From NCBI RefSeq assembly GCF_027947595.1, contig NZ_CP116257.1:310001-374000 (forward strand): 64,000 bases of DNA, given 5' to 3'. The notes under the pieces were generated by a model. It did not search any database. It was not told the DNA's origin and worked only from the letters and a program-made list of their open reading frames with translations. Positions 1 through 64,000 of this stretch are shown one piece after another. The stretch is from Streptomyces lienomycini (lineage in GTDB: Bacteria > Actinomycetota > Actinomycetes > Streptomycetales > Streptomycetaceae). Each line of letters begins with the position of its first letter. Within the stretch, counting starts at the first letter, position 1. The translations under genes were made by a program, and so were the position numbers.

Positions 1-1430
1 CCCGGCTCGGGCAGTTCGGGTCGGCCGGTCGCCAGGCGTGCCCCGATGTCCCGCAGTCCCGCTAGGTCGTGCACGTCGCCGGGCAGCGCGGCCACCTCGG
101 TGACCGCCACCTCGGGATGACGCGCGGTGAAGCGGTCGCGCGTGCGCTGCTCGCGGGCGAGCAGGTGCATGCGCTCCGCGTGCAGCCTCAGCAGACCGGC
201 GGCGAGCCCGTCGACGGACCGCTCGGACGCGTCGGCCGGTGCGTCGCCCGCGGTGTCGCTGCCGTCGGCGGCGGTGTCCTCGGTGGTGGTGTCGGCGGCG
301 TCGCCCGCCGTGTCGGGGGCCTCGGGGGAGGCGTCGGGGTCCGGGCCGCCGGAAGCGGAGCCCGTGGGTTCTGAACTGCCGTACGTGTCGGGAGAGTTGC
401 CGGGATCGTTACGAACTCCAGCTTTCCCGCCGTCCTGATCCACAATGCGGGCGTCCTCAAGATTTTCCGCGGCGGCGAGCGCACGCTCGGCCGACAGCCG
501 GTCGGCGCCGCTGCCGTGCACCCGGTTGAGCACCAGACCGGCGAGCGGCATGTCCTCGGCCGCCAGCCGCTGCACGAAGTAGGCGGCCTCGCGCAGTGCG
601 TCCCGCTCCGGGGCCGCGACCACCAGGAACGCCGTCCCGGGCGCCTGGAGCAGCTTGTACGTCGCGTCCGCGCGCGTACGGAAGCCGCCGAACATCGAGT
701 CCATCGCGGCCACGAAGGTCTGCACGTCCTTGAGGAACTGCCCGCCCAGAACCTTGCCCAGGACGCCGGTCATCATCGACATGCCGACGTTCAGGAACTT
801 CATGCCGGCCCGGCCGCCGACCTTCGCCGGGGCCAGCAGGACGCGGATCAGCTTGCCGTCCAGGAAGGAACCGAGGCGCTTGGGGGCGTCCAGGAAGTCC
901 AGCGCCGAGCGGGAGGGCGGCGTGTCGACGACGATGAGGTCCCACTCGTCCTTCGCCCTCAGCTGCCCCAGCTTCTCCATCGCCATGTACTCCTGCGTGC
1001 CCGCGAAGCCCGCCGAGAGCGACTGGTAGAACGGGTTGCCCAGGATCGCCGCCGCCCGTTCGGGGTCCGCGTGGGACTCGACGATCTCGTCGAAGGTCCG
1101 CTTCATGTCCAGCATCATGGCGTGCAGCTCACCGCCCGCGGCGTCGTCGACGCCCTTCACGCGGCGCGGGGTGTTGTCGAGCGAGTCGATGCCCATGGAC
1201 TGCGCGAGGCGCCGGGCCGGGTCGATGGTGAGGACGACGACCTTGCGGCCGCGTTCGGCCGCGCGCAGGCCCAGGGCCGCCGCCGTGGTCGTCTTGCCGA
1301 CCCCGCCCGAACCGCAGCAGACCACGATGCGGTTCCCCGGGTCCTCCAGCAGACCGTCGACGTCGAGCACGCGCGCGGGGGTCAGGCGCCGCGCGCCCTC
1401 CTGCCGGCGGGCCGGGTCGTCCGGACTCAT
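1..1430 (-). CDS. ArsA/Get3-family ATPase, 3'-truncated by window edge
   Basis: Deviant Walker-A ATPase of the ArsA/Get3 (SIMIBI) class, likely cytoplasmic. The P-loop GSGGVGKTT is at about residues 40-48, followed by VLTIDPARR and a VVDTPPS switch motif near residue 170. The coding frame is still open at base 1, so the C-terminus is missing here. The ATG at 1430 overlaps the TGA of the next upstream ATPase gene (ATGA), which implies translational coupling and fixes the start. Odd: around residues 335-400 lies a low-complexity insert rich in Asp, Ala, Thr and Ser (DNA about 230-430), splitting the C-terminal helical part of the domain. In actinobacteria such ATPases come as adjacent pairs and are annotated as ion-transporting ATPases; neither an arsenite efflux partner nor arsenic genes are present, so an arsenic role is not supported. 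Confidence 0.9.
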   Translation of the reverse strand, partial: MSPDDPARRQEGARRLTPARVLDVDGLLEDPGNRIVVCCGSGGVGKTTTAAALGLRAAERGRKVVVLTIDPARRLAQSMGIDSLDNTPRRVKGVDDAAGGELHAMMLDMKRTFDEIVESHADPERAAAILGNPFYQSLSAGFAGTQEYMAMEKLGQLRAKDEWDLIVVDTPPSRSALDFLDAPKRLGSFLDGKLIRVLLAPAKVGGRAGMKFLNVGMSMMTGVLGKVLGGQFLKDVQTFVAAMDSMFGGFRTRADATYKLLQAPGTAFLVVAAPERDALREAAYFVQRLAAEDMPLAGLVLNRVHGSGADRLSAERALAAAENLEDARIVDQDGGKAGVRNDPGNSPDTYGSSEPTGSASGGPDPDASPEAPDTAGDAADTTTEDTAADGSDTAGDAPADASERSVDGLAAGLLRLHAERMHLLAREQRTRDRFTARHPEVAVTEVAALPGDVHDLAGLRDIGARLATGRPELPEP

Positions 1431-2404
1431 GCGATCCCCTGCTTCCGCAGCTCGGTGGCCAGTTCGTACAGGCCCGCCAGGTCCATGCCCTCCGCGAGCA
1501 GCGGCAGTTCGTGCGTCGGCAGGTCCAGGCCGGCCAGGACCGTGCGCTGCTCCTGCTCCAGCGCGAACCGCTCGGCGTACTCCCCGGCCTGCGCGAGGAG
1601 CGGGTCCACCAGCCGCTCGGCGTGCCCGCCCCGCCGCGCCCCGCCGAGCCCGGCCCCGGACAGGGAACGGGCGAGTGCCGCGTGCGGAGTGCTCCGTACG
1701 AGTTCCAGGCCGGTCTCGTCCAGCACCTGGGGCCGGACCATGTTGACGACGACCCTGCCCACCGGGAGCCGCGCCGCCCGCAGCTCGGCGATGCCGTCCG
1801 CGGTCTCCTGGACCGGCATCTCCTCCAGCAGCGTCACCATGTGCACGGCGGTCTCCCGCGACTTCAGCACCCGCATCACGGCCTGCGCCTGATTGTGTAT
1901 GGGGCCGACCTTCGCGAGTCCCGCCACCTCGTCGTTGACGTTGAGGAAGCGCGTGATGCGGCCGGTCGGCGGGGCGTCCATGACGACGTAGTCGTACACG
2001 AACCGCCCCCGCTTGTCCTTGCGCCGGACCGCCTCGCACGCCTTGCCGGTCAGCAGGACGTCCCTGACCCCCGGCGCGATGGTCGTCGCGAAGTCGATCG
2101 CGCCGAGTTTCTTCAGGGCCCGGCCGGCGCTGCCCAGCTTGTAGAACATCTGGAGGTAGTCCAGGAGGGCCAGTTCGGCGTCGATGGCGAGGGCGTACAC
2201 CTCCCCGCCACCGGGAGCGACGGCGATCTTCCGCTCCTCATAAGGCAGCGCCTCCGTTTCGAAGAGCTGCGCGATGCCCTGGCGACCCTCGACCTCCACG
2301 AGAAGCGCGCGCTTCCCCTCGGTGGCCAGGGCCAGCGCGAGGGCCGCGGCCACCGTGGTCTTGCCGGTACCGCCCTTGCCGCTGACGACCTGGAGCCTGC
2401 TCAC
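1427..2404 (-). CDS. ArsA/Get3-family ATPase (first of tandem pair)
   Basis: Second deviant Walker-A ATPase, 325 residues, with GKGGTGKTT at residues 9-17 and VVMDAPPTGR as the switch region. I chose the GTG at 2404 because the P-loop then sits at the normal distance from the N-terminus; the frame stays open to 2674 but the extra residues look non-coding and are arginine/alanine-rich. No strong ribosome site precedes the GTG. The stop overlaps the start of the downstream ATPase by four bases, so the two are one operon and may form a heterodimer (inference). The family binds nucleotide as a dimer and handles ions or tail-anchored substrates in other organisms; the substrate here cannot be read from sequence. 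Confidence 0.88.
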   Translation of the reverse strand: MSRLQVVSGKGGTGKTTVAAALALALATEGKRALLVEVEGRQGIAQLFETEALPYEERKIAVAPGGGEVYALAIDAELALLDYLQMFYKLGSAGRALKKLGAIDFATTIAPGVRDVLLTGKACEAVRRKDKRGRFVYDYVVMDAPPTGRITRFLNVNDEVAGLAKVGPIHNQAQAVMRVLKSRETAVHMVTLLEEMPVQETADGIAELRAARLPVGRVVVNMVRPQVLDETGLELVRSTPHAALARSLSGAGLGGARRGGHAERLVDPLLAQAGEYAERFALEQEQRTVLAGLDLPTHELPLLAEGMDLAGLYELATELRKQGIA

Positions 2405-2558
2405 GTATTCGAGCGTAACCAGTCCGCGCGCGGAGTACGCCCGGAGGCTGTGGACAACCTCGCCGCGAGCGCCCCGCGAAGGACCCCGGACGGCGGCCGC
2501 CGACGGGCCCCGGACAGCGGTCGCGGAGGCGCCCCGGCCAACGGCTAGAGTCGGCCGC

Positions 2559-2720
2559 ATGACCAAGTGGGAATACGCAACCGTGCCGCTGCTCGTCCAT
2601 GCCACGAAGCAGATTCTGGACACCTGGGGCGAGGACGGCTGGGAGCTCGTCCAGGTCGTGCCCGGGCCGAACAACCCCGAGCAGCTCGTGGCCTACCTGA
2701 AGCGGGAGAAGCAGGCGTGA
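2559..2720 (+). CDS. DUF4177 small protein
   Basis: A 53-residue protein starting MTKWEYATVPLL, with the GWELVQVVPGP motif typical of DUF4177 proteins, whose function is unknown. It is divergent from the ArsA-like pair (about 150 bp apart) and its TGA overlaps the GTG of the RidA gene (GTGA), so the two are translationally coupled. No signal peptide or membrane segment. The ATG at 2559 is preferred over upstream in-frame starts because those would read through the promoter-like gap and add non-conserved sequence. Confidence 0.85.
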   Translation: MTKWEYATVPLLVHATKQILDTWGEDGWELVQVVPGPNNPEQLVAYLKREKQA

Positions 2721-3184
2721 GCGCCGTGGAGGCGAAGCTCGCCGAACTCGGTCTGACCCTGCCCGAGGTCGTCCCGCCGCTGGCCGCCTACCAGCCGGCC
2801 GTGCAGTCCGGCCCGTACGTCTACACCTCGGGCCAGCTGCCGATGCTGGGGGGCAAGCTCCCCGTCACCGGCAAGGTCGGCGCCGAGGTCACGGCCGACG
2901 AGGCCAAGGAGCTGGCCCGCACCTGCGCGCTGAACGCCCTGGCCGCCGTGAAGTCCGTCGCCGGTGACCTCGACCGCATCGCGCGTGTCGTCAAGGTCGT
3001 CGGCTTCGTCGCCTCCGCGACCGACTTCACCGGCCAGCCCGGCGTGATCAACGGCGCCAGCGAACTGCTCGGCGAGGTCCTGGGCGACAAGGGCGTCCAC
3101 GCCCGCAGCGCGGTCGGCGTGGCGGTACTCCCGCTGGACGCGCCCGTGGAGGTCGAGGTCCAGGTGGAGCTCGTCCAGCCGTAG
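2717..3184 (+). CDS. RidA/YjgF family protein
   Basis: A 155-residue RidA-superfamily protein. The classical family hydrolyses reactive enamine/imine intermediates such as 2-aminoacrylate, but this longer subfamily (about 150 rather than 128 residues) lacks the canonical RidA active-site context, so the reaction is uncertain. Recognisable segments are QSGPYVYTSGQLPM near the N-terminus, ALNALAAVKSVAGDLDRI in the middle and the C-terminal VEVEVQVEL strand. The GTG start at 2717 overlaps the stop of the DUF4177 gene. Cytoplasmic, probably a trimer as in the family. Confidence 0.9.
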   Translation: MSAVEAKLAELGLTLPEVVPPLAAYQPAVQSGPYVYTSGQLPMLGGKLPVTGKVGAEVTADEAKELARTCALNALAAVKSVAGDLDRIARVVKVVGFVASATDFTGQPGVINGASELLGEVLGDKGVHARSAVGVAVLPLDAPVEVEVQVELVQP

Positions 3185-3353
3185 CGGGACAGGGCGCGTC
3201 GCGTTGCCGGGCCGGCAACAAACCTCGCCCCGGACGCTCCGTCCGCGCAGGATCGGTTCCGGTGCCCCGTACGGCGCGGGAGCCGCCCCCGGTCACGGGT
3301 CGGCGGTCCCGGCCCGCTCCGGGGCCCGTACCGACCGTATGCCAGGAGGAGCC

Positions 3354-4409
3354 ATGCACCAGCCGCCCGTGACCCACCCGCAGGCCGACCGGACCGACGG
3401 CGAGGCCGTCCACGCGACCGCCGGCGGAGCCGTCCACCGTCTGGTGCCGTCACCCGCGGGCCGGATCCACCTGGTGGAGCAGGGCAGCGGGCCGCTGGTC
3501 CTGCTCGTGCACGGCTTCCCCGAGTCCTGGTACTCCTGGCGCCACCAGCTGCCCGCGCTGGCCGCCGCCGGGTTCCGCGCCGCCGCCGTCGACGTACGCG
3601 GCTACGGGCGCTCCTCGCGACCGGACGCCGTCGACGCCTACCGGATGCTCGACCTGGTGGCGGACAGCGTCGCCGCGGTCGAGGCCCTGGGGGAGAGCTC
3701 CGCCGTGATCGTCGGCCACGACTGGGGCTCGAACATCGCCGCGCACTCCGCGCTGCTGCGGCCGGACGTCTTCCGCGCGGTCGGCCTGCTGAGCGTGCCG
3801 TACACCCCGCCGGGCGGCCCGAGGCCCACCGAGGCCTTCGCCCGCATGAGCGACCCGGCCGGGCCCTTCGCGGGGCAGGAGTTCTACGTCTCCTACTTCC
3901 AGGAGGCCGGCCGCGCCGAGGCCGAGATCGAGCCCGACGTACGCGGCTGGCTCGCCGGTCTCTACGCCGCCCTGTCCGCCGACACGATGCCCGGCCCCGA
4001 GGCACCTGACCCGCACTTCGTCGCCTCCGGCGGCAGGATGCGCGACCGCTTCCCGGCCGCCGGGCGGCTGCCCTCCTGGCTGACCGAGCGGGACCTGGAC
4101 GTCTACGCCGGGGAGTTCGAGCGCACCGGTCTGACCGGCGCCCTCAACCGCTACCGCAACATGGACCGCGACTGGGCCGACCTGGCCGCGCACGCGGGTG
4201 CCCCGATCACCCAGCCGTCCCTGTTCCTCGGCGGCGGCATGGACGCCTCCACGACCTGGCTGTCCGACGCGATCGAGGCGTACCCGGTCACCCTGCCCGG
4301 CCTGAGCGCCTCGCACCTCCTCGACGGCTGCGGCCACTGGCTCCAGCAGGAGCGCCCCGAGGAGACGAACCGGCTGCTCACCGAGTGGCTGACCGGCCTG
4401 CCCTCCTGA
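3354..4409 (+). CDS. Epoxide-hydrolase-like alpha/beta hydrolase
   Basis: A 351-residue alpha/beta-hydrolase. HGFPESW (53-59) is the oxyanion-hole HGxP motif, GHDWGS puts an aspartate nucleophile at residue 123, and GCGHW gives the catalytic histidine near 328; an Asp nucleophile after GH is the epoxide hydrolase/haloalkane dehalogenase pattern. The ATG at 3354 is chosen for the AGGAGGA ribosome site at 3344-3350; the frame is open back to 3204 without a better start. It follows the RidA gene by 170 bp and probably has its own promoter. Natural substrate unknown. Confidence 0.88.
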   Translation: MHQPPVTHPQADRTDGEAVHATAGGAVHRLVPSPAGRIHLVEQGSGPLVLLVHGFPESWYSWRHQLPALAAAGFRAAAVDVRGYGRSSRPDAVDAYRMLDLVADSVAAVEALGESSAVIVGHDWGSNIAAHSALLRPDVFRAVGLLSVPYTPPGGPRPTEAFARMSDPAGPFAGQEFYVSYFQEAGRAEAEIEPDVRGWLAGLYAALSADTMPGPEAPDPHFVASGGRMRDRFPAAGRLPSWLTERDLDVYAGEFERTGLTGALNRYRNMDRDWADLAAHAGAPITQPSLFLGGGMDASTTWLSDAIEAYPVTLPGLSASHLLDGCGHWLQQERPEETNRLLTEWLTGLPS

Positions 4410-4468
4410 CACCGGCCGGGTCCCGGGAGCCACTCGAACATCCGCCCGTCACCGGATAGCCTCCGGCC

Positions 4469-5410
4469 ATGGCGAATGGTCAGGCGAATGGTCAGTGGTA
4501 CCCACCGGAGTGGCCGGACCGCATCCGCGCGCTGGCGGCCGGCACCCTCACTCCGGTCACCCCGAGGCGCGCGGCCACCGTCATGCTCCTCAGGGACACC
4601 GACGCGGGCCCCGCCGTCCACATGCTGCGCCGCCGCGCCTCCATGGCGTTCGCGGGCGGCGCGTACGCCTACCCGGGCGGCGGGGTCGACCCGCGCGACG
4701 ACGACCGCGCCGTCGGCTGGGCGGGCCCCACGCGCGCGTGGTGGGCGCAACGGCTCGGCGTCGACGAGGCGGGCGCCCAGGCGATCGTCTGCGCGGCCGT
4801 ACGAGAGACGTACGAGGAGGCCGGCGTCCTGCTCGCGGGGCCCACCGGCGACTCGGTGGTCGGCGACACGACCGGCGCCGCCTGGGAGGCCGACCGGGCC
4901 GCCCTGGTCGAGCGGGAGCTGTCCTTCGCGGAGTTCCTGGACCGCAGGGGCCTCGTGCTGCGCTCTGACCTGCTGGGCGCCTGGGCGCGCTGGATCACCC
5001 CGGAGTTCGAGTCCCGGCGCTACGACACGTGGTTCTTCGTGGCGGCGCTCCCCGAGGGGCAGCGCACCCGCAACGCCTCCACGGAGGCCGACCGCACGGT
5101 GTGGATCACTCCGGCGGACGCGACCGCCGGGTACGACAAGGGCGAACTGCTGATGATGCCGCCCACCGTCGCCACCCTGCGCGGCCTCGCTGAGTGCGCC
5201 ACGGCGGCCGAGGCGCTGGCGACCGCCCCCGGCCGCGATATGGCGCCCGTGCTGGCCCGCGCACGGCTGACCGGCGACGAGGTCGTGCTGTCCTGGCCGG
5301 GGCACGACGAGTTCACGAAACACCTCCCGAGTACGGCCGCCGAAGCGGGCGCGGCCACGCCACCGGCCCCGGCGACGCCTTCCGACCCGACCGGGGGAGC
5401 CCCCGCATGA
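4469..5410 (+). CDS. Nudix hydrolase (NUDT19-like)
   Basis: A 313-residue Nudix protein. The Nudix box is split as in NUDT19-like enzymes: GGAYAYPGGGVDPRD at about residues 65-80 and AAVRETYEEAGVLL about 35 residues later, with the catalytic RETYEE core intact. The middle carries WITPEFESRRYDTWFF, also typical of this subgroup, which in other organisms hydrolyses CoA derivatives. The C-terminal 35 residues are an Ala/Pro/Thr-rich tail. Its TGA overlaps the ATG of the metallo-hydrolase gene, so they are co-translated. Confidence 0.88.
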   Translation: MANGQANGQWYPPEWPDRIRALAAGTLTPVTPRRAATVMLLRDTDAGPAVHMLRRRASMAFAGGAYAYPGGGVDPRDDDRAVGWAGPTRAWWAQRLGVDEAGAQAIVCAAVRETYEEAGVLLAGPTGDSVVGDTTGAAWEADRAALVERELSFAEFLDRRGLVLRSDLLGAWARWITPEFESRRYDTWFFVAALPEGQRTRNASTEADRTVWITPADATAGYDKGELLMMPPTVATLRGLAECATAAEALATAPGRDMAPVLARARLTGDEVVLSWPGHDEFTKHLPSTAAEAGAATPPAPATPSDPTGGAPA

Positions 5411-6249
5411 CGAACGCGGCAGCACTGCCCGGACAGCCGCGGGGCGGTGTCCTGTCGGGACCGGCCACCGCGCGCGCGGTGAACGTCCTGGCGCCCAACG
5501 CCTCGGCGATGACCCTGGACGGCACCAACACCTGGATCCTCGCCGAACCCGACTCCGACCTGGCCGTCGTGGTCGACCCGGGCCCCCTGGACGACGCCCA
5601 TCTGCGGCGCGTCGTCGACACGGCCGAGCGGGTCGGCAAGCGGGTCGCCCTGACGCTCCTGACGCACGGTCACCCGGACCACGCCGAGGGCGCCGCGCGG
5701 TTCGCCGAGCTGACGCGCACGAACGTGCGGGCACTGGACCCGGCGCTGCGGCTGGGCGAGGAGGGGCTGGCCGCCGGGGACGTGATCGCGGTCGGCGGAC
5801 TGGAGCTGCGGGTCGTACCGACCCCGGGGCACACGGCGGACTCGCTGTGCTTCCATCTCCCGGCCGATCGGGCGGTCCTGACGGGCGACACCGTCCTGGG
5901 CCGCGGGACGACGGTCGTGGCCCATCCCGACGGCCGTCTCGGCGACTACCTGGACTCCCTGCGCAGGCTCAGGTCGCTCACGGCGGACGACGGGGTGCAC
6001 ACGGTGCTCCCCGGGCACGGGCCCGTCCTGGAGGACGCGCAGGGCGTCGTGGAGTACTACCTGGCCCACCGCGCCCACCGCCTCGCCCAGGTCGAGACGG
6101 CGGTGGAGGACGGTCACCGGACGCCGGGCGAGGTCGTCGCCCACGTGTACGCGGACGTCGACCGCTCACTGTGGCCGGCGGCGGAGCTGTCGGTGCGGGC
6201 GCAGCTGGAGTACCTGGGCGAGCACGGGCTGATCCAGCTGCCCGACTGA
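5407..6249 (+). CDS. MBL-fold metallo-hydrolase (LACTB2-like)
   Basis: A 280-residue metallo-beta-lactamase-fold hydrolase. The zinc ligands are visible: THGHPDHAEG (H87, H89, D91, H92), TPGHTADS (His near 144), TGDT (Asp near 165) and LPGHG (His near 207). The C-terminal 60 residues form the helical winged-helix-like extension found in LACTB2 proteins, which are endoribonuclease-like in animals; thiolesterase or lactonase activity is equally possible. ATGA overlap with the Nudix gene sets the start. Converges on crp with an 18-bp gap. Confidence 0.88.
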   Translation: MTNAAALPGQPRGGVLSGPATARAVNVLAPNASAMTLDGTNTWILAEPDSDLAVVVDPGPLDDAHLRRVVDTAERVGKRVALTLLTHGHPDHAEGAARFAELTRTNVRALDPALRLGEEGLAAGDVIAVGGLELRVVPTPGHTADSLCFHLPADRAVLTGDTVLGRGTTVVAHPDGRLGDYLDSLRRLRSLTADDGVHTVLPGHGPVLEDAQGVVEYYLAHRAHRLAQVETAVEDGHRTPGEVVAHVYADVDRSLWPAAELSVRAQLEYLGEHGLIQLPD

Positions 6250-6267
6250 CGATCCGGCGAGGGTGTG

Positions 6268-6942
6268 TCAGCGGGAGCGCTTGGCCAGCCGCTCGACGTC
6301 CAGCAGGATCACCGCGCGCGCCTCCAGGCGCAGCCAGCCGCGCTGGGCGAAGTCCGCCAGGGCCTTGTTGACCGTCTCGCGGGACGCGCCGACCAGCTGG
6401 GCCAGCTCCTCCTGCGTCAGGTCGTGCACGACGTGGATGCCCTCCTCGGACTGCACGCCGAAGCGGCGGGAGAGGTCCAGCAGGGCGCGCGCGACACGGC
6501 CGGGGACGTCGGAGAAGACCAGGTCCGACATGGCGTCGTTGGTCTTGCGCAGGCGCCGGGCGACGGCACGCAGCAGCGCGGTGGCCACCTCGGGGCGGAC
6601 GTTCAGCCAGGGCTGGAGGTCGCCGTGGCCGAGGGCGAGCAGCTTGACCTCGGTCAGCGCGGTGCCGGTCGCCGTGCGCGGGCCCGGGTCGAAGAGCGAC
6701 AGCTCACCGATCAGCTCGCTGGGGCCGACGACGGCCAGCATGTTCTCGCGCCCGTCGGGGGACGTGCGGTGGAGCTTGACCTTGCCTTCCGTGACCACGT
6801 AGAGGCGGTCTCCGGGGTCCCCCTCGTGGAACAGGGTGTCGCCGCGGGCGAGGGTCACCTCACTCATGGAGGCGCGGAGCTCCGCGGATTGCTCGTCGTC
6901 GAGCGCCGCGAAGAGCGGGTTGCGCCGCAGAACGTCGTCCAC
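6268..6942 (-). CDS. crp: Crp/Fnr-family transcriptional regulator
   Basis: A 224-residue CRP-type regulator: N-terminal cyclic-nucleotide-binding jelly roll (FHEGDPGDRLYVVTEGKVKL; GELSLFDPGPRTAT is the phosphate-binding cassette with its Glu and Arg) and a C-terminal winged helix (LTQEELAQLVGASRETVNKAL). Length and sequence fit the Streptomyces Crp that controls germination, growth and antibiotic production. GTG at 6942 is preceded by GGAG in the upstream leader. It diverges from endonuclease III over a 207-bp gap that contains a Crp-like operator (7033-7046), so autoregulation is likely. Confidence 0.94.
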   Translation of the reverse strand: MDDVLRRNPLFAALDDEQSAELRASMSEVTLARGDTLFHEGDPGDRLYVVTEGKVKLHRTSPDGRENMLAVVGPSELIGELSLFDPGPRTATGTALTEVKLLALGHGDLQPWLNVRPEVATALLRAVARRLRKTNDAMSDLVFSDVPGRVARALLDLSRRFGVQSEEGIHVVHDLTQEELAQLVGASRETVNKALADFAQRGWLRLEARAVILLDVERLAKRSR

Positions 6943-7032
6943 GAGTTCTCTCCTTGTCGACCGGCTCAGAGGATCTTGTTCCCCCGGTGTACCAGGGGTC
7001 CGTGGTGCCCATTTTGCCGGACAGTCCAAACA

Positions 7033-7046
7033 GTGTGATCTGTCAC
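7033..7046. promoter_or_regulatory. Crp-type operator in crp-nth intergenic region
   Basis: The sequence GTGTGATCTGTCAC fits the pattern GTG-N6-GNCAC that I recall for Streptomyces Crp sites, and is part of the inverted repeat TGTGA-N4-TCACA. It lies 91 bp upstream of crp and about 105 bp upstream of nth, so it could serve either divergent gene. The spacer is 4 bp, not the 6 bp of the E. coli consensus. Confidence 0.6.
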
Positions 7047-7149
7047 AAGGATGCCGCACTGGTGTCCCGGGGTACGCGGCAGGGGTCCAATTGGGCGCCG
7101 ATCTTCGGGGTCCGGGGCGGATGTCGGTGCCGGGCCGTAGGCTGGCCGG

Positions 7150-8346
7150 GTGTCCAAATCGCCGGTGGGAGCGCAGGCCTGGGGGGCCGCGCGGGTGAGT
7201 GCGCGGGGCGATTCCGCTGTGGGCGAACAGGGTCCCGATGGCGGTAGGAAAACGGCGAAAGCGACGAAGAGGGCAGCGCCTGCCAAGAGGGTGACTGCGG
7301 AGAAGGGTGCCGTGAAGAAGACCGCCAGCAGCAAGGACGCGGCGAGCGAGAAGATCTCCGCGAAGAAGGCGTCCGGGACGGCCTCGGCGAAGAAGGCCTC
7401 GGCGAAGAAGGCCACCGCGAAGAAGGCCACCGCGAAGAAGGCGGCCGCGAAGAAGGCCGTCCCCGTCAAGCGGCAGGCCCCCGCGAAGAAGCCCGCCGTC
7501 GCGCCCAAGAAGGCCACCGCCGCCGTCAAGGGCGTCGCCCCGGCGAAGACCGTCGCCCCGAAGCAGCCGCGCGACGAGTCGCGCACCGCGCTGGTCCGCC
7601 GAGCCCGCCGCATCGACCGCGAACTCGCCGAGGTCTACCCGTACGCCCACCCGGAGCTGGACTTCGAGAACCCGTTCCAGCTGGTCGTGGCCACGGTGCT
7701 GTCCGCCCAGACGACCGACCTGCGGGTGAACCAGACGACGCCCGCCCTCTTCGCCAAGTACCCCACCCCCGAGGACCTGGCCGCCGCCAACCCGGAGGAG
7801 GTCGAGGAGATCCTGCGCCCGACCGGCTTCTTCCGGGCCAAGACCAAGTCGGTCATAGGGCTGTCCAAGGCGCTGGCGGAGGACTTCGGCGGTGAGGTCC
7901 CCGGTCGCCTGGAGGACCTCGTCAAGCTGCCCGGCGTGGGCCGCAAGACCGCCTTCGTCGTGCTCGGCAACGCGTTCGGCCGCCCCGGGATCACCGTGGA
8001 CACGCACTTCCAGCGGCTGGTGCGCCGTTGGCGGTGGACCGAGGAGACCGACCCGGACAAGATCGAGGCCGCCGTCGGCACGCTCTTCCCGAAGAGCGAC
8101 TGGACCGACCTCTCCCACCACGTCATCTGGCACGGCCGCCGCATCTGCCACGCCCGCAAGCCCGCGTGCGGCGCCTGCCCCATCGCCCCGCTCTGCCCGG
8201 CGTACGGCGAGGGGGAGACGGACCCGGAGAAGGCGAAGAAGCTGCTGAAGTACGAGAAGGGCGGCCTGCCGGGCCAGCGCCTGAAGCCCCCGCGGGCCTA
8301 CCTGGACGCGGGCGGGAAACCGGCACCGCCCCTGGCGGCCGGGTGA
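7150..8346 (+). CDS. nth: Endonuclease III with Lys/Ala-rich N-terminal tail
   Basis: DNA glycosylase/AP lyase of base-excision repair. The catalytic part (about residues 150-370) has the helix-hairpin-helix LPGVGRKTA with catalytic Lys 266, VDTH with Asp 284, and a [4Fe-4S] motif C-x6-C-x2-C-x5-C near the end. It is preceded by about 130 residues dominated by AKKA/SAKKA repeats, which resemble histone H1 and HupS tails and should bind DNA non-specifically (inference). The start is uncertain: GTG at 7150 gives 398 residues, but several in-frame GTG codons follow (7195, 7219, 7291). Divergent from crp. Confidence 0.9.
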
Positions 8347-8398
8347 CGGAACGATCTCGGGGGCGTCGGGCGTTGGAATCGGCAGGACGGGGGTGGAG

Positions 8399-9208
8399 AT
8401 GACACGGGCGAGCGACACGCAGGGCCACACCAGGGACCACACTCGGGGCGCGACTCTCAGCAAGGAGGGGCTGCCCGGCTGGCTGGACCCGGTGGTGCGG
8501 GCCGTCGAGACGGTCCGGCCCACCCAGCTGAGCCGCTTCCTGCCGCCGGCGGACGGCGCCGGCCGCCAGTCCGCCGTCCTGATCCTCTTCGGCGACGGTA
8601 CGCGCGAAGAGGCCGACGACCGCGAAGAGGGCCAGGACCACCGAGGCAGCCAGGACGGCCAGGGCAGCCAAGACGGCGAAGACGCCGGGAAGGCAGGCCG
8701 CGGCCCCGAGCTGCTGCTCATGGAGCGGGCCGGTTCCCTGCGTTCCCACCCGGGGCAGCCCGCCTTCCCGGGCGGTGCCCTCGACCCCGAGGACGGGGAT
8801 CCGCGAGGTGACGGGCCGCTGCGGGCCGCCCTGCGCGAGGCCGAGGAGGAGACCGGGCTCGACCCGGCCGGCGTGCAGCTCTTCGGGGTCCTGCCCAAGC
8901 TCTACATCCCGGTGAGCGGCTTCGTCGTCACCCCGGTGCTCGCCTGGTGGCGCGAGCCCACCCCGGTCGGCGTCGTCGATCCGGCCGAGACCGCACGCGT
9001 CTTCAAGGTCCCCGTGGCGGATCTCACCAACCCCGCCAACCGGGTGACCACCGTCCATCCCAGCGGTCACCGGGGCCCGGCATTCCTGGTCGAATCGGCG
9101 CTCGTGTGGGGCTTCACCGCCGGCATCATCGACCGGCTGCTGCACTTCGCGGGCTGGGAGCGGCCGTGGGACCAGGAGAAGCAGGTCCCGCTGGACTGGC
9201 GCGCATGA
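8399..9208 (+). CDS. Nudix hydrolase, CoA pyrophosphatase-like
   Basis: A 269-residue Nudix protein of the NudL/NUDT7 type: LRSHPGQPAFPGGALDPED is the UPF0035 CoA-binding signature and AALREAEEETGLD the Nudix box. The family cleaves CoA to phosphopantetheine and 3',5'-ADP. Odd: between the first beta strands (about residues 65-105) is a hydrophilic insert rich in Gly, Asp, Gln and Glu, including the near-repeat GSQDGQGSQDG; it interrupts the fold where other members have a short loop. The ATG at 8399 or the GTG at 8393 could start it. Followed by the MarP-like protease 45 bp downstream, probably one operon. Confidence 0.85.
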   Translation: MTRASDTQGHTRDHTRGATLSKEGLPGWLDPVVRAVETVRPTQLSRFLPPADGAGRQSAVLILFGDGTREEADDREEGQDHRGSQDGQGSQDGEDAGKAGRGPELLLMERAGSLRSHPGQPAFPGGALDPEDGDPRGDGPLRAALREAEEETGLDPAGVQLFGVLPKLYIPVSGFVVTPVLAWWREPTPVGVVDPAETARVFKVPVADLTNPANRVTTVHPSGHRGPAFLVESALVWGFTAGIIDRLLHFAGWERPWDQEKQVPLDWRA

Positions 9209-9253
9209 CAGGGTGGCCTGCGTACCGCAGACGACAAGACGAGGCCTGAATCA

Positions 9254-10453
9254 GTGAACGTGCTGGACATCCTGTTGCTGCTGGCCGCCGTCTGGTTCGC
9301 GATCGTCGGTTTCCGCCAGGGCTTCGTCGTCGGCATCCTGTCGGTGATCGGCTTCCTCGGCGGCGGTCTCGTCGCCGTCTACCTGCTCCCGGTGATCTGG
9401 GACGCGCTGACGGACAACGCCGACGTGAGCACGACCGCCGCCGTCGTCGCGGTCGTCATCGTCATCGTGTGCGCCTCCGTCGGCCAGGCCCTGACGACCC
9501 ATCTGGGCAACAAGCTGCGCCGCTACATCACGTGGTCCCCGGCCCGCGCCCTGGACGCCACCGGCGGCGCCCTGGTCAACGTCGTCGCCATGCTCCTGGT
9601 CGCCTGGCTCCTCGGCTCCGCCCTCGCGCGGACCACGATGCCGACGGTCGGCAAGGAGGTGCGGCAGTCCACGGTGCTGGCGGGGGTCCAGGAGGTGCTG
9701 CCCGCCGGGGCCGACAACTGGTTCGACAGCTTCACCTCGGTCCTCGACGCGAACGGCTTCCCGCAGGTCTTCAGCCCGTTCTCCGACGAGTCGATCCCCA
9801 ACACCCTGCCGCCCGACCCGGCGCTGGCGAACAGCCCGGTCGCCGCCGGCGCCAAGCGGTCCATCGTCAAGGTCATGGGCACGGCCCCCGACTGCGGCAA
9901 GGTCCTGGAGGGCACCGGGTTCGTCTTCGCCGACCGCCGCGTCATGACCAACGCCCACGTCGTGGGGGGCGTCGACGAGCCCACCGTGCAGATAGGCGGC
10001 GAGGGCCGGAAGTACGACGCGACGGTCGTCCTCTACGACTGGCGGCGCGACATCGCCGTACTGGACGTACCGGAACTGGACGCGCCCGCACTGCGGTTCA
10101 CGGACGAGGACGCCGAGGGCGACGAGGGCGCGATCGTCGCCGGATTCCCGGAGAACGGGGCGTACGACGTCCGCGCCGCGCGGGTGCGCGGGCGCATCAC
10201 CGCCAACGGCCCGGACATCTACCACCGCGACACCGTCCGCCGAGACGTCTACTCGCTGTACGCGACCGTCCGTCAGGGCAACTCCGGCGGACCGCTGCTG
10301 ACGCCCGAGGGCAAGGTGTACGGCGTGGTCTTCGCCAAGTCCCTGGACGACCCCGACACCGGTTACGCGCTCACCGCGGACGAGATCCGCGAGGACATCG
10401 ACAAGGGCCGCACCGCCGGCCAGCAGGTGGACAGCGACAGCTGCGCACTCTAG
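9254..10453 (+). CDS. MarP-like membrane serine protease (CvpA + trypsin domains)
   Basis: A 399-residue protein with four hydrophobic helices in residues 1-130 (CvpA/colicin-V-production type) followed by an extracytoplasmic chymotrypsin-like protease. The triad is His 235 (TNAHVVGG), Asp in RRDIAVLDV near 266 and Ser 344 (RQGNSGGPLL). Two cysteines (C in APDCGKVL and the C-terminal SDSCAL) could form the stabilising disulfide known in the mycobacterial MarP, which protects against acid and oxidative stress. GTG start at 9254. Confidence 0.92.
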   Translation: MNVLDILLLLAAVWFAIVGFRQGFVVGILSVIGFLGGGLVAVYLLPVIWDALTDNADVSTTAAVVAVVIVIVCASVGQALTTHLGNKLRRYITWSPARALDATGGALVNVVAMLLVAWLLGSALARTTMPTVGKEVRQSTVLAGVQEVLPAGADNWFDSFTSVLDANGFPQVFSPFSDESIPNTLPPDPALANSPVAAGAKRSIVKVMGTAPDCGKVLEGTGFVFADRRVMTNAHVVGGVDEPTVQIGGEGRKYDATVVLYDWRRDIAVLDVPELDAPALRFTDEDAEGDEGAIVAGFPENGAYDVRAARVRGRITANGPDIYHRDTVRRDVYSLYATVRQGNSGGPLLTPEGKVYGVVFAKSLDDPDTGYALTADEIREDIDKGRTAGQQVDSDSCAL

Positions 10454-10863
10454 GCGTACGGGGGACCACCCAGGACGCCTCGGGACGCCTCGAACGTCTC
10501 GGAACCGTCAGGTGCGTGGATGGCGCAGGCGTACGGAGACCCAGCGGGCCCGGCGGCGCAGGATGCGCGGAATGCCCACCCGTAGGTCCGCACCCGCCAG
10601 TTGCGGGGTGCCTCCTCGTCGGTGGGTGCTGCTCGCGCCGCTCGTGGAGCGGCCGTCGCGTGCTACGTCACTGTAGTCGTGCGTCCAGCCCATAACCGGA
10701 CGTGTGCCCCCGCCCCAAGGTCGATAACCGTTCCCGGAGCCCCCAATTGGAGTATGCGCCGGGCAAGTGGCCGTTCATAGGACGAGCATTCCGGTTCGGA
10801 TACCGGGTGCGTCCGTTCGGTGACCGATCGCGCATCGATTGCCCCCACATACTCACCGCATGC
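10454..10863. other. Intergenic region, no gene recognised
   Basis: About 410 bp between the converging protease and hydrolase genes. Short frames on both strands have no recognisable protein features. The right half (10680-10860) is less GC-rich than its surroundings, but I see no convincing terminator, tRNA or promoter pair. Confidence 0.5.
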
Positions 10864-11838
10864 TCACCGGTCGGGTTCGGGATCCTTCAGCCAGTTGATC
10901 AGTTCGGTCGAGAAGGCGACCGGATCCTCCTCGTGCGGGAAGTGCCCGAGCCCGTCGAACAGCCGCCAGCGGTACGGCGCTTCGACGTACTGCCCCGACC
11001 CGGCCGCGCTCCGCGTCCGCATCACGGGGTCCAGCGAACCGTGCAGGTGCAGCGTCGGCACCCGCACCGGCCGCTTCATCCGGCGGTAGAACTGGACGCC
11101 GTCCGGACGGGCCAGGGAACGCACCAGCCAGCGGTACGGCTCGACCGAGCAGTGCGCCGTGGAGGGGATGCACATGGCGCGGCGGTACGCCGACACCGCG
11201 TCGTCGTCCAGCGGCCGCGGCCCGGACCAGTCGTGGAGCAGCCGGCCGACCAGCGCGCCGTCGTCCGCGGTCAGTTGACGCTCCGGCACCCAGGGGCGCT
11301 GGAAACCCCAGACGTAGGAGCCCGCCCGGCTCTGGCGGACGTCCCCGAGCATGGCCGAACGCCAGCGCCGGGGGTGCGGCATCGAGGACACCGCGAGCCG
11401 CCGTACGAGCTTGGGCCGCATCGCGGCGGCCGTCCAGGCCAGGTAGCCGCCGAGGTCGTGGCCGACCAGCGCGGCGTCCGGCTCGCCGAGGGAGCGGATC
11501 ACGCCGGTGATGTCGAGGGCGAGGCCCGCGGGGTCGTAGCCGCGGGGGGTGCGGTCGCTGCCGCCGACACCGCGCAGGTCCATCGCGACCGCGCGGAAAC
11601 CGGCGTCGGCGAGCGCCGTCAGCTGGTGCCGCCAGGTCCACCAGAACTGCGGGAAGCCGTGCAGGAGCAGCACCAGCGGCCCGTCGCCCAGCTCGGCGAT
11701 GTGGAAGCGGGCGCCGTTGGCCGCGACGTCCCGGTGGGTCACCTCGGGCCCGCCCGGGATGCCGAGACGCACGACCGAGGTGGCGTTCGGGTGCTGCGGC
11801 GAGGGGGATTGCCCCGAAGGGGTGGTGGAACCCGTCAT
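10864..11838 (-). CDS. Alpha/beta hydrolase, epoxide-hydrolase-like
   Basis: A 324-residue relative of the hydrolase at 3354, with HGFPQFWWTWRHQ (oxyanion hole), GHDLGGYLAW (Asp nucleophile at 128) and GLGHFPHEEDP (catalytic His). The first 40 residues are polar and unlikely to be a signal peptide. The ATG at 11838 overlaps the stop of the holin-like gene upstream (ATGA), so expression is coupled to that membrane protein. Substrate unknown. Confidence 0.87.
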   Translation of the reverse strand: MTGSTTPSGQSPSPQHPNATSVVRLGIPGGPEVTHRDVAANGARFHIAELGDGPLVLLLHGFPQFWWTWRHQLTALADAGFRAVAMDLRGVGGSDRTPRGYDPAGLALDITGVIRSLGEPDAALVGHDLGGYLAWTAAAMRPKLVRRLAVSSMPHPRRWRSAMLGDVRQSRAGSYVWGFQRPWVPERQLTADDGALVGRLLHDWSGPRPLDDDAVSAYRRAMCIPSTAHCSVEPYRWLVRSLARPDGVQFYRRMKRPVRVPTLHLHGSLDPVMRTRSAAGSGQYVEAPYRWRLFDGLGHFPHEEDPVAFSTELINWLKDPEPDR

Positions 11839-12323
11839 GAGGACGAGCGTGCCACAGCCTCGATCGCCTCGGGGGACCGGTCCGCGGGCAGTTCCGGACG
11901 CGGGTGCGGCTTCGCGTTCTGGAGCACGCCCGCCGACTGCTTCACCGAGGCGGCGACCTTCTGCGGGCCGCGGCCCTTCTTGGCCTTCTTCGCGAAGACG
12001 ACGCCGATCAGCGCGAGGAGACCCGCGACGAGGACGTTCGCCGCGAAGGAGAGCAGGAAGCAGACCGCGAGGTTCCAGCCGCTCCAGGTCCGGATGCCGT
12101 AGGCCAGCGCGAAGCTCAGCATCGGCAGCGAGAACAGGAGCAGCAGTCCCGCCGCGGAGAACGCGCCGCCGCTCGTCGCCCCGCGCTTGACGTCCTGCCT
12201 CAGCTGCGCCTTTGCCAGCGCGATCTCGTCGTGCACGAGCGCCGACATTTCGGTGGTCGCCGAGGCGAACAGCTGGCCGATGCTGCGTTCGGTGCCGACC
12301 GGGCTGCCGTCGGGTGCGCTCAT
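11835..12323 (-). CDS. Phage-holin-like (DUF1469) membrane protein
   Basis: A 162-residue protein with a polar N-terminus (SIGQLFASATTEMSALVHDEIALAKAQL, typical of the Phage_holin_3_6/DUF1469 family) and two adjacent transmembrane helices at about residues 55-120, then a basic, Pro-rich tail. Despite the family name these are housekeeping actinobacterial membrane proteins; function unknown. The start at 12323 has GGGAG upstream; an in-frame ATG at 12350 would add nine residues. Confidence 0.82.
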   Translation of the reverse strand: MSAPDGSPVGTERSIGQLFASATTEMSALVHDEIALAKAQLRQDVKRGATSGGAFSAAGLLLLFSLPMLSFALAYGIRTWSGWNLAVCFLLSFAANVLVAGLLALIGVVFAKKAKKGRGPQKVAASVKQSAGVLQNAKPHPRPELPADRSPEAIEAVARSSS

Positions 12324-12459
12324 CGCGGTCTCCCTCTTCTGCTGGCTCATCTGCTTACGGTTCCGTGGCGTCGTGACGTCCTCGGTTCGGCCGTGTCCTG
12401 CTCCGACCCGTGTCCGGTGCGACTGCGTACGGTCCCGTCTTTTGTACCGTCTCGTCAGA

Positions 12460-13884
12460 TCATGCCGGACCGTCGCCCTCATCGCCTGCCCCGCCCGCCA
12501 CTTCGGCAAGCCGTGCCGACTCCATCTCCTCGGCGATCCGGCGGTGCTCGGCGGCCTTCTTCTCGTAGACGGCGGCCACGCGCAGGTGGTACGCCGGATC
12601 GTCCTCCTCGTAGACGTCCGGTACGCCGCTGAGGTCGTCGTCGCGTTCCTCCTCCGCGACCATCCCCCGGTACTTGGCGTTCCGGATCTTCAGCAGCACC
12701 GTCGCCAGGGCCGCGGCGATGAGCGAGCCGCACAGGACCGCCGCCTTGACCTCGTCCGTCAGCGCCGCGTCGTTCTCGAAGGCCAGCTCGCCGATGAGGA
12801 GCGAGACGGTGAAACCGATACCGGCCAGGGTCGCCACCGCGAACACGTCGGCCCACTGCAGGTCGTCGCTGAGTGACGCTCTGGTGAAACGCGAGGTCAG
12901 CCAGGTGCCGCCGAAGATGCCCAGCGTCTTGCCGAGGACGAGCCCGAGCACGACACCGAGGGTCTCCGGTTTGGTGAAGACGTCGGCCAGTGCCCCGCCG
13001 GAGATGGCCACGCCCGCGCTGAACAGGGCGAACAGCGGAACGGCCAGGCCCGCCGACAGCGGCCGCACCAGGTGCTCGATGTGCTCGCCCGGGGAGTGGT
13101 CCTCGCCCTCGCGGGTGTGGCAGCGCAGCATCAGGCCCATGGCGACGCCGGCGATGGTGGCGTGGACGCCGCTGTTGTACATCAGGCCCCAGATCACCAG
13201 GCCGAGCGGGACGTACACGTACCAGCCGCGCACGCCCTTGCGAAGCAGCAGCCAGAAGACGACGAGGCCGACGACCGCGCCGCCGAGCGCGGCGAAGTTG
13301 AGGCCGTCGGTGAAGAAGACCGCGATGATCAGGATGGCGAACAGGTCGTCGACGACGGCGAGCGTCAGCAGGAAGGCGCGCAGGGCGCTCGGCAGCGACG
13401 TGCCGATGACGGCGAGGACGGCGAGCGCGAAGGCGATGTCGGTGGCGGTCGGCACGGCCCAGCCGGCCAGGGAACCGCCCCCGGCGGTGTTGGTGACCGT
13501 GTAGACGACCGCCGGTACGGCCATGCCGCACAGGGCCGCCACCACCGGAAGCGCGGCGGCCTTCGGATCCTTGAGGTCACCGGCGACCAGTTCGCGTTTC
13601 AGCTCGATGCCGGCGACGAAGAAGAACACCGCGAGGAGCCCGTCCGCGGCCCAGTGCGCGACCGACAGGTTCAGACCGAGGGCCGCGGGACCGAAATGGA
13701 AGTGGCTGACGCTCTCGTAGCTGCCGTGCAGGGCCGGTATGTTCGCCCAGACCAGGGCGGCGATCGCGGCGACGAGCAGCAGGACGCCGCCGACGGTTTC
13801 GGTCCGCAGCGCGTCCGCGATGTAGGTGCGCTCCGGGAGGGACAGCCGTCCGAAGGCTTTGCGGGGGGTGCGGGGCGCGGTCAC
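12460..13884 (-). CDS. nhaA: Na+/H+ antiporter NhaA
   Basis: A 474-residue NhaA-type antiporter with about 12 transmembrane segments. The paired aspartates in TLAVVDDLFAI are the ion-binding residues of the family, and GWAVPTATDIAFAL is the other signature. The C-terminal 60 residues form an acidic, charged cytoplasmic tail not found in the E. coli protein. GTG at 13884 is chosen because GGAGG precedes it by 8 bases; the frame is open to an ATG at 13920. It exports Na+ in exchange for protons. Transcribed away from acs's terminator, and probably alone. Confidence 0.93.
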   Translation of the reverse strand: MTAPRTPRKAFGRLSLPERTYIADALRTETVGGVLLLVAAIAALVWANIPALHGSYESVSHFHFGPAALGLNLSVAHWAADGLLAVFFFVAGIELKRELVAGDLKDPKAAALPVVAALCGMAVPAVVYTVTNTAGGGSLAGWAVPTATDIAFALAVLAVIGTSLPSALRAFLLTLAVVDDLFAILIIAVFFTDGLNFAALGGAVVGLVVFWLLLRKGVRGWYVYVPLGLVIWGLMYNSGVHATIAGVAMGLMLRCHTREGEDHSPGEHIEHLVRPLSAGLAVPLFALFSAGVAISGGALADVFTKPETLGVVLGLVLGKTLGIFGGTWLTSRFTRASLSDDLQWADVFAVATLAGIGFTVSLLIGELAFENDAALTDEVKAAVLCGSLIAAALATVLLKIRNAKYRGMVAEEERDDDLSGVPDVYEEDDPAYHLRVAAVYEKKAAEHRRIAEEMESARLAEVAGGAGDEGDGPA

Positions 13885-14032
13885 GAGGAGAACCTCCGGT
13901 CGGTGGGCAGCACGGAACACATGCCGACCAGACTTCCCGGCGCACCATGAGGATCTTGATGACTCTCTTACGTCCTCCCAGCTTACCCAGACCTCGGCGG
14001 GACAGCCGAGTGATCTTCGTGACGGTACGCGA

Positions 14033-14068
14033 ACGGGGCACCCGGTGGGTTCGCCCCGGGTGCCCCGT
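14033..14068 (-). terminator. Intrinsic terminator after acs
   Basis: A perfect 13-bp inverted repeat (ACGGGGCACCCGG at 14033-14045 and its complement at 14056-14068) with a 10-base loop, starting 18 bp past the acs stop. No clear U-tract, as is usual in Streptomyces. Confidence 0.8.
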
Positions 14069-14085
14069 CGTCGTGCGTCTCAGCC

Positions 14086-16041
14086 TCAGTCCTCGCTGGG
14101 AGCCGCCGGGAGCTTGGTCTGGATGAGGTCCATGACCGTGGAGTCCGCCAGCGTCGTGACGTCGCCGACCTGCCGGTTCTCCGCGACGTCGCGCAGCAGG
14201 CGCCGCATGATCTTGCCGGAGCGGGTCTTCGGCAGCTCCGAGACCGGCAGGATCCGCTTGGGTTTGGCGATCGGGCCGAGCGTGGCGCCGACGTGGTTGC
14301 GCAGCTCGGCGACCAGGTCGTCGCTCTCCGCCGCCGCGCCCCGCAGGATCACGAACGCGACGATGGCCTGCCCGGTGGTCTCGTCCGCCGCGCCGACCAC
14401 GGCGGCCTCGGCGACCGACGGGTGGGAGACGAGGGCCGACTCGACCTCGGTGGTGGAGATGTTGTGGCCGGAGACGAGCATCACGTCGTCGACGCGGCCC
14501 AGGAGCCAGATGTCGCCGTCGTCGTCCTTCTTGGCGCCGTCGCCCGCGAAGTACTTGCCCTCGAAGCGCGACCAGTAGGTGTCGATGAACCGCTGGTCGT
14601 CGCCCCAGATGGTGCGCAGCATCGACGGCCACGGCTCGGTGAGCACCAGGTAGCCGCCCCCGCCGTTCGGCACCTCATTGGCCTCGTCGTCGACGACGGT
14701 GGCCGAGATGCCGGGCAGGGGGCGCTGGGCGGAGCCCGGCTTGGCGTGGGTGACGCCCGGCAGCGGTGTGATCATCATCGCGCCGGTCTCCGTCTGCCAC
14801 CAGGTGTCGACGACCGGGGTGGCGTCGGCGCCGATGTTCTTGCGGTACCAGATCCACGCCTCGGGGTTGATCGGCTCGCCGACCGAGCCGAGGACGCGCA
14901 GGGACGACAGGTCGAACTTGGCGGGGATGTCGTCTCCCCACTTCATGAACGTCCGGATCGCGGTGGGCGCCGTGTAGAGGATGGAGACCTTGTACTTCTG
15001 CACGATCTCCCAGAAGCGGCCCTGGTGCGGGGTGTCCGGGGTGCCCTCGTACATGACCTGGGTCGCGCCGTTGGCGAGCGGGCCGTAGACGATGTACGAG
15101 TGTCCGGTGACCCAGCCGACGTCGGCGGTGCACCAGAAGACGTCGGTCTCCGGCTTGAGGTCGAAGACGGCCCAGTGCGTGTAGGCCGTCTGCGTGAGGT
15201 AGCCGCCGGAGGTGTGCAGGATGCCCTTGGGCTTGCCCGTTGTACCGGACGTGTACAGGATGAACAGCGGGTGCTCGGCGTCGAACGCCTCGGGCGTGTG
15301 CTCGGCGGACTGCCGGTCGACGGTGTCGTGCCACCACTTGTCGCGGGAGTCGTCCCAGGCGACCTCCTGGCCGGTGCGGCGGACGACGAGCACGTGCTCG
15401 ACGATCCCGGCGCGCTCGACCGCCTCGTCGACGGCCGGCTTGAGCGCGGACGGTTTGCCGCGCCGGTACCCGCCGTCTGCCGTGATGACGACGCGGGCGT
15501 CGGCGTCCTGGATGCGGGTGGCCAGCGCGTCCGAGGAGAAGCCGCCGAAGACGACCGAGTGCGCGGCCCCGATGCGGGCGCAGGCCAGCATCGCGATCGC
15601 CGTCTCGGGAATCATCGGCATGTAGATCGCGACCCGGTCGCCCTTCTGCACGCCCAGCTCCAGCAGGGCGTTGGCGGCCTTGGAGACCTCGTCCTTGAGC
15701 TGCGCGTAGGTGAGTGCGCGGCTGTCGCCGGTCTCGCCCTCGAAGTGGATGGCGACGCGGTCGCCGTTGCCGGCCTCCACGTGGCGGTCCACGCAGTTGT
15801 AGGCGACGTTCAGCGTGCCGTCCTTGAACCACTTCGCGAACGGCGGGTTCGACCAGTCGAGCGTCTCGGTCGGTTCCTTCGCCCAGGTCAGTCGGCGGGC
15901 CTGCTCGGCCCAGAAGCCGAGCCTGTCAGCCTTGGCCTGTTCGTACGCCTCTGCCGTGACGTTGGCGTTCGCGGCCAGGTCGGCGGGGGGCGCGAACCTG
16001 CGTTCTTCCTTGAGCAGGTTGGCCAAGGATTCGTTGCTCAC
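14086..16041 (-). CDS. acs: Acetyl-CoA synthetase
   Basis: AMP-forming acetate-CoA ligase, 651 residues, matching the family's usual 650. Seen: adenylation motif [26 protein letters not shown], the hinge region and the C-terminal [11 protein letters not shown] with Lys 610, the residue that is acetylated to inactivate the enzyme in other bacteria. The GTG at 16041 is preceded by GGGAG and gives the conserved N-terminus. Converts acetate plus ATP and CoA to acetyl-CoA in the cytoplasm. Confidence 0.96.
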
Positions 16042-16176
16042 GACATCTCCCTTTCTCAGGGTTGTCCGTTGTGTCCCAGGCCACAGCTCATCAGACCCGG
16101 GGGGCCGATGACAAGGGTCGACGGGCAAATGGTTTAGACCTGTCGTGCGGTGCCCGTGGTCGTGTCCCTCGTGTGT

Positions 16177-16218
16177 CCTTCGCGGTCCGTGGTCATCCGT
16201 ACCCACGGACCGCGAAGG
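16177..16218 (-). terminator. Strong intrinsic terminator after SulP-carbonic anhydrase gene
   Basis: A 16-bp perfect inverted repeat, CCTTCGCGGTCCGTGG at 16177-16192 and its complement at 16203-16218, around a 10-base loop. It lies 70 bp past the stop of the minus-strand transporter gene and 136 bp before the acs start. Confidence 0.85.
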
Positions 16219-16287
16219 CGCGGGGTTCAGCGTCTGTAACGCCGCTCACACTGCCCACGTCCTCGGCTCCCCGGCCCGCTCACGCGG

Positions 16288-18780
16288 TCAGGCGGTCAGG
16301 TCGGTCTCCAGCACACGCTCGAACACGCCTCCTTCGGCGTCCTCGGACAGCAGGTACGACTGGGCCTCGCCCACGTGGAAGTACATGCCGTGCAGCTCCA
16401 GGTTCCCGGCGTCCAGCGCCCGGGAGACATAGTCGTGCGCGCGCAGGTGCGCCAGCTGCTGGACGACGTTGGCCAGGCACAACTGCTCCGCCGCGTCGGC
16501 CGGCGCGCGTCCGGCCAGCCGGGGCCGCCGGGCGCGGTCGTCCGCGCTCTCGTTCGCGGGAGCGGACTCCAGGCTCGGCAGCCCGTGCCGCAGCCACCGC
16601 TGGAGCGGCGTGCGCCCACTCCCCGGCTCGGTGCTGAGCAGTGCCTGCATGGCCCCGCACCCGGAGTGCCCGCACACCGTGATGGACCGCACCTCGAGCA
16701 CGTCCACCGCGTACTCGATCGCGGCGGCCACGGAGTCGTCGCCGCTCTCCTCGCCGGGCAGTGGGACGAAGTTGCCGACATTGCGCACCACGAAGAGGTC
16801 CCCGGGGCCGCTGGAGGTGATCATCGAGGTGACGACCCGGGAGTCCGCGCAGGTCAGGAACAGGTGCGAGGGCTGCTGTCCCTCCCGGGCCAGCCGGGCC
16901 AGCTCGTGACGCACCAGAGGTGCGGTATTGCGCTGGAAGGCGCTGATGCCACGGGCGAGTTCGTGGGCGGTGTGTCTGGGGCCGGCGGGCCGGCCGGGCC
17001 GCCCGGAGTGGTCGGGCGCGGCGAGCGCGTCGGGTGTGTCGCGTGTGTCGCGTGTGTCGGGAAAGCCTGGCGCGCTGGGGTCGGCGGCTGAGCCGGTGGT
17101 CGTGCCGGGAGCTCCGCCGGTGGTGGTCCGTCGTGCCGTTCCGGAGGGCGGTGCGGTCGGGGGGCGTTCGCACTGGTGGTTGCGCCAGGGTGTCCAGGGG
17201 CGGCAGCGGCAGCCGTCCATCTCGGCCGGCTCGGAGATGCGGGTGCCGGGCCGACGGCCGGTGACGTCCACGGAGCCGCCCTGCGCGGTGTGCGTCTTCT
17301 GCCAGTCCTGCAGCGTCTCGTAGGCGGCGTGGTCCATGAACGACCCGTCCAGCTCCACGACGGCGTCGGCACCGTGGGGCACTTGGTGCAGGACCCGGCT
17401 GAGTCTCGGCACGGCGAGGAACGTCAACTGCCCGCGTACGTGTACGTGGTGGACTCCCTCCATGTCGTCGTGGGTGATCCGGGTGCGGGTCAGGCGGTGC
17501 AGGGCGACACCGACGGCGACGGCGATGCCCAGCGCGACGCCCTCCAGGACGCCGAGGAACACGACGCCGCAGGTGGTGACCGCGTAGACCAGCACCTCAC
17601 GGTGGCGGGTCACCGTGCGGATGTGGTTCAGCGACACCATCTTGAAGCCGACGGTCATGACCAGGGCGGCGAGCGAGGCGAGCGGGATGAGCTCCAGGGC
17701 CGGGACCATCAGCAGTGCGGCGATCACTACGAGAACGCCGTGCACCATCGTGGAGTTCCGGCTGACGGCGCCCGCCGCCACGTTCGCGGAACTGCGCACG
17801 GCCACCCCGGCGATGGGCAGCCCGCCGAGCGACCCGGAGACGATGTTGGCGGCGCCCTGTCCGAGCAGTTCGCGGTCCAGGTCGGAGCGCTTGACGCGAC
17901 CGGTCAGGGCGGGCCTGGCGGCGACCAGTTTGTCCACGGCGACCGCGCCGAGCAGCGACTGCACGCTGCACACCAGCGTGGTGGTGAGGACGGCGGCGAC
18001 GAGACCGAGTACCGGTCCGTCGGGCAGTGTGGCCAGGGCGTGGCTGCTCCAGGACGGCAGATCGACCTTGGGCAGGCGGAGCCCCGTGAGGGCGGCGACC
18101 GCGGTGGCGCCGGCCACGGCGATCAGGGCGGCGGGCAGCTTGCCCAGCAGACGTCCGGCCCGGCCGGGAACGCGCGGCCAGAGCAGCAGCAGCGTCAGGG
18201 TCAGCACGCTCACGGCGACGTCGGCGGGGTGCAGGTTCGCCAGTTGTGCGGGCAGCGCGACCAGGTTGTCGGGCACGGAGCTCTGCGGGGTGCCCCCGAG
18301 GACGATGTGCAGTTGCGCGACGGCGATGGTGACGCCGATGCCGGCCAGCATGCCGTGCACGATGGCGGGGCTCACGGCGAGGGCGGAGCGCGCCACGCGC
18401 AGACAGCCGAGGCCCAGTTGGGCGAGCCCGGCGAGAACGGTGATGGCGCAGGTCGTACGCCATCCGTAGCGCTGGATGAGGTCGGCGGTGACGACGGTGA
18501 GCCCGGCGGCGGGGCCGCTGACCTGAAGGGGACAGCCGCCGATCCGACCGGCGACGATCCCGCCCACCGCGGCGGCGACGAGGCCCGCCTGGAGGGGGGC
18601 GCCGGTGGCGAGGGCGATGCCCAGGGAGAGGGGCAGCGCGATCAGGAAGACGGCGATCGCGGCCGACAGGTCGGCGCCCGCGACGCGGAAGCGCCGGGGG
18701 CCGCCGGGCGGCGGGCTGTGGGGTGGGTGGACGTGCTTGGTCCGGGCCGAATCGGCGCGGGCGGGGACGCAGGCTGACAT
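16288..18780 (-). CDS. SulP anion transporter fused to beta-carbonic anhydrase
   Basis: An 830-residue fusion. Residues about 30-420 are a SulP transporter with 10-12 membrane helices; about 430-520 resemble a reduced STAS domain (HHVHVRGQLTFLAVPRL); a Pro/Thr-rich linker of about 75 residues follows; about 590-830 is a beta-class carbonic anhydrase with zinc ligands in TCADSRVV and CGHSGCGAM. The combination suggests bicarbonate uptake or handling coupled to CO2 interconversion at the membrane; substrate choice (bicarbonate against sulfate) is inference. The ATG at 18780 has GGAG 8 bases upstream and a TTGAAT/TGTAAT promoter just before it. The linker contains a short Asp-Thr repeat (DTRDTRDTPD). 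Confidence 0.92.
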   Translation of the reverse strand: MSACVPARADSARTKHVHPPHSPPPGGPRRFRVAGADLSAAIAVFLIALPLSLGIALATGAPLQAGLVAAAVGGIVAGRIGGCPLQVSGPAAGLTVVTADLIQRYGWRTTCAITVLAGLAQLGLGCLRVARSALAVSPAIVHGMLAGIGVTIAVAQLHIVLGGTPQSSVPDNLVALPAQLANLHPADVAVSVLTLTLLLLWPRVPGRAGRLLGKLPAALIAVAGATAVAALTGLRLPKVDLPSWSSHALATLPDGPVLGLVAAVLTTTLVCSVQSLLGAVAVDKLVAARPALTGRVKRSDLDRELLGQGAANIVSGSLGGLPIAGVAVRSSANVAAGAVSRNSTMVHGVLVVIAALLMVPALELIPLASLAALVMTVGFKMVSLNHIRTVTRHREVLVYAVTTCGVVFLGVLEGVALGIAVAVGVALHRLTRTRITHDDMEGVHHVHVRGQLTFLAVPRLSRVLHQVPHGADAVVELDGSFMDHAAYETLQDWQKTHTAQGGSVDVTGRRPGTRISEPAEMDGCRCRPWTPWRNHQCERPPTAPPSGTARRTTTGGAPGTTTGSAADPSAPGFPDTRDTRDTPDALAAPDHSGRPGRPAGPRHTAHELARGISAFQRNTAPLVRHELARLAREGQQPSHLFLTCADSRVVTSMITSSGPGDLFVVRNVGNFVPLPGEESGDDSVAAAIEYAVDVLEVRSITVCGHSGCGAMQALLSTEPGSGRTPLQRWLRHGLPSLESAPANESADDRARRPRLAGRAPADAAEQLCLANVVQQLAHLRAHDYVSRALDAGNLELHGMYFHVGEAQSYLLSEDAEGGVFERVLETDLTA

Positions 18781-18808
18781 GTTCCCGACTCCAGAGGGTC
18801 ACGCTTCG

Positions 18809-18838
18809 ATTACATCGAGTAAATAGAGCGTAATTCAA
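18809..18838 (-). promoter_or_regulatory. Likely sigma-70-type promoter of the SulP-carbonic anhydrase gene
   Basis: On the minus strand TTGAAT (18838-18833) and TGTAAT (18814-18809) are separated by 18 bp, placing the transcript start about 20-25 bases before the ATG at 18780. The whole 18800-18950 gap is unusually AT-rich for this chromosome. Confidence 0.55.
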
Positions 18839-19038
18839 AGTAAAGAAGCGGCATAGGTTTTTAGCGCGAATGGAGTAATGCTCCGCGTAATCGAGTGACA
18901 TTCGATATTTCATCGGCTTGTCGTACTAATTCCTTCTCATTTCCGTGTCACCTTGACGGCGCTGACGGCACGGCCCGGCTCAGCACCCGACATCGCCTCG
19001 TCGGCGTCGACCCGAGAGAAGGAAGAAGGTGGGCGGAC

Positions 19039-20334
19039 ATGGCCGCCACCCGCAGAATGGCCACCCACAGGATGGCCGCGCGCGCCGTGGTCGCCGCGGT
19101 CTGCGCCGCGTCGCTCGCCGGTTGCGCGATCGACAGCGGCACCGGCTCCGGCGAAGGGACGCACGGTCCGCAGAAGGAGAAGGGGAAAGCGGCACCCGCG
19201 CCCAAGAACGCGGTCCGGCTGATCGGTGACGGTTCCACCGCGTACACCGGCGCCCAACCGCACCTGCCCCGGCCCGAACGCCTCAAGCCCGGTCAGAAGC
19301 CCCCGCAGTTCGTGGTGTTCTCGTGGGACGGCGCGGGCGAGGACAGCCAGAAACTGTTTTCCCACTTCCGCGAAGTGGCCAAGGAGAACAACGCCACGAT
19401 GACGTACTTCCTGAGCGGCGTGTACATGCTGCCGACCGAGAAGCGGGACCTGTACAGCCCTCCGCAGCACTCCCCGGGCCGCTCCGACATCGGCTTCAAC
19501 GACGAGCAGGGCATCACGGACACCGTCAAACAACTGCGGCTGGCATGGCAGGAGGGCAACGAGATCGGCACCCACTTCAACGGGCACTTCTGCGGCGCCG
19601 GGGGCGGGGTCGGCGAGTGGTCCGTCGCGGAGTGGAAGGAGGAGATCAGCCAGGCCAAACAGTTCGTGAAGACCTGGAAGACCAACACCGGCATGAAGAA
19701 CGCGGCGCCTCTTCCCTTCGACTACGAAAAGGAGCTGATCGGCGCCCGCACCCCGTGTCTGGAGGGCCAGAAGAACTTCATGAAGGCGGCGAGCCAGATG
19801 GGCTTCCGCTACGACAGCAGCGGGGTGAACAACCAGGTCTGGCCGTCGAAGAAGGAGGGCCTGTGGGACCTGTCGATGCAGCTCGTGCCCTTCCCGGGCC
19901 ACTCCTACGAGCAGCTCACCATGGACTACAACTACATGGTGAACCAGTCGGGCACGGCCACCCAGGGCGACCCCGCCAAGCGGGAGTTCTGGGGCGACCA
20001 GATGCGTGACAGCCTGCTCCAGGGCTTCGACCGGGCCTACGACGGGAACCGCGCGCCGCTGATCATCGGCAACCACTTCGAGTCCTGGAACGGCGGCACC
20101 TACATGCGCGCCGTCGAGGAGGTCGTCGAGACGGTGTGCACCAAGGAGGAGGTGCGCTGCGTCTCCTTCCGGCAACTCGCGGACTGGCTGGACGCCCAGG
20201 ACCCGAAGGTCCTGAAGAAGCTGCGCACCCTCGGCGTGGGGGAGGCCCCCAAGAAGGGCTGGGCGTCCTTCCTGTCGGCCGCGCCCGCGCCGGCGCCGAA
20301 GGGCGTGCCCGGGGCACCGGCCGCCAAGCAGTAG
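19039..20334 (+). CDS. Secreted polysaccharide-deacetylase-like lipoprotein
   Basis: A 431-residue exported protein. A basic N-terminus and hydrophobic stretch end in LAGC, a lipobox, so it should be anchored outside the membrane. The mature part has deacetylase-like features: FSWDGAGED in place of motif 1 and GTHFNGHF as the His-x-x-x-His metal motif, then GARTPCLEGQ. It is related to NodB-fold enzymes but with altered motif 1, so activity on peptidoglycan or chitin is unproven. The C-terminal 35 residues are Ala/Pro-rich. The ATG at 19039 is preferred because the lipobox then falls near residue 29. Ends 21 bp from the convergent ATPase gene. Confidence 0.82.
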   Translation: MAATRRMATHRMAARAVVAAVCAASLAGCAIDSGTGSGEGTHGPQKEKGKAAPAPKNAVRLIGDGSTAYTGAQPHLPRPERLKPGQKPPQFVVFSWDGAGEDSQKLFSHFREVAKENNATMTYFLSGVYMLPTEKRDLYSPPQHSPGRSDIGFNDEQGITDTVKQLRLAWQEGNEIGTHFNGHFCGAGGGVGEWSVAEWKEEISQAKQFVKTWKTNTGMKNAAPLPFDYEKELIGARTPCLEGQKNFMKAASQMGFRYDSSGVNNQVWPSKKEGLWDLSMQLVPFPGHSYEQLTMDYNYMVNQSGTATQGDPAKREFWGDQMRDSLLQGFDRAYDGNRAPLIIGNHFESWNGGTYMRAVEEVVETVCTKEEVRCVSFRQLADWLDAQDPKVLKKLRTLGVGEAPKKGWASFLSAAPAPAPKGVPGAPAAKQ

Positions 20335-20355
20335 CGGCCGCCCGCCCGAAGGACG

Positions 20356-21336
20356 TCAGGCCGGGGCGGCGACCTCCTCACCGAGCACGAAACCGGGGTC
20401 GACCTGGGCCGCCAGATCGACCCCGGTGCGTTCGTTGCCCCAACTGCGGGCGTTCTTCAGGTGGAAGTGGACCATCTGTCGCGTGTAGCGCGCCCAGTCG
20501 CGCAGTTCGTACGTCGCGAGGGCCGCGGTGTGCAACTCGCGCAGCGCTCGGCGGTTCGCGTCCTCCAGGACCTCGAACCGGGGCGGGTGGCCCTTCTCCA
20601 TGGCGCGCACCCAGTCCGAGTGCCCGACGGTGACCAGCAGGTCGTCCCCGACCTGCTCGTGCAGGAAATCGAGGTCGTCCTGCCCCTGCACCTTGTTGCC
20701 GACGACTTTCAGGGTGACGCCGAAGTCACGGGCGTACTCCTTGTACTGGCGGTAGACGGAGACTCCCTTCCGGGTCGGTTCGGCGACGAGGAACGTGATG
20801 TCGAAGCGGGTGAACATGCCGGAGGCGAACGAGTCCGAGCCCGCCGTCATGTCCACCACGACGTACTCGTCACGTCCGTCGACGAGGTGGTTCAGGCACA
20901 GCTCCACCGCACCCGTCTTGGAGTGGTAGCAGGCGACTCCCAGATCGGCGTCGGTGAAGGGCCCGGTGACCATCAAACGGACGGCTCCGTCGTCGAGTTC
21001 CACCGGGCGGGCGCAGGCGTCGTAGACCGGGTTGTCCTCGCACACCCGCAGCAGGCGGGAGCCCTTGCCGGGCGGGGTCGTCTTGATCATTTGCTCGGCG
21101 GACGGGATGCGCGGGTTGGTGCCGCGCAGATGGTCCTTGATCAGCGCGAGGTGCTCGCCCAGCGCGGGCAGCCCGGCCGCTTCGGTCTCGTCGAGCCCCA
21201 GCGCGGGCCCCAGGTGCTGGTTGATGTCGGCGTCGATCGCGACGACGGGCACGCCGGAGGCGGCGAGATGGCGGACGAAGAGGGAGGACAGGGTGGTCTT
21301 GCCGCTGCCGCCCTTCCCGACGAAAGCAATTTTCAT
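20356..21336 (-). CDS. CooC/ParA-type ATP-binding protein
   Basis: A 326-residue SIMIBI ATPase: MKIAFVGKGGSGKTTLSSLF is the deviant P-loop at the very N-terminus and VVVDMTAGSDSF the switch region. It resembles CooC-like nickel/redox cofactor maturation ATPases and is often listed simply as ATP/GTP-binding. No CO dehydrogenase or hydrogenase gene is nearby. The ATG at 21336 fits the P-loop position. Divergent from the Fic-like gene by 111 bp. Confidence 0.85.
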   Translation of the reverse strand: MKIAFVGKGGSGKTTLSSLFVRHLAASGVPVVAIDADINQHLGPALGLDETEAAGLPALGEHLALIKDHLRGTNPRIPSAEQMIKTTPPGKGSRLLRVCEDNPVYDACARPVELDDGAVRLMVTGPFTDADLGVACYHSKTGAVELCLNHLVDGRDEYVVVDMTAGSDSFASGMFTRFDITFLVAEPTRKGVSVYRQYKEYARDFGVTLKVVGNKVQGQDDLDFLHEQVGDDLLVTVGHSDWVRAMEKGHPPRFEVLEDANRRALRELHTAALATYELRDWARYTRQMVHFHLKNARSWGNERTGVDLAAQVDPGFVLGEEVAAPA

Positions 21337-21447
21337 GTTCACCAAGAGTAGTGTGTTGATAGCTGTAAGTGCCGCCCGGGTTGGGTGCGGGGTGAAGAAG
21401 ACCACTCATTCGTGGGGCGCGACACCGGGGTGCGTAGGGTCGTACTC

Positions 21448-22272
21448 ATGAGTACGACAGGCGCGAACGCCGATCCGCTCGCGGCCCTGGGCGCGCTGCC
21501 CGGTGTGGCCGAGTCCGTGGAGTCCGTACGCAAGGCCGTGGACCGTGTCTACGGTCACCGGATCATGCGGCGGCGCAGCAACGAGATCACCTCCGAGGCG
21601 GCACTGCGCGGCGCCCGGGGCTCGGCGGCGCTGTCCGGGGCGGACTGGGCGTTGGAGGAGGTGCGCCGGCGCAGCGACTTCAGCGTCGACGACGAGGCGC
21701 GCTCGGTGGGTGCGGCGCTGCGGCTGACCGCCGAGGCGGGGCAGCTGCTGTCCATCTGGCGCCAGTCCCCGCTGCGGGTGCTGGCCCGCCTGCACCTGGT
21801 GGCGGCCGCGGACAAGGCCGATCAAGTGGGACGGCCGCGCCAGGCGGGCGAGCCGGTGGACGAACCCCTCGTCGAGCTGCCGCTGCCCGACGCCGCGGAG
21901 GCGCACGGCCGCCTGGAGGGCCTGGCCGCGCTGGTCACGGCCGGTGGCTCCGCGCCGGCGCTGGTGACGGCCGCCGTGGTGCACGGGGAACTCCTCGCGC
22001 TGCGCCCCTTCACCTCCCACAATGGCCTGGTCGCGCGTGCGGCCGAGCGCGTCGTCCTGGTCGGCAGCGGGCTGGACCCCAAGTCGGTCTGCCCGGCCGA
22101 GGTCGGCCACGCGGAGCTGGGGCGCGCGGCCTACCTGGCCGCGCTCGACGGCTATGTCTCCGGGACCCCGGACGGCATGGCCGCCTGGATCGCCCACTGC
22201 GGCAAGGCGGTCGCGCTGGGTGCCCGCGAGTCGACGGCGGTGTGCGAGGCGCTCCAGCGCGGCGCGGCTTAG
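21448..22272 (+). CDS. Degenerate Fic-domain-like protein
   Basis: A 274-residue, Ala-rich, all-helical protein. Residues about 175-205 contain AAVVHGELLALRPFTSHNGLVARAAERVVL, here given by position: it aligns with the Fic motif HPFxxGNGRxxR, but the catalytic His is Arg (RPF) and the GNGR is HNGL. The preceding helix also matches Fic proteins. The AMP-transferase activity of Fic should therefore be lost. Genomes usually label this gene an oxidoreductase or hypothetical protein. No strong ribosome site precedes the ATG at 21448. Confidence 0.7.
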   Translation: MSTTGANADPLAALGALPGVAESVESVRKAVDRVYGHRIMRRRSNEITSEAALRGARGSAALSGADWALEEVRRRSDFSVDDEARSVGAALRLTAEAGQLLSIWRQSPLRVLARLHLVAAADKADQVGRPRQAGEPVDEPLVELPLPDAAEAHGRLEGLAALVTAGGSAPALVTAAVVHGELLALRPFTSHNGLVARAAERVVLVGSGLDPKSVCPAEVGHAELGRAAYLAALDGYVSGTPDGMAAWIAHCGKAVALGARESTAVCEALQRGAA

Positions 22273-22667
22273 GGCGGGCGGTCGGTCACCTGTCAGTCGC
22301 CGGGTGGCCGTGTCGTCGCGGCGCGGACGGCACAGAAATGCGGCGGTACGAGTGCTCGTACCGCCGCTGGCATGACCACCGGGTTACCAGGCGTCCTCGA
22401 TATCTGCCCATCAGGTCGGGAACTTCGCCCGTCACCTGGTGCGGCTGGCCCGTAATCGACGGGTCGACGTCGCGTGGGTGCCCGATGTCCATGCTCGGTC
22501 CGTGGGGCCGAATGCGTGTTTAAGGTGATCCTTTCGGATGTCCTTGGTCTCGCGGGCCGTTGAGTCCTTTGTACTCCCGGGCCCGAGCAAGCGGAAGTGC
22601 TCGCCGCACTTCTTTACCTTTGCGCCGGTAAGCGACTGAAAGCGACTGAAACAACCGGCCTTCCCGA
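22273..22667. other. Intergenic region between Fic-like and HAD genes
   Basis: About 395 bp between convergent genes. It holds the strong hairpin at 22340-22367 and a short direct repeat AAGCGACTGA near 22630-22649. No protein-coding feature is recognisable. Confidence 0.5.
22340..22367 (+). terminator. Intrinsic terminator
   Basis: Perfect 13-bp arms, GCGGCGGTACGAG at 22340-22352 and the complement at 22355-22367, with a two-base centre. It lies 68 bp past the Fic-like gene stop and could work for both converging genes. Confidence 0.75.
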
Positions 22668-23525
22668 TCAGGCTGCCGTGGACCGCCGTCGGCTCGCGTA
22701 CCAGACCAGGCCGGCGGTGGCCGCGGCGGCGCCTATCGCCGCAGCCGCGACGAGCGCCGGCCGGGGCGGCACGGAGAACCCCCCGATCCGCTGCTTGAGT
22801 CGCACCGGGCGGTGGAAATCGAGGATCGGCCACTCGCGTGCGACAGCCTCCCGACGCAGCGCCCGGTCCGGGTTGACCGCATGGGGGTGGCCGACGGCCT
22901 CCAGCATCGGCAGGTCGGTCGCCGAGTCGCTGTACGCGTAGCAGCGGGACAGGTCGTACCCCTCGGAAGCGGCCAGTTCGCGGATCGCCTCGGCCTTGGT
23001 CGGGCCGTACGCGTAGTACTCCACCTCGCCGGTGAAGCAGCCGTCGTCGCCCACGACCATGCGCGTCGCCACCACCCGGTCCGCGCCGAGCAGTTCACCG
23101 ATCGGCTCGACGACCTCGGCCCCCGACGTCGAGACGATCACGACGTCGCGGCCGGCGGTGTGGTGCTCCTCGATCAGGGAGGCCGCCTCGTCGTAGATGA
23201 TCGGGTCGATCAGGTCGTGCAGGGTTTCGGCGACGAGCTCCTTGACCAACCGGACGTTCCAGCCGCGGCACAGTGCGGAGAGGTACTCGCGCATCCGCTC
23301 CATCTGGTCGTGGTCGGCCCCGCCGGCGAGGAAGACGAACTGGGCATATGCGGTGCGCAACACAGCCCTGCGGTTGATCAGCCCGCCTTGGTAGAAGGAC
23401 TTGCTGAACGTGAGCGTGCTCGACTTCGCAATGACCGTCTTGTCCAGGTCAAAGAAGGCCGCCGTGCGGGGCGACGAGTGGCCCATGGAGTGGGGCAAGG
23501 AGTGGTTTTCCACAACCCTGAGCAT
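22668..23525 (-). CDS. HAD-IB family phosphatase with C-terminal membrane helix
   Basis: A 285-residue HAD-superfamily hydrolase of the SerB/CicA subgroup. FFDLDKTVIAKS is motif I with both catalytic aspartates, VIVSTSG is motif II and SDSATDLPML motif IV. Residues about 255-278 form a membrane helix rich in Ala, ending in an Arg-rich cytoplasmic tail, so the enzyme is probably membrane-tethered. In Streptomyces this gene is annotated as associated with morphological differentiation and lies beside the Tad genes (recall). The start is uncertain: ATG at 23525 is used; ATG at 23486 also fits the family N-terminus. Confidence 0.83.
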   Translation of the reverse strand: MLRVVENHSLPHSMGHSSPRTAAFFDLDKTVIAKSSTLTFSKSFYQGGLINRRAVLRTAYAQFVFLAGGADHDQMERMREYLSALCRGWNVRLVKELVAETLHDLIDPIIYDEAASLIEEHHTAGRDVVIVSTSGAEVVEPIGELLGADRVVATRMVVGDDGCFTGEVEYYAYGPTKAEAIRELAASEGYDLSRCYAYSDSATDLPMLEAVGHPHAVNPDRALRREAVAREWPILDFHRPVRLKQRIGGFSVPPRPALVAAAAIGAAAATAGLVWYASRRRSTAA

Positions 23526-24137
23526 AGGCGCAGCCCATTCGGCGTAAGGTGGGGCGCGTGGGTTTGCCTGAGAAGGCTCTCGGGTACACCATGGAAGTCA
23601 CGGATCGTTCGCGACCGTGCTAACCCGGCCCGACTCCTCCCCCCCCGAGTCGGCCGTGGAGACGACCCCCGCTCTCCCCCCCGGCGGGGGTCGTCGCATG
23701 TCCGGGTGGGTTTCCCCGCACTTCCCCCGACCTGGTCGAGCGCCCGTGGTGGCGCATGGCCCAGAGGTCGTTGCGTCTCACGGCCGCTACACAGTGTAGT
23801 CGATGGACTGCTCTGCGGGACTCGCACACGGACTGGAGTGGGGCTGGACGAGCCTCACCGGTTCGAGTGAGTCGATATTCACAATCGTCTAGTTGTCCAC
23901 AGTTTTTGAGCAAGATCCACACGATTTCCCGGATCGCTGCACCTTGATTCCCATGCGTCCGGGCCGCGCCGAGTTCCACGGCCGGAACTGTTTGCCGGAC
24001 GCGTGATGTCGGCCGTTCGTGCGGGGACCGCTTTCCGGTTCTTCACAACGCCGCGAATCGCGGGCCGCAGGGGCTGCGCGAGAGACCACGAGAGGCCGGG
24101 CGCGGCCGAGGAAGCCGTGCCGAAGGGGGAATCGGTC
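23526..24137. other. Promoter-side gap between HAD and Tad loci
   Basis: About 610 bp between divergent genes. It contains C-tracts near 23635-23690 and an AT-richer segment at about 23860-23960 (with GTTGTCCACAGTTTTTGAGC at 23891-23910) that probably holds the Tad operon promoter. No gene, tRNA or recognised operator seen. Confidence 0.45.
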
Positions 24138-25349
24138 ATGTCCGGAACCATCACGCACGACCCGCCGCCCGCTGCCGGAGGCCGGCAGAGCGGACCCTTG
24201 ATCGTCACCGAGGACACGGAGCTGCTCGACGACCTGTTGCGCCTGTGCGCGGCGGCGGGCGTCACACCGGAGGTGCATCACTCGGTGCCCGTGGCACCGC
24301 CGCCGCCCTCGACGACCTTCACGTCCTCGGCATCCTCGGCCGCCTCGGCGTTTCCCGCGCCTCAGGCGCCCCCGGCACCCGGACAGCGGCGGACCGGCTG
24401 GGAGACCGCTCCACTCGTCCTCGTCGGGGACGACGCGGCGCGGCGCATGCGCGGAGCCGTGCGCCGACGGGGCGTGGTCCTCGTGGGCCGCGATCAGGAC
24501 GACTCGGGGGTCTGGCAGCGGGCCGTCGAGATCGGCGCCGACCACGTCCTGATGCTGCCCGACGGCGAGCAGTGGCTGGTCGACCGCATCGCCGACGTCG
24601 CCGAGGGCGTCGGACGCCCGGCCATCACCGTCGGCGTCATCGGCGGCCGGGGAGGCGCCGGAGCGTCCACGCTGGCCTGCGCGCTCGCCGTCACCTCGGC
24701 TCGGGAAGGGTTGCGCAGCCTGCTGGTGGACGCAGATCCACTGGGCGGCGGCCTCGACGTCCTCCTGGGCGGCGAGACGGCCGACGGGCTGAGGTGGCCG
24801 GCGTTCGCGGCCTCCCGGGGGCGGGTCGGCGGCGGCGCCCTGGAGGAGTCGCTGCCCGAACTGCACTCGCTGCGGGTGCTCAGCTGGGACCGGGGTGACT
24901 GCGTCGCGGTACCGCCGCAGGCCGTACGAGCGGTGCTCGCGGCGGCCCGGCGCAGGGGCGGCACGGTCGTCGTCGACCTGCCGCGCCGGATCGACGACGG
25001 AGTCGCCGAGGTTCTGGCGCAGCTCGATGTCGGGATCCTCGTGGTCCCCGCCGAACTGCGTGCCGTCGCGGCGGCGGGCCGAGTGGCGGCGGCGGTCGGC
25101 ATGGTCCTGCGCGACCTCCGGGTCGCGGTGCGCGGGCCGTACGCCTCCGGACTCGACGACCGCGAGGTCGCTCGGCTGCTCGGCCTGCCGCTGGCCGGTG
25201 AGGTGCCGGTCGAGTCAGGGCTCCTGCGCGCCACAGAGAGCAGACGACGACCCCCGGGCGCGTCCGCCCGCGGCCCACTGGCGCGCTTCTGCAGGGAGTT
25301 CTGGGAACGGGCGCTCGCGGAGACGGGGACGCCTACGGGGACGGGATGA
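24138..25349 (+). CDS. CpaE/Ssd-like ATPase-fold protein of the Tad locus
   Basis: A 403-residue ParA/MinD-superfamily protein of the type called septum-site-determining (Ssd) or CpaE/TadZ. The N-terminal 150 residues are a receiver-like region with a Pro/Ser-rich linker; the ATPase fold begins at GVIGGRGGAGAST (about 167-179). The P-loop lacks the two lysines of the deviant Walker A motif, as in actinobacterial Ssd proteins, so ATP hydrolysis is doubtful. LLVDADPLGGGLD is the switch strand. Such proteins position the pilus secretion machinery. ATG at 24138, with GGGGGA upstream. First gene of the Tad operon. Confidence 0.87.
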   Translation: MSGTITHDPPPAAGGRQSGPLIVTEDTELLDDLLRLCAAAGVTPEVHHSVPVAPPPPSTTFTSSASSAASAFPAPQAPPAPGQRRTGWETAPLVLVGDDAARRMRGAVRRRGVVLVGRDQDDSGVWQRAVEIGADHVLMLPDGEQWLVDRIADVAEGVGRPAITVGVIGGRGGAGASTLACALAVTSAREGLRSLLVDADPLGGGLDVLLGGETADGLRWPAFAASRGRVGGGALEESLPELHSLRVLSWDRGDCVAVPPQAVRAVLAAARRRGGTVVVDLPRRIDDGVAEVLAQLDVGILVVPAELRAVAAAGRVAAAVGMVLRDLRVAVRGPYASGLDDREVARLLGLPLAGEVPVESGLLRATESRRRPPGASARGPLARFCREFWERALAETGTPTGTG

Positions 25350-25393
25350 GGGCGGCTGATGAGTGACGCGCTGAGCGGCCAGACAGGCACGCA

Positions 25394-25457
25394 GAGGGCC
25401 GGAGAGGGCCGGAGAGGGCCGGAGAGGGCCGGAGAGAGCCGGAGAGAGCCGGAGAGG
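25394..25457 (+). repeat. Tandem decamer repeat before tadA
   Basis: Six near-identical copies of the 10-base unit GGAGAGGGCC or GGAGAGAGCC, head to tail, in the gap between the CpaE-like gene and tadA. The unit contains a ribosome-site-like GGAG and no T, so it is open in all three forward frames. Confidence 0.85.
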
Positions 25458-25458
25458 G

Positions 25459-27081
25459 GTGAGTGAGGTGATCGGAGTGAGCGAGGTGAGCGGGGTGACT
25501 GTGGCCAGTGCCTACGGAAGGGTGCCTGTGACGCGGCGCGGGACCGGTGCGGCCGACACGGCCGGGGACGGGCCCGGTATGTCCGAGGCACCGACCGTGC
25601 GAGCGGTCCCGGGCTGGGCTTCCCGGACGTCGTACGGGGGACCGCCCACCGGAGGGCCCACGGGCCCGGCAACCGCCGGTGTCCCCGGACCGGCTCCGGG
25701 AGCGGTCACCGCCGCGGTGGGCGGCCGGGTTCCGGAGTCGGCCACCGGCCGGGCGTCGATGTCGGCTTCCGGTCGGACGCCGACACGGGCGTGGACTTCC
25801 GTGCGGCCCGCGGGGCCCGGCGCCGAGCGGACCCCGGGGCCCGCGTCGGGGCGGCCCTCGACAACGGCTTTCCCGGCAGGCCAGGGCCCCCCGCCCGGCA
25901 TGCTCGACGGTGTGCGGCGGTGGCTCGCCGAGAGCGGGGCGGAACCGACGCCCGCGCGCGTGGCGCAGGCCCTGCGGGAGCAGGGCCGGGTGCTGGGGGA
26001 CGCCGAGATCCTCGGTGCCGCCGACCAACTCAGGTCGGAACTTGTCGGCAGCGGGCCACTGGAGCCGCTGCTCGCCGACCCGTCGGTGACCGACGTACTG
26101 GTGTCCGCCCCGGACCGCGTCTGGGTCGACCGGGGCGGCGGCCTGGAGCTGACGCCGGTCTCCTTCCCGGACGCGGGCGCGGTGCGGCGGCTCGCCCAGC
26201 GCCTCGCCACCGTCGCCGGACGCCGCCTCGACGACGCCCGGCCCTGGGTGGACGCCAGGCTGCCCGACGGCACCCGGCTGCACGCGGTGCTGCCACCGGT
26301 CGCCGTCGACTGCACGTGCCTGTCGCTACGGGTGGTACGGCCGCGCGCCTTCACCCTCGGCGAACTGGCGGCGGCGGGCACCGTGCCACCCGGAGGCGAC
26401 CGCGTGCTGCGCGCGCTCCTGCGGGCACGGCTGTCGTTCCTCGTCAGCGGTGGAACGGGCAGTGGCAAGACGACCCTGCTCAGCGCCCTGCTCGGGCTCG
26501 TGGGGCCGGACGAGCGCATCGTCCTGGCCGAGGACTCGGCCGAACTGCGCCCCGACCATCCGCACGTCGTCCGACTGGAGACCCGACCCGCGAACCAGGA
26601 GGCCGCGGGCCTGGTCACGCTGCAGGACCTGGTGCGGCAGGCGTTGCGCATGCGTCCCGACCGGCTGGTCGTGGGCGAGGTGCGCGGCCCCGAAGTGGTC
26701 CATCTTCTCGCCGCCTTGAACACGGGGCACGAAGGAGGCTGCGGGACCGTGCACGCCAACGCCGCCGGCGACGTACCGGCCCGGCTGGAAGCGCTCGGCA
26801 CGGCCGCGGGGCTGGACCGTGCGGCCCTGCACAGCCAGCTCGCGGCGGCCCTGTCGGTAGTCCTGCACCTGGTCCGTGACCGCGCGGGACGACGCCGGAT
26901 CGCCGAGGTCCACGTACTGGAACGGGACCCGGCGGGGCTGGTGCGGACGGTACCGGCACTGCGGTGGGGCGCGGATGCCTTCGTCGCCGAACGCGGCTGG
27001 GAGCGGCTGCGGGAGCTGTTGCGCGGTGAGGGGCAGCGAGAGCAGGCCGTCGGACGGGAGACGCAGGGAGGACGGGCATGA
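25459..27081 (+). CDS. TadA/CpaF secretion ATPase
   Basis: Hexameric secretion ATPase of the VirB11/TadA type that powers Flp pilus assembly. The first 135 residues are Pro/Gly/Thr-rich and not conserved. Then follow the N-terminal domain and the ATPase core: SGGTGSGKTTLLSALLG with Lys 337, LAEDSAEL, the Walker B region RMRPDRLVVGEVRG and the His box GHEGGCGTVHANAAGD. GTG 25459 is the first start in frame but GTG at 25468 or 25477 are equally good, all fed by the GGAG-rich repeat. The stop overlaps the TadB start (ATGA). Confidence 0.92.
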   Translation: MSEVIGVSEVSGVTVASAYGRVPVTRRGTGAADTAGDGPGMSEAPTVRAVPGWASRTSYGGPPTGGPTGPATAGVPGPAPGAVTAAVGGRVPESATGRASMSASGRTPTRAWTSVRPAGPGAERTPGPASGRPSTTAFPAGQGPPPGMLDGVRRWLAESGAEPTPARVAQALREQGRVLGDAEILGAADQLRSELVGSGPLEPLLADPSVTDVLVSAPDRVWVDRGGGLELTPVSFPDAGAVRRLAQRLATVAGRRLDDARPWVDARLPDGTRLHAVLPPVAVDCTCLSLRVVRPRAFTLGELAAAGTVPPGGDRVLRALLRARLSFLVSGGTGSGKTTLLSALLGLVGPDERIVLAEDSAELRPDHPHVVRLETRPANQEAAGLVTLQDLVRQALRMRPDRLVVGEVRGPEVVHLLAALNTGHEGGCGTVHANAAGDVPARLEALGTAAGLDRAALHSQLAAALSVVLHLVRDRAGRRRIAEVHVLERDPAGLVRTVPALRWGADAFVAERGWERLRELLRGEGQREQAVGRETQGGRA

Positions 27082-27983
27082 CGGACGTGACGGGGGCGCA
27101 GGTGACGGGGGCCGGTGCGCTGTCGACGGGCATGGCCCTGGTGTGCCTCGGGGCGGCCGCCTGGCTGGCGGGTGGGTGGCACTCCGGCGTACGCCGGGCA
27201 CGGCTGGTGCTCGCCGCGGGCCGGACGGGTGGAACGGCCGGTACCGGGCCTCCCCCGGTGCGTCGGGTGGCGGAGGAGCTGAGGAAGGCCCGTGGCCGGC
27301 TGAGGCCCGAGTGGGGGTCACTGGCCGTCGGGGTGGTACTGGCGCTGCTGGGCGACTCGGTGCTGCCGGCCGTCGCGGGGGCGGTCGGAGTCCCGGTGCT
27401 GCGGCGGACGCGACTGGCCGGCCGGGCGAGGCGGGCACGTGAGCGTCGGCAGGACGCGGTGATCGCGCTGTGCGGGACGCTCGCCGGGGAGGTGCGGGCG
27501 GGGCGTCAGCCGGGCGAGGCGCTGTTGTGCGCGGCGCACGACTCGGGCGGTCTCGGCGACGCGCAGGCGCCGGTGCTGGCGGCGGCCCGGTTCGGCGGGG
27601 ACGTCCCCGGGGCGCTCGCGGCGGCGGCCGGGCAACCCGGCGCCGAGGGACTGCGGGGTCTCGCGGCGTGCTGGCGGGTCGCGGTCGACCAGGGCGCGGG
27701 ACTCGCGTCCGGTCTCGACCGGCTGGAGGGCGCACTGCGCGCCGAGCGGGACCAGCGCGCCGACCTGCGCGCCCAACTGGCGGGCGCTCGCGCCACGGCC
27801 GTGATGCTCGCCGGTCTGCCGGTCCTCGGCCTGCTGCTCGGCGTGGCCCTGGGGGCCGACCCCTTGCACGTGCTGTTGCACACCGGAGCCGGAATCGGAT
27901 GCCTGCTGGCCGGTGGGGTGCTGGAGAGCCTCGGCGTGTGGTGGGTGACGCGGATCGTGCGCGGAGCGGAGGCGGCGTCGTGA
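27078..27983 (+). CDS. TadB-like pilus inner-membrane protein
   Basis: A 301-residue type II secretion F-domain protein. Hydrophobic helices occur near residues 10-35, 85-115, 235-260 and 262-285, with the cytoplasmic F domain (GEVRAGRQPGEALLCAA ... LRGLAACWRVAVDQGAGLASGLDRL) in between, the standard TadB plan. It forms the membrane platform on which TadA acts. Overlaps tadA upstream and tadC downstream by four bases each. Confidence 0.87.
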   Translation: MTDVTGAQVTGAGALSTGMALVCLGAAAWLAGGWHSGVRRARLVLAAGRTGGTAGTGPPPVRRVAEELRKARGRLRPEWGSLAVGVVLALLGDSVLPAVAGAVGVPVLRRTRLAGRARRARERRQDAVIALCGTLAGEVRAGRQPGEALLCAAHDSGGLGDAQAPVLAAARFGGDVPGALAAAAGQPGAEGLRGLAACWRVAVDQGAGLASGLDRLEGALRAERDQRADLRAQLAGARATAVMLAGLPVLGLLLGVALGADPLHVLLHTGAGIGCLLAGGVLESLGVWWVTRIVRGAEAAS

Positions 27984-28777
27984 ACGGCGACCTCGTCCAC
28001 AGGCTGGGGGCGGTGTTGGGGACGGTGCTCCTCGTCGGCTGGCCGGCCTGGGCCCTGGGAACGGCGCGACGCGAGCGGACGCTGCGCAGGAGGCTCACCG
28101 GCCTGCTGACACCGGAACCGGCCCGCCCCGCCCCGCGACGTGCCGAGCTGCTGGGCGCCGTCCGCGGATGGCTGCCGTCGGTGGGGCTGATGGGCGCCGG
28201 TTGGGCCGTGATCGGCGGTGTCCCCGGAGTCGTGGCGGGGTTGATGGGCGCCGCGGCACTGTGGCGTTGGAGCGCCCGGCGTTCGGCAGCCGGCACCGCG
28301 GTGGCGGAGTCCACCGCGGCCGAGGCAGCCCGTCAACTACCGCTGGCTGCCGACCTGCTGGCGGCCTGCGTCGCGGCGGGCGCGAGCCCCGTGGCGGCGG
28401 CGCGGGCGGTCGGTGACGCCCTGCGCGGGCCGGTTGGAGAGGCGCTGGGGCGCGGTGCCGCGGAGGTGCGACTCGGCGGCGAACCGGACGGCGCCTGGCG
28501 CGGCCTGGCCGTGCTTCCGGGGGCCGGGCCCCTCGCGCGGCTGCTGGAGCGCGCCGAGGTGTCCGGGCTCCCCGCGGCCGGCCCGGCCGCCCGACTCGCC
28601 GCCCAGGCCCGTGCCGACTGGGCACGCACGACGACCGCCCGGGCCCGAAGAGCGGCCGTCATGGTCACCGCGCCGGTGGGGCTGTGCTTTCTGCCGGCCT
28701 TCATCGCGGTGGGCGTGCTGCCGGTGGTCATCGGGCTGGCGGGCGGGGCCCTGGGGCGCGGGGGAGGCGGTGGCTGA
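27980..28777 (+). CDS. TadC-like pilus inner-membrane protein
   Basis: A 265-residue T2SSF-domain protein: membrane helices at about 8-28, 65-90 and 225-255, and the cytoplasmic F domain with LPLAADLLAACVAAGASPVAAAR. Paired with TadB as the inner-membrane platform. The GTG at 27980 overlaps the TadB stop (GTGA); the same frame is open much further upstream but that is shadow of tadB. The C-terminus is a Gly-rich tail. Confidence 0.86.
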   Translation: MNGDLVHRLGAVLGTVLLVGWPAWALGTARRERTLRRRLTGLLTPEPARPAPRRAELLGAVRGWLPSVGLMGAGWAVIGGVPGVVAGLMGAAALWRWSARRSAAGTAVAESTAAEAARQLPLAADLLAACVAAGASPVAAARAVGDALRGPVGEALGRGAAEVRLGGEPDGAWRGLAVLPGAGPLARLLERAEVSGLPAAGPAARLAAQARADWARTTTARARRAAVMVTAPVGLCFLPAFIAVGVLPVVIGLAGGALGRGGGGG

Positions 28778-28867
28778 GGGACCGGGGAGTACCGGCGCGG
28801 AGTCGGCGAGCGAGCAGGCAAGTGAACAGGCAAGTGAGCAACGGGATCGAACCTTACGGGGGTTGCG

Positions 28868-29095
28868 ATGTATCAGGTGGTACGGGCACGGTTGCGTGCC
28901 CTGGTGTGCGGGGTGGGCGCGGCACTGCGGCAGCGGGCCCTGCGGCGGGACGCGGGAATGGTCACTTCCGAGTACGCGATGGGAATCGTCGCGGCCGTGG
29001 GATTCGCCGTGATCCTCTACAAGGTCTTGACGAGCGGCACGGTCAGCGCCGAGCTGCAGGGCATCGTGAAGCGGGCGCTCGATGCGCGGATGTGA
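28868..29095 (+). CDS. Flp-pilin-like DUF4244 peptide
   Basis: A 75-residue pilin-like protein. A basic leader of 30 residues ends in DAG, followed by MVTSEYAMGIVAAVGFAVILYKVL: a Gly at the cleavage position, the conserved Glu five residues in, and a hydrophobic helix, as in type IVb prepilins. No prepilin peptidase gene is present in the window. It lies 90 bp after tadC; the gap contains a repeated GAGCAGGCAAGTGA-like sequence. Confidence 0.82.
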   Translation: MYQVVRARLRALVCGVGAALRQRALRRDAGMVTSEYAMGIVAAVGFAVILYKVLTSGTVSAELQGIVKRALDARM

Positions 29096-29489
29096 GCGGG
29101 CGCCGAGTCCGGAGAAGCGGACCCGTGGAGCGGTCGGACGCCGGTCGGACGGCGGCTTCGTGACGGCGGAGACAGCCGTGGTGCTTCCGGTGCTGGTGGT
29201 GTTCGCGATGGCGTTGGTGTGGGGCCTGCTCGTAGTGGCGGCGCAGATCCAGTGCGTGGACGCGGCCAGGACCGGCGCCCGCGCGGCGGCGCGGCAGGAC
29301 CCGGCCGACGCGGTCGTGGAGGTTGCCCGTGAGGCGGCACCCCCTGGGGCCCGGGTCACGGTCAGCCGGGAGGCGAACCTGGTCCGTGTGGTCGTGGTCG
29401 CCGACCCTCCGGCCTTGCACGGACTGCCCATGGAGCTGCGGGAAGAGGCCGTCGCCTCGGTGGAGCAGACGGTGGGGGCGCGGCCGTGA
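29082..29489 (+). CDS. TadE-like pseudopilin
   Basis: A 135-residue TadE-family protein. GGFVTAETAVVLPVLVVFAMALVWGLL (in two blocks from residue 24) is the prepilin-like cleavage site, conserved Glu and membrane helix; the rest is a small extracytoplasmic domain. The ATG at 29082 lies 14 bases inside the preceding pilin gene. Minor pilin needed for pilus assembly in other systems. The stop overlaps the GTG of the next gene. Confidence 0.83.
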   Translation: MRGCERAPSPEKRTRGAVGRRSDGGFVTAETAVVLPVLVVFAMALVWGLLVVAAQIQCVDAARTGARAAARQDPADAVVEVAREAAPPGARVTVSREANLVRVVVVADPPALHGLPMELREEAVASVEQTVGARP

Positions 29490-31978
29490 CGGGCGTCGCC
29501 CCGCCCGGACCGGTCGCCGACCGGAGCGGCCGCCCGGGCACCGGCCCCGGCGTGAGTACCAGCACAGGCACCGGCGCGGGCACCGGTTCCGGTTCGGGCA
29601 TTGGTTCGGGTGTGGGCACTGGCCCCGGCGTAGGCGCTGGCCCCGGCGCGAGTACCGGCCCGCGTCCGGAGATCGGCCCCGGCCCTGGTACCGGCCCTGG
29701 CCCTGGTATCGGCCGCGGTCCGGGCACCGGCCCCGGCATGGCAACCGGCCCCGAAACGGAGATCGGCCCCGGCATGGGCACCGGCCCCGGCATGGGGATC
29801 GGCCAGGATCGCCCCCGCGCCTCCCCGTCTGTCTCCGCCGCCGACCCGAGCATGGCCTCCGACCGGGGGTCGGCCACCGTGTGGAGCGTTGCCGCGATCG
29901 CCGTGCTGTGTCTGGTGTTCGGCATCGTGCTGGCCCTGGGACAGGCGGTCGTGGCCCGGCATCGCGCGGCCGGCGCTGCCGACCTGGCGGCCCTCGCGGC
30001 GGCGGACCACTGGGCCGAGGGCGGCACGGCGGCGTGCGACAGGGCGGACCGGGTGGCGCGGGCTCAGGGGGCGCGAATGGCGCGGTGCGTGCTCACCGGG
30101 CAGGTCTCGGACGTGACGGCGGCGTCGGGCAGGGGACCGTTCGCTGCGGAGATCCGGGCGAGGGCCGGCCCGGCGGCGACGACCCCCGCGACGGGCAACC
30201 CCGCTCCCGCGACGGCGAGTGCCGCGACAGCGAGTCCGGCCCCAGCGAGCGCCGAGACGGAAAGTCCCGCGACAGGGAAGCAGGCGCCGGCCGGCAACGC
30301 GGCGACGGAGATGACGGCGACCGGCGCCCAACCCGTCGAGCCGGCCGGTTTGACATCGTCCCCCGCCAACCGCGCTGCCCCCGTCAACCGCGCGGCCTCC
30401 CGTCACCCCCTCGGTTTATCCCGTCTCCGCAGTACCTCGCAGCAGCACGGTGAGGAGCCGTACCGCCCCCCGCTTGTGCAGCGGATCGTTGCCGTTGCCG
30501 CACTTGGGGGACTGGATGCAGGACGGGCAGCCGGCGTCGCATTCGCAGGAGGCGATGGCCTCGCGCGTGGCCGTGAGCCAGTCGCGGGCCGTGTGGAAGG
30601 CGCGCTCGGCGAACCCCGCGCCGCCGGGGTGGCCGTCGTACACGAAGACCGTCGGCAGCAGCGTGTCCTGGTGCAGGGGTACCGACACGCCACCGATGTC
30701 CCAGCGGTCGCAGGTCGCGAACAGGGGCAGCATGCCGATCGAGGCGTGTTCGGCGGCGTGCAGGGCCCCGCCGAGGATCTCCGGGTTGATCCGGGCCGCG
30801 TCCAACTGGTCCTCCGTGACCGTCCACCACACGGCTCGCGTGCGCAGCGTGCGGGGCGGGAGGTCGAGCTTCGTCTCGCCCAGCACCTCGCCGGTGATCA
30901 GGCGCCGGCGCAGGAAGGAGACCACCTGGTTGGTGACCTCGACGGAGCCGTAGCAGAGGCGCCCGTCGCCCCAGGGGACCTCGGTGTCGGTCTCCAGGAC
31001 CGAGATCGCCGTCGTGTCGCGGGCCACCGTCGAGTAGGCGGGGGTGGCCTGCTCGACCAGCGCGACGGAGTCCTCCAGGTCCAGGGACCGGACGAGGTAC
31101 GTGCGCCCCTGGTGGAGGTGCACGGCGCCCTCGTGGACGGTCGTGTGGGCGGCACCGGCGTCCACCGTGCCCAGCAGCCGCCCCGTACCGGCCTCGACGA
31201 CCTGCACCGGGCGTCCGCCCTCCCCGCGGATGTCCGTCAGGTCGGCGGCCCGCTCACGGCGTGTCCAGTGCCAGGCCCGGGTCCGCCGGCGCAGCAGCTT
31301 CGCCGCCTCCAGCTGGGGCATCAGCTCCTCGCAGGCCGGACCGAAGAGATTCAGGTCCTCCTCCGTCAGGGGCAGCTCGGCCGCCGCCGCGCACAGGTGG
31401 GGGGCCAGGACGTACGGATTGTCGGGGTCGAGGACCGTGGACTCCACCGGCTGGTCGAACAGGGCCTCCGGATGGTGGACGAGGAAGGTGTCCAGTGGAT
31501 CGTCACGCGCGACCAACACGGCCAGTGCCCCCTGCCCCGACCGGCCGGCCCGGCCCGCCTGCTGCCACAGCGAGGCCCGGGTCCCCGGGTACCCGGCGAT
31601 CACCACGGCGTCCAGGCCGGAGATGTCGAGGCCGAGTTCGAGGGCGTTCGTCGCGGCGAGGCCCAGGAGGTCACCGGAGTGCAGGGCGCGTTCCAGGGCG
31701 CGGCGCTCCTCGGGAAGATAGCCGCCGCGGTACGCCGCGACACGCCGGACCAGCGAGCGGTCGACCTCGGCCAGACGTTCCTGGGCGATCACCGAGATCA
31801 GCTCCGCGCCGCGGCGGGAGCGTACGAAGGTGATCGAACGCATGCCCTGCACGGTGAGGTCGGTGAGGAGGTCGGCGGCTTCGGCGGTGGCCGTGCGGCG
31901 GACCGGCGCGCCCTTCTCGCCCTCCAGTTCGGTCAGCGGCGGCTCCCACAGGGCGAACACCAGTTCACCACGCGGTGA
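29486..31978 (+). CDS. TadG/Rv3654c-like protein; credible coding ends near 30.4 kb
   Basis: The frame opens with a GTG overlapping the tadE stop. Residues about 10-120 are a Gly-rich low-complexity run (Gly-Thr-Gly, Gly-Pro-Gly units). From about residue 123 (a possible ATG start at 29852) comes the real family signal: DRGSATVWSVAAIAVLCLVF with a membrane helix and AAGAADLAALAAADHWAEG, typical of the actinobacterial TadE/G-like protein next to a helicase gene. After about 215 residues there is an Ala/Thr/Pro-rich tail, and no stop occurs before 31978, leaving 1.56 kb antisense to the helicase gene. That antisense part has shadow-like composition; a frameshift near 30.2-30.4 kb, biological or technical, is likely. 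Confidence 0.55.
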   Translation: MTGVAPPGPVADRSGRPGTGPGVSTSTGTGAGTGSGSGIGSGVGTGPGVGAGPGASTGPRPEIGPGPGTGPGPGIGRGPGTGPGMATGPETEIGPGMGTGPGMGIGQDRPRASPSVSAADPSMASDRGSATVWSVAAIAVLCLVFGIVLALGQAVVARHRAAGAADLAALAAADHWAEGGTAACDRADRVARAQGARMARCVLTGQVSDVTAASGRGPFAAEIRARAGPAATTPATGNPAPATASAATASPAPASAETESPATGKQAPAGNAATEMTATGAQPVEPAGLTSSPANRAAPVNRAASRHPLGLSRLRSTSQQHGEEPYRPPLVQRIVAVAALGGLDAGRAAGVAFAGGDGLARGREPVAGRVEGALGEPRAAGVAVVHEDRRQQRVLVQGYRHATDVPAVAGREQGQHADRGVFGGVQGPAEDLRVDPGRVQLVLRDRPPHGSRAQRAGREVELRLAQHLAGDQAPAQEGDHLVGDLDGAVAEAPVAPGDLGVGLQDRDRRRVAGHRRVGGGGLLDQRDGVLQVQGPDEVRAPLVEVHGALVDGRVGGTGVHRAQQPPRTGLDDLHRASALPADVRQVGGPLTACPVPGPGPPAQQLRRLQLGHQLLAGRTEEIQVLLRQGQLGRRRAQVGGQDVRIVGVEDRGLHRLVEQGLRMVDEEGVQWIVTRDQHGQCPLPRPAGPARLLPQRGPGPRVPGDHHGVQAGDVEAEFEGVRRGEAQEVTGVQGAFQGAALLGKIAAAVRRDTPDQRAVDLGQTFLGDHRDQLRAAAGAYEGDRTHALHGEVGEEVGGFGGGRAADRRALLALQFGQRRLPQGEHQFTTR
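29530..29815 (+). repeat. Gly-codon-rich short tandem repeats in TadG-like gene
   Basis: About 285 bp made of diverged hexamers and dodecamers such as GGCACCGGCCCC, encoding alternating Gly and Thr, Pro, Ser or Val. The run sits before the conserved membrane helix. Confidence 0.75.
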
Positions 31979-32872
31979 GGCGTCGTCGGCCACCTCGACC
32001 ACTGGCAGCCCGGTGAGCCGGCGGGCCGCGACCGAGGGCTCGGCGGCGGTGGCGGAGGCGAGCAGGAACACGGGCGACGCGCCGTAGCGCGCGCAGAGTC
32101 TGCGCAGTCTGCGCAGCACCTGGGCGACGTGGGAGCCGAAGACGCCGCGATAGGTGTGGCACTCGTCGATGACGACGTACTTCAGCGCCTTCAGGAAGGA
32201 CGACCAGCGGGGATGGGAGGGCAGGATGCCGCGGTGCAGCATGTCCGGATTGGTCAGCACATAGGTGCCGTACTGGCGGATCCACTCGCGTTCCTCGAAC
32301 GGAGTGTCGCCGTCGTACACCGCCGCCCGGACGGAGGTGCCGAGAGGTTGTGAAAGTTCCTTCACCGACCGGCACTGGTCGGCTGCCAGTGCCTTCGTGG
32401 GGGCCAGGTAGAGAGCCGTGGAGCCGCGCCCGTTCGGCGCCTCGGAGCCGTCCACGAGGGTCGACAGGACGGGCACCAGATAGGCCAGGGACTTGCCGGA
32501 CGCGGTGCCGGTGGCGACGACCACCGAGTCGCCGTCCAGGGCGTGCTCGGCCGCGCGTGCCTGGTGGGCCCAGGGGTGTTCGATTCCCGCGGCCCGCACC
32601 GCGGCGACGACCTCCGGTCGAATCCGGTCCGGCCAGACGGCATGACGGCCCGCACGCGGGGGCAAGTGCTCCGTATGAGTGATGCGCGCAGCCCGGCCCG
32701 GTCCCGCGGCCAGCCGGTCCAGGAGCATGCCTGGTTCCGGCCGGGAGCCGTGCTCCGCCGGGGGTCGATCGGGTCGGTGATTCTTGGCCATCGGCACCGA
32801 GTCTGTCACTGGCGTGACGGACAATGGGACCAAGGCGTCGTGCACGCCTGCCGGTAAGTGATTGAATGCCAT
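30416..32872 (-). CDS. MrfA/YprA-type DEAD-box helicase
   Basis: An 818-residue superfamily-2 helicase. Motif I is TGTASGKSLAYL, motif II DECH (VIDECHTYRG), then SATAAEP (motif III), and a C-terminal RecA domain with QQAGRAGRSGQG (motif VI). The distal part is the DUF1998-type domain ending in a four-cysteine zinc site, C-E-C-x3-C-x2-C-x5-C. This architecture matches Bacillus MrfA, a DNA-repair helicase for mitomycin damage, and the mycobacterial Rv3649-like helicase beside Tad genes. ATG 32872 gives a long polar N-terminus; the ATG 81 bp further in (MAKNHRPDRP) may be the true start. Confidence 0.9.
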   Translation of the reverse strand: MAFNHLPAGVHDALVPLSVTPVTDSVPMAKNHRPDRPPAEHGSRPEPGMLLDRLAAGPGRAARITHTEHLPPRAGRHAVWPDRIRPEVVAAVRAAGIEHPWAHQARAAEHALDGDSVVVATGTASGKSLAYLVPVLSTLVDGSEAPNGRGSTALYLAPTKALAADQCRSVKELSQPLGTSVRAAVYDGDTPFEEREWIRQYGTYVLTNPDMLHRGILPSHPRWSSFLKALKYVVIDECHTYRGVFGSHVAQVLRRLRRLCARYGASPVFLLASATAAEPSVAARRLTGLPVVEVADDASPRGELVFALWEPPLTELEGEKGAPVRRTATAEAADLLTDLTVQGMRSITFVRSRRGAELISVIAQERLAEVDRSLVRRVAAYRGGYLPEERRALERALHSGDLLGLAATNALELGLDISGLDAVVIAGYPGTRASLWQQAGRAGRSGQGALAVLVARDDPLDTFLVHHPEALFDQPVESTVLDPDNPYVLAPHLCAAAAELPLTEEDLNLFGPACEELMPQLEAAKLLRRRTRAWHWTRRERAADLTDIRGEGGRPVQVVEAGTGRLLGTVDAGAAHTTVHEGAVHLHQGRTYLVRSLDLEDSVALVEQATPAYSTVARDTTAISVLETDTEVPWGDGRLCYGSVEVTNQVVSFLRRRLITGEVLGETKLDLPPRTLRTRAVWWTVTEDQLDAARINPEILGGALHAAEHASIGMLPLFATCDRWDIGGVSVPLHQDTLLPTVFVYDGHPGGAGFAERAFHTARDWLTATREAIASCECDAGCPSCIQSPKCGNGNDPLHKRGAVRLLTVLLRGTAETG

Positions 32873-32954
32873 CGCGGCTGGCGAACCGTCCTGGGGGCTT
32901 CAAGCCGAGGTGTCCCGAGGGACGACCGCTCGATAGCAAGGTGCTGGAGGATCC

Positions 32955-33296
32955 GTGGACCTGTCCCTGTCGACCCGTACCGTCGGCGATCGTACGGTCG
33001 TCGAGGTCGGTGGCGAAATTGACGTATACACCGCGCCCAAGCTGCGTGAGCAGCTGGTCGAGCTCGTGAACGACGGGAGTTTCCACCTCGTCGTCGACAT
33101 GGAGGGCGTGGACTTCCTCGACTCCACAGGGCTCGGCGTGCTGGTCGGCGGACTGAAGCGGGTGCGTGCCCATGAGGGCTCGCTGCGCCTGGTCTGCAAC
33201 CAGGAGCGCATTCTCAAGATCTTCCGTATCACCAGCCTCACCAAGGTGTTCCCCATTCACACCTCGGTCGAGGAAGCGGTGGCGGCCACCGACTGA
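32955..33296 (+). CDS. bldG: Anti-anti-sigma factor BldG
   Basis: A 113-residue STAS-domain protein. [14 protein letters not shown] contains Ser 57, the phosphorylation site of BldG. In Streptomyces BldG is needed for aerial mycelium and antibiotic production and binds anti-sigma factors, including the product of the next gene. GTG start at 32955 with GGAGG-like sequence 8 bases before it. A hairpin follows the gene (33303-33327). Confidence 0.95.
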
Positions 33297-33302
33297 CGAC
33301 CG

Positions 33303-33327
33303 GTTCCGGGCCCTCGCGGCCCGGAAC
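33303..33327 (+). terminator. Hairpin between bldG and anti-sigma gene
   Basis: Perfect 10-bp arms GTTCCGGGCC (33303-33312) and complement (33318-33327), loop of five. It starts 7 bp after the bldG stop and 76 bp before the next start, so it can act as a partial terminator or mRNA stabiliser within the operon. Confidence 0.65.
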
Positions 33328-33402
33328 GGCAAGAACGAGGGGGGTCCGGGCTGTCGGCGGTCCGGACCCTCGAAAGCACGCCCGTAGTTCCGAGGGGGAT
33401 GC

Positions 33403-33834
33403 ATGGCCACCGTCGAACTCCGCTTCAGCGCGCTGCCCGAACACGTCCGCACCGCCCGTCTGGTGGCGGCCGCGGTGGCACGCAGGGCCGGAGTGGACGA
33501 GGCCGTCCTCGACGAGGTCAGGCTCGCCGTTGGCGAGGCCTGCACCCGGGCCGTGGGCCTGCATCAGCACGTCGGCATCACCGCGCCGGTCAAGGTGTCG
33601 CTGATCGAGGAGGAGAAGCAGTTCTCCATCGAGGTCGGTGACGAGGCGCCGCACGCGGTGCCCGGGGTGAAGACCCCGGGCGGCGCCGCCGACGACCTGG
33701 AGGCCGAGGAGGACGAGATGGGCCTCGCGGTCATCAGTGGACTCGTCGACGACGTGGAGGTCACGGCCGGTGAGGACGGCGGACTGATCCGCATGACCTG
33801 GCCGACCGCGCCCGCGGTGCTGCCGCCGATCTGA
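33403..33834 (+). CDS. Anti-sigma factor kinase-like ATPase (BldG partner)
   Basis: A 143-residue GHKL/HATPase_c protein of the RsbW/SpoIIAB type. DEVRLAVGEACTRAV is the N-box helix; the G1 box is replaced by ADDLEAEEDEMGLAVISGLVDD, with MGL retained. The family phosphorylates its antagonist (here presumably BldG) and sequesters a sigma factor. ATG at 33403 with GAGGGGG upstream. Downstream is a strong terminator. Confidence 0.9.
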   Translation: MATVELRFSALPEHVRTARLVAAAVARRAGVDEAVLDEVRLAVGEACTRAVGLHQHVGITAPVKVSLIEEEKQFSIEVGDEAPHAVPGVKTPGGAADDLEAEEDEMGLAVISGLVDDVEVTAGEDGGLIRMTWPTAPAVLPPI

Positions 33835-33862
33835 TCCCCGCGTCACCCCCTGTGTCACCCAG

Positions 33863-33885
33863 AGGGCCCCACCTGGTGGGGCCCT
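33863..33885 (+). terminator. Intrinsic terminator after bldG operon
   Basis: An 11-bp inverted repeat AGGGCCCCACC and its complement around a single central base, followed by TTTGTC. Located 29 bp beyond the anti-sigma gene. Confidence 0.85.
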
Positions 33886-34058
33886 TTGTCGTGCTCGGAC
33901 TTACATTGATGCCGTGCGGACGCCAAGTGAATTCATTCACGATCAATCCCTGGAGAATCTCGCCCGGAGGATCGATCACCGAGCTGTCATGAAACGGATC
34001 ACCGGCGGATCGGGGAATTAATGCCGGAGGGGCATTACTACTTCCGGCCCCCTTGTGG

Positions 34059-34116
34059 TTGACAGGGTAATTCCTTTTGTCGTGCACTGTTTTGATCGGC
34101 TTCCGGTACCTACAAT
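34059..34116 (+). promoter_or_regulatory. Probable hppA promoter region
   Basis: The 33886-34159 gap is AT-richer than its surroundings. It contains TTGACA (34059-34064) and TACAAT (34111-34116), each a good consensus hexamer, but they are too far apart to be one promoter; two overlapping promoters are possible. GGAGG lies just before the hppA start at 34160. Confidence 0.4.
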
Positions 34117-34159
34117 CCCGTCCACATCTTGAGCTCAGCCCAAGCGTCAAGGAGGACGA

Positions 34160-36544
34160 ATGGCGGAGCTTCCTACCTCTCATCTCGCAGCCGCCGTACT
34201 GACCGACGGGAACCGCGTCCTGGTCGTGGTCATCGCGGTAGTCGCGCTGGCCGCCCTGGTCCTCGCGGGCATCCTCGTGCGCCAGGTGCTCGCGGCGGGC
34301 GAGGGGACCGACAGCATGAAGAAGATCGCGGCGGCCGTCCAGGAAGGCGCGAACGCCTATCTGGCCCGGCAACTGCGCACGCTCGGCGTATTCGCCGTCG
34401 TCGTGTTCTTTCTGCTCCTGCTGCTGCCCGCGGACGACTGGAATCAACGTGCCGGACGTTCGATCTTCTTCCTGATCGGAGCGGCGTTCTCGGCGGCCAC
34501 CGGCTATATCGGCATGTGGCTCGCCGTACGCAGCAATGTGCGCGTCGCCGCGGCGGCGCGGGAAGCGACACCGGCCCCCGGCGAACCGGAAAGGGATCTC
34601 ACTCTCGTCTCGCACAAAGCGACGAAGATCGCGTTTCGCACGGGCGGTGTCGTCGGCATGTTCACGGTGGGGCTCGGCCTGCTGGGCGCCTGCTGCGTGG
34701 TGCTGGTGTACGCGGCCGACGCGCCGAAGGTCCTGGAGGGCTTCGGCCTCGGCGCGGCGCTGATCGCGATGTTCATGCGCGTCGGCGGTGGCATCTTCAC
34801 CAAGGCCGCCGACGTCGGCGCCGACCTGGTCGGTAAGGTCGAGCAGGGCATTCCGGAGGACGATCCGCGCAATGCCGCGACCATCGCCGACAACGTGGGC
34901 GACAACGTCGGCGACTGCGCGGGCATGGCCGCCGACCTCTTCGAGTCGTACGCCGTCACCCTGGTGGCCGCGCTGATCCTCGGCAAGGTGGCCTTCGGCG
35001 ACTCCGGGCTGGCGTTCCCGCTGCTGGTCCCGGCGATCGGCGTGCTCACCGCCATGATCGGCATCTTCGCGGTGGCGCCCCGGCGCTCCGACCGCAGCGG
35101 CATGAGCGCGATCAACCGGGGCTTCTTCATCTCCGCGGTGATCTCGCTGGTGCTGGTGGCGGTCGCCGTCTTCGTCTACCTGCCCGGCACGTACGCCGAC
35201 CTCGACGGCGTCACCGACGCGGCGATCGCGGGCAAGGGCGGCGACCCGCGGATCCTCGCGCTGGTCGCCGTCGCGATCGGCATCGTGCTCGCCGCCCTGA
35301 TCCAGCAGCTCACCGGCTACTTCACCGAGACCACCCGGCGCCCCGTCAAGGACATCGGCAAGAGCTCGCTCACCGGCCCCGCCACCGTCGTCCTCGCCGG
35401 GATCTCGCTCGGCCTGGAATCGGCCGTCTACACCGCCCTGCTGATCGGCCTCGGCGTCTACGGGGCCTTCCTGCTCGGCGGCACGTCGATCATGCTGGCG
35501 CTGTTCGCGGTGGCGCTGGCCGGCACCGGCCTGCTCACCACGGTCGGCGTGATCGTCGCCATGGACACCTTCGGACCGGTCTCCGACAACGCACAGGGCA
35601 TCGCCGAGATGTCCGGCGACGTCGAGGGCGCCGGCGCCCAGGTGCTCACCGACCTGGACGCGGTCGGCAACACCACCAAGGCCATCACCAAGGGCATCGC
35701 CATCGCCACCGCCGTCCTCGCAGCGGCGGCCCTGTTCGGGTCGTACCGCGACGCCATCACCACCGGCGCGGCGGACGTGGGCGAGAAACTCAGCGGCGAG
35801 GGCGCTCCGATGAACCTGATGATGGACATCTCGCAGCCCAACAACCTCGTCGGGCTCATCGCCGGCGCGGCGGTCGTCTTCCTCTTCTCGGGACTGGCGA
35901 TCAACGCGGTGTCGCGGTCGGCGGGTGCGGTGGTCCACGAGGTGCGGCGACAGTTCCGGGAACGGCCCGGGATCATGGACTACAGCGAGAAACCCGAGTA
36001 CGGCAAGGTCGTCGACATCTGCACCAGGGACGCCCTGCGGGAACTCGCCACACCCGGACTGCTCGCCGTGATGGCACCCATCTTCATCGGGTTCACGCTC
36101 GGCGTCGGCGCACTCGGCGCGTTCCTCGCGGGCGCGATCGGCTCGGGCACGCTCATGGCGGTGTTCCTCGCCAACTCCGGCGGCTCCTGGGACAACGCCA
36201 AGAAACTCGTCGAGGACGGCCACCACGGCGGCAAGGGCAGCGAGGCCCACGCCGCCACCGTCATCGGCGACACCGTCGGCGACCCCTTCAAGGACACCGC
36301 GGGCCCGGCCATCAACCCGCTGCTGAAGGTCATGAACCTGGTCGCGCTGCTCATCGCGCCCGCGGTCATCAAGTTCTCCTACGGCGCCGACAAGAGCGTC
36401 GCGGTACGGGTCCTGATCGCCGTGGTCGCGTTCCTCGTCATCGCGGCGGCCGTCTACGTCTCCAAGCGGCGCGGGATCGCCATGGGCGACGAGGACGACG
36501 CCGACCAGGAGCCCAAGTCGGCCGATCCCGCCGTGGTTTCGTAG
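34160..36544 (+). CDS. hppA: Membrane-bound proton-translocating pyrophosphatase
   Basis: A 794-residue integral-membrane H+-PPase with about 16 helices that couples pyrophosphate hydrolysis to proton export. Catalytic segments: DVGADLVGKVEQGIPEDDPR and NVGDNVGDCAGMAADLFESY; a second Asp-rich site is GDTVGDPFKDTAGPA. Lys 507 in GNTTKA marks the potassium-independent subclass (K+-dependent enzymes have Ala there). ATG at 34160 with GGAGG. Single-gene unit closed by the terminator at 36596-36633. Confidence 0.97.
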   Translation: MAELPTSHLAAAVLTDGNRVLVVVIAVVALAALVLAGILVRQVLAAGEGTDSMKKIAAAVQEGANAYLARQLRTLGVFAVVVFFLLLLLPADDWNQRAGRSIFFLIGAAFSAATGYIGMWLAVRSNVRVAAAAREATPAPGEPERDLTLVSHKATKIAFRTGGVVGMFTVGLGLLGACCVVLVYAADAPKVLEGFGLGAALIAMFMRVGGGIFTKAADVGADLVGKVEQGIPEDDPRNAATIADNVGDNVGDCAGMAADLFESYAVTLVAALILGKVAFGDSGLAFPLLVPAIGVLTAMIGIFAVAPRRSDRSGMSAINRGFFISAVISLVLVAVAVFVYLPGTYADLDGVTDAAIAGKGGDPRILALVAVAIGIVLAALIQQLTGYFTETTRRPVKDIGKSSLTGPATVVLAGISLGLESAVYTALLIGLGVYGAFLLGGTSIMLALFAVALAGTGLLTTVGVIVAMDTFGPVSDNAQGIAEMSGDVEGAGAQVLTDLDAVGNTTKAITKGIAIATAVLAAAALFGSYRDAITTGAADVGEKLSGEGAPMNLMMDISQPNNLVGLIAGAAVVFLFSGLAINAVSRSAGAVVHEVRRQFRERPGIMDYSEKPEYGKVVDICTRDALRELATPGLLAVMAPIFIGFTLGVGALGAFLAGAIGSGTLMAVFLANSGGSWDNAKKLVEDGHHGGKGSEAHAATVIGDTVGDPFKDTAGPAINPLLKVMNLVALLIAPAVIKFSYGADKSVAVRVLIAVVAFLVIAAAVYVSKRRGIAMGDEDDADQEPKSADPAVVS

Positions 36545-36595
36545 CCGCAGCCCTCGAAACCACCGCACGGAGTCCCAGGAGGCGCTGCTCAAAGG

Positions 36596-36633
36596 GCGGG
36601 CAGACGGCGCGTGTTGACGCGCCGTCCGCCCGC
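36596..36633 (+). terminator. Intrinsic terminator after hppA
   Basis: Arms GACGGCGCGT (36603-36612) and its complement (36617-36626) around GTTG, extended past an A/C mismatch by GCGGGC (36596-36601) and GCCCGC (36628-36633). Very stable 16-bp stem. Confidence 0.85.
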
Positions 36634-36780
36634 TTCGCGCGGGCGCGCGCCCCGCACCGTGAGCCTTCTCTCTCTTGGTGCAAATGGCTTCAATACGGTC
36701 TTAACGGATGTTCGTCCGGTGAGTGTCCCCCATCCGGCGTGTATGTTCCGGGGCCGAGAGCCATGGAAGGGACCAATCCG

Positions 36781-37353
36781 GTGAACAAGAAGCTCGCTGC
36801 CGCACTGTCCGGCGGTGCGGTACTGGTACTGGCGCTGACGGGATGCGGCAGCGGCGACGACAACGAGAAGCTGGACTCCTGGGCGAAGCAGGTCTGCGAC
36901 GGAGTGCAGCCGCAGGCCAAGAAGATCGAGGCGGCCAACGCGGCGATCCAGAAGGAGACCTCGGACAACAGCACGCCGGCAGACGTCCAGAAGACCGACG
37001 CGAAGGCGTTCCAGGACATGTCCGACGCCTACAAGGCGATGGGCGCCACCGTCCAGAAGGCCGGCGCGCCGGACGTCGACGAGGGCGAGAAGAAGCAGAA
37101 GGACGCGGTCACCGAGCTGAACTCCCTCTCCTCGTCGTACGCCTCCCTGCGCAAGCAGGTGGAGGCGCTCGACACCAAGAACCAGGCCAAGTTCGCCGAC
37201 GGCCTCAAGGACATCGCCACCGAGCTGAACAAGCTCAGCAAGAGCGGCAGTGACGCGCTGAAGACCCTGGAGGAGGGCGACGTCGGCAAGGCGATGGCCA
37301 AGCAGGAGAGCTGCAAGTCGGCCTCGGTGACGCCGTCGGCCACGACCGGCTGA
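36781..37353 (+). CDS. Small secreted lipoprotein
   Basis: A 190-residue lipoprotein: MNKKLAAALSGGAVLVLALTGC ends in the lipobox LTGC, with the lipidated Cys at residue 22. The mature part is hydrophilic, helical, rich in Lys, Asp and Ala, and has two more cysteines (QVCDGVQ and QESCKSA) that may pair. No known domain. GTG 36781 is chosen because GGAAGGG precedes it; the frame extends to ATG 36763. Confidence 0.85.
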   Translation: MNKKLAAALSGGAVLVLALTGCGSGDDNEKLDSWAKQVCDGVQPQAKKIEAANAAIQKETSDNSTPADVQKTDAKAFQDMSDAYKAMGATVQKAGAPDVDEGEKKQKDAVTELNSLSSSYASLRKQVEALDTKNQAKFADGLKDIATELNKLSKSGSDALKTLEEGDVGKAMAKQESCKSASVTPSATTG

Positions 37354-37402
37354 CCCCTGCCACGGGGACGCGGGGCGGGGGCCGCGGGGCCACAATGGGG
37401 GC

Positions 37403-38920
37403 GTGAGTAACGCCAGTCTGTCCCCCCTGCCCTCCGCCGACCGCCCCGACGTCACCGCCCGGCTGCGGGACGCCCTGCTCGGGGCGTCCTTCACCGCCGA
37501 CGGACTGCTGGAGCTGCTCGGCGCCCCCGCCTACGCGGCGCTGTCGCGCAGCGAGACCGTGCCCGCGCTCCGGGCCACGCGCGGCGACACGCCGCTCGAA
37601 CTGCTCGTACGGCTGTTCCTGCTTCAGCAACCCGTGCTCCACGCGCGCGTGGCGGACGTCCTGCCCGTCGACGTCTGCCTGGAGAGCGGTTGGCTCGACC
37701 GCGCGGGCGACGACGAGGTGGCCGCCACCGTGGACGTCCGGCCCTACGGCGGGCCCGGCGGTGAGGACTGGTTCATCGTCTCCGACCTGGGATGCGCGGT
37801 CGGCGGCGCCTCAGGCATCGGCAACCACGCCGAGGGCGTCGTCCTCGGCGTCGGCGGCGCCTCCACGACCCTCGCGGGCCTCACCGTCCGTACGCCCGTC
37901 TCCGCCGCCCTCGACCTGGGCACCGGTTCCGGCATCCAGGCGCTGCACGCCGCCGCGCACGCCACGCGCGTGACCGCCACCGACGTGAACCCGCGCGCGC
38001 TGCACATCACCGCGCTCACCCTCGCCCTGTCCGGAGCGCCCGCCGCCGACCTGCGGGAGGGCTCCCTCTACGAGCCGGTCGACGACGACGCGACGTACGA
38101 CCTCGTCGTCTCCAACCCGCCGTTCGTGATCTCACCCGGCGCCCGCCTCACCTACCGCGACGGCGGGATGGGCGGGGACGATCTGTGCCGCTCGCTCGTT
38201 CAACAGACGGGGGAGCGCCTGAACGAGGGCGGGTTCGCGCACTTCCTCGCCAACTGGCAGCACGTCGAGGGGGAGGAGTGGACGGACCGGCTGCGCTCCT
38301 GGGTGCCGCGCGGCTGCGACGCCTGGATCGTCCAGCGCGAGGTGCAGGACGTCACCCAGTACGCCGAGCTGTGGCTGCGGGACGCGGGCGACCACCGCGG
38401 CGACCCGGCCGAGTACGAGGCGCGGTACGACGCGTGGCTCGACGAGTTCGAGGCGCGCAAGGTCAGGGCCGTCGGCTTCGGCTGGATCACTCTGCGCCGG
38501 ACCGCGGCCGCCGAGCCCTCGGTCGTCGCCGAGGAGTGGCCGCACCCGATCGAGCAGCCGCTCGGCGAGACCGTGCGCGCCCACTTCGACCGCGTCGACT
38601 ACCTGCGCTCCCACGACGACGCGGCGCTGCTCGAAGCGCACTTCACGCTGGCCGGCGAGGTCGTCCAGGAACAGGTCGGGCTGCCCGGCGCCGAGGACCC
38701 GGAGCACGTCGTGCTGCGCCAGAACCGCGGCATGCGCCGGGCCACCCGGGTCGACACGGTAGGCGCCGGTTTCGCGGGCGTCTGCGACGGCACCATGAGC
38801 GCGGGCCGCATCCTGGACGCCATCGCCCAGCTGGTCGGCGAGGACCCGGTCGCCCTGCGCGACCGCACGCCCGCGCAGATCCGCCTGCTGGTGGAGCAGG
38901 GCTTCCTCGAACCGGCGTAG
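37403..38920 (+). CDS. Class I SAM-dependent methyltransferase
   Basis: A 505-residue protein. Residues about 170-260 are a Rossmann methyltransferase: LDLGTGSGIQALHAA (SAM site), ATDVNPRALHITALTLAL, and VVSNPPFVISPG, the NPPF motif of N-methyltransferases acting on amide or amino nitrogen, as in PrmC/RsmC. The flanking N-terminal 160 and C-terminal 200 residues are not familiar; substrate unknown. GTG at 37403. Confidence 0.88.
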   Translation: MSNASLSPLPSADRPDVTARLRDALLGASFTADGLLELLGAPAYAALSRSETVPALRATRGDTPLELLVRLFLLQQPVLHARVADVLPVDVCLESGWLDRAGDDEVAATVDVRPYGGPGGEDWFIVSDLGCAVGGASGIGNHAEGVVLGVGGASTTLAGLTVRTPVSAALDLGTGSGIQALHAAAHATRVTATDVNPRALHITALTLALSGAPAADLREGSLYEPVDDDATYDLVVSNPPFVISPGARLTYRDGGMGGDDLCRSLVQQTGERLNEGGFAHFLANWQHVEGEEWTDRLRSWVPRGCDAWIVQREVQDVTQYAELWLRDAGDHRGDPAEYEARYDAWLDEFEARKVRAVGFGWITLRRTAAAEPSVVAEEWPHPIEQPLGETVRAHFDRVDYLRSHDDAALLEAHFTLAGEVVQEQVGLPGAEDPEHVVLRQNRGMRRATRVDTVGAGFAGVCDGTMSAGRILDAIAQLVGEDPVALRDRTPAQIRLLVEQGFLEPA

Positions 38921-39169
38921 CGCGGCGCGAGAGCCGGGTGTGGGTGCGCGCACCCATTCTTCCGGCGCGACGCGCGCCCGCCCCGCTCCGCCGGCAATTT
39001 TCCCGGCACCGGCCCACCCCCGCGGACGGGCGAAGCGAGTCGCGCCGGAAGGCGGGCGGCGGACCCGTCGGCCCCTCGTTCACCTCGGGTTCGCCTGCCC
39101 GCCGCCCGCGGGTGGCAGCCTCCCCGAAGGCTGGACACGCGCGGGCTGGAGAAAAGGGGCACGGGGACC

Positions 39170-39367
39170 ATGGAGAGCGGGCCGGCGATCTTCGCGGGAT
39201 TGGTGTTCGCCCTGTTCGGGGCAGGTCTGCTGGCGTGGACCACGACGCGGGTGCGGCACGGCCGGCCCGTCGCGCACGGTGTGAGCCCCGTCGCATCGGC
39301 GACCCTCGCGAGCGTCGCCGCCGTGGTCGCGCTGGCCCTCGGGGCATGGTGCCTGACGCACGTGTGA
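39170..39367 (+). CDS. Small two-helix membrane protein
   Basis: A 65-residue protein with two transmembrane helices (about 5-25 and 43-62) and a short basic loop TTRVRHGRPVAHG. It is separated from both neighbours by about 250 bp. AAAAGGGG lies 9-16 bases before the ATG. Function unknown. Confidence 0.7.
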   Translation: MESGPAIFAGLVFALFGAGLLAWTTTRVRHGRPVAHGVSPVASATLASVAAVVALALGAWCLTHV

Positions 39368-39635
39368 GCGGCCCGTGCGGGCCTCCGGTCACGCGTCCGC
39401 CCCGGTAATCGGGGGATCGCGCTCCGGATACACGCGTCGGAGCGGGTAGGCACTCCGGGCGGCAGGAACAGGGTTCGTCGGGTTACCGTTCGAGTGGCCG
39501 TTGTGGGCTTTTCCCGTTTGACACGGGGGCGGGAGGTACCGTCACACTCCGCAGCGTCACGATCGAAACACAGAACGACCCGACCCGGGACCACGCCCTG
39601 GGGAGGCCCAGCGTCGACCGGAGAGAAGAGCGAAG

Positions 39636-42479
39636 TTGTCCCCGACCAGCGAGACCGCGAACGGCGGCCGCCGACTCGTCATCGTCGAGTCGCCTGCCAA
39701 GGCGAAGACGATCAAGGGCTATCTCGGCCCTGGCTACGTCGTCGAGGCGAGCGTCGGGCACATTCGCGACCTCCCCAGCGGCGCGGCGGAGGTGCCGGAG
39801 AAGTACACCGGCGAGGTCCGCCGCCTCGGTGTGGACGTCGAACACGACTTCCAGCCGATCTATGTGGTCAACGCGGACAAGAAGTCCCAGGTCAAGAAGC
39901 TCAAGGACCTGCTGAAGGAGTCCGACGAGCTCTTCCTCGCCACCGATGAGGACCGCGAGGGCGAGGCCATCGCCTGGCACCTCCAGGAAGTCCTCAAGCC
40001 GAAGATCCCGGTCAAGCGCATGGTGTTCCACGAGATCACCAAGGACGCGATCCGCGCCGCCGTCGCCAACCCGCGCGAGCTGAACCAGAAGCTGGTCGAC
40101 GCCCAGGAGACCCGCCGCATCCTCGACCGCCTCTACGGCTACGAGGTCTCGCCGGTCCTGTGGAAGAAGGTCATGCCGCGCCTGTCGGCCGGCCGCGTCC
40201 AGTCCGTCGCCACCCGCCTCGTGGTCGAGCGGGAACGCGACCGCATGGCGTTCCGCTCCGCCGAGTACTGGGACCTCACCGGCACCTTCGCGACCGGCCG
40301 TGCGGGAGACGCCTCTGACCCGTCGTCGCTGGTCGCCCGCCTCCAGACCGTCGACGGACGGCGTGTCGCGCAGGGCCGCGACTTCGACTCCCTGGGGCAG
40401 ATCAAGAGCGCGAACACCCTCCACCTCGACGAGGCGAACGCCCGCGCGCTGGCCGCCGCACTGGAGAACACGCGCTTCGCCGTCCGCTCGGTCGAGTCCA
40501 AGCCGTACCGCCGCTCGCCGTACGCCCCGTTCCGTACGACGACGCTGCAGCAGGAGGCGAGCCGCAAGCTCGGCTTCGGTGCGAAGTCGACCATGCAGGT
40601 CGCCCAGAAACTGTACGAGAACGGCTACATCACCTACATGCGTACGGACTCCACGACCCTGAGCGACACGGCGGTCACCGCCGCCCGCGCCCAGGTGACG
40701 CAGCTGTACGGCGCCGACTACCTGCCGCCCCAGCCGCGCACGTACGCCGGCAAGGTCAAGAACGCGCAGGAGGCGCACGAGGCGATCCGCCCCTCCGGCG
40801 ACCGCTTCCGCACCCCCGCCGAGACCGGACTGACCGGCGACCAGTTCAAGCTGTACGAACTGATCTGGAAGCGGACCGTCGCCTCCCAGATGAAGGACGC
40901 GACCGGCAACAGCGTCACCGTGAAGATCGGCGGCGCCGCCTCCGACGGCCGGGACGTCGAGTTCAGCGCCTCCGGCAAGACCATCACCTTCCACGGCTTC
41001 CTCAAGGCCTACGTCGAGGGCGCCGACGACCCGAACGCCGAGCTGGACGACCGCGAGCGCCGCCTGCCGCAGGTCGCCGAGGGCGACGCGCTGACCGCCG
41101 ACGAGATCACGGTCGACGGCCACGCCACCAAGCCCCCGGCCCGCTACACCGAGGCGTCGCTGGTCAAGGAGCTGGAAGAGCGCGAGATCGGCCGCCCGTC
41201 GACGTACGCGTCGATCATCGGCACCATCCTGGACCGCGGCTACGTCTTCAAGAAGGGCACGGCACTCGTCCCGTCCTTCCTCTCCTTCGCCGTGGTCAAC
41301 CTCCTGGAGAAGCACTTCGGGCGGCTCGTCGACTACGACTTCACCGCCAAGATGGAGGACGACCTCGACGCCATCGCCCGCGGCGAGGCCCAGGCGGTGC
41401 CGTGGCTGCGCCGCTTCTACTTCGGCGAGGGCGTCGGCACGGGCGGCGGCGCGGCCGACGCGGGCAACGGCGACGGGGACCACCTCGGCGGCCTCAAGGA
41501 ACTGGTCACCGACCTCGGCGCGATCGACGCCCGCGAGGTGTCGTCCTTCCCCGTCGGCAACGACATCAAGCTGCGCGTCGGCCGCTACGGCCCCTATGTC
41601 GAGCGCGGCGAGAAGGACGCCGAGAACCACCAGCGCGCCGACGTCCCCGAGGACCTGGCGCCGGACGAGCTGTCCGTGGAGCTGGCGGAGGAGCTGCTCG
41701 CCAAGCCGAGCGGCGACTTCGAGCTGGGCACCGACCCGGCCACCGGTCACGCCGTCGTCGCCAAGGACGGCCGCTACGGCCCCTACGTCACCGAGGTGCT
41801 CCCCGAGGGCACCCCGAAGACCGGCAAGAACGCCGTGAAGCCGCGCACCGCCTCACTGTTCAAGTCGATGTCCCTGGACACGGTGACCCTCGACGACGCC
41901 CTGCGGCTCATGTCGCTGCCGCGCGTCGTCGGCACCGACGCGGAGGGCGTCGAGATCACCGCGCAGAACGGCCGCTACGGCCCGTACCTGAAGAAGGGCA
42001 CGGACTCGCGGTCCCTGCAGACCGAGGAGCAGCTCTTCGAGATCACGCTGGAGGAGGCGCTGGCGATCTACGCCCAGCCCAAGCAGCGTGGCCGGGCCGC
42101 GGCCAAGCCGCCGCTGAAGGAGCTGGGCACCGACCCGGTCAGCGAGAAGCCTGTCGTGGTCAAGGACGGCCGCTTCGGCCCGTACGTCACCGACGGCGAG
42201 ACCAACGCGACCCTGCGCTCCGGCGACAGTGTCGAGGAGATCACGCCCGAGCGGGGCTACGAACTGCTCGCCGAGAAGCGCGCCAAGGGGCCCGCCAAGA
42301 AGACGGCGAAGAAGGCCGTGAAGAAGACGGCCGCCAAGAAGGCCCCGGCCAAGAAGGCGGCGGCGACCAAGAAGACGGCCGCCGCGAAGACCACGGCGGC
42401 CAAGAAGACCGCCGCCAAGAGCACCGCGAAGAAGACGGCGACCAAGAAGGCGACCGCGTCGAAGACCTCGGAGGACTGA
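39636..42479 (+). CDS. topA: DNA topoisomerase I
   Basis: Type IA topoisomerase of 947 residues. Toprim: IVESPAKAKTIKGYL at the N-terminus and ATDEDREGEAIAWH; catalytic Tyr 334 in GYITYMRTDSTT. The C-terminus has four Gly-Arg-Tyr/Phe-Gly-Pro-Tyr repeats (from about residues 648, 708, 770 and 845) in place of zinc fingers, then a 65-residue Lys/Ala tail of AKKTA/KKA units. This is the actinobacterial form, essential for relaxing negative supercoils. The start is TTG at 39636, with GGAGAGAAG 9-17 bases upstream. TTGACA at 39518 may be its -35 element. Confidence 0.96.
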   Translation: MSPTSETANGGRRLVIVESPAKAKTIKGYLGPGYVVEASVGHIRDLPSGAAEVPEKYTGEVRRLGVDVEHDFQPIYVVNADKKSQVKKLKDLLKESDELFLATDEDREGEAIAWHLQEVLKPKIPVKRMVFHEITKDAIRAAVANPRELNQKLVDAQETRRILDRLYGYEVSPVLWKKVMPRLSAGRVQSVATRLVVERERDRMAFRSAEYWDLTGTFATGRAGDASDPSSLVARLQTVDGRRVAQGRDFDSLGQIKSANTLHLDEANARALAAALENTRFAVRSVESKPYRRSPYAPFRTTTLQQEASRKLGFGAKSTMQVAQKLYENGYITYMRTDSTTLSDTAVTAARAQVTQLYGADYLPPQPRTYAGKVKNAQEAHEAIRPSGDRFRTPAETGLTGDQFKLYELIWKRTVASQMKDATGNSVTVKIGGAASDGRDVEFSASGKTITFHGFLKAYVEGADDPNAELDDRERRLPQVAEGDALTADEITVDGHATKPPARYTEASLVKELEEREIGRPSTYASIIGTILDRGYVFKKGTALVPSFLSFAVVNLLEKHFGRLVDYDFTAKMEDDLDAIARGEAQAVPWLRRFYFGEGVGTGGGAADAGNGDGDHLGGLKELVTDLGAIDAREVSSFPVGNDIKLRVGRYGPYVERGEKDAENHQRADVPEDLAPDELSVELAEELLAKPSGDFELGTDPATGHAVVAKDGRYGPYVTEVLPEGTPKTGKNAVKPRTASLFKSMSLDTVTLDDALRLMSLPRVVGTDAEGVEITAQNGRYGPYLKKGTDSRSLQTEEQLFEITLEEALAIYAQPKQRGRAAAKPPLKELGTDPVSEKPVVVKDGRFGPYVTDGETNATLRSGDSVEEITPERGYELLAEKRAKGPAKKTAKKAVKKTAAKKAPAKKAAATKKTAAAKTTAAKKTAAKSTAKKTATKKATASKTSED

Positions 42480-42551
42480 GCCCGGCTCAGGAACCGCCGG
42501 GCGCCGGGGCTCTCCGCCCCGCACGCCTCGCGCACGCTCTTCGCAAAGCGA

Positions 42552-42582
42552 ACGCCCCGGCATCATTTCGGTGTCGGGGCGT
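42552..42582 (+). terminator. Terminator after topA
   Basis: ACGCCCCG (42552-42559) pairs with CGGGGCGT (42575-42582) around a 15-base loop. Located 73 bp past topA and 56 bp before the next start. Confidence 0.65.
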
Positions 42583-42637
42583 GCGTACGTTCGGCCGGGC
42601 ACCCCGGACTGTCGGCGGCGACCGATAGGCTGAACGC

Positions 42638-45600
42638 ATGACGCGAGCCGAGCAGCCAACGGCCCCTCACCCGGCCCCGGACGACGCACTGGTCGCGGAC
42701 TCCCGCGAGCGCGCCGTCCGCGCCCTGCTGCGCCGTCCGCAGCTGCGGCGTTTGTGGAGCGCACAGCTCGTGGGGGGTGTCGGCGACATCCTCGCCCTCC
42801 TGGTGCTGGTCCTCCTCGCGGTCCAGGCCGCGATCGGCGCCGGCTCCTTCGGCGGCGGCTACCGGGGCGTGGCGTTCGCAGTGGCGACCGTTTTCGGCGT
42901 ACGCATCCTCGCGACGCTGCTCTTCGGCGCCGTACTGCTCGGCCCCCTGACCGCGCTCACCTCGCAGGACGGTCCGCTCGACCGGCGCTGGACCATGGTC
43001 GGCGCCGACGGCCTGCGGGCCGCGCTGCTCATCGTGGCGCCGCTGTGGATCGACTGGACGCCCGACAACGCGCTCGCCGCCCTCCTGGTGACCGCCTTCG
43101 TCACCGGCGTCGCCGAGCGCTTCTGGACGGTGTGCCGGGAGAGCGCGGCCCCCGCCCTGCTGCCCGCCCCGCCCCTGGAGGGCGCGACGGTGCGGCCGCT
43201 GCCGGACCACATGGACGCACTGCGCCGCCTGTCCCTGCGGACCAGTTTCGTGGCGATCCCCCTCGCGGGCGTCGCGCTGGTCCTCGCGGGACTTCTGAAC
43301 AACCTCCTGGGCGCCGGCATCGACTGGTTCGCCGAGCACCAGGCGGCGCTCGGTTCGTACGTGGCGGCCGGGCTGTTCGCCGCGTCCCTGTCCGTGGTGT
43401 CCTTCCTGGAGCTGCCCGCGGTGCGCACCCCGCGCGCGCGGTCGCCGCTGGAGGGCATGCGCCGCCCCAAGAGCGGCGGCGGTGTCGACAAGGGCCGCAC
43501 CGGCGTGCTCCCGCTGCTGGTTTTCGCCTGCGCCGCGGTCGCCGCGGTGGTGGCGGCCACGGTCGCGGTCGCCGTGCTGCACGCCAAGGACCTGGGCGGC
43601 GGCCCTGTGCTGTACGGACTGACGGTGGGCGCGCTGACCGGCGGCGTCGTCGTCGGCATCCGCACGGCGCCCGCCCTGCTGCCCTCCCTGTCCCGCCGCC
43701 GGCTGCTCGCCCTGGCGATCGCCTTCGTCGGCGTCACGCTGCTGGCCGCCGGACTCGTCCCGGACGACACCACCGTGCTGCTGCTCCTCGCGCTGGCCGG
43801 CGTCGGCGCGGGCGTGGCCGCCAACACCGGGCACGCGCTGCTCGACCAGGAGACCGAGGACCACCGCCGGGCCCGGACGACCGAGCACCTGCACGCGGTC
43901 GTCCGGGTCTACGTGGCGCTCGGCGCGGTCGTCGCGCCCGTGCTGGCCGCCGCGATCGGGCCGCACCGGCTGGAGAACGGCAAGTTCGTCTTCGCCCACG
44001 GCGGCGCCGCGTTCGTCCTGATGCTGCTCGGCGCGCTGCTACTGCCGCTGGCCGCGCTGGTGCTGGCCAAGGTCGACGACCGCTCCGGCGTGCCGCTGCG
44101 GCACGACCTGCGGGACGCGCTGCTCGGCGGCGACGACCCGGTCCCCGCGCCCGAGGCGAACGGCTTCTTCATCGCCCTGGAGGGCGGCGACGGCGCCGGC
44201 AAGTCCACCCAGGCCGAGGCCCTCGCCGAGTGGATCCGCGGCAAGGGCCACGAGGTCGTGCTCACGCGCGAGCCCGGGGCGACGCCGGTGGGCAAGCGCC
44301 TGCGCTCCATCCTGCTGGACGTCTCCAGCGCCGGACTGTCGCACCGCGCGGAGGCGCTGCTGTACGCCGCCGACCGCGCGGAGCACGTCGACACCGTGGT
44401 CCGGCCCGCCCTGGAGCGCGGCGCCGTGGTCATCTCCGACCGCTACATCGACTCCTCGGTCGCCTACCAGGGCGCCGGCCGCGACCTGTCGCCGACCGAG
44501 ATCGCCCGCATCAACCGCTGGGCCACCAACGGGCTCGTACCGCACCTGACCGTGCTGCTCGACGTGGCGCCGGAGGCCGCGCGCGAGCGGTTCACCGAGG
44601 CGCCGGACCGGCTGGAGTCGGAGCCCGCCGAGTTCCACGCGCGCGTGCGCTCCGGTTTCCTCACCCTGGCCGCCGCCGACCCCGGGCGCTACCTCGTCGT
44701 GGACGCCGGCCAGGAGGCGGAGGCCGTCACCACCGTCGTACGCCACCGGCTCGATCAGGTGCTGCCGCTGTCCGAGGCCGAGATCAAGGCCCAGGAGGAG
44801 GCGCGTCGCAAGGCCGAGGAGGAAGCCCGCCGCAAGGCCGAGGAAGAGGCCGCGCGCAAGGCGGAGGAGGAGCGTCTGGAGCGCGAGCGCCTCGAGGAGG
44901 AGGCGCGGGTCCGCGCCGAGGAGGAGGAGCGCAAGCGGCGCGAGCTGGAGGAGGCGCAGCGGCGTGAGGCCGAGCGCCAGGCCGAGGAGGCCCGGCAGCG
45001 GGCCGAGGAAGCCCGCCGCAAGGCCGAGGCGGAGCGGGAACGTCTGCTCGCGGAGGAGAAGGCGCGGGCCGAGGAGGAGGCGCGGCTGCGGGCCGAGGCG
45101 GAGCGGCGCCGCAAGCAGGCCGAGGAGGAGGAGCGGCTGCGCGCCGAGGCCGAGGCCCGGCGCCTGGAGAAGCAGCGCAAGGCCGAGGAGGCCTTGCTGC
45201 GGGCCGAGGAGGCACGCCGGGCGGCGGAGCAGGCGGCGTCGGCGGCCGCGGCCGGACCCAGGTCGGCCGCCCCGGCCGCGGCCGACGCGCCCCGCCCGAG
45301 GCCGGTCGCCCCGGCCCCCACCGACGCGACCGTACCGACCCCGATCGTGACCCCGGGCAACGCCTCCGGCGGGCCGGTGGAGGACACGGCGGTACTGCGG
45401 CCGGTGCGGGACACGCGGGACGACGACCGCACGGACGACGGCCGTGCCGACGCCGGCCGCCCCGACGACGCCGAGGACGGTGCCCGGGACGGGCGCGACG
45501 ACGGCCGGGCGTCCGGGGTCTCCGAGGCCGAGGTGACCACCGAGCTGCCCATGCCGCCGGTGCCGCCCGGCGCGGCGGACGAGACCGCGGTGCTGCCGGC

Positions 45601-45997
45601 CGTGGAGCCGCGGGACGCCGACGAGACGGCGGTCCTGCCGCCCGTCACGCCGGGTGCCGCCGACGAGACGGCGGTCCTGCCAGCCGTACGGGAGGACGAT
45701 CCCGCCGACCGCGTTCCGCCGGGCTACTTCCGGGAGGAGGGCCCGGCCGCCGGTACCGACTCCGGCGGTGAGCCCCAGGACAGCACGCGCGAGCTGCCCC
45801 GGATCGACCCCGACGAGGCCGCGCCCCGCAGGCGCCGCTCCGACTGGGCCGAGGAGACCCCCCTGGACGACCTGCCGACGCTGGCCGACGAACTGCTCGG
45901 GTCCCGCGACGAGGACGAAGGCGCCCGGGGCGACGGCGACCGCGGAGGCCGCGGTGACGAGGGCGGCCGCCGGGGCAGGGGCCGGGGACGACGCTGA
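42638..45997 (+). CDS. tmk: MFS-like membrane domain fused to thymidylate kinase
   Basis: A 1119-residue fusion. Residues about 25-480 form a 12-helix major-facilitator-like domain; about 506-710 are a full dTMP kinase (FFIALEGGDGAGKSTQAEAL with P-loop Lys 522, TREPGATPVGKRLR, SDRYIDSSVAYQGAGRDL); about 715-870 are a Glu/Arg/Lys/Ala coiled coil; the last 250 residues are Asp/Pro-rich and disordered with a repeated DETAVLP element. dTMP kinase makes dTDP for DNA synthesis and is essential. Fusion tethers it to the membrane. The kinase P-loop and lid are intact. Confidence 0.93.
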   Translation: MTRAEQPTAPHPAPDDALVADSRERAVRALLRRPQLRRLWSAQLVGGVGDILALLVLVLLAVQAAIGAGSFGGGYRGVAFAVATVFGVRILATLLFGAVLLGPLTALTSQDGPLDRRWTMVGADGLRAALLIVAPLWIDWTPDNALAALLVTAFVTGVAERFWTVCRESAAPALLPAPPLEGATVRPLPDHMDALRRLSLRTSFVAIPLAGVALVLAGLLNNLLGAGIDWFAEHQAALGSYVAAGLFAASLSVVSFLELPAVRTPRARSPLEGMRRPKSGGGVDKGRTGVLPLLVFACAAVAAVVAATVAVAVLHAKDLGGGPVLYGLTVGALTGGVVVGIRTAPALLPSLSRRRLLALAIAFVGVTLLAAGLVPDDTTVLLLLALAGVGAGVAANTGHALLDQETEDHRRARTTEHLHAVVRVYVALGAVVAPVLAAAIGPHRLENGKFVFAHGGAAFVLMLLGALLLPLAALVLAKVDDRSGVPLRHDLRDALLGGDDPVPAPEANGFFIALEGGDGAGKSTQAEALAEWIRGKGHEVVLTREPGATPVGKRLRSILLDVSSAGLSHRAEALLYAADRAEHVDTVVRPALERGAVVISDRYIDSSVAYQGAGRDLSPTEIARINRWATNGLVPHLTVLLDVAPEAARERFTEAPDRLESEPAEFHARVRSGFLTLAAADPGRYLVVDAGQEAEAVTTVVRHRLDQVLPLSEAEIKAQEEARRKAEEEARRKAEEEAARKAEEERLERERLEEEARVRAEEEERKRRELEEAQRREAERQAEEARQRAEEARRKAEAERERLLAEEKARAEEEARLRAEAERRRKQAEEEERLRAEAEARRLEKQRKAEEALLRAEEARRAAEQAASAAAAGPRSAAPAAADAPRPRPVAPAPTDATVPTPIVTPGNASGGPVEDTAVLRPVRDTRDDDRTDDGRADAGRPDDAEDGARDGRDDGRASGVSEAEVTTELPMPPVPPGAADETAVLPAVEPRDADETAVLPPVTPGAADETAVLPAVREDDPADRVPPGYFREEGPAAGTDSGGEPQDSTRELPRIDPDEAAPRRRRSDWAEETPLDDLPTLADELLGSRDEDEGARGDGDRGGRGDEGGRRGRGRGRR

Positions 45998-46005
45998 GCA
46001 CGAGG

Positions 46006-46034
46006 ACGCCCGGGGCGGCCCGCGCCCCGGGCGT
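46006..46034 (+). terminator. Terminator between tmk and holB
   Basis: Perfect 12-bp arms ACGCCCGGGGCG (46006-46017) and complement (46023-46034), five-base loop, 8 bp after the tmk stop. holB starts 90 bp later, so it may attenuate rather than fully stop transcription. Confidence 0.75.
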
Positions 46035-46124
46035 ACCGCCGCGTTGTCAGTGCCGCCCCGCACAATGGAGGGCGCGTCGCGGACCAGCGCGGCGGATCGG
46101 TGTGAGGGAAGGACGGCGTGACCC

Positions 46125-47330
46125 ATGAGCGTGTGGGACGACCTCGTCGGGCAGGAGAAGGTGAGCGAGCCGCTCGCCGCCGCTGCCCGGGACGCCGACG
46201 CCTTCGTCACCGCCGCCGCGGCCGACGGCCCGTTGCCGCAGGCGACGAGCATGACGCACGCCTGGCTGTTCACCGGCCCGCCCGGCTCGGGCGTGGCCCA
46301 GACGGCCCGGGCCTTCGCCGCCGCACTACAGTGCGTGAGCCCCGACCGCGCCCTCGGCGGCGTCCCCGGCTGCGGCTTCTGCGACGGATGCCACACGGCG
46401 CTGATCGGCACCCACGCGGACGTCAGCACGGTGGTCGCCATGGGCGCCGAGATCCGCGCCCAGGACATGCGGGACACCGTCCGCAAGTCGTTCACCTCCC
46501 CCGCGAACGGCCGCTGGCAGGTCATCCTCGTCGAGGAGGCCGAGCGGCTGAACGAGAAGTCGGCCAACGCCGTCCTGAAGGCCGTGGAGGAGCCCGCCCC
46601 GCGCACCGTCTGGCTGCTGTGCGCCCCCTCCGTCGAGGACGTCCTGCCCACGATCCGCTCCCGCTGCCGCCACCTGAACCTGAGCACACCGTCGGTCGGG
46701 GCCGTCGCCGACATGCTCGTCCGGCGCGAGGGCATCGAGCCGGACGTCGCCGCCGCGGCGGCCCGCGCCACCCAGGGCCACATCGAACGCGCCCGCCGCC
46801 TGGCCACCGACAAGGCCGCCCGGGACCGCCGGGCCGCGGTGCTGAAGCTGCCGCTGCGGGTCGAGGACGTCGGCAGCGCCCTCAAGGCGGCCCAGGAACT
46901 GGTCGACGCCGCCGCCGAGGACGCCAAGCAGCTCGCCGAGGAGATGGACGCCAAGGAGACCGAGGAACTCAAGGCGGCCCTGGGCGCGGCGCAGGGCGGC
47001 CGGCTCCCGCGCGGCACCGCGGGCGTGATGAAGGACCTGGAGGCCGACCAGAAACGCCGCAAGGCGCGCACGCAGCGCAACAGCCTCGACCTCGCCCTGT
47101 CCGAGCTCACCGGCTTCTACCGCGACGTCCTCGCACTCCAGCTCGGCTCGCGCGTGGCGATCGCCAACGCCGACGCGGAGGACACCCTGGAGCGGCTCGC
47201 CCGCACCGGCACGCCCGAGTCCACCCTGCGCCGCATCGAGGCGATCGCCGCCTGCGGGGAGGCCCTGGACCGCAACGTGCCCCCGCTCCTCGCGGTGGAG
47301 GCGATGACGATGGCACTCAGAGCGGGCTGA
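46125..47330 (+). CDS. holB: DNA polymerase III subunit delta'
   Basis: A 401-residue clamp-loader subunit. Seen: SVWDDLVGQEKV, GPPGSGVAQTARAF as the P-loop position (Lys replaced, normal for delta', which does not hydrolyse ATP), a four-Cys zinc module CVSP...GCGFCDGCH and LVEEAERLNEKSANAVLKAVEEP with SRC (RSRCR) sensor. Residues 270-330 carry an acidic/Lys insertion relative to E. coli. ATG at 46125. Confidence 0.93.
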   Translation: MSVWDDLVGQEKVSEPLAAAARDADAFVTAAAADGPLPQATSMTHAWLFTGPPGSGVAQTARAFAAALQCVSPDRALGGVPGCGFCDGCHTALIGTHADVSTVVAMGAEIRAQDMRDTVRKSFTSPANGRWQVILVEEAERLNEKSANAVLKAVEEPAPRTVWLLCAPSVEDVLPTIRSRCRHLNLSTPSVGAVADMLVRREGIEPDVAAAAARATQGHIERARRLATDKAARDRRAAVLKLPLRVEDVGSALKAAQELVDAAAEDAKQLAEEMDAKETEELKAALGAAQGGRLPRGTAGVMKDLEADQKRRKARTQRNSLDLALSELTGFYRDVLALQLGSRVAIANADAEDTLERLARTGTPESTLRRIEAIAACGEALDRNVPPLLAVEAMTMALRAG

Positions 47331-47453
47331 GCGCGCGCCCCGGGCCGCTCCGGACCCGCACGCCTGGTGCACGCCCGGTTGACGCCGTAACACGTACGAG
47401 GCACACGAACCACGCACCGCAACGTCACCGTCGCGGAGAGTTACGCTCGCTGA

Positions 47454-49073
47454 ATGCACACAAGGCGCACTCACCGCAGGACCCGCACCGGCAGCACCCG
47501 CTTGCGAGCCACGCTGCTCGCCGCCGCGCTGCTCGCCACCGCCTGCTCCGCCGGGGGCGCGTCGACGTCCGCCGGATCCCCCGCGGCGGAGGCGGCGGGC
47601 TCGACGGAGGCGGCGACGACGGCCCTGACCCCCCTGCCGAAGAGCACGCCCTCCGAGCTGTCGCCGTACTACGGGCAGAAGCTCGCCTGGCGCGACTGCG
47701 GCGTCCCCGGCTTCCAGTGCGCCACCATGAAGGCCCCGCTCGACTACGCCAAGCCCGGCAACGGCGACGTCCGGCTCGCCGTGGCCCGCAAGAAGGCCAC
47801 GGGGCCGGGCAAACGCCTCGGCTCGCTGCTGGTCAACCCGGGCGGACCGGGCGGCTCGGCGATCGGCTACCTCCAGCAGTACGCGGGCATCGGCTACCCC
47901 GCCAAGGTCCGCGCCCAGTACGACATGGTGGCGGTCGACCCCCGGGGCGTGGCCCGCAGCGAGCCCGTCGAATGCCTCGACGGCCGCCGGATGGACGCGT
48001 ACACGCGGACCGACGTCACACCGGACGACGCGGGCGAGACGGACGAGCTGGTCGACGCCTACAAGGAGTTCGCCGAGGGCTGCGGAGCGGACGCGCCGAA
48101 GCTGCTGCGCCACGTGTCGACGGTCGAGGCGGCGCGGGACATGGACGTACTGCGCGCGGTGCTGGGCGACGAGAAGCTGACCTACGTCGGGGCGTCGTAC
48201 GGCACGTTCCTGGGCGCGACCTACGCCGGCCTGTTCCCGGACCGGACCGGCCGCCTGGTCCTGGACGGCGCGATGGACCCCTCGCTGCCCGCGCGCCGCA
48301 TGAACCTGGAGCAGACCGAGGGCTTCGAGACGGCGTTCCAGTCCTTCGCGAAGGACTGCGTGAAGCAGTCCGACTGCCCGCTCGGCGACAAGGGCACCGC
48401 CCCGGAGCAGGTCGGCAAGAACCTCAAGTCCTTCTTCGACGCACTGGACGCCAAGCCGCTCCCCGCCGGAGACGCCGACGGCCGCAAGCTCACCGAGTCC
48501 CTCGCCACCACCGGCGTGATCGCGGCGATGTACGACGAGGGAGCCTGGCCGCAGCTGCGCGAGTCCCTGACCTCGGCGATGAAGGAGAACGACGGCGCCG
48601 GTCTGCTGATCCTCTCCGACAGCTACTACGAGCGCGAGGCCGACGGCGGCTACAGCAACCTGATGTTCGCCAACGCCGCGGTCAACTGCCTCGACCTCCC
48701 CGCCGCCTTCTCCTCCCCGGACGAGGTGCGCGAGGCCCTTCCCGACTTCGAGAAGGCGTCCCCGGTCTTCGGCGAGGGCCTCGCCTGGTCCTCCCTGAAC
48801 TGCGCGTACTGGCCGGTGAAACCCACGGGCGAGCCGCACCGCATCGAGGCTGCCGGCGCCACCCCGATCGTCGTGGTCGGCACCACCCGCGACCCGGCCA
48901 CCCCCTACCGCTGGGCCGAGGCCCTCTCCGACCAGCTCTCCACCGGCCACCTCCTCACCTACGAGGGCGACGGCCACACCGCCTACGGCCGGGGCAGCGC
49001 CTGCATCGACTCGGCGATCAACACCTACCTCCTGAGCGGCACCGCCCCGGACGACGGCAAGCGCTGCTCGTAG
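47454..49073 (+). CDS. Secreted tripeptidyl-aminopeptidase-like lipoprotein
   Basis: A 539-residue alpha/beta-hydrolase of the Streptomyces SlpD/E-TAP family. A basic leader and LLATAC lipobox near residue 32 direct export. NPGGPGGSAIGY is the oxyanion loop, GASYGTFLGA holds the nucleophile Ser 248, GTTRDPATPY the Asp and GDGHTAYG the His. These enzymes cleave tripeptides from the N-terminus of extracellular peptides. Paralogous to the two island genes at 50419 and 55189. ATG 47454. Confidence 0.9.
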   Translation: MHTRRTHRRTRTGSTRLRATLLAAALLATACSAGGASTSAGSPAAEAAGSTEAATTALTPLPKSTPSELSPYYGQKLAWRDCGVPGFQCATMKAPLDYAKPGNGDVRLAVARKKATGPGKRLGSLLVNPGGPGGSAIGYLQQYAGIGYPAKVRAQYDMVAVDPRGVARSEPVECLDGRRMDAYTRTDVTPDDAGETDELVDAYKEFAEGCGADAPKLLRHVSTVEAARDMDVLRAVLGDEKLTYVGASYGTFLGATYAGLFPDRTGRLVLDGAMDPSLPARRMNLEQTEGFETAFQSFAKDCVKQSDCPLGDKGTAPEQVGKNLKSFFDALDAKPLPAGDADGRKLTESLATTGVIAAMYDEGAWPQLRESLTSAMKENDGAGLLILSDSYYEREADGGYSNLMFANAAVNCLDLPAAFSSPDEVREALPDFEKASPVFGEGLAWSSLNCAYWPVKPTGEPHRIEAAGATPIVVVGTTRDPATPYRWAEALSDQLSTGHLLTYEGDGHTAYGRGSACIDSAINTYLLSGTAPDDGKRCS

Positions 49074-49098
49074 CCGCCCACCCCGCCCCACGCACCCC

Positions 49099-49130
49099 AC
49101 CCGCCCCGGAGCACCGGCCCCGGGGCGGGT
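49099..49130 (+). terminator. Terminator after peptidase gene
   Basis: 11-bp perfect arms ACCCGCCCCGG (49099-49109) and complement (49120-49130) with a ten-base loop, 25 bp after the peptidase stop and 66 bp before the tRNA. Confidence 0.8.
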
Positions 49131-49196
49131 ACGAAGCACCCCGGGAAACTGTGTAGACTTACCGACGTTGCTGATCGCACCATGGGTGCACAGCGT

Positions 49197-49270
49197 GCCG
49201 CCTTAGCTCAGATGGCCAGAGCAACGCACTCGTAATGCGTAGGTCTCGGGTTCGAATCCCGAAGGCGGCT
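49197..49270 (+). tRNA. tRNA-Thr (anticodon CGT)
   Basis: A 74-base tRNA. The acceptor stem GCCGCCT pairs with AGGCGGC, the anticodon arm is ACGCA-CTCGTAA-TGCGT with CGT at 49231-49233, and the T arm is TCGGG-TTCGAAT-CCCGA. CCA is not encoded. A TAGACT -10-like element lies at 49154-49159. Its 3' half is repeated at 57164-57206. Confidence 0.97.
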
Positions 49271-49271
49271 C
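49229..49271 (+). repeat. attL-like repeat (tRNA-Thr 3' half)
   Basis: 43 bases from the anticodon loop to just past the discriminator, matching 57164-57206 at 42 of 43 positions. The only difference is the C of GCG against G. This is the usual integration target of tyrosine recombinases in Streptomyces tRNA genes. Confidence 0.9.
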
Positions 49272-49277
49272 AAGGGT

Positions 49278-49309
49278 AAACCCCAGGTCAGAATTCTGAC
49301 CTGGGGTTT
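49278..49309 (+). terminator. tRNA terminator, perfect palindrome
   Basis: AAACCCCAGGTCAGAA and its exact complement, 16+16 with no loop, followed by TCTTGT. Placed 8 bases past the tRNA. A weaker version, AACCCCAG ... CTGGGGTT, follows the distal att copy at 57212-57244. Confidence 0.85.
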
Positions 49310-49363
49310 CTTGTCTGGGATGACCTTGGAATCTCGGCGAATCGGGCACCGCCCATCTGTGCG

Positions 49364-49387
49364 CGTAATGCGCAGGTCGCAGGTTTG
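49364..49387 (+). repeat. Third, diverged att-like segment
   Basis: CGTAATGCGCAGGTCGCAGGTTTG resembles the tRNA's CGTAATGCGTAGGTCTCGGGTTCG (positions 49231-49254), with about four mismatches, 133 bases further on. Could be a remnant of an earlier integration. Confidence 0.45.
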
Positions 49388-49442
49388 TTTCGTTGTCGCC
49401 TGTGAGCTTCGGCAAGGCTCTGACCTGCTGTTCTGGTGCATT

Positions 49443-50183
49443 TCAGCCCTTCGGTCGCCGCGTAGTCATTTGCTCCGGTTCCAGCCAGCGCAGGTGCGAG
49501 GACCTGCCGTCGCCACTGCCTGTGTGGTGGTCCTGCTTCTCGCCGTTCTCCCACATGGATATCAGCTCGACCATGAGGTGTGGTTCGCGTCGTCCGAAAG
49601 CCGTGGAGCTGAGAGGTGGGCGGGTGGCTGCACCTTGGAACTGGTGCCAGACGATCGCGGAGAAGGGTGAGGTGAACTCCCGGACGGCTCGGTCCAGGAC
49701 GGTCGCGATGGAGCCCGTGACGCTCTGGACGGTCCGTGTGCGGATCGCACCCATGCGTCCAGGTGGGAACAGGGCGTCCGTCGCTGCCAGCGTCGCGGAA
49801 CGGGCGACCGGTCCGACTTCGGCGAGAACGGGTGTACCGAGTCTGGCCAGGGTGCGTACCGGCCCGTTCTCGGCGTTCCCCACGTCCGGATCCCCCGACC
49901 AGGTCGGCGCGACGTACACCGTCGGCTTGCCGTCCGGGCCGGGAAGGAACCCCACGTCCACCGTCAGCTCGTCGGGACTGTCCTGAAGGATCCCACCGAG
50001 GTCGGCAAGAATGCCGGCGCTGTGGTCGATCGGGTACAGGATGGTTCCCGAGAACACGGTCGGTACGGGGTGCAGGCGGATTCGTGCTGAGGTCACGACG
50101 CCGAAGTCGCCGCCGCCGCGCAAGGCCCAGAAGAGGTCCGGGTGGGTTGCGTGAGGGCTGTCCCGCAATTCCCGGTGGATCAA
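49443..50183 (-). pseudogene. FAD-linked (BBE-type) oxidase remnant
   Basis: A 246-residue open frame that aligns with the middle of berberine-bridge-type FAD oxidases: HPDLFWALRGGGDFGVVTSARIRLHPV is the second half of the FAD-binding domain. The N-terminal FAD-linking part is missing and no upstream in-frame sequence restores it; the C-terminal BBE segment is absent as well, the frame running into unrelated residues after about 215. No ribosome site. A pseudogene or degraded fragment; some frames nearby on both strands are shadows. Confidence 0.6.
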
Positions 50184-50418
50184 GCGCGTGGCGCCCAGAC
50201 GCGGTGCGTCGCAAGGCGAAGGAGCGTCCGCATACTGGATGCATGGGGACGCTCCGACAACGTGACGAGATGCCTTGGCTGTCGTCGGGCACCCGGCGGG
50301 AAATGCGGGCCAGCCCTTAGCTTGGGGCCTTGAACATCAGTCAGCCCGGGAGTAAGTCCTTCCGCTGTTCTGAGGTCATGCCGTGCGTATGCGTGGGCGG
50401 GTGACGGCCGGCTGTGAC

Positions 50419-52029
50419 TCAACGCCTCGCAGGGACGAGGGGGTGGGTGGTCGCGGGCGTGTCCGTCTTGCACACGGTGCCGTCGGCGGGGTGTGTGCCG
50501 TGGAGGAGTGCGGCGTCAACCGCGCTGTTGACACACGAGTTGATGCCGTAGGAGCCGTGTCCGACTCCTTCACGTGTGAGCAGGACCGCGGAGTCCAGGG
50601 TCCGGGTCATGTTCTCGGCCCAGTGGTGGGGGGTGACGGGGTCCAGTCGGCCTGCGACCACCAGCGCCGGGGGCGCACCGGCGCCTGTGAGCGGCTTGGT
50701 GACGCGGTCCTTGTTCGGCGCGGGCCACCGAGCGCAGTTCAGGGCGGAGTAGGCGGCCCGGGTCCCGATCCGCTTCGCCTCAGCAACAGCCTTGGTGGCT
50801 GCGGCCTTGTGCGCGGCGATGCCGGCCGGGGTCTGCCAGTCGGCGCAGCGTACGGCGGTGTGGGTCTCGAACATCGCGGTGGGGACGGGGAAGGGGGATA
50901 CCGTGACGCTGCTCCACAGGGTGTGGAGGGGTGCGCCGTTGCCCTTCTGTGCGGCCAGCAGCGCCGAGGTCAGCAACGGCCAGGTGTTCTGGTCGCCGGC
51001 CAGGGCTCGGGTGGTCTCCAGGGCCTTGGCGCCGTCGAGTTCGCCACCCGGGGTGGCGCCCTTGGCGGGTGCGATCTTCAGAGGTTCCGCTTCCAGCGTG
51101 TCGATGAGTGTGTCGAACGCCGCCTCCGGGTCGCCTGCCCCGAACGGGCACACTGCGGCCCCTTCGGCGCGGCAGGTCTTGAACCAGGCGTTGAGGGTTC
51201 GCTCACTTGCCACGGCGACGTCGTTCTGGAAGGGGAGGGAGTTGCCGAACCACTGGTTGGTGTCGACGGGCGCGTCGAGCACCATCTGGCGGACGCGGTG
51301 GGGGAACAGGGTGGCGTACATCGGGCCGACCACGGTCCCGTAGGACAAGCCGTAGTACGTGATCTTGTCCTCGCCGAGCGCGGAACGGACCTGGTCGATG
51401 TCGCGGGCCACGTTGTCGGTGGACAGGCTGGCCAGGAACTTTTTGTTCTGGTTCTTGGCGCAGCCGTCGGTGAACGCGGCGGCATCGGCCAGCAGTCGCG
51501 GCAGAGGCTTGCCCCCGGGGATCGCCGGGTCGAAGGAGGTGCCGGCGGCGTCGGCTCGCTGCTTGTCGGTCAGGCAGCGAACGGCCTGCGATTGGCCGAC
51601 GCCGCGCGGGTCCATCGCGATGACGTCGAATCTGGCGAGCACAGCGGGCGAGAAAGCGCCCGGAGTACCGGCTGTCTTGGGCAGATTACGCAGTGTCTCG
51701 GTGGCGGCGACCCCGGGTCCGCCCGGGTTGAAGACCAGGCTGCCGATGCGCTGGTCGGGATCGGTGGCCCGGTGCCGCATGACCGCGAGCGGGATCTGCG
51801 CGCCCTCGGGGTCGGTGTATTCCTGCGGCACCTTGATCGTGGCGCATTCCAGGTTCTTCCCGCACGCGCTCCACGTGAGCGGGTCAGGGGAGGGGGCCGG
51901 TGCCGACGCGCCCGTTGCGGACGTGCTGCGCAGCCCTGAGGCCCCGGACGAGCACCCCGTCAGGACCATGAGGGCTGCGGCGAACGCAGCCCCGTACCTG
52001 GCGGCGGCCCGTGGCCTCAACTGGATCAT
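50419..52029 (-). CDS. Secreted tripeptidyl-aminopeptidase-like lipoprotein (island copy 1)
   Basis: A 536-residue alpha/beta-hydrolase related to the gene at 47454. Lipobox VLTGC near residue 25; NPGGPGVAATE oxyanion loop; YGLSYGTVVG with nucleophile Ser 229; AGRLDPVTPHH and GVGHGSYG supply Asp and His. Cysteines in the C-terminal region match the family. Its substrate is likely peptides released outside the cell. AGGAAAG precedes the ATG at 52029. No regulator is adjacent on its own strand; the unknown membrane protein gene lies 115 bp upstream on the same strand. Confidence 0.88.
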   Translation of the reverse strand: MIQLRPRAAARYGAAFAAALMVLTGCSSGASGLRSTSATGASAPAPSPDPLTWSACGKNLECATIKVPQEYTDPEGAQIPLAVMRHRATDPDQRIGSLVFNPGGPGVAATETLRNLPKTAGTPGAFSPAVLARFDVIAMDPRGVGQSQAVRCLTDKQRADAAGTSFDPAIPGGKPLPRLLADAAAFTDGCAKNQNKKFLASLSTDNVARDIDQVRSALGEDKITYYGLSYGTVVGPMYATLFPHRVRQMVLDAPVDTNQWFGNSLPFQNDVAVASERTLNAWFKTCRAEGAAVCPFGAGDPEAAFDTLIDTLEAEPLKIAPAKGATPGGELDGAKALETTRALAGDQNTWPLLTSALLAAQKGNGAPLHTLWSSVTVSPFPVPTAMFETHTAVRCADWQTPAGIAAHKAAATKAVAEAKRIGTRAAYSALNCARWPAPNKDRVTKPLTGAGAPPALVVAGRLDPVTPHHWAENMTRTLDSAVLLTREGVGHGSYGINSCVNSAVDAALLHGTHPADGTVCKTDTPATTHPLVPARR

Positions 52030-52143
52030 GATGATCTTCCTTTCGTCCTAACCTGTGCCGTGCCCTGCAGCCCGGCTGCGCCGGTCGCGCGAGAGCCCGG
52101 CCGAAGAGGGCTGACGTGGTCGCGCCTTCCTCGCTTCGATGAG

Positions 52144-52791
52144 TCAGCGACCGGCCGCGTCGAGCAGGGAGGAGTACCGCAGGCGGAGTGCGCGCTCCAT
52201 GCTCGCCAGAACGGCCCCGCCTCCCAGTGCGAGGTTCAGCCAGATCGGCAGGTGTATCGGCGATACGAAGGTTCCGACCCGCTGTGTGACGGGGGGGATG
52301 TGAGAGACGGGTTCAGCGAGCTGCAGCAGGTTCAGGCCCACACCGATGACCAGCAGCAACACCGACCCGAAGGCGACCGCCCGGCTCAGTCCCGGATGGC
52401 GGACACCGAAGCGCGCCCTCCGCCCCTCCGCGGAGGCGGGGTCGGGCGTGAGCTGAGACGGCTGTCCGCCCAAGGGGCGATAGTGGCAGCGCTTGATGCC
52501 GTAGCTGCTCATCGCCACCTCGATGACGCCCCCGTCGACAGGGAGGAGCGCGGGCAGTTTCGACTCGGCCACATGCCTGCCGTCCAGGAACAGATGCGCC
52601 CGGATCCTGCTGTTGTCCAACCGCGCCCAATGCCGTACGTCGACGGAGTACAGGCGGGCGGGCCCGTCGGCAGCGGGTAGCCGTAGCCAGAACAGGGAGC
52701 GAAAGGGGAGCTGCCACCAGCGGAATCGCTGCAGTTCCCGGCCGTCTCCCGGCTTCAGGCGCTTCGATGCAGCCCACTGTTTCCACGCCAT
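52144..52791 (-). CDS. Unknown membrane protein, divergent from TetR
   Basis: A 215-residue protein I do not recognise. The first 140 residues are soluble, beta-rich and basic (FRWWQLPFRSLFWLRL; VEVAM-like strands), then two transmembrane helices at about 147-167 and 185-205. The ATG at 52791 is chosen because AAGGGG precedes it; a GTG at 52812 is in frame. The TetR operator lies 40-90 bp upstream, so this gene is the most likely target of that repressor, together with the peptidase behind it. Confidence 0.7.
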   Translation of the reverse strand: MAWKQWAASKRLKPGDGRELQRFRWWQLPFRSLFWLRLPAADGPARLYSVDVRHWARLDNSRIRAHLFLDGRHVAESKLPALLPVDGGVIEVAMSSYGIKRCHYRPLGGQPSQLTPDPASAEGRRARFGVRHPGLSRAVAFGSVLLLVIGVGLNLLQLAEPVSHIPPVTQRVGTFVSPIHLPIWLNLALGGGAVLASMERALRLRYSSLLDAAGR

Positions 52792-52827
52792 GCTCCGCGC
52801 ACCCCTTCGCACTCGGCCGCACCCTCA

Positions 52828-52881
52828 CTAGTACGGCGTGTTAGAAGGACGCTAGCACGCTGTACTAGTACGGCGTGCTAG
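52828..52881. promoter_or_regulatory. TetR-type operator, two direct half-palindromic sites
   Basis: CTAGTACGGCGTGTTAG (52828-52844) and CTAGTACGGCGTGCTAG (52865-52881) are 37 bp apart. The right copy is half of a 30-bp inverted repeat with arms CTAGCACGC (52852-52860) and GCGTGCTAG (52873-52881), centred on TACTAGTA. It sits between the divergent TetR and membrane-protein starts. Confidence 0.75.
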
Positions 52882-52933
52882 TACAGTTGAGAAAGGTGGG
52901 AGAAGTGGTGGGAGAAGTAAAGGAGAGCGGAGC

Positions 52934-53545
52934 ATGGAAACACGGGAAAAGATCCTCCAGGCCGCTGCGGAGATGATCGCCGAGGACATGACGGCCAAGC
53001 TGAGCGTGCGCGCGGTCGCCGCGCGTGCGGGAGTGAGCACCGGATCGCTGAGATTCCACTTCCCCACCCAGCGCGCCCTGCAGGACAGCCTGCTCGCACG
53101 GATCTACGACAACCTGCTGCCCGGCGACCCGATCCGCGACCGGACGCTGCCGCCCCACGAACGGCTGCTGAACTGCCTGCGGCAGGTTCTCGCACCGCTC
53201 GGCACCAATAAGGACGCGCGAACCGCATGGAGCACGATCTACCGGAACTTCATCGAACCCGAGCCGACCGGACCGGTACGCGCCGCATACCTTGCCCATG
53301 AGCGGGAGGCGGAGCGCCTGGTCGAACACTGGCTGGCTGTGCTCGCCGGCGAAGGCGCACTGCCCCCGGGAGACCACACCCGCAACGTCAGATTCCTCCT
53401 CACCGTCCTCAACGGACTCTCGGTCGAACGCGCCCTGCCCACCCGCGAATCCGTCCTCATCGCCGAGACCGAGACCCTCAACGCCGCGGTCGACCACGTC
53501 CTCTCCACCGGACTCGCACCGTCCGCCGGGCCGACTCGGCCGTGA
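52934..53545 (+). CDS. TetR-family transcriptional regulator
   Basis: A 203-residue TetR protein. The N-terminal HTH is ILQAAAEMIAEDMTAKLSVRAVAARAGVSTGSLRFHF (read in two blocks, residues 7-45), typical of the family; the C-terminal 140 residues are a helical ligand pocket with no recognised subfamily. The ATG at 52934 is preceded by GGAG 8 bases upstream, within a purine-rich leader. It should repress itself and the divergent membrane protein by binding the repeat at 52828-52881; ligand unknown. Confidence 0.87.
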   Translation: METREKILQAAAEMIAEDMTAKLSVRAVAARAGVSTGSLRFHFPTQRALQDSLLARIYDNLLPGDPIRDRTLPPHERLLNCLRQVLAPLGTNKDARTAWSTIYRNFIEPEPTGPVRAAYLAHEREAERLVEHWLAVLAGEGALPPGDHTRNVRFLLTVLNGLSVERALPTRESVLIAETETLNAAVDHVLSTGLAPSAGPTRP

Positions 53546-53726
53546 ACCGGACCAGCCCCCCCCTTGGCGCCGAGGCGCGAGACCACGGTGCGACGGGCAC
53601 CGGCGTGGACAGACCGGCATGGTCGGCGGCTATCCGCCCGCCGGGCAGTTGCCGGACTCGAACTCTCGATGGCGACCGCAGAGACACGCAAAGACGCGGC
53701 ACCAGACGGCGAGGGAGATTTCGATC

Positions 53727-54076
53727 ATGGCGTGGAGCACCCGGGAGATGGCGGAGCTGGCCGGCGTCAGCCTCAGGGCCGTACGCCATTGCCACGACAT
53801 CCGATTGCTTGAAGAGCCGGAGCGTCGCTCCAACGGATACAAGCAGTACGGCGTCAGCGTCTCGTGCCTTACGTTCGACGCCTCCGGGCCCGCCGTCCCG
53901 GGCTCAGCGATCTCGCTTCAGACGCCCCGCGCGGCCGACAGCACACTGCCCGCACCATCGGCGAAGCCATCACCGATCTCTACAATCCAGCCCAGGTGGA
54001 CGTCATGAAGCGGCTCGACGGGCTCCTGTCCGACATGGATGCCCACGGCGATCGTTCTCAGAGCGCCGTTTCGTGA
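53727..54076 (+). pseudogene. MerR-family regulator remnant
   Basis: Starts MAWSTREMAELAGVSLRAVRH with an intact MerR HTH through GYKQYGVS (residue 45), closely matching the intact MerR at 54271-55023. The frame then shifts: VRRLRARRPGLSDLAS continues the match in another frame from about 53870, the effector-domain middle is deleted, and the tail YNPAQVDVMKRLDGLL (about 53980-54030) matches the C-terminus HNRAHLDVLRRVHTIL of the intact copy. GAGGGAG precedes the ATG. A broken duplicate of that gene. Confidence 0.8.
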
Positions 54077-54270
54077 CTCTATGGGCGGATCCCAGTGTGC
54101 ACCTGATGGTGTGACGCGTGGACGACGGAGTCGTTGCCACGACCGCTCCCGCTTGGACACCAGCGAACCGTAGTCCGTGCGGTCCACTGCCGCATGTGCC
54201 TCGTTTCTGTGAGCCGGTACGACGCTGCGCGGACGACACGAATGCGGCGTGTGACTCCCCGGCGCCGCCC

Positions 54271-55023
54271 TCACTGCTGGGTGCCGTTGCTCTCGCTTCC
54301 CGAGGTGTCGTTCTCGACGAGGATGGTGTGGACGCGCCGCAGCACGTCGAGGTGGGCGCGGTTGTGGAACTCGACCAGTGCGTGCACGGCGACCGATTCC
54401 GCAACGGCCCTTTCCCGGTGCGAGGCCAGCCCGAGGTCGGCCAGAGCAGGGTGGGCCCGGTGCTGCCGGCGGACTTCGGGTGCCATGCGCTCGGCCAGCC
54501 GCTGCCGTACGTCGTCGGGAGCGTTCTCGTCGAGCGTCGCGAACTCCGCATCCAGGACGCCGCGAGGTCCCGAAAGCTGCTCTTGGAGGGCGGCCATCGC
54601 TTCGGGTGTGAGGATGCTGGAGTAGGCCATCAGCAAGGACCGCTGGGTTTCGGGCAGGTCGTCGGCGAGTGTCTTGAGGCCAGGGGGCATGTCGAGCGCG
54701 GTCCGGTTGTCCCTGATGGCAGCCAGTTCCCGCCGCATCCGCTGCCGGCGTTCGATGTCCGCCGCGAGTTCGGCGTCCAGGTCCCGGAGGATCCGCCGCG
54801 CCTTCTCGTCACCGCTCTCCACCGAAGGGACATCCGCGAGGGCAACTCCGAGGTCGGTCAGTCTGCGGATACGCAGCAGGCGCACCAGATGGCTGACGCC
54901 ATAGCGCTTGTAGCCGTTGGACGCTCGCTCCGGCTCATCCAGCAAGCCGATCTCGTGGTAGTGACGGACGGCCTTGGCCGTCGTCCCCGCGAGTTCCGCC
55001 AGCTGACGGGTACTCCACGCCAC
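54271..55023 (-). CDS. MerR-family transcriptional regulator
   Basis: A 250-residue MerR regulator. VAWSTRQLAELAGTTAKAVRHYHEIGLLDEP (blocks from residue 1) and GYKRYGVSHLVRLLRIRRL make the winged HTH and linker; the remaining 170 residues are a helical effector region with no metal-binding cysteines, so a drug, peptide or other organic inducer is likelier than a metal. GTG 55023 has GGAGAGGGGG upstream; the frame is open to 55200 but that would cross the promoter. Divergent from the peptidase gene and sharing MerR-type operators with it. Confidence 0.86.
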   Translation of the reverse strand: MAWSTRQLAELAGTTAKAVRHYHEIGLLDEPERASNGYKRYGVSHLVRLLRIRRLTDLGVALADVPSVESGDEKARRILRDLDAELAADIERRQRMRRELAAIRDNRTALDMPPGLKTLADDLPETQRSLLMAYSSILTPEAMAALQEQLSGPRGVLDAEFATLDENAPDDVRQRLAERMAPEVRRQHRAHPALADLGLASHRERAVAESVAVHALVEFHNRAHLDVLRRVHTILVENDTSGSESNGTQQ

Positions 55024-55058
55024 CAGGAGCCCCCTCTCCAGGATCATGCCCGGCCGCC

Positions 55059-55089
55059 ATTGAAAACCCTGCCCCTGGGGCACGGTCAA
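55059..55089 (-). promoter_or_regulatory. MerR-type promoter for merR gene
   Basis: On the minus strand TTGACC (55089-55084), a 19-bp spacer holding GTGCCCCAGGGGCAGGG, then TTCAAT (55064-55059). A 19-bp spacer with a dyad operator is the hallmark of MerR-activated promoters. Confidence 0.7.
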
Positions 55090-55115
55090 CTCCGGCCGTT
55101 TCCGGCGGCCAGTCA

Positions 55116-55146
55116 TTGACCTTGCCCCAGGGGCAGGGAGTGGGCT
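55116..55146 (+). promoter_or_regulatory. MerR-type promoter for peptidase gene
   Basis: TTGACC (55116-55121), then the near-identical operator TTGCCCCAGGGGCAGGG, and a weak -10 position at 55141-55146 after a 19-bp spacer. It faces away from the copy at 55059-55089. The two operators differ by one base in the left arm. Confidence 0.65.
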
Positions 55147-55188
55147 GGTCGCGACCACGCCCCACACACAGGTATGCGGAGACTGGAC

Positions 55189-56700
55189 ATGAAAAGGCAC
55201 AGCAGTGTCGGCCGAAGCCTGGCCCTCCTGGCGGTCATCGGCCTGGGCTCGTCAGTGACCACTCTGCCCGCCGCCGCCGACGACACGAAAACGCCTCAGA
55301 CGAAGTGGGGCCAGTGCCCCGACGACATCGTGGCAGAAGCCGCTCCGACCGTACTGCAGTGCGCCGCAGTGTCCGTGCCGCTGGACTACGCCCACTCGGA
55401 CGGCGAACAGATCGACCTCACCGTCTCCCGGCTGGCCGCCGCCGACCCGGACAAGCGGCGCGGCATTCTCATGCTCAACCCGGGCGGCCCCGGCGGATCC
55501 GGGCTGGCGCTGTCCGCACTGCTGGTGGCCCAAGGCCTGCCCAGCAGCGTCACCGACCGCTACGACCTGATCGGCATGGACACCCGTGGGATCGGTCATT
55601 CCACACCGGTCAGTTGCGGCTTCACCACCGACAGCCCCTACTACTCCAACATCCCGCCCTACGCGGTCGACGACGCCGCGGTCACCGCACAGGCCAAGGT
55701 CGCCGAGCAGGCAGCCAAGCAGTGCGCGGACAACGACGACGACGGCCGGCTGCGTCACCTCACCACCGCGAACACCGCCCGCGACCTGGACCGGATCCGG
55801 GCCGCGCTCGGTGAAAAGAAGACCAGCTACCTGGGCTACTCCTACGGCACGGCACTCGGCGCCGCCTACGCGTCGATGTTCCCCGAGCGCTCCGACCGAA
55901 TGGTGCTCGACAGCAACATCGGAGACACCCACCTCAACCGCGACGCCATGCGCCGCTACGCGCTCGGCATGGAACAGACCCTGCCGGACTTCGCGAAGTG
56001 GGCCGCCAGCCGCCACGACAGCTACGGCCTGGGCCGCACACCCAGCCAGGTCCGGGCGTCCTACCTCACCATCGCCGGCAGACTCGACGAGGTTCCCGTC
56101 GCAGGGATCGACGGGCCCCTCTTCCGCCTCCTGACATTCGGCCACCTCTTCAAGCAGACGCAGTACCCCGCGCTGGCGCAGACCTGGCAGACGCTGCTCG
56201 AAGGCGACGAGGCCACGGTCCGTGACCTGCGAGCCCTCCAGCAGGAAGGGACGGACGGGCCGGTATCGCCGACCGACAACGCCCTGACCGTGTTCCTCGC
56301 CGTCACCTGCAACGACGTCGAGTGGCCCGAGGACGTCAACACCTACCGTCGGGGCGTCGCCGAGGACCGTGAGCGCTACCCGCTGTACGGCGCCGCCACC
56401 GCCAACATCACACCCTGCGCCTTCTGGCCGCACGCCCCCGCCGAACCGCCCGTGGAGGTCGACACCGAAGGCCCGCGCAACGTACTGCTCCTGCAAAACC
56501 GCAGGGACGCGTCGACCCCGCACGTGGGCGGGGAGATGCTGCGCCAGAAGTTCGGCGACCGCGCCCGGCTGGTCAGCGTCGACGACAGCGGGCACGGCGT
56601 CTACGTACTGGGCAAGAACTCCTGCGCGCTGAACACCACCACCCGCTACCTCGTCGAGGGCAAGATGCCGACGAAGGACACCCTCTGCCGCGCGGATTGA
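55189..56700 (+). CDS. Secreted tripeptidyl-aminopeptidase-like hydrolase (island copy 2)
   Basis: A 503-residue alpha/beta-hydrolase. The N-terminus MKRHSSVGRSLALLAVIGLG...AAAD is a Sec signal peptide with an AxA cleavage site and no lipobox, so unlike its relatives it should be freely secreted. NPGGPGGSGLALS, GYSYGTALGAAYA with Ser 218, LQNRRDASTPH (Asp) and DSGHGVYVLG (His) make the catalytic set. ATG 55189 has GGAG at 55177-55180, 8 bases upstream; ATG 55174 is also in frame. Controlled by the divergent MerR. Confidence 0.88.
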   Translation: MKRHSSVGRSLALLAVIGLGSSVTTLPAAADDTKTPQTKWGQCPDDIVAEAAPTVLQCAAVSVPLDYAHSDGEQIDLTVSRLAAADPDKRRGILMLNPGGPGGSGLALSALLVAQGLPSSVTDRYDLIGMDTRGIGHSTPVSCGFTTDSPYYSNIPPYAVDDAAVTAQAKVAEQAAKQCADNDDDGRLRHLTTANTARDLDRIRAALGEKKTSYLGYSYGTALGAAYASMFPERSDRMVLDSNIGDTHLNRDAMRRYALGMEQTLPDFAKWAASRHDSYGLGRTPSQVRASYLTIAGRLDEVPVAGIDGPLFRLLTFGHLFKQTQYPALAQTWQTLLEGDEATVRDLRALQQEGTDGPVSPTDNALTVFLAVTCNDVEWPEDVNTYRRGVAEDRERYPLYGAATANITPCAFWPHAPAEPPVEVDTEGPRNVLLLQNRRDASTPHVGGEMLRQKFGDRARLVSVDDSGHGVYVLGKNSCALNTTTRYLVEGKMPTKDTLCRAD

Positions 56701-57287
56701 CCACCGGACCCGCGCCGCCGGCACCCCGTCCGCCGCCGACATCTTCCGGCGTACCCGTCGACTGGTTCGCCGCGTCAGCAGTGCGCCCTTCCGGAGCGGG
56801 ATCAGGGCCGGGATCAGGGCCGGTGAATGGTGTAGCAGCGCATCGGAGACCCAGCGCCCTTGGTACCAGGGTCCCGATGCGTCGCCCGGGACGGTTCCTG
56901 CGAAGGTGCCGGGCGGCCGGGCGTTGTGGGGAAGGCACAGTCGACCTAGTGCCTTCGGTCCCATGTGCGCGGTCTTCCGTGAGAGCCGCGAGGTCGGACG
57001 GGGATGAGCGGCCGATCGACTTCGCCGGTGGACGGGCGGTGGACAGACGCCTTTGGACGGTGCGGCACGAGATGGCACGGGCCGAGCTGGTGCAGATGCT
57101 CTGACCAGGAAAAATGTCACGAGACGGTACGGCAGGGCATTCCCCGGCATGATCGCTCACGGTCTCGTAATGGGTAGGTCTCGGGTTCGAATCCCGAAGG
57201 CGGCTCTATCGAACCCCAGGCCAGGTAGCTAGTGATCTGGGGTTGGGCAGGCCGGACAGGTCGGTGGCAGTCCGGCCCGTACGCCGG
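56701..57287. other. Non-coding end of the island
   Basis: About 590 bp with no supported gene. It contains the distal att copy (57164-57206) and a weak hairpin after it. Short frames (for example 56697-57104 +) have shadow-like composition. No integrase remnant is recognisable. Confidence 0.5.
57164..57206 (+). repeat. attR-like repeat (displaced tRNA-Thr 3' end)
   Basis: Second copy of the tRNA-Thr anticodon-to-acceptor half; 42 of 43 bases match 49229-49271. The 5' half of a tRNA is absent here. Downstream, AACCCCAG (57212-57219) and CTGGGGTT (57237-57244) form a terminator-like hairpin, so this was probably the original gene end. Confidence 0.9.
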
Positions 57288-58978
57288 TCACTTCGCGTCC
57301 GCGTAGCACTCCACCACCGCCGTAGTGAACGGGAACCGCACCGGCGTCGTCCCGAACGTCAGCCGTCCCGCCAGTTCGGCCGCGTCCCGGATCGCCGCGA
57401 CGACGGTGTCGGCCTCCTCCTCGGGACAGTGCACGATCACCTCGTCGTGCTGGAAGAAGACCAGCTCGGCCGCCAGGTCCGCGCAGGTCTGCCGCAGGGC
57501 CGCGAGCAGGAGCAGCGTCCAGTCGGCGGCGCTGCCCTGGACGACGAAGTTGCGGGCGAAGCGGCCCCGCGCGCGGGCGTCGGTCGACGCGTAGCCCGGC
57601 ACCCACTCGTGCGGGCGGCCCGGGGCGTCCGGGGCGTCGTCCTGCGGCAGGCCCGCCTCCTCGGCGCCGTCGGCCGCGCCGCCGCGGGCGGGCAGGTGCG
57701 GCCCAGCCAGGTGCGCACGAGCCGGCCCTCCTCGCCCGCGCGGGCCGCGTCGTCGACGTACGCCACCGCGCGGGGGAAGCGGCGTCGCAGAGCGGCGAGG
57801 TTCTTGAGGCCGTCGCCGGAGGTCTGGCCGTACACCGCGCCGAGCACGGCGAGCTTGGCCTGGGCGCGGTCGCCGGAGAAGGCGCGGTCGGAGACCGCCT
57901 GGTAGAGGTCGCTCTCCCGGCCGGCCACCTCCATCAGACCGGGGTCGCGGGAGATCGCCGCCAGCACGCGCGGCTCCATCTGGTCGGCGTCGGCGACGAC
58001 CAGCCGCCAGCCCGGGTCGGCCACGACGGCCCGCCGGATCACCTTGGGGATCTGCAGCCCGCCCCCGCCGTTGGTCACCCAGCGCCCGGTGACGGTGCCG
58101 CCCGCCAGGAACTCGGGGCGGAACCGTCCGTCGCGCACCCAGTCCTGGAGCCAGGACCAGCCGTGGGCGACCCAGATCCGGTACAGCCTCTTGTACTCGA
58201 TGAGGGGCTTCACGGCCGGGTGGTCGAGCGACTCCAGCTCCCAGCGGCGGGTGGAGCCGACCTTGACGCCCGCCTGCCCGAAGGCCCTGACCACGTCGGC
58301 GGGCAGGTCGGGCCGCACCCGGCGGCCGAAGGCGGCGGACACCTCCTCGGCCAGCTCGGCCAGGCGGCGCGGCTCGCCCCCGCCCGCGTACCGCTCGCCC
58401 AGCAGGTCGTGCAGCACCTCGCGGTGCACGTCGGCCCGCCAGGGCAGCCCCGCGCGGTTCATCTCGGCGGCCACCAGCATCCCCGCCGACTCGGCGGCCG
58501 TCAGCAGGCGCAGTCGGCCGGGGTGCGCCGAACGGTCGTGGCGGCGCTGCTGCTCGGCGTAGACGGCGAGCAGGTCGGACAGGGGGAGGTGGACGGCCTG
58601 GGGTTCGAACAGCGGGGACTGCGCGCCGGGCTCGGCGGAGCGCTGCGGTGGGTCGGGCGGGACGGGGCCGCCGTGCAGCCGGGCCAGGGCGGCCGCGGCC
58701 GAGTGCGGCTCCCCGTACCTCCCCTCGTGGCCGAGCAGGAGCGTTTCGGCGGCTTCCACGTCGTAGCACCGCTCCACCCGCACCCCCTCGGCGAGCAGGC
58801 GCGGTGCGATCTCGGCGGTGGACCGCCACACCCAGCGCGTGACCTCGGGTCTGCTGCGCACCGCCCCGGCGAGGTCGGGCTCCCGCCGCACCGGCCCGGC
58901 GGGCAGCCCGTCGGGGCCGAGGGCGGCGACCTCCACGCCGCCGCCCTCGGCCACCGCGAGCGCGCACCTCCGGGTCAT
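57288..58978 (-). pseudogene. Family-A DNA polymerase (3'-5' exonuclease-like/polymerase), frameshifted
   Basis: A DNA polymerase I-like protein (about 563 residues) without the 5' nuclease. MTRRCALAVAEGG starts at 58978; polymerase motifs read in this frame include VVADADQMEPRVLAAIS (motif A) and RRFPRAVAYVDDAA. At about 57677-57700, in a CCCGCCCGCGG stretch, one base is missing: the frame changes and the C-terminal half (GYASTDARARGRFARNFVVQGSAADW, then FFQHDEVIVHCPE, motif C) continues in the next frame to 57288. Everything else is intact, so it is either a fresh mutation or a sequencing error. The exonuclease Asp/Glu residues are degenerate, and it resembles the second polA of Streptomyces. 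Confidence 0.85.
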
Positions 58979-59031
58979 GTACGCGAGTGTCGCAGGCGGG
59001 TCTGACAACGCCCGCGCGGCGACGGCCGGCC

Positions 59032-59838
59032 TCAGCCCTCTTCGGGCGTGGGCCCCGCCGACCCGGTCTCCGTGGTCTTCTCCGCGGCCTTCTCCTCGGT
59101 CTTCTCCTCGGTGAGCTGGATGAACTCCGCCACCGCCTCGGCCACGTACCGCTCGGTCGCCTCCTTGGCGAGACCGAGCCCGCTCAGCACGCCCGCGCCG
59201 TCCTCGTGCTCCAGCAGGGCGAGCAGGACGTGCTCCGTGCCGATGTAGTTGTGACCGAGGCGCAGGGCCTCGCGGAAGGTGAGTTCGAGGACCTTCTTGG
59301 CCGCGGGGCCGTACGGCACCAGCTCGGGCACCTCCGCGGCGGCCGGTGGGAGCGCCGCGGTCGCCGCCTCGCGGATCGCGTCCAAGGTCACGCCCTGCGC
59401 GGCGACCGCCTTGGCGGAGAGGCTCTCGCGTTCGGTGACCAGGCCGAGGACGAGGTGCTCGGGCAGGCCCTCGGTGTTCCCCGCGGTCTTGGCCGCGTTG
59501 TGGGCGGCCATCACGACGTTGCGCGCGCGGGGCGTGTAGCGGTTGAAGCCCTGGTTCGCGTCCAGGTCCGCCGATTCCTTGGGCACGAAGCGCTTCTGCG
59601 CCGCCTGCCGGGTGACCCCCATGCTCTTGCCGATGTCCGTCCAGGAGGCGCCGGAACGCCGGGCCTGGTCCACGAAGTGGCCGATGAGGTGGTCGGCCAC
59701 CTCGCCGAGGTGCTCGCCGGCGATGACGGCGTCCTGGAGCTGTTCCAGGGGCTCCGGATGCACCTTCTTGATCGCGGTGATGAGGTCGTCGAGGCGTACG
59801 GATGACGTGGATGACGTGGTGCTCGGGTTCGTCGTCAT
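59032..59838 (-). CDS. HTH and Clp N-terminal domain protein
   Basis: A 268-residue protein. Residues about 25-90 carry a helix-turn-helix (SGASWTDIGKSMGVTRQAAQKRF), residues about 95-240 two Clp_N repeats like the substrate-binding domain of ClpC/ClpA, with no ATPase; the last 25 residues are charged (Glu/Lys/Thr). Probably a DNA-binding regulator or Clp-related adaptor. The ATG at 59838 is preceded by no ribosome site but by GGTTGACAC; palindromic sites at 59839-59886 suggest autoregulation. Confidence 0.82.
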   Translation of the reverse strand: MTTNPSTTSSTSSVRLDDLITAIKKVHPEPLEQLQDAVIAGEHLGEVADHLIGHFVDQARRSGASWTDIGKSMGVTRQAAQKRFVPKESADLDANQGFNRYTPRARNVVMAAHNAAKTAGNTEGLPEHLVLGLVTERESLSAKAVAAQGVTLDAIREAATAALPPAAAEVPELVPYGPAAKKVLELTFREALRLGHNYIGTEHVLLALLEHEDGAGVLSGLGLAKEATERYVAEAVAEFIQLTEEKTEEKAAEKTTETGSAGPTPEEG

Positions 59839-59839
59839 G

Positions 59840-59886
59840 TGTCAACCGTAGGTTGCGCTTGCGGGGGTGTCAACCGATGGTTGACA
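59840..59886. promoter_or_regulatory. Paired palindromes at the Clp_N/HTH gene start
   Basis: TGTCAACCGATGGTTGACA (59868-59886) is a perfect palindrome with 8-base arms. A second, imperfect copy TGTCAACCGTAGGTTGC (59840-59856) abuts the ATG. They are 28 bp apart centre to centre, about three helical turns, and each contains TTGAC on the minus strand. Confidence 0.75.
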
Positions 59887-59924
59887 GTCTCTGCGGTCGT
59901 GGAAGTCGTGGCACCATCGGCCGG

Positions 59925-61091
59925 GTGAGTACGCCCCGGACCGTCGACCGCGCCTTCGAGACCGCCCTGTACGGCACCACCGACGACACCCTCGACACCG
60001 CCGCCTCGCTGCTCGCGGCCGACCCGACGGCCGACGCGGAACTGGCCCGGCGCGGCGGGGAGTTCGTGGACGCGGCGTGGCGGCGCGGGTGGCAGCCGGC
60101 CGACCTCGTGCGGATCGTCCGGCGCGAACTCGACGACCCGCACGTACGGCTGGTGGCCGCGCTGATCCGGACTCGGGCGCCGCACGACCGCGCACGCGGT
60201 CCCCGCTGGGCCGCGCAGCTCGACGACCTGCCGGACGCGGAGGCGACGCCGCCGCCCCGCACCGACCGCTTCTCGCACGCCACCGCCGTACTGGAGCTGT
60301 ACCGCCTGCTGCTGCGGCTGCCCGGCCTGGAGCCCCTGGAGATGGGGGCGGCGGGGAAGGGCGCGCACCGGGCCAGCGGTGACCGGCCCGAGTCCCGTGC
60401 CCTCGCCCGGATCCGCGCGCTGCTCGCCAAGGCGGAGGCGACCGGGTATCCCGAGGAGGCGGAGGCGCTGAGCGCCAAGGCGCAGGAGCTGATGGCCCGG
60501 CACAGCGTCGACGAGGCGCTGCTGGCCGCGCGGGGGCAGGCGCACGCCGCCTCGCCAAACGCCCCGGGCGCCTGCCGGATCGGCGTGGAGCAACCCTACG
60601 AGCAGGCCAAGGCGCTGCTCCTGGACGCGGTGGCCGACGCCAACCACTGCCGGGCCGTGTGGAACGAGCCCTTCGGCTTCTCCACCGTCGTCGGCTTCGA
60701 GACCGACCTGGAGGCGGTCGAGCTCCTCTACACCTCACTGCTGGTGCAGGCCGAGGCGGCGATGACGAAGGCGGAGGCCGGTCAGCGGGCCGGCGGGCGC
60801 AAGCGCACCAAGACCTTCCGCCAGTCGTTCCTCGCCGCCTACGCCCACCGCGCGGGCTCCCGGCTGCGGGCCGCGGCCGAGGCGGCCACCGCCGGCAACG
60901 GCGCGGCGGTGGACGTGGACCTGCTGCCGGTCCTCGCCTCGCGGGAGGCGGCGGTCACCGACCGGACGGAGCGCATGTTTCCCGAGACGACCACGACCCG
61001 CCTGCGCGGCGTGAGCGACGAGGCCGGCTGGACGGAGGGCACCCGCGCGGCCGACCGCGCCCGCGTCGGCCGCCGCCGTCCGCTGCCGTAG
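59925..61091 (+). CDS. DUF2786 protein
   Basis: A 388-residue protein. The DUF2786 signature is ALARIRALLAKAEATGYPEEAEALSAKAQELM (about residues 155-190, read in blocks). It continues with a mixed region and FRQSFLAAYAHRAGSRL. Function unknown; in other actinobacteria it is a conserved hypothetical. GTG 59925 with GGGTG context; the 5' end lies 38 bp from the palindromes. Confidence 0.82.
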   Translation: MSTPRTVDRAFETALYGTTDDTLDTAASLLAADPTADAELARRGGEFVDAAWRRGWQPADLVRIVRRELDDPHVRLVAALIRTRAPHDRARGPRWAAQLDDLPDAEATPPPRTDRFSHATAVLELYRLLLRLPGLEPLEMGAAGKGAHRASGDRPESRALARIRALLAKAEATGYPEEAEALSAKAQELMARHSVDEALLAARGQAHAASPNAPGACRIGVEQPYEQAKALLLDAVADANHCRAVWNEPFGFSTVVGFETDLEAVELLYTSLLVQAEAAMTKAEAGQRAGGRKRTKTFRQSFLAAYAHRAGSRLRAAAEAATAGNGAAVDVDLLPVLASREAAVTDRTERMFPETTTTRLRGVSDEAGWTEGTRAADRARVGRRRPLP

Positions 61092-61123
61092 GGCCCGTCC
61101 GGGCCGGGCGGGGGCGGACGGGC

Positions 61124-61780
61124 TCAGGAACCGAGGCCCGCCGTCGGCAGGCCGGGCGGCATCGACCCGCCCTCGGACCGGGTGTACGTCTCCTCGCCGA
61201 GACCGCCCTCCCAGGTCACCTCGAGCGTGGTGGCGCCGACCGACCGGACCTCGCCGTTCGCGCGGTCGTCGTTCCCGTCGTTGCAGGTGAGGCGGATCGT
61301 CCGGGTGCCGGACTGCTCGCTCGCGGTACCGCTGCACACGGTCCCGCCGGTGGCGAAGAGGCCCGCCTTGTCGCCGGTGACCACCAGCGCGACGGCCTGG
61401 CCGCCGGTGGTCGCCAGCCAGCTGCCCTCCAGCCCGCCCGCGGCGGACGGCGAGCCGCCGGTGCCTCCGGTGCCTTCGCCCGGGTCCGTGCTCGCGGACG
61501 CGCCGGAGGTCGCCGAAGGCTTGGCGTCGCCGCCCGAGCCGCCGTCGTCGGAGCCCCCGCCGTCGGTGCACGCCGTCAGGGCCAGCGCGCCCACCAGCCC
61601 GAGCGCCGGCACCGCGGCCCGCACCGACCGCCGTCCCCGGCGGCGCGGGACCCCGCCGGACGGGAGGCCCGGGCCGACGACGCTCGCCGCGCTCGCCGTA
61701 CTGGGCGCGCTCGCCGTACTCCCCGTACTCGCCGTGCTTGCCGTGCTCTTCGCAGTCGCCCACGTCACCGGAAGCTCCAA
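61124..61780 (-). CDS. Small lipoprotein
   Basis: A 218-residue exported protein. RRRGRRSVRAAVPALGLV then GALALTAC ends in the lipobox LTAC at about residue 71. Before it lies an N-terminal extension rich in Ser/Thr/Ala repeats (STASTGSTAS), so the true start may be internal; no clear start codon nearer the signal was found. The mature part begins with Gly/Ser/Asp-rich linker and ends in a beta-rich domain of about 100 residues with two cysteines. Unknown function. Confidence 0.72.
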   Translation of the reverse strand: MELPVTWATAKSTASTASTGSTASAPSTASAASVVGPGLPSGGVPRRRGRRSVRAAVPALGLVGALALTACTDGGGSDDGGSGGDAKPSATSGASASTDPGEGTGGTGGSPSAAGGLEGSWLATTGGQAVALVVTGDKAGLFATGGTVCSGTASEQSGTRTIRLTCNDGNDDRANGEVRSVGATTLEVTWEGGLGEETYTRSEGGSMPPGLPTAGLGS

Positions 61781-61821
61781 GCTGTAGCCGGACGGCCGGT
61801 TCGGCCCCGAACAGCCGCAAG

Positions 61822-62127
61822 CTACCAGGACGACTTGCGCACCCCGGGCAGATGTCCGGCGTGCGCCTGCTCGCGCAGATTCACTCGCGACAGCCCGAAG
61901 GTCCGGAAGTAGCCGCGCGGGCGCCCGTCCACCTGGTCGCGGTTGCGCACCCGCGTGGGGCTGGCGTCGCGGGGCTGCCTGCGCAGTTCCCGCTGGGCGG
62001 CGAGCCGTTCGGCCTCCGTGGAGGAGGGGCGGCGGACGGTCTCCTTCAACTCGGCCCGCCGTGCCGCGTACCGCGCGACGATCTCCCGCCGCTGCTCGTT
62101 CTTCGCGATCTTGCTCTTCTTCGCCAT
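61822..62127 (-). CDS. rpsN: 30S ribosomal protein S14 (zinc-free paralogue)
   Basis: A 101-residue S14: [20 protein letters not shown] ... and [20 protein letters not shown] with no CxxC motifs, so it is the longer, zinc-independent form that replaces the zinc-ribbon S14 under zinc starvation. The start overlaps the rpmB stop by one base (TGATG). Operon with rpmB; controlled by the Zur-like site at 62408. Confidence 0.95.
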
Positions 62128-62363
62128 CAGATCCTCACTCCACGGGCACGGATGCGCGCCACCGCCGCCTCGACGCCGATCGAGTCGACCGTCCTGATCC
62201 CCTTCGTGCTCAGCCGCAGCCGCACGTGCCGGCTCTCGCTCGGCAGCCAGTAGCGCTTCGTCTGGACGTTGGGGTCGAAGCGGCGCGAGGTGCGCCGGTG
62301 GGAGTGGGAGATGCGGTTGCCGAAACCGGGCCGGGCCCCGGTCAGCATGCAGTGGGCGGACAC
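62127..62363 (-). CDS. rpmB: 50S ribosomal protein L28 (zinc-free paralogue)
   Basis: A 78-residue L28: [25 protein letters not shown] is the standard start, but the family CxxC pairs are reduced to a single Cys, so it is a C-minus form. GTG 62363. AGGAGAGGT lies 6-14 bases upstream. First gene of the minus-strand zinc-regulated operon. Confidence 0.94.
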
Positions 62364-62400
62364 GGTGACGTACCTCTCCTTCGGGCTTGAGAGCCCCTAG

Positions 62401-62429
62401 CTGTTAATGGAATTCATTTTCAGTAAGAT
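62401..62429 (+). promoter_or_regulatory. rpmG promoter, probably leaderless
   Basis: TAAGAT (62424-62429) is a -10 element only 6 bp before the rpmG ATG, with CTGTTA (62401-62406) 17 bp upstream. The transcript should begin at or next to the ATG at 62436. The Zur-like site fills the spacer. Confidence 0.6.
62408..62422. promoter_or_regulatory. Zur-box-like operator
   Basis: On the minus strand TGAAAATGAATTCCA resembles the Streptomyces Zur consensus TGAAAATGATTTTCA (recall), with near-palindromic symmetry. It lies between divergent rpmB and rpmG operons, overlapping their promoters; zinc-bound Zur would repress both. Confidence 0.75.
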
Positions 62430-62435
62430 ACCAGC

Positions 62436-62600
62436 ATGGCACGCAACGAACTCCGTCCGGTCATCAAGCTCCGGTCCACCGCCGGGACCGGCTACACCTA
62501 CGTCACCCGCAAGAACCGCCGCAACGACCCGGACCGGCTGGTCCTGCGCAAGTACGACCCCACGGCCGGCCGGCACGTCGACTTCCGAGAGGAGCGCTGA
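62436..62600 (+). CDS. rpmG: 50S ribosomal protein L33 (zinc-free paralogue)
   Basis: A 54-residue L33: [20 protein letters not shown] ... with no cysteines, the C-minus form. Short enough to be missed by size-limited gene searches. Starts ATG immediately after the -10 element, without a ribosome site (leaderless). Ends 6 bp before rpmE2. Confidence 0.93.
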
Positions 62601-62606
62601 GAAGTC

Positions 62607-62861
62607 ATGCGCGAGGGCATCCACCCCGAGTACCGCCCGGTCGTCTTCCGCGACCGCGCCGCCGACTACGCCTTCCTCACCCGCTCGACCATGACCAGTG
62701 AGCGCACGGTCGAGTGGGAGGACGGCCACACCTACCCGGTCGTCGACGTCGAGATCTCCCACGTCAGCCACCCCTTCTACACCGGCACCGCCCGCGTCCT
62801 GGACACCGCCGGACGCGTGGAGCGCTTCGAGCGCCGGTACGGGAAGGAGGGCGGGGCGTGA
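62607..62861 (+). CDS. rpmE2: 50S ribosomal protein L31 type B
   Basis: An 84-residue L31: [20 protein letters not shown] lacks the four zinc cysteines of type A L31; [20 protein letters not shown] is the family C-terminus. Type B replaces type A when zinc is scarce. Its TGA overlaps the GTG of the CobW-like gene. Confidence 0.95.
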
Positions 62862-64000
62862 GCGGGCGAGGCCGCCCGCACGGGCTGCCGGTGGTGATCG
62901 TCGGCGGGCTGCACGCCGACGCGCGCGGGGCGGCCGTGGCGCGGCTGCTGGCCGACGTGCCCGGCAGTGTCGTCCTCCACCACGACCTGGCGACGGCCAC
63001 CGCGGGCACGGTCGTCCGCACCGTGCGGGACGCCACCGGCATTCTCTCCGCGGGCGAGGCGCCCCTGGTCAACGACTGCGCGTGCTGCGCCCTGCGCGAG
63101 GACCTCGTCCCCGAGCTGGTCCGGCTCGCGGAGAGCGGGGGCACCCCGCTGGCGGTCGTCGAGCTGTGGGACTCCGTCGAGCCCAAGGCGATGGCGGAGG
63201 TGGTGGCGTCCGGCGGGTTCACCGTCACCGGCGTGATCACCGCCGTCGACCCGGCCCTCGTCCTGCCGTACCTCGGCAACGGCGACGACCTCGCCGAGGG
63301 CGGTCTCGCCGCCGCGGCCACCGATCAACGCACCGTCGCCGACACCTTCGCGCGGCAGCTGGAGTACGCCTCCGTCCTCGCGCTCGCCGAGTCCCTCCCC
63401 GGCTCCCCGGAGGCCGACGACGAGGACCGCGAGCTGCTGGCCCAGCTGCATCCGACGGCCCGCCGGGTCCCGATCGGCCACGGGAACCCGGCGGGCGCAC
63501 CCCACGCGAGCCCGGAGCTGGCGCGGGCCGCCCTCGCCGGGTTCGACGTGGAGGCCGCGGCCGCCGCCCAGCACCCGGCCTGCGCCCTGCTGCCCGCCGA
63601 GGCCGACGCGCACGGCGTGGCCACCCTGGTCTGGCACCGCCGCCGCCCCTTCCACCTGGAGCGGCTGTACGCGGCGCTGGAGGACCTGACGTGCGCCGCG
63701 GCCCGCAGCCGGGGCCGGTTCTGGCTCGCCGGCAAGGGGGACACGCTGCTGCACTGGGACGCGGCCGGCGGCGCCCTGTGCGTGGAGAGCGCGGGGCCGT
63801 GGCTCGCCTCGCTGCCCGACGCCGCCTGGGAGCTGGTACCGCCCGTGCGCCGTGCCGCCGCCGCGCTGGACTGGGACCCCGAGCACGGCGACCGCTGCCA
63901 GCACCTCGTCTTCACGTCGCCCGGGCTCGACCGCGACGGCCTGGCACGGCTCCTGGAGTCCTGTCTGCTGACCGACGCCGAGTACGCGGCCGGGCAGGCC
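62858..64000 (+). CDS. CobW-like (COG0523) protein without P-loop, 3'-truncated by window edge
   Basis: 381 codons to the window end. COG0523/G3E-family features: [16 protein letters not shown] is the CxCC metal-binding motif, [11 protein letters not shown] replaces the usual ETSG, and the C-terminal [15 protein letters not shown] matches the CobW C-terminal domain. But the P-loop GxxxxGKT is replaced by [12 protein letters not shown], so GTP binding is doubtful. Located in a Zur-regulated operon, it probably handles zinc supply. GTG at 62858 overlaps rpmE2. Confidence 0.85.

What the first reader, a model, noticed from the sequence alone, without database searches (positions are those of the whole stretch)
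49229..57206. Decayed genomic island at tRNA-Thr with 43-base direct repeats
The 3' half of tRNA-Thr(CGT) is duplicated at 57164-57206 with one mismatch, bounding 7.9 kb that lacks any integrase, while both copies are followed by a CCCCAGG/CTGGGG terminator-like hairpin. From memory of S. coelicolor, the genes left (peptidase, holB) and right (polA-like, rpsN) of the island lie about a hundred genes apart there, which would make this tRNA a hotspot with very different inserts. Similarity extending beyond the core into the terminator is unusual for an att site.
Basis: partly seen in the sequence, partly recalled or inferred. Interest (0 to 1): 0.72.

Follow-up and report, generated by a model that had tools for sequence, protein, structure and literature searches.

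The report
Integrase-less gene cassettes stacked at tRNA-Thr
The 8-kb stretch behind this tRNA gene looks like a worn-down copy of a mobile gene cassette that carries attachment sites but no recombinase; related cassettes stand in rows behind the same tRNA in many Streptomyces and may borrow the enzyme of a rarer element.

Summary
The repeat is real: 43 bp of tRNA-Thr(CGT) recur at 57164-57206 with one mismatch. In 39 of 40 loci measured, tRNA and polA-like gene lie 2.6-117 kb apart; 18 of 40 congener loci hold extra core copies. The island is decayed: strain DH41 has a 17.7-kb version at the same place, SID9727 a 20.7-kb version whose main cargo pieces are 89-93% identical although its left host flank is 76-78%. 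But the missing integrase is not the decay: no integrase was found in those versions either. The island belongs to a family ("type A") with a conserved attachment site: CCGGTGG repeats 11 bp apart at -139/-128, core, terminator, an anticodon-stem-like palindrome at about +129, and in 31 of 55 named right ends the repeats again near +250. A pattern for its inner end finds 118 stretches in four genera. 0 of 21 complete type A segments hold an integrase, against 13 of 28 others; fragments occur in 2 of 55 incomplete ones. The same repeats stand beside one integrase clade, 5 of 5 located. I infer non-autonomous cassettes moved by that helper; no movement was observed.

The parts
49197..49271 (+). 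tRNA-Thr(CGT), integration target
   Evidence: ARAGORN
49229..49271 (+). attachment core next to the tRNA (attL side), 43 bp, starts in the anticodon loop
   Evidence: distal copies diverge from the tRNA exactly here
49278..49309 (+). terminator hairpin between core and right arm
   Evidence: conserved after the core in type A right ends
49357..49378 (+). second anticodon-stem-like palindrome (pseudo-core), about 129 bp after core start
   Evidence: 55 of 113 named copies have it at offset 127-131 with <=7 mismatches; best of 440 control windows is 9
49475..49479 (+). remnant CCGGT of the right-arm repeat pair; the rest is lost at a junction (49479/49480) relative to DH41, SID9727 and S. globisporus
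   Evidence: alignment; blastn
49443..50123 (-). truncated FAD/berberine-bridge-type oxidoreductase (471 and 474 aa in SID9727 and S. globisporus)
50419..52029 (-). TAP-like alpha/beta hydrolase (cargo)
   Evidence: Pfam PF08386/PF00561; PADLOC model C3a206
52144..52791 (-). small protein of unknown function (cargo), no Pfam match
52934..53545 (+). TetR-type regulator (cargo)
   Evidence: 91% to the SID9727 copy
53724..53858 (+). remnant of a MerR gene that is 239-246 aa long in DH41 and SID9727
54271..55047 (-). MerR-type regulator (cargo)
55174..56700 (+). second TAP-like alpha/beta hydrolase (cargo), 88% to DH41 and SID9727
57025..57163 (+). left attachment arm of type A: CCGGTGGAC at 57025-57033 (-139), degenerate GCGGTGGAC at 57036-57044 (-128), GCTCTGACCAGG at 57098-57109
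   Evidence: read; family conservation
57164..57206 (+). distal core (attR side), one mismatch to the tRNA
57212..57243 (+). terminator-like hairpin after the distal core (weak)

Best explanation
The island is a decayed member of a family of non-autonomous integrative cassettes ("type A", my name). Each is a few to about 20 kb of unrelated cargo with a fixed attachment site at its ends: a left arm with two CCGGTGG repeats 11 bp apart, a 43-bp core equal to the 3' part of tRNA-Thr, a terminator, a palindromic anticodon-stem mimic and, often, a right arm with the same repeats. It carries no recombinase of its own. A tyrosine integrase of one clade ("type E"), found behind the same tRNA and the same arm repeats on larger elements, is inferred to bind the repeats and to integrate and excise the cassettes in trans. 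Insertion at the tRNA restores its 3' half and supplies a terminator, and would push earlier cassettes outward, so rows build up. In this genome the cassette has lost about 5 kb in four deletions compared with DH41 and SID9727, among them its right-arm repeats, and has a changed base in the distal core; it is probably fixed. SHOWN by sequence: repeat, hotspot, family ends, absence of integrase in the complete segments read, decay, transfer between lineages, switch of homology at the att site, co-variation of arm repeats and integrase clade. INFERRED: binding, helper action in trans, order of insertion, immobility.
For: Ends: 28 distal copies in congeners fall into a few left-arm types; at the loosest clustering the window's goes with 9 others. 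In 116 named copies the 140 bp left of the core carry 0.97-1.57 bits per position in 10-bp bins, background 0.10; the last 8 bp were part of the search pattern. Pseudo-core: 55 of 113, against a best of 9 mismatches in 440 control windows. Arm repeats: 123 of 216 copies (some genomes counted twice, tRNA-side copies included) have CCGGTGG within 180 bp left of the core, 109 of these exactly at -139 and/or -128; background 0.077 per 180 bp. Right-arm repeats at +238 to +264 in 31 of 55 named type A right ends, 0 of 54 in a control window. No integrase: 0 of 21 segments with type A ends on both sides, 0 of 28 when 7 with a diverged right end are added, against 13 of 28 (13 of 21) others; a PF00589 scan of 10 whole genomes has no hit inside a type A segment; Pfam on 16 of the 19 genes called in the SID9727 element finds no site-specific recombinase, one DDE transposase. 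Mobility: see SID9727. Homology switch: of 68 left-sided alignments that come within 100 bp of the core none ends before it and 47 end at +20 to +100; 123 of 146 right-sided ones begin at -150 to -130; 9 span both sides. Helper: 5 of 5 E-clade integrases (>=84% to G057) with a located core have the repeat at +143 and/or +154 (G057, L152; G010; G288, G325); no integrase of clades B, C or D does. In G057 and G288 the far copy has the type A left arm.
Against: No excision, circle or trans action was observed. Integrase fragments do occur in incomplete type A stretches: 2 of 55 right ends (L126, 94 aa at 45%; L142, 100 aa at 86%), against 12 of 58 other ends, and L226 has an E-like fragment upstream of a type A left arm. 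Most type A genomes lack an E-like integrase: 4 of 40, against 3 of 255 without type A (p 0.008; only 2 DNA and 4 protein candidates scored per genome, weak and partial matches included); this genome has none at that cut-off. In G325 the integrase is about 8 kb from the core, and G154 (77%) lies in a stretch without a tRNA-Thr core. Alignments share loci (49 on each side), all loci were picked by the arm pattern, and the conserved arm itself fixes where right-sided alignments begin. RecA could exchange cassettes between such repeated ends. Segments with E-type ends but no integrase exist (G021, G031), which looks like ordinary decay.
Confidence: 0.64

Rival explanations
1. Ordinary cis-mobilizable elements: each cassette is an independently decayed ICE/AICE that lost its integrase and moves only when a functional neighbour excises with it.
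For: The CIME concept fits elements with att sites and no integrase (PMC5704250 passages). Segments with E-type ends but no integrase exist (G021, G031). Integrase fragments occur in L126, L142, L140 and L226.
Against: 0 of 21 complete segments with type A ends on both sides keep a detectable remnant. The pseudo-core right end was not seen beside any intact integrase. The left end occurs in four genera.
Confidence: 0.32
2. Homologous recombination: the cassettes travel on plasmids and are exchanged by RecA between their repeated ends; no recombinase acts on them now.
For: Long repeated ends; type A-like left arms on large linear plasmids.
Against: RecA does not need repeats 11 bp apart at fixed distances on both sides of the core, nor a pseudo-core at a fixed place. 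Extra copies in the contiguous congener loci are all in direct orientation.
Confidence: 0.15
3. One reading: an ordinary island whose integrase was lost by decay in this strain.
For: The island has lost about 5 kb compared with DH41 and SID9727.
Against: Those longer copies keep the lost stretches and show no integrase.
Confidence: 0.07
4. A resident integrase coded elsewhere on the chromosome, not the E type, works on the cassettes.
For: The ten genomes scanned, all with type A copies, have 3 to 21 PF00589 matches each; most type A genomes lack an E-like integrase.
Against: Among integrases at this site only the E clade shares the arm repeats; integrases elsewhere were not compared arm by arm.
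Confidence: 0.12

Closest known systems
CIME (cis-mobilizable element) and accretion at tRNA genes
   Same: att sites kept, no integration or transfer genes, stacked with other elements at one site (PMC5704250, PMC9513070; passages)
   Different: here a family shares a dedicated attachment module, across four genera, with no integrase remnant in 21 of 21 complete segments (fragments in 2 of 55 incomplete ones)
ssrA genomic islands of Dehalococcoides
   Same: tandem islands behind one RNA gene, bounded by its 3' end; 16 with and 15 without the integration module (PMC3146451; passages)
   Different: serine recombinase and 20-bp repeat there; a separate end structure for the islands without the module was not seen in the passages
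CALIN cassette arrays of integrons; MITEs
   Same: non-autonomous units moved in trans by a relative's recombinase or transposase (PMC11389934; passages)
   Different: ends here are a tRNA core with arms; units are several kb; the proposed helper is a phage-type integrase
AICEs of the pSE211 type, which use tRNA-Thr
   Same: target tRNA-Thr, tyrosine integrase in the family (PMC3218068; passages)
   Different: no integrase in the window's island or its longer relatives; no rep or tra family among the 16 of 19 SID9727 genes sent to Pfam

Membership tests
CIME | flanked by attL and attR | tested here: met
CIME | no integration or transfer genes | tested here: met
   (3 of 19 genes of the longer relative not sent to Pfam)
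CIME | derived by decay from an ICE or IME with the same ends | tested here: inconclusive
   E elements share the left arm and repeats but not the pseudo-core right end; some fragments of integrase occur
CIME | moves in cis with a functional neighbour | not testable with these tools
   needs excision assays
AICE | own integrase, Rep and TraB | tested here: not met
IME | own integrase | tested here: not met
integron / CALIN | cassettes bounded by attC sites and moved by IntI | not tested
   attC and IntI were not searched for; the ends seen are tRNA-Thr cores with CCGGTGG arms
tRNA-gene genomic island | 3' part of the tRNA duplicated at the far end, variable cargo, differently filled sites in relatives | tested here: met

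The most novel reading that the evidence does not exclude
Streptomycetes possess an integron-like system in which a tRNA-Thr gene is the anchor and integrase-less cassettes of defence, toxin-antitoxin, Rhs and metabolic genes, each with a self-contained attachment site that repairs the tRNA and brings its terminator, are captured, stacked and exchanged in trans by the integrase of a rare helper element; the anticodon-stem mimic is a functional second site that tunes recombination.
Probability: 0.43. Interest if true: 0.8.

Novelty: new variant of a known kind. Interest (0 to 1): 0.62.

Why it matters
It would explain how rows of small islands without a recombinase arise and spread in Streptomyces, gives a searchable signature for such cassettes and a candidate helper integrase, and offers arrays whose cargo (by resemblance Wadjet-like, OLD/UvrD-like, VapBC and Rhs genes) can be mined for defence systems. 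It also shows that 'no integrase' should not by itself be read as decay.

Tried and rejected
Idea that the two island hydrolases are duplicates of the peptidase left of the tRNA: they are only 30-36% identical to it. Idea that the ORF 56697-57104 is an integrase tail: no similar frame stood before the other distal copies in the listing. Idea that a relative shows an empty site: the shortest (G026, 2.6 kb from tRNA to the polA-like alignment) has no second core but holds, by my reading of the frames, an AraC-type and a glycosyltransferase gene, so it is at best near-empty. First integrase queries failed because three loci were read in the wrong frame; redone. Phage records: no match. Nine IMG/VR contigs hold the core; only L234 was read. 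Serine recombinases were not scanned genome-wide. Not followed: other tRNA-Thr isoacceptors (one case, G044).
Full report
WHAT WAS CLAIMED AND CHECKED. The window is bases 310001-374000 of a single-contig 7.86-Mb genome. tRNA-Thr(CGT) lies at 49197-49271. Its last 43 bases recur at 57164-57206 with one mismatch; 100 shuffles give no match at up to 3 mismatches. Both copies are followed by a CCCCAGG/CTGGGG hairpin, strong on the left (z -5.3), weak on the right (z -1.3). Between them lie a truncated oxidoreductase, two TAP-like hydrolases, a small protein, one TetR and one MerR gene and a MerR remnant. None of the genome's PF00589 matches lies in the window. G+C falls to 66-70% in most of the island against 71-80% left of it.

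HOTSPOT. I located the right-flank polA-like gene in 56 of 59 genomes and holB in 59 of 59, and fetched the stretch between the flanks, or parts of it, for 40 of the 58 congeners. In 40 loci with both ends measured, window included, 39 have the same order, with 2.6 to 117 kb from tRNA start to the polA-like alignment (median 26 kb); one is rearranged. 18 of 40 congener loci held with a tRNA have one or more extra core copies within 10 mismatches; all extra copies in the contiguous loci are in direct orientation. The window's island genes were not found at the locus in these congeners, apart from weak hydrolase hits, almost all of them the peptidase left of the tRNA. In 12 of the 40 an integrase frame or its pieces begins within 1.6 kb of the tRNA, convergent with it; G040 keeps a fragment. 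So the hotspot claim holds.

THE ENDS. Lining up 28 distal copies shows a conserved stretch left of the core that falls into a few types; at the loosest clustering the window's type (A) goes with nine others. A pattern of 8 bases of its inner end plus 21 of the core matched 118 stretches of named genomes of Streptomyces, Actinacidiphila, Streptacidiphilus and Kitasatospora, several per genome in places; some are the same genomes as unnamed ones read before. In 116 of them the 140 bp left of the core carry 0.97-1.57 bits per position in 10-bp bins, background 0.10. Right of the core come the terminator and, in 55 of 113 copies with enough sequence, a palindrome like the tRNA's anticodon stem at offset 127-131 (43 of 55 at 129) with 7 or fewer mismatches; the best of 440 control windows has 9. 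CCGGTGG repeats 11 bp apart stand left of the core: 123 of 216 copies have at least one within 180 bp, 109 of them exactly at -139 and/or -128; background 0.077. On the right, 31 of 55 named type A ends have one at +238 to +264, 0 of 54 in a control window. This looks like a tyrosine-integrase attP with arm-type sites; that reading is inference.

NO INTEGRASE. Between consecutive cores I classified 49 complete segments by simple rules on both ends. Of 21 with type A ends on both sides (3.7-17.9 kb, median 8.8 kb, the window's included) none has an integrase or remnant by tblastn with the site's integrases; of the 28 others 13 have (p 0.0002; segments are not independent). Adding the 7 segments with a type A left arm and an unclassified right end, DH41 and SID9727 among them, gives 0 of 28 against 13 of 21; this grouping was made after seeing the table. 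A PF00589 scan of ten whole genomes, 3 to 21 matches each, has none inside a type A segment; the integrase of G103 and the fragment of G119 lie in neighbouring segments. Against this: in the incomplete 8-kb stretches, 2 of 55 type A right ends have an integrase fragment downstream (L126, L142), 12 of 58 other ends have one, and L226 has an E-like fragment upstream of its type A left arm.

THE WINDOW'S ISLAND IS A DECAYED COPY. Streptomyces sp. DH41 has the same locus (flanks 89-90%) with a 17.7-kb version; SID9727 has a 20.7-kb version whose four longest shared cargo pieces are 89-93% identical (two short ones 84-86%) while its left flank is 76-78%; in S. globisporus JCM 4378 the left part of the cassette (91-92%) stands behind another type A copy, not next to the tRNA. 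The window lacks stretches near 49479, 50145 and 53858 that all three have, and one near 56762 that DH41 and SID9727 have: about 5.3 kb against DH41. The first cuts the right-arm repeats after CCGGT. A further block at 52852-52907 in DH41 (4.4 kb) and SID9727 (7.5 kb) is missing in S. globisporus too and is more likely an insertion there. The SID9727 version codes for an FAD oxidase, a PapA-like transferase, DUF3159, GPP34, hydrolases, SDR, TetR, MerR, a glyoxalase-like protein and a DDE transposase, and no site-specific recombinase in the 16 of 19 called genes sent to Pfam. Cargo more alike than the flank shows transfer between lineages.

EXCHANGE AT THE ATT SITE. Among the 118 loci, 68 alignments shared on the left and reaching within 100 bp of the core end at or after it (0 before, 47 at +20 to +100, the rest up to +300); 146 shared on the right begin at -250 to -110, 123 of them at -150 to -130, the outer edge of the left arm; 9 span both sides. 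The loci were chosen by the arm, so the arm itself sets that edge, and alignments are not independent (49 loci on each side). Example: one S. scabiei junction shares its left side with S. regalis (90%) and its right side with S. adelaidensis (94%).

WHO MOVES THEM. Among integrases at this site the CCGGTGG repeats occur beside one clade, E (at least 84% to G057): G057, L152, G010 (two in-frame stops), G288 and G325, 5 of 5 with a located core; the integrase is 0.65 to about 8 kb from it. Clade B has GCGTGAGC repeats instead, clades C and D neither. In G057 (77 kb) and G288 (about 54 kb from the tRNA to the copy found; the middle was not read) the far end is a type A left arm. The G057 element has a MobA/VirD2-type relaxase and a type ISP restriction system among nine proteins tested. 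In 295 genomes of the genus, 40 have a type A arm match (weak ones included) and 7 an E-like integrase of at least 77% (two of them partial); 4 of the 40 have both, 3 of 255 only the integrase (p 0.008, lower bounds). Hence the helper model, at moderate confidence. The left arm also occurs at tRNA-Thr(TGT) in G044 with a core matched to that tRNA, and on large linear plasmids beside genes annotated as TIGR02680 and DUF2399 proteins, PIN/VapB, UvrA and Rhs, a possible vehicle.

ARRAYS AND CARGO. S. guryensis has eight cores in a row over 128 kb, one of them the tRNA itself, all on one strand; Actinacidiphila soli has 13 matches in all. Recurrent neighbours of type A ends are Rhs-like proteins (16 loci), a VapBC-like pair (9), a second PIN-like and antitoxin-like pair (9 and 8) and Uma2-like proteins (8); these names are my reading of the sequences, as are OLD, UvrD and Wadjet for cargo.

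KNOWN OR NEW. Accretion and CIMEs are known, also in Streptomyces (PMC9513070, PMC8369830, PMC5704250; passages). Tandem ssrA islands with and without integration module are known in Dehalococcoides (PMC3146451, passages). tRNA-Thr is a known AICE and ICE target (PMC3218068, PMC9513070, passages). Cassette arrays without integrase and MITEs are discussed as hitchers (PMC11389934, passages). Seven searches of the paper library (listings) showed no title or abstract start describing this family; subscription papers are mostly not held. I file it as a new variant of a known kind: it works like a non-autonomous integrative element, and membership of CIME is left open because descent by decay was not settled.

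Noticed in passing
57288-58967 (-): The polA-like gene seems to change frame near 57640 in this genome, while the DH41 copy is one 563-aa frame: a frameshift or an assembly error.
   Followed up: no
L281 (G044): A type A left arm at tRNA-Thr(TGT), with a core that matches that isoacceptor on both sides: the family may switch targets by changing its core.
   Followed up: partly
L263, L264: Type A-like arms on large linear Streptomyces plasmids next to genes annotated as TIGR02680/DUF2399, PIN/VapB, UvrA and Rhs; the core is only partly matched.
   Followed up: partly
57246-57288 and G026: Eleven congeners have a glycosyltransferase-like gene between the hotspot and polA; the window lacks it there (best own hits elsewhere, 65% and 59%).
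   Followed up: partly
50419-52029 and 55174-56700: Both TAP-like hydrolases match PADLOC candidate-defence model C3a206 (E 7.5e-85 and 1.9e-62); whether they act in defence is unknown.
   Followed up: no
G040 (L047, L048): Two distal copies each have a further degenerate core-like stretch (10 mismatches) 179 bp on.
   Followed up: no
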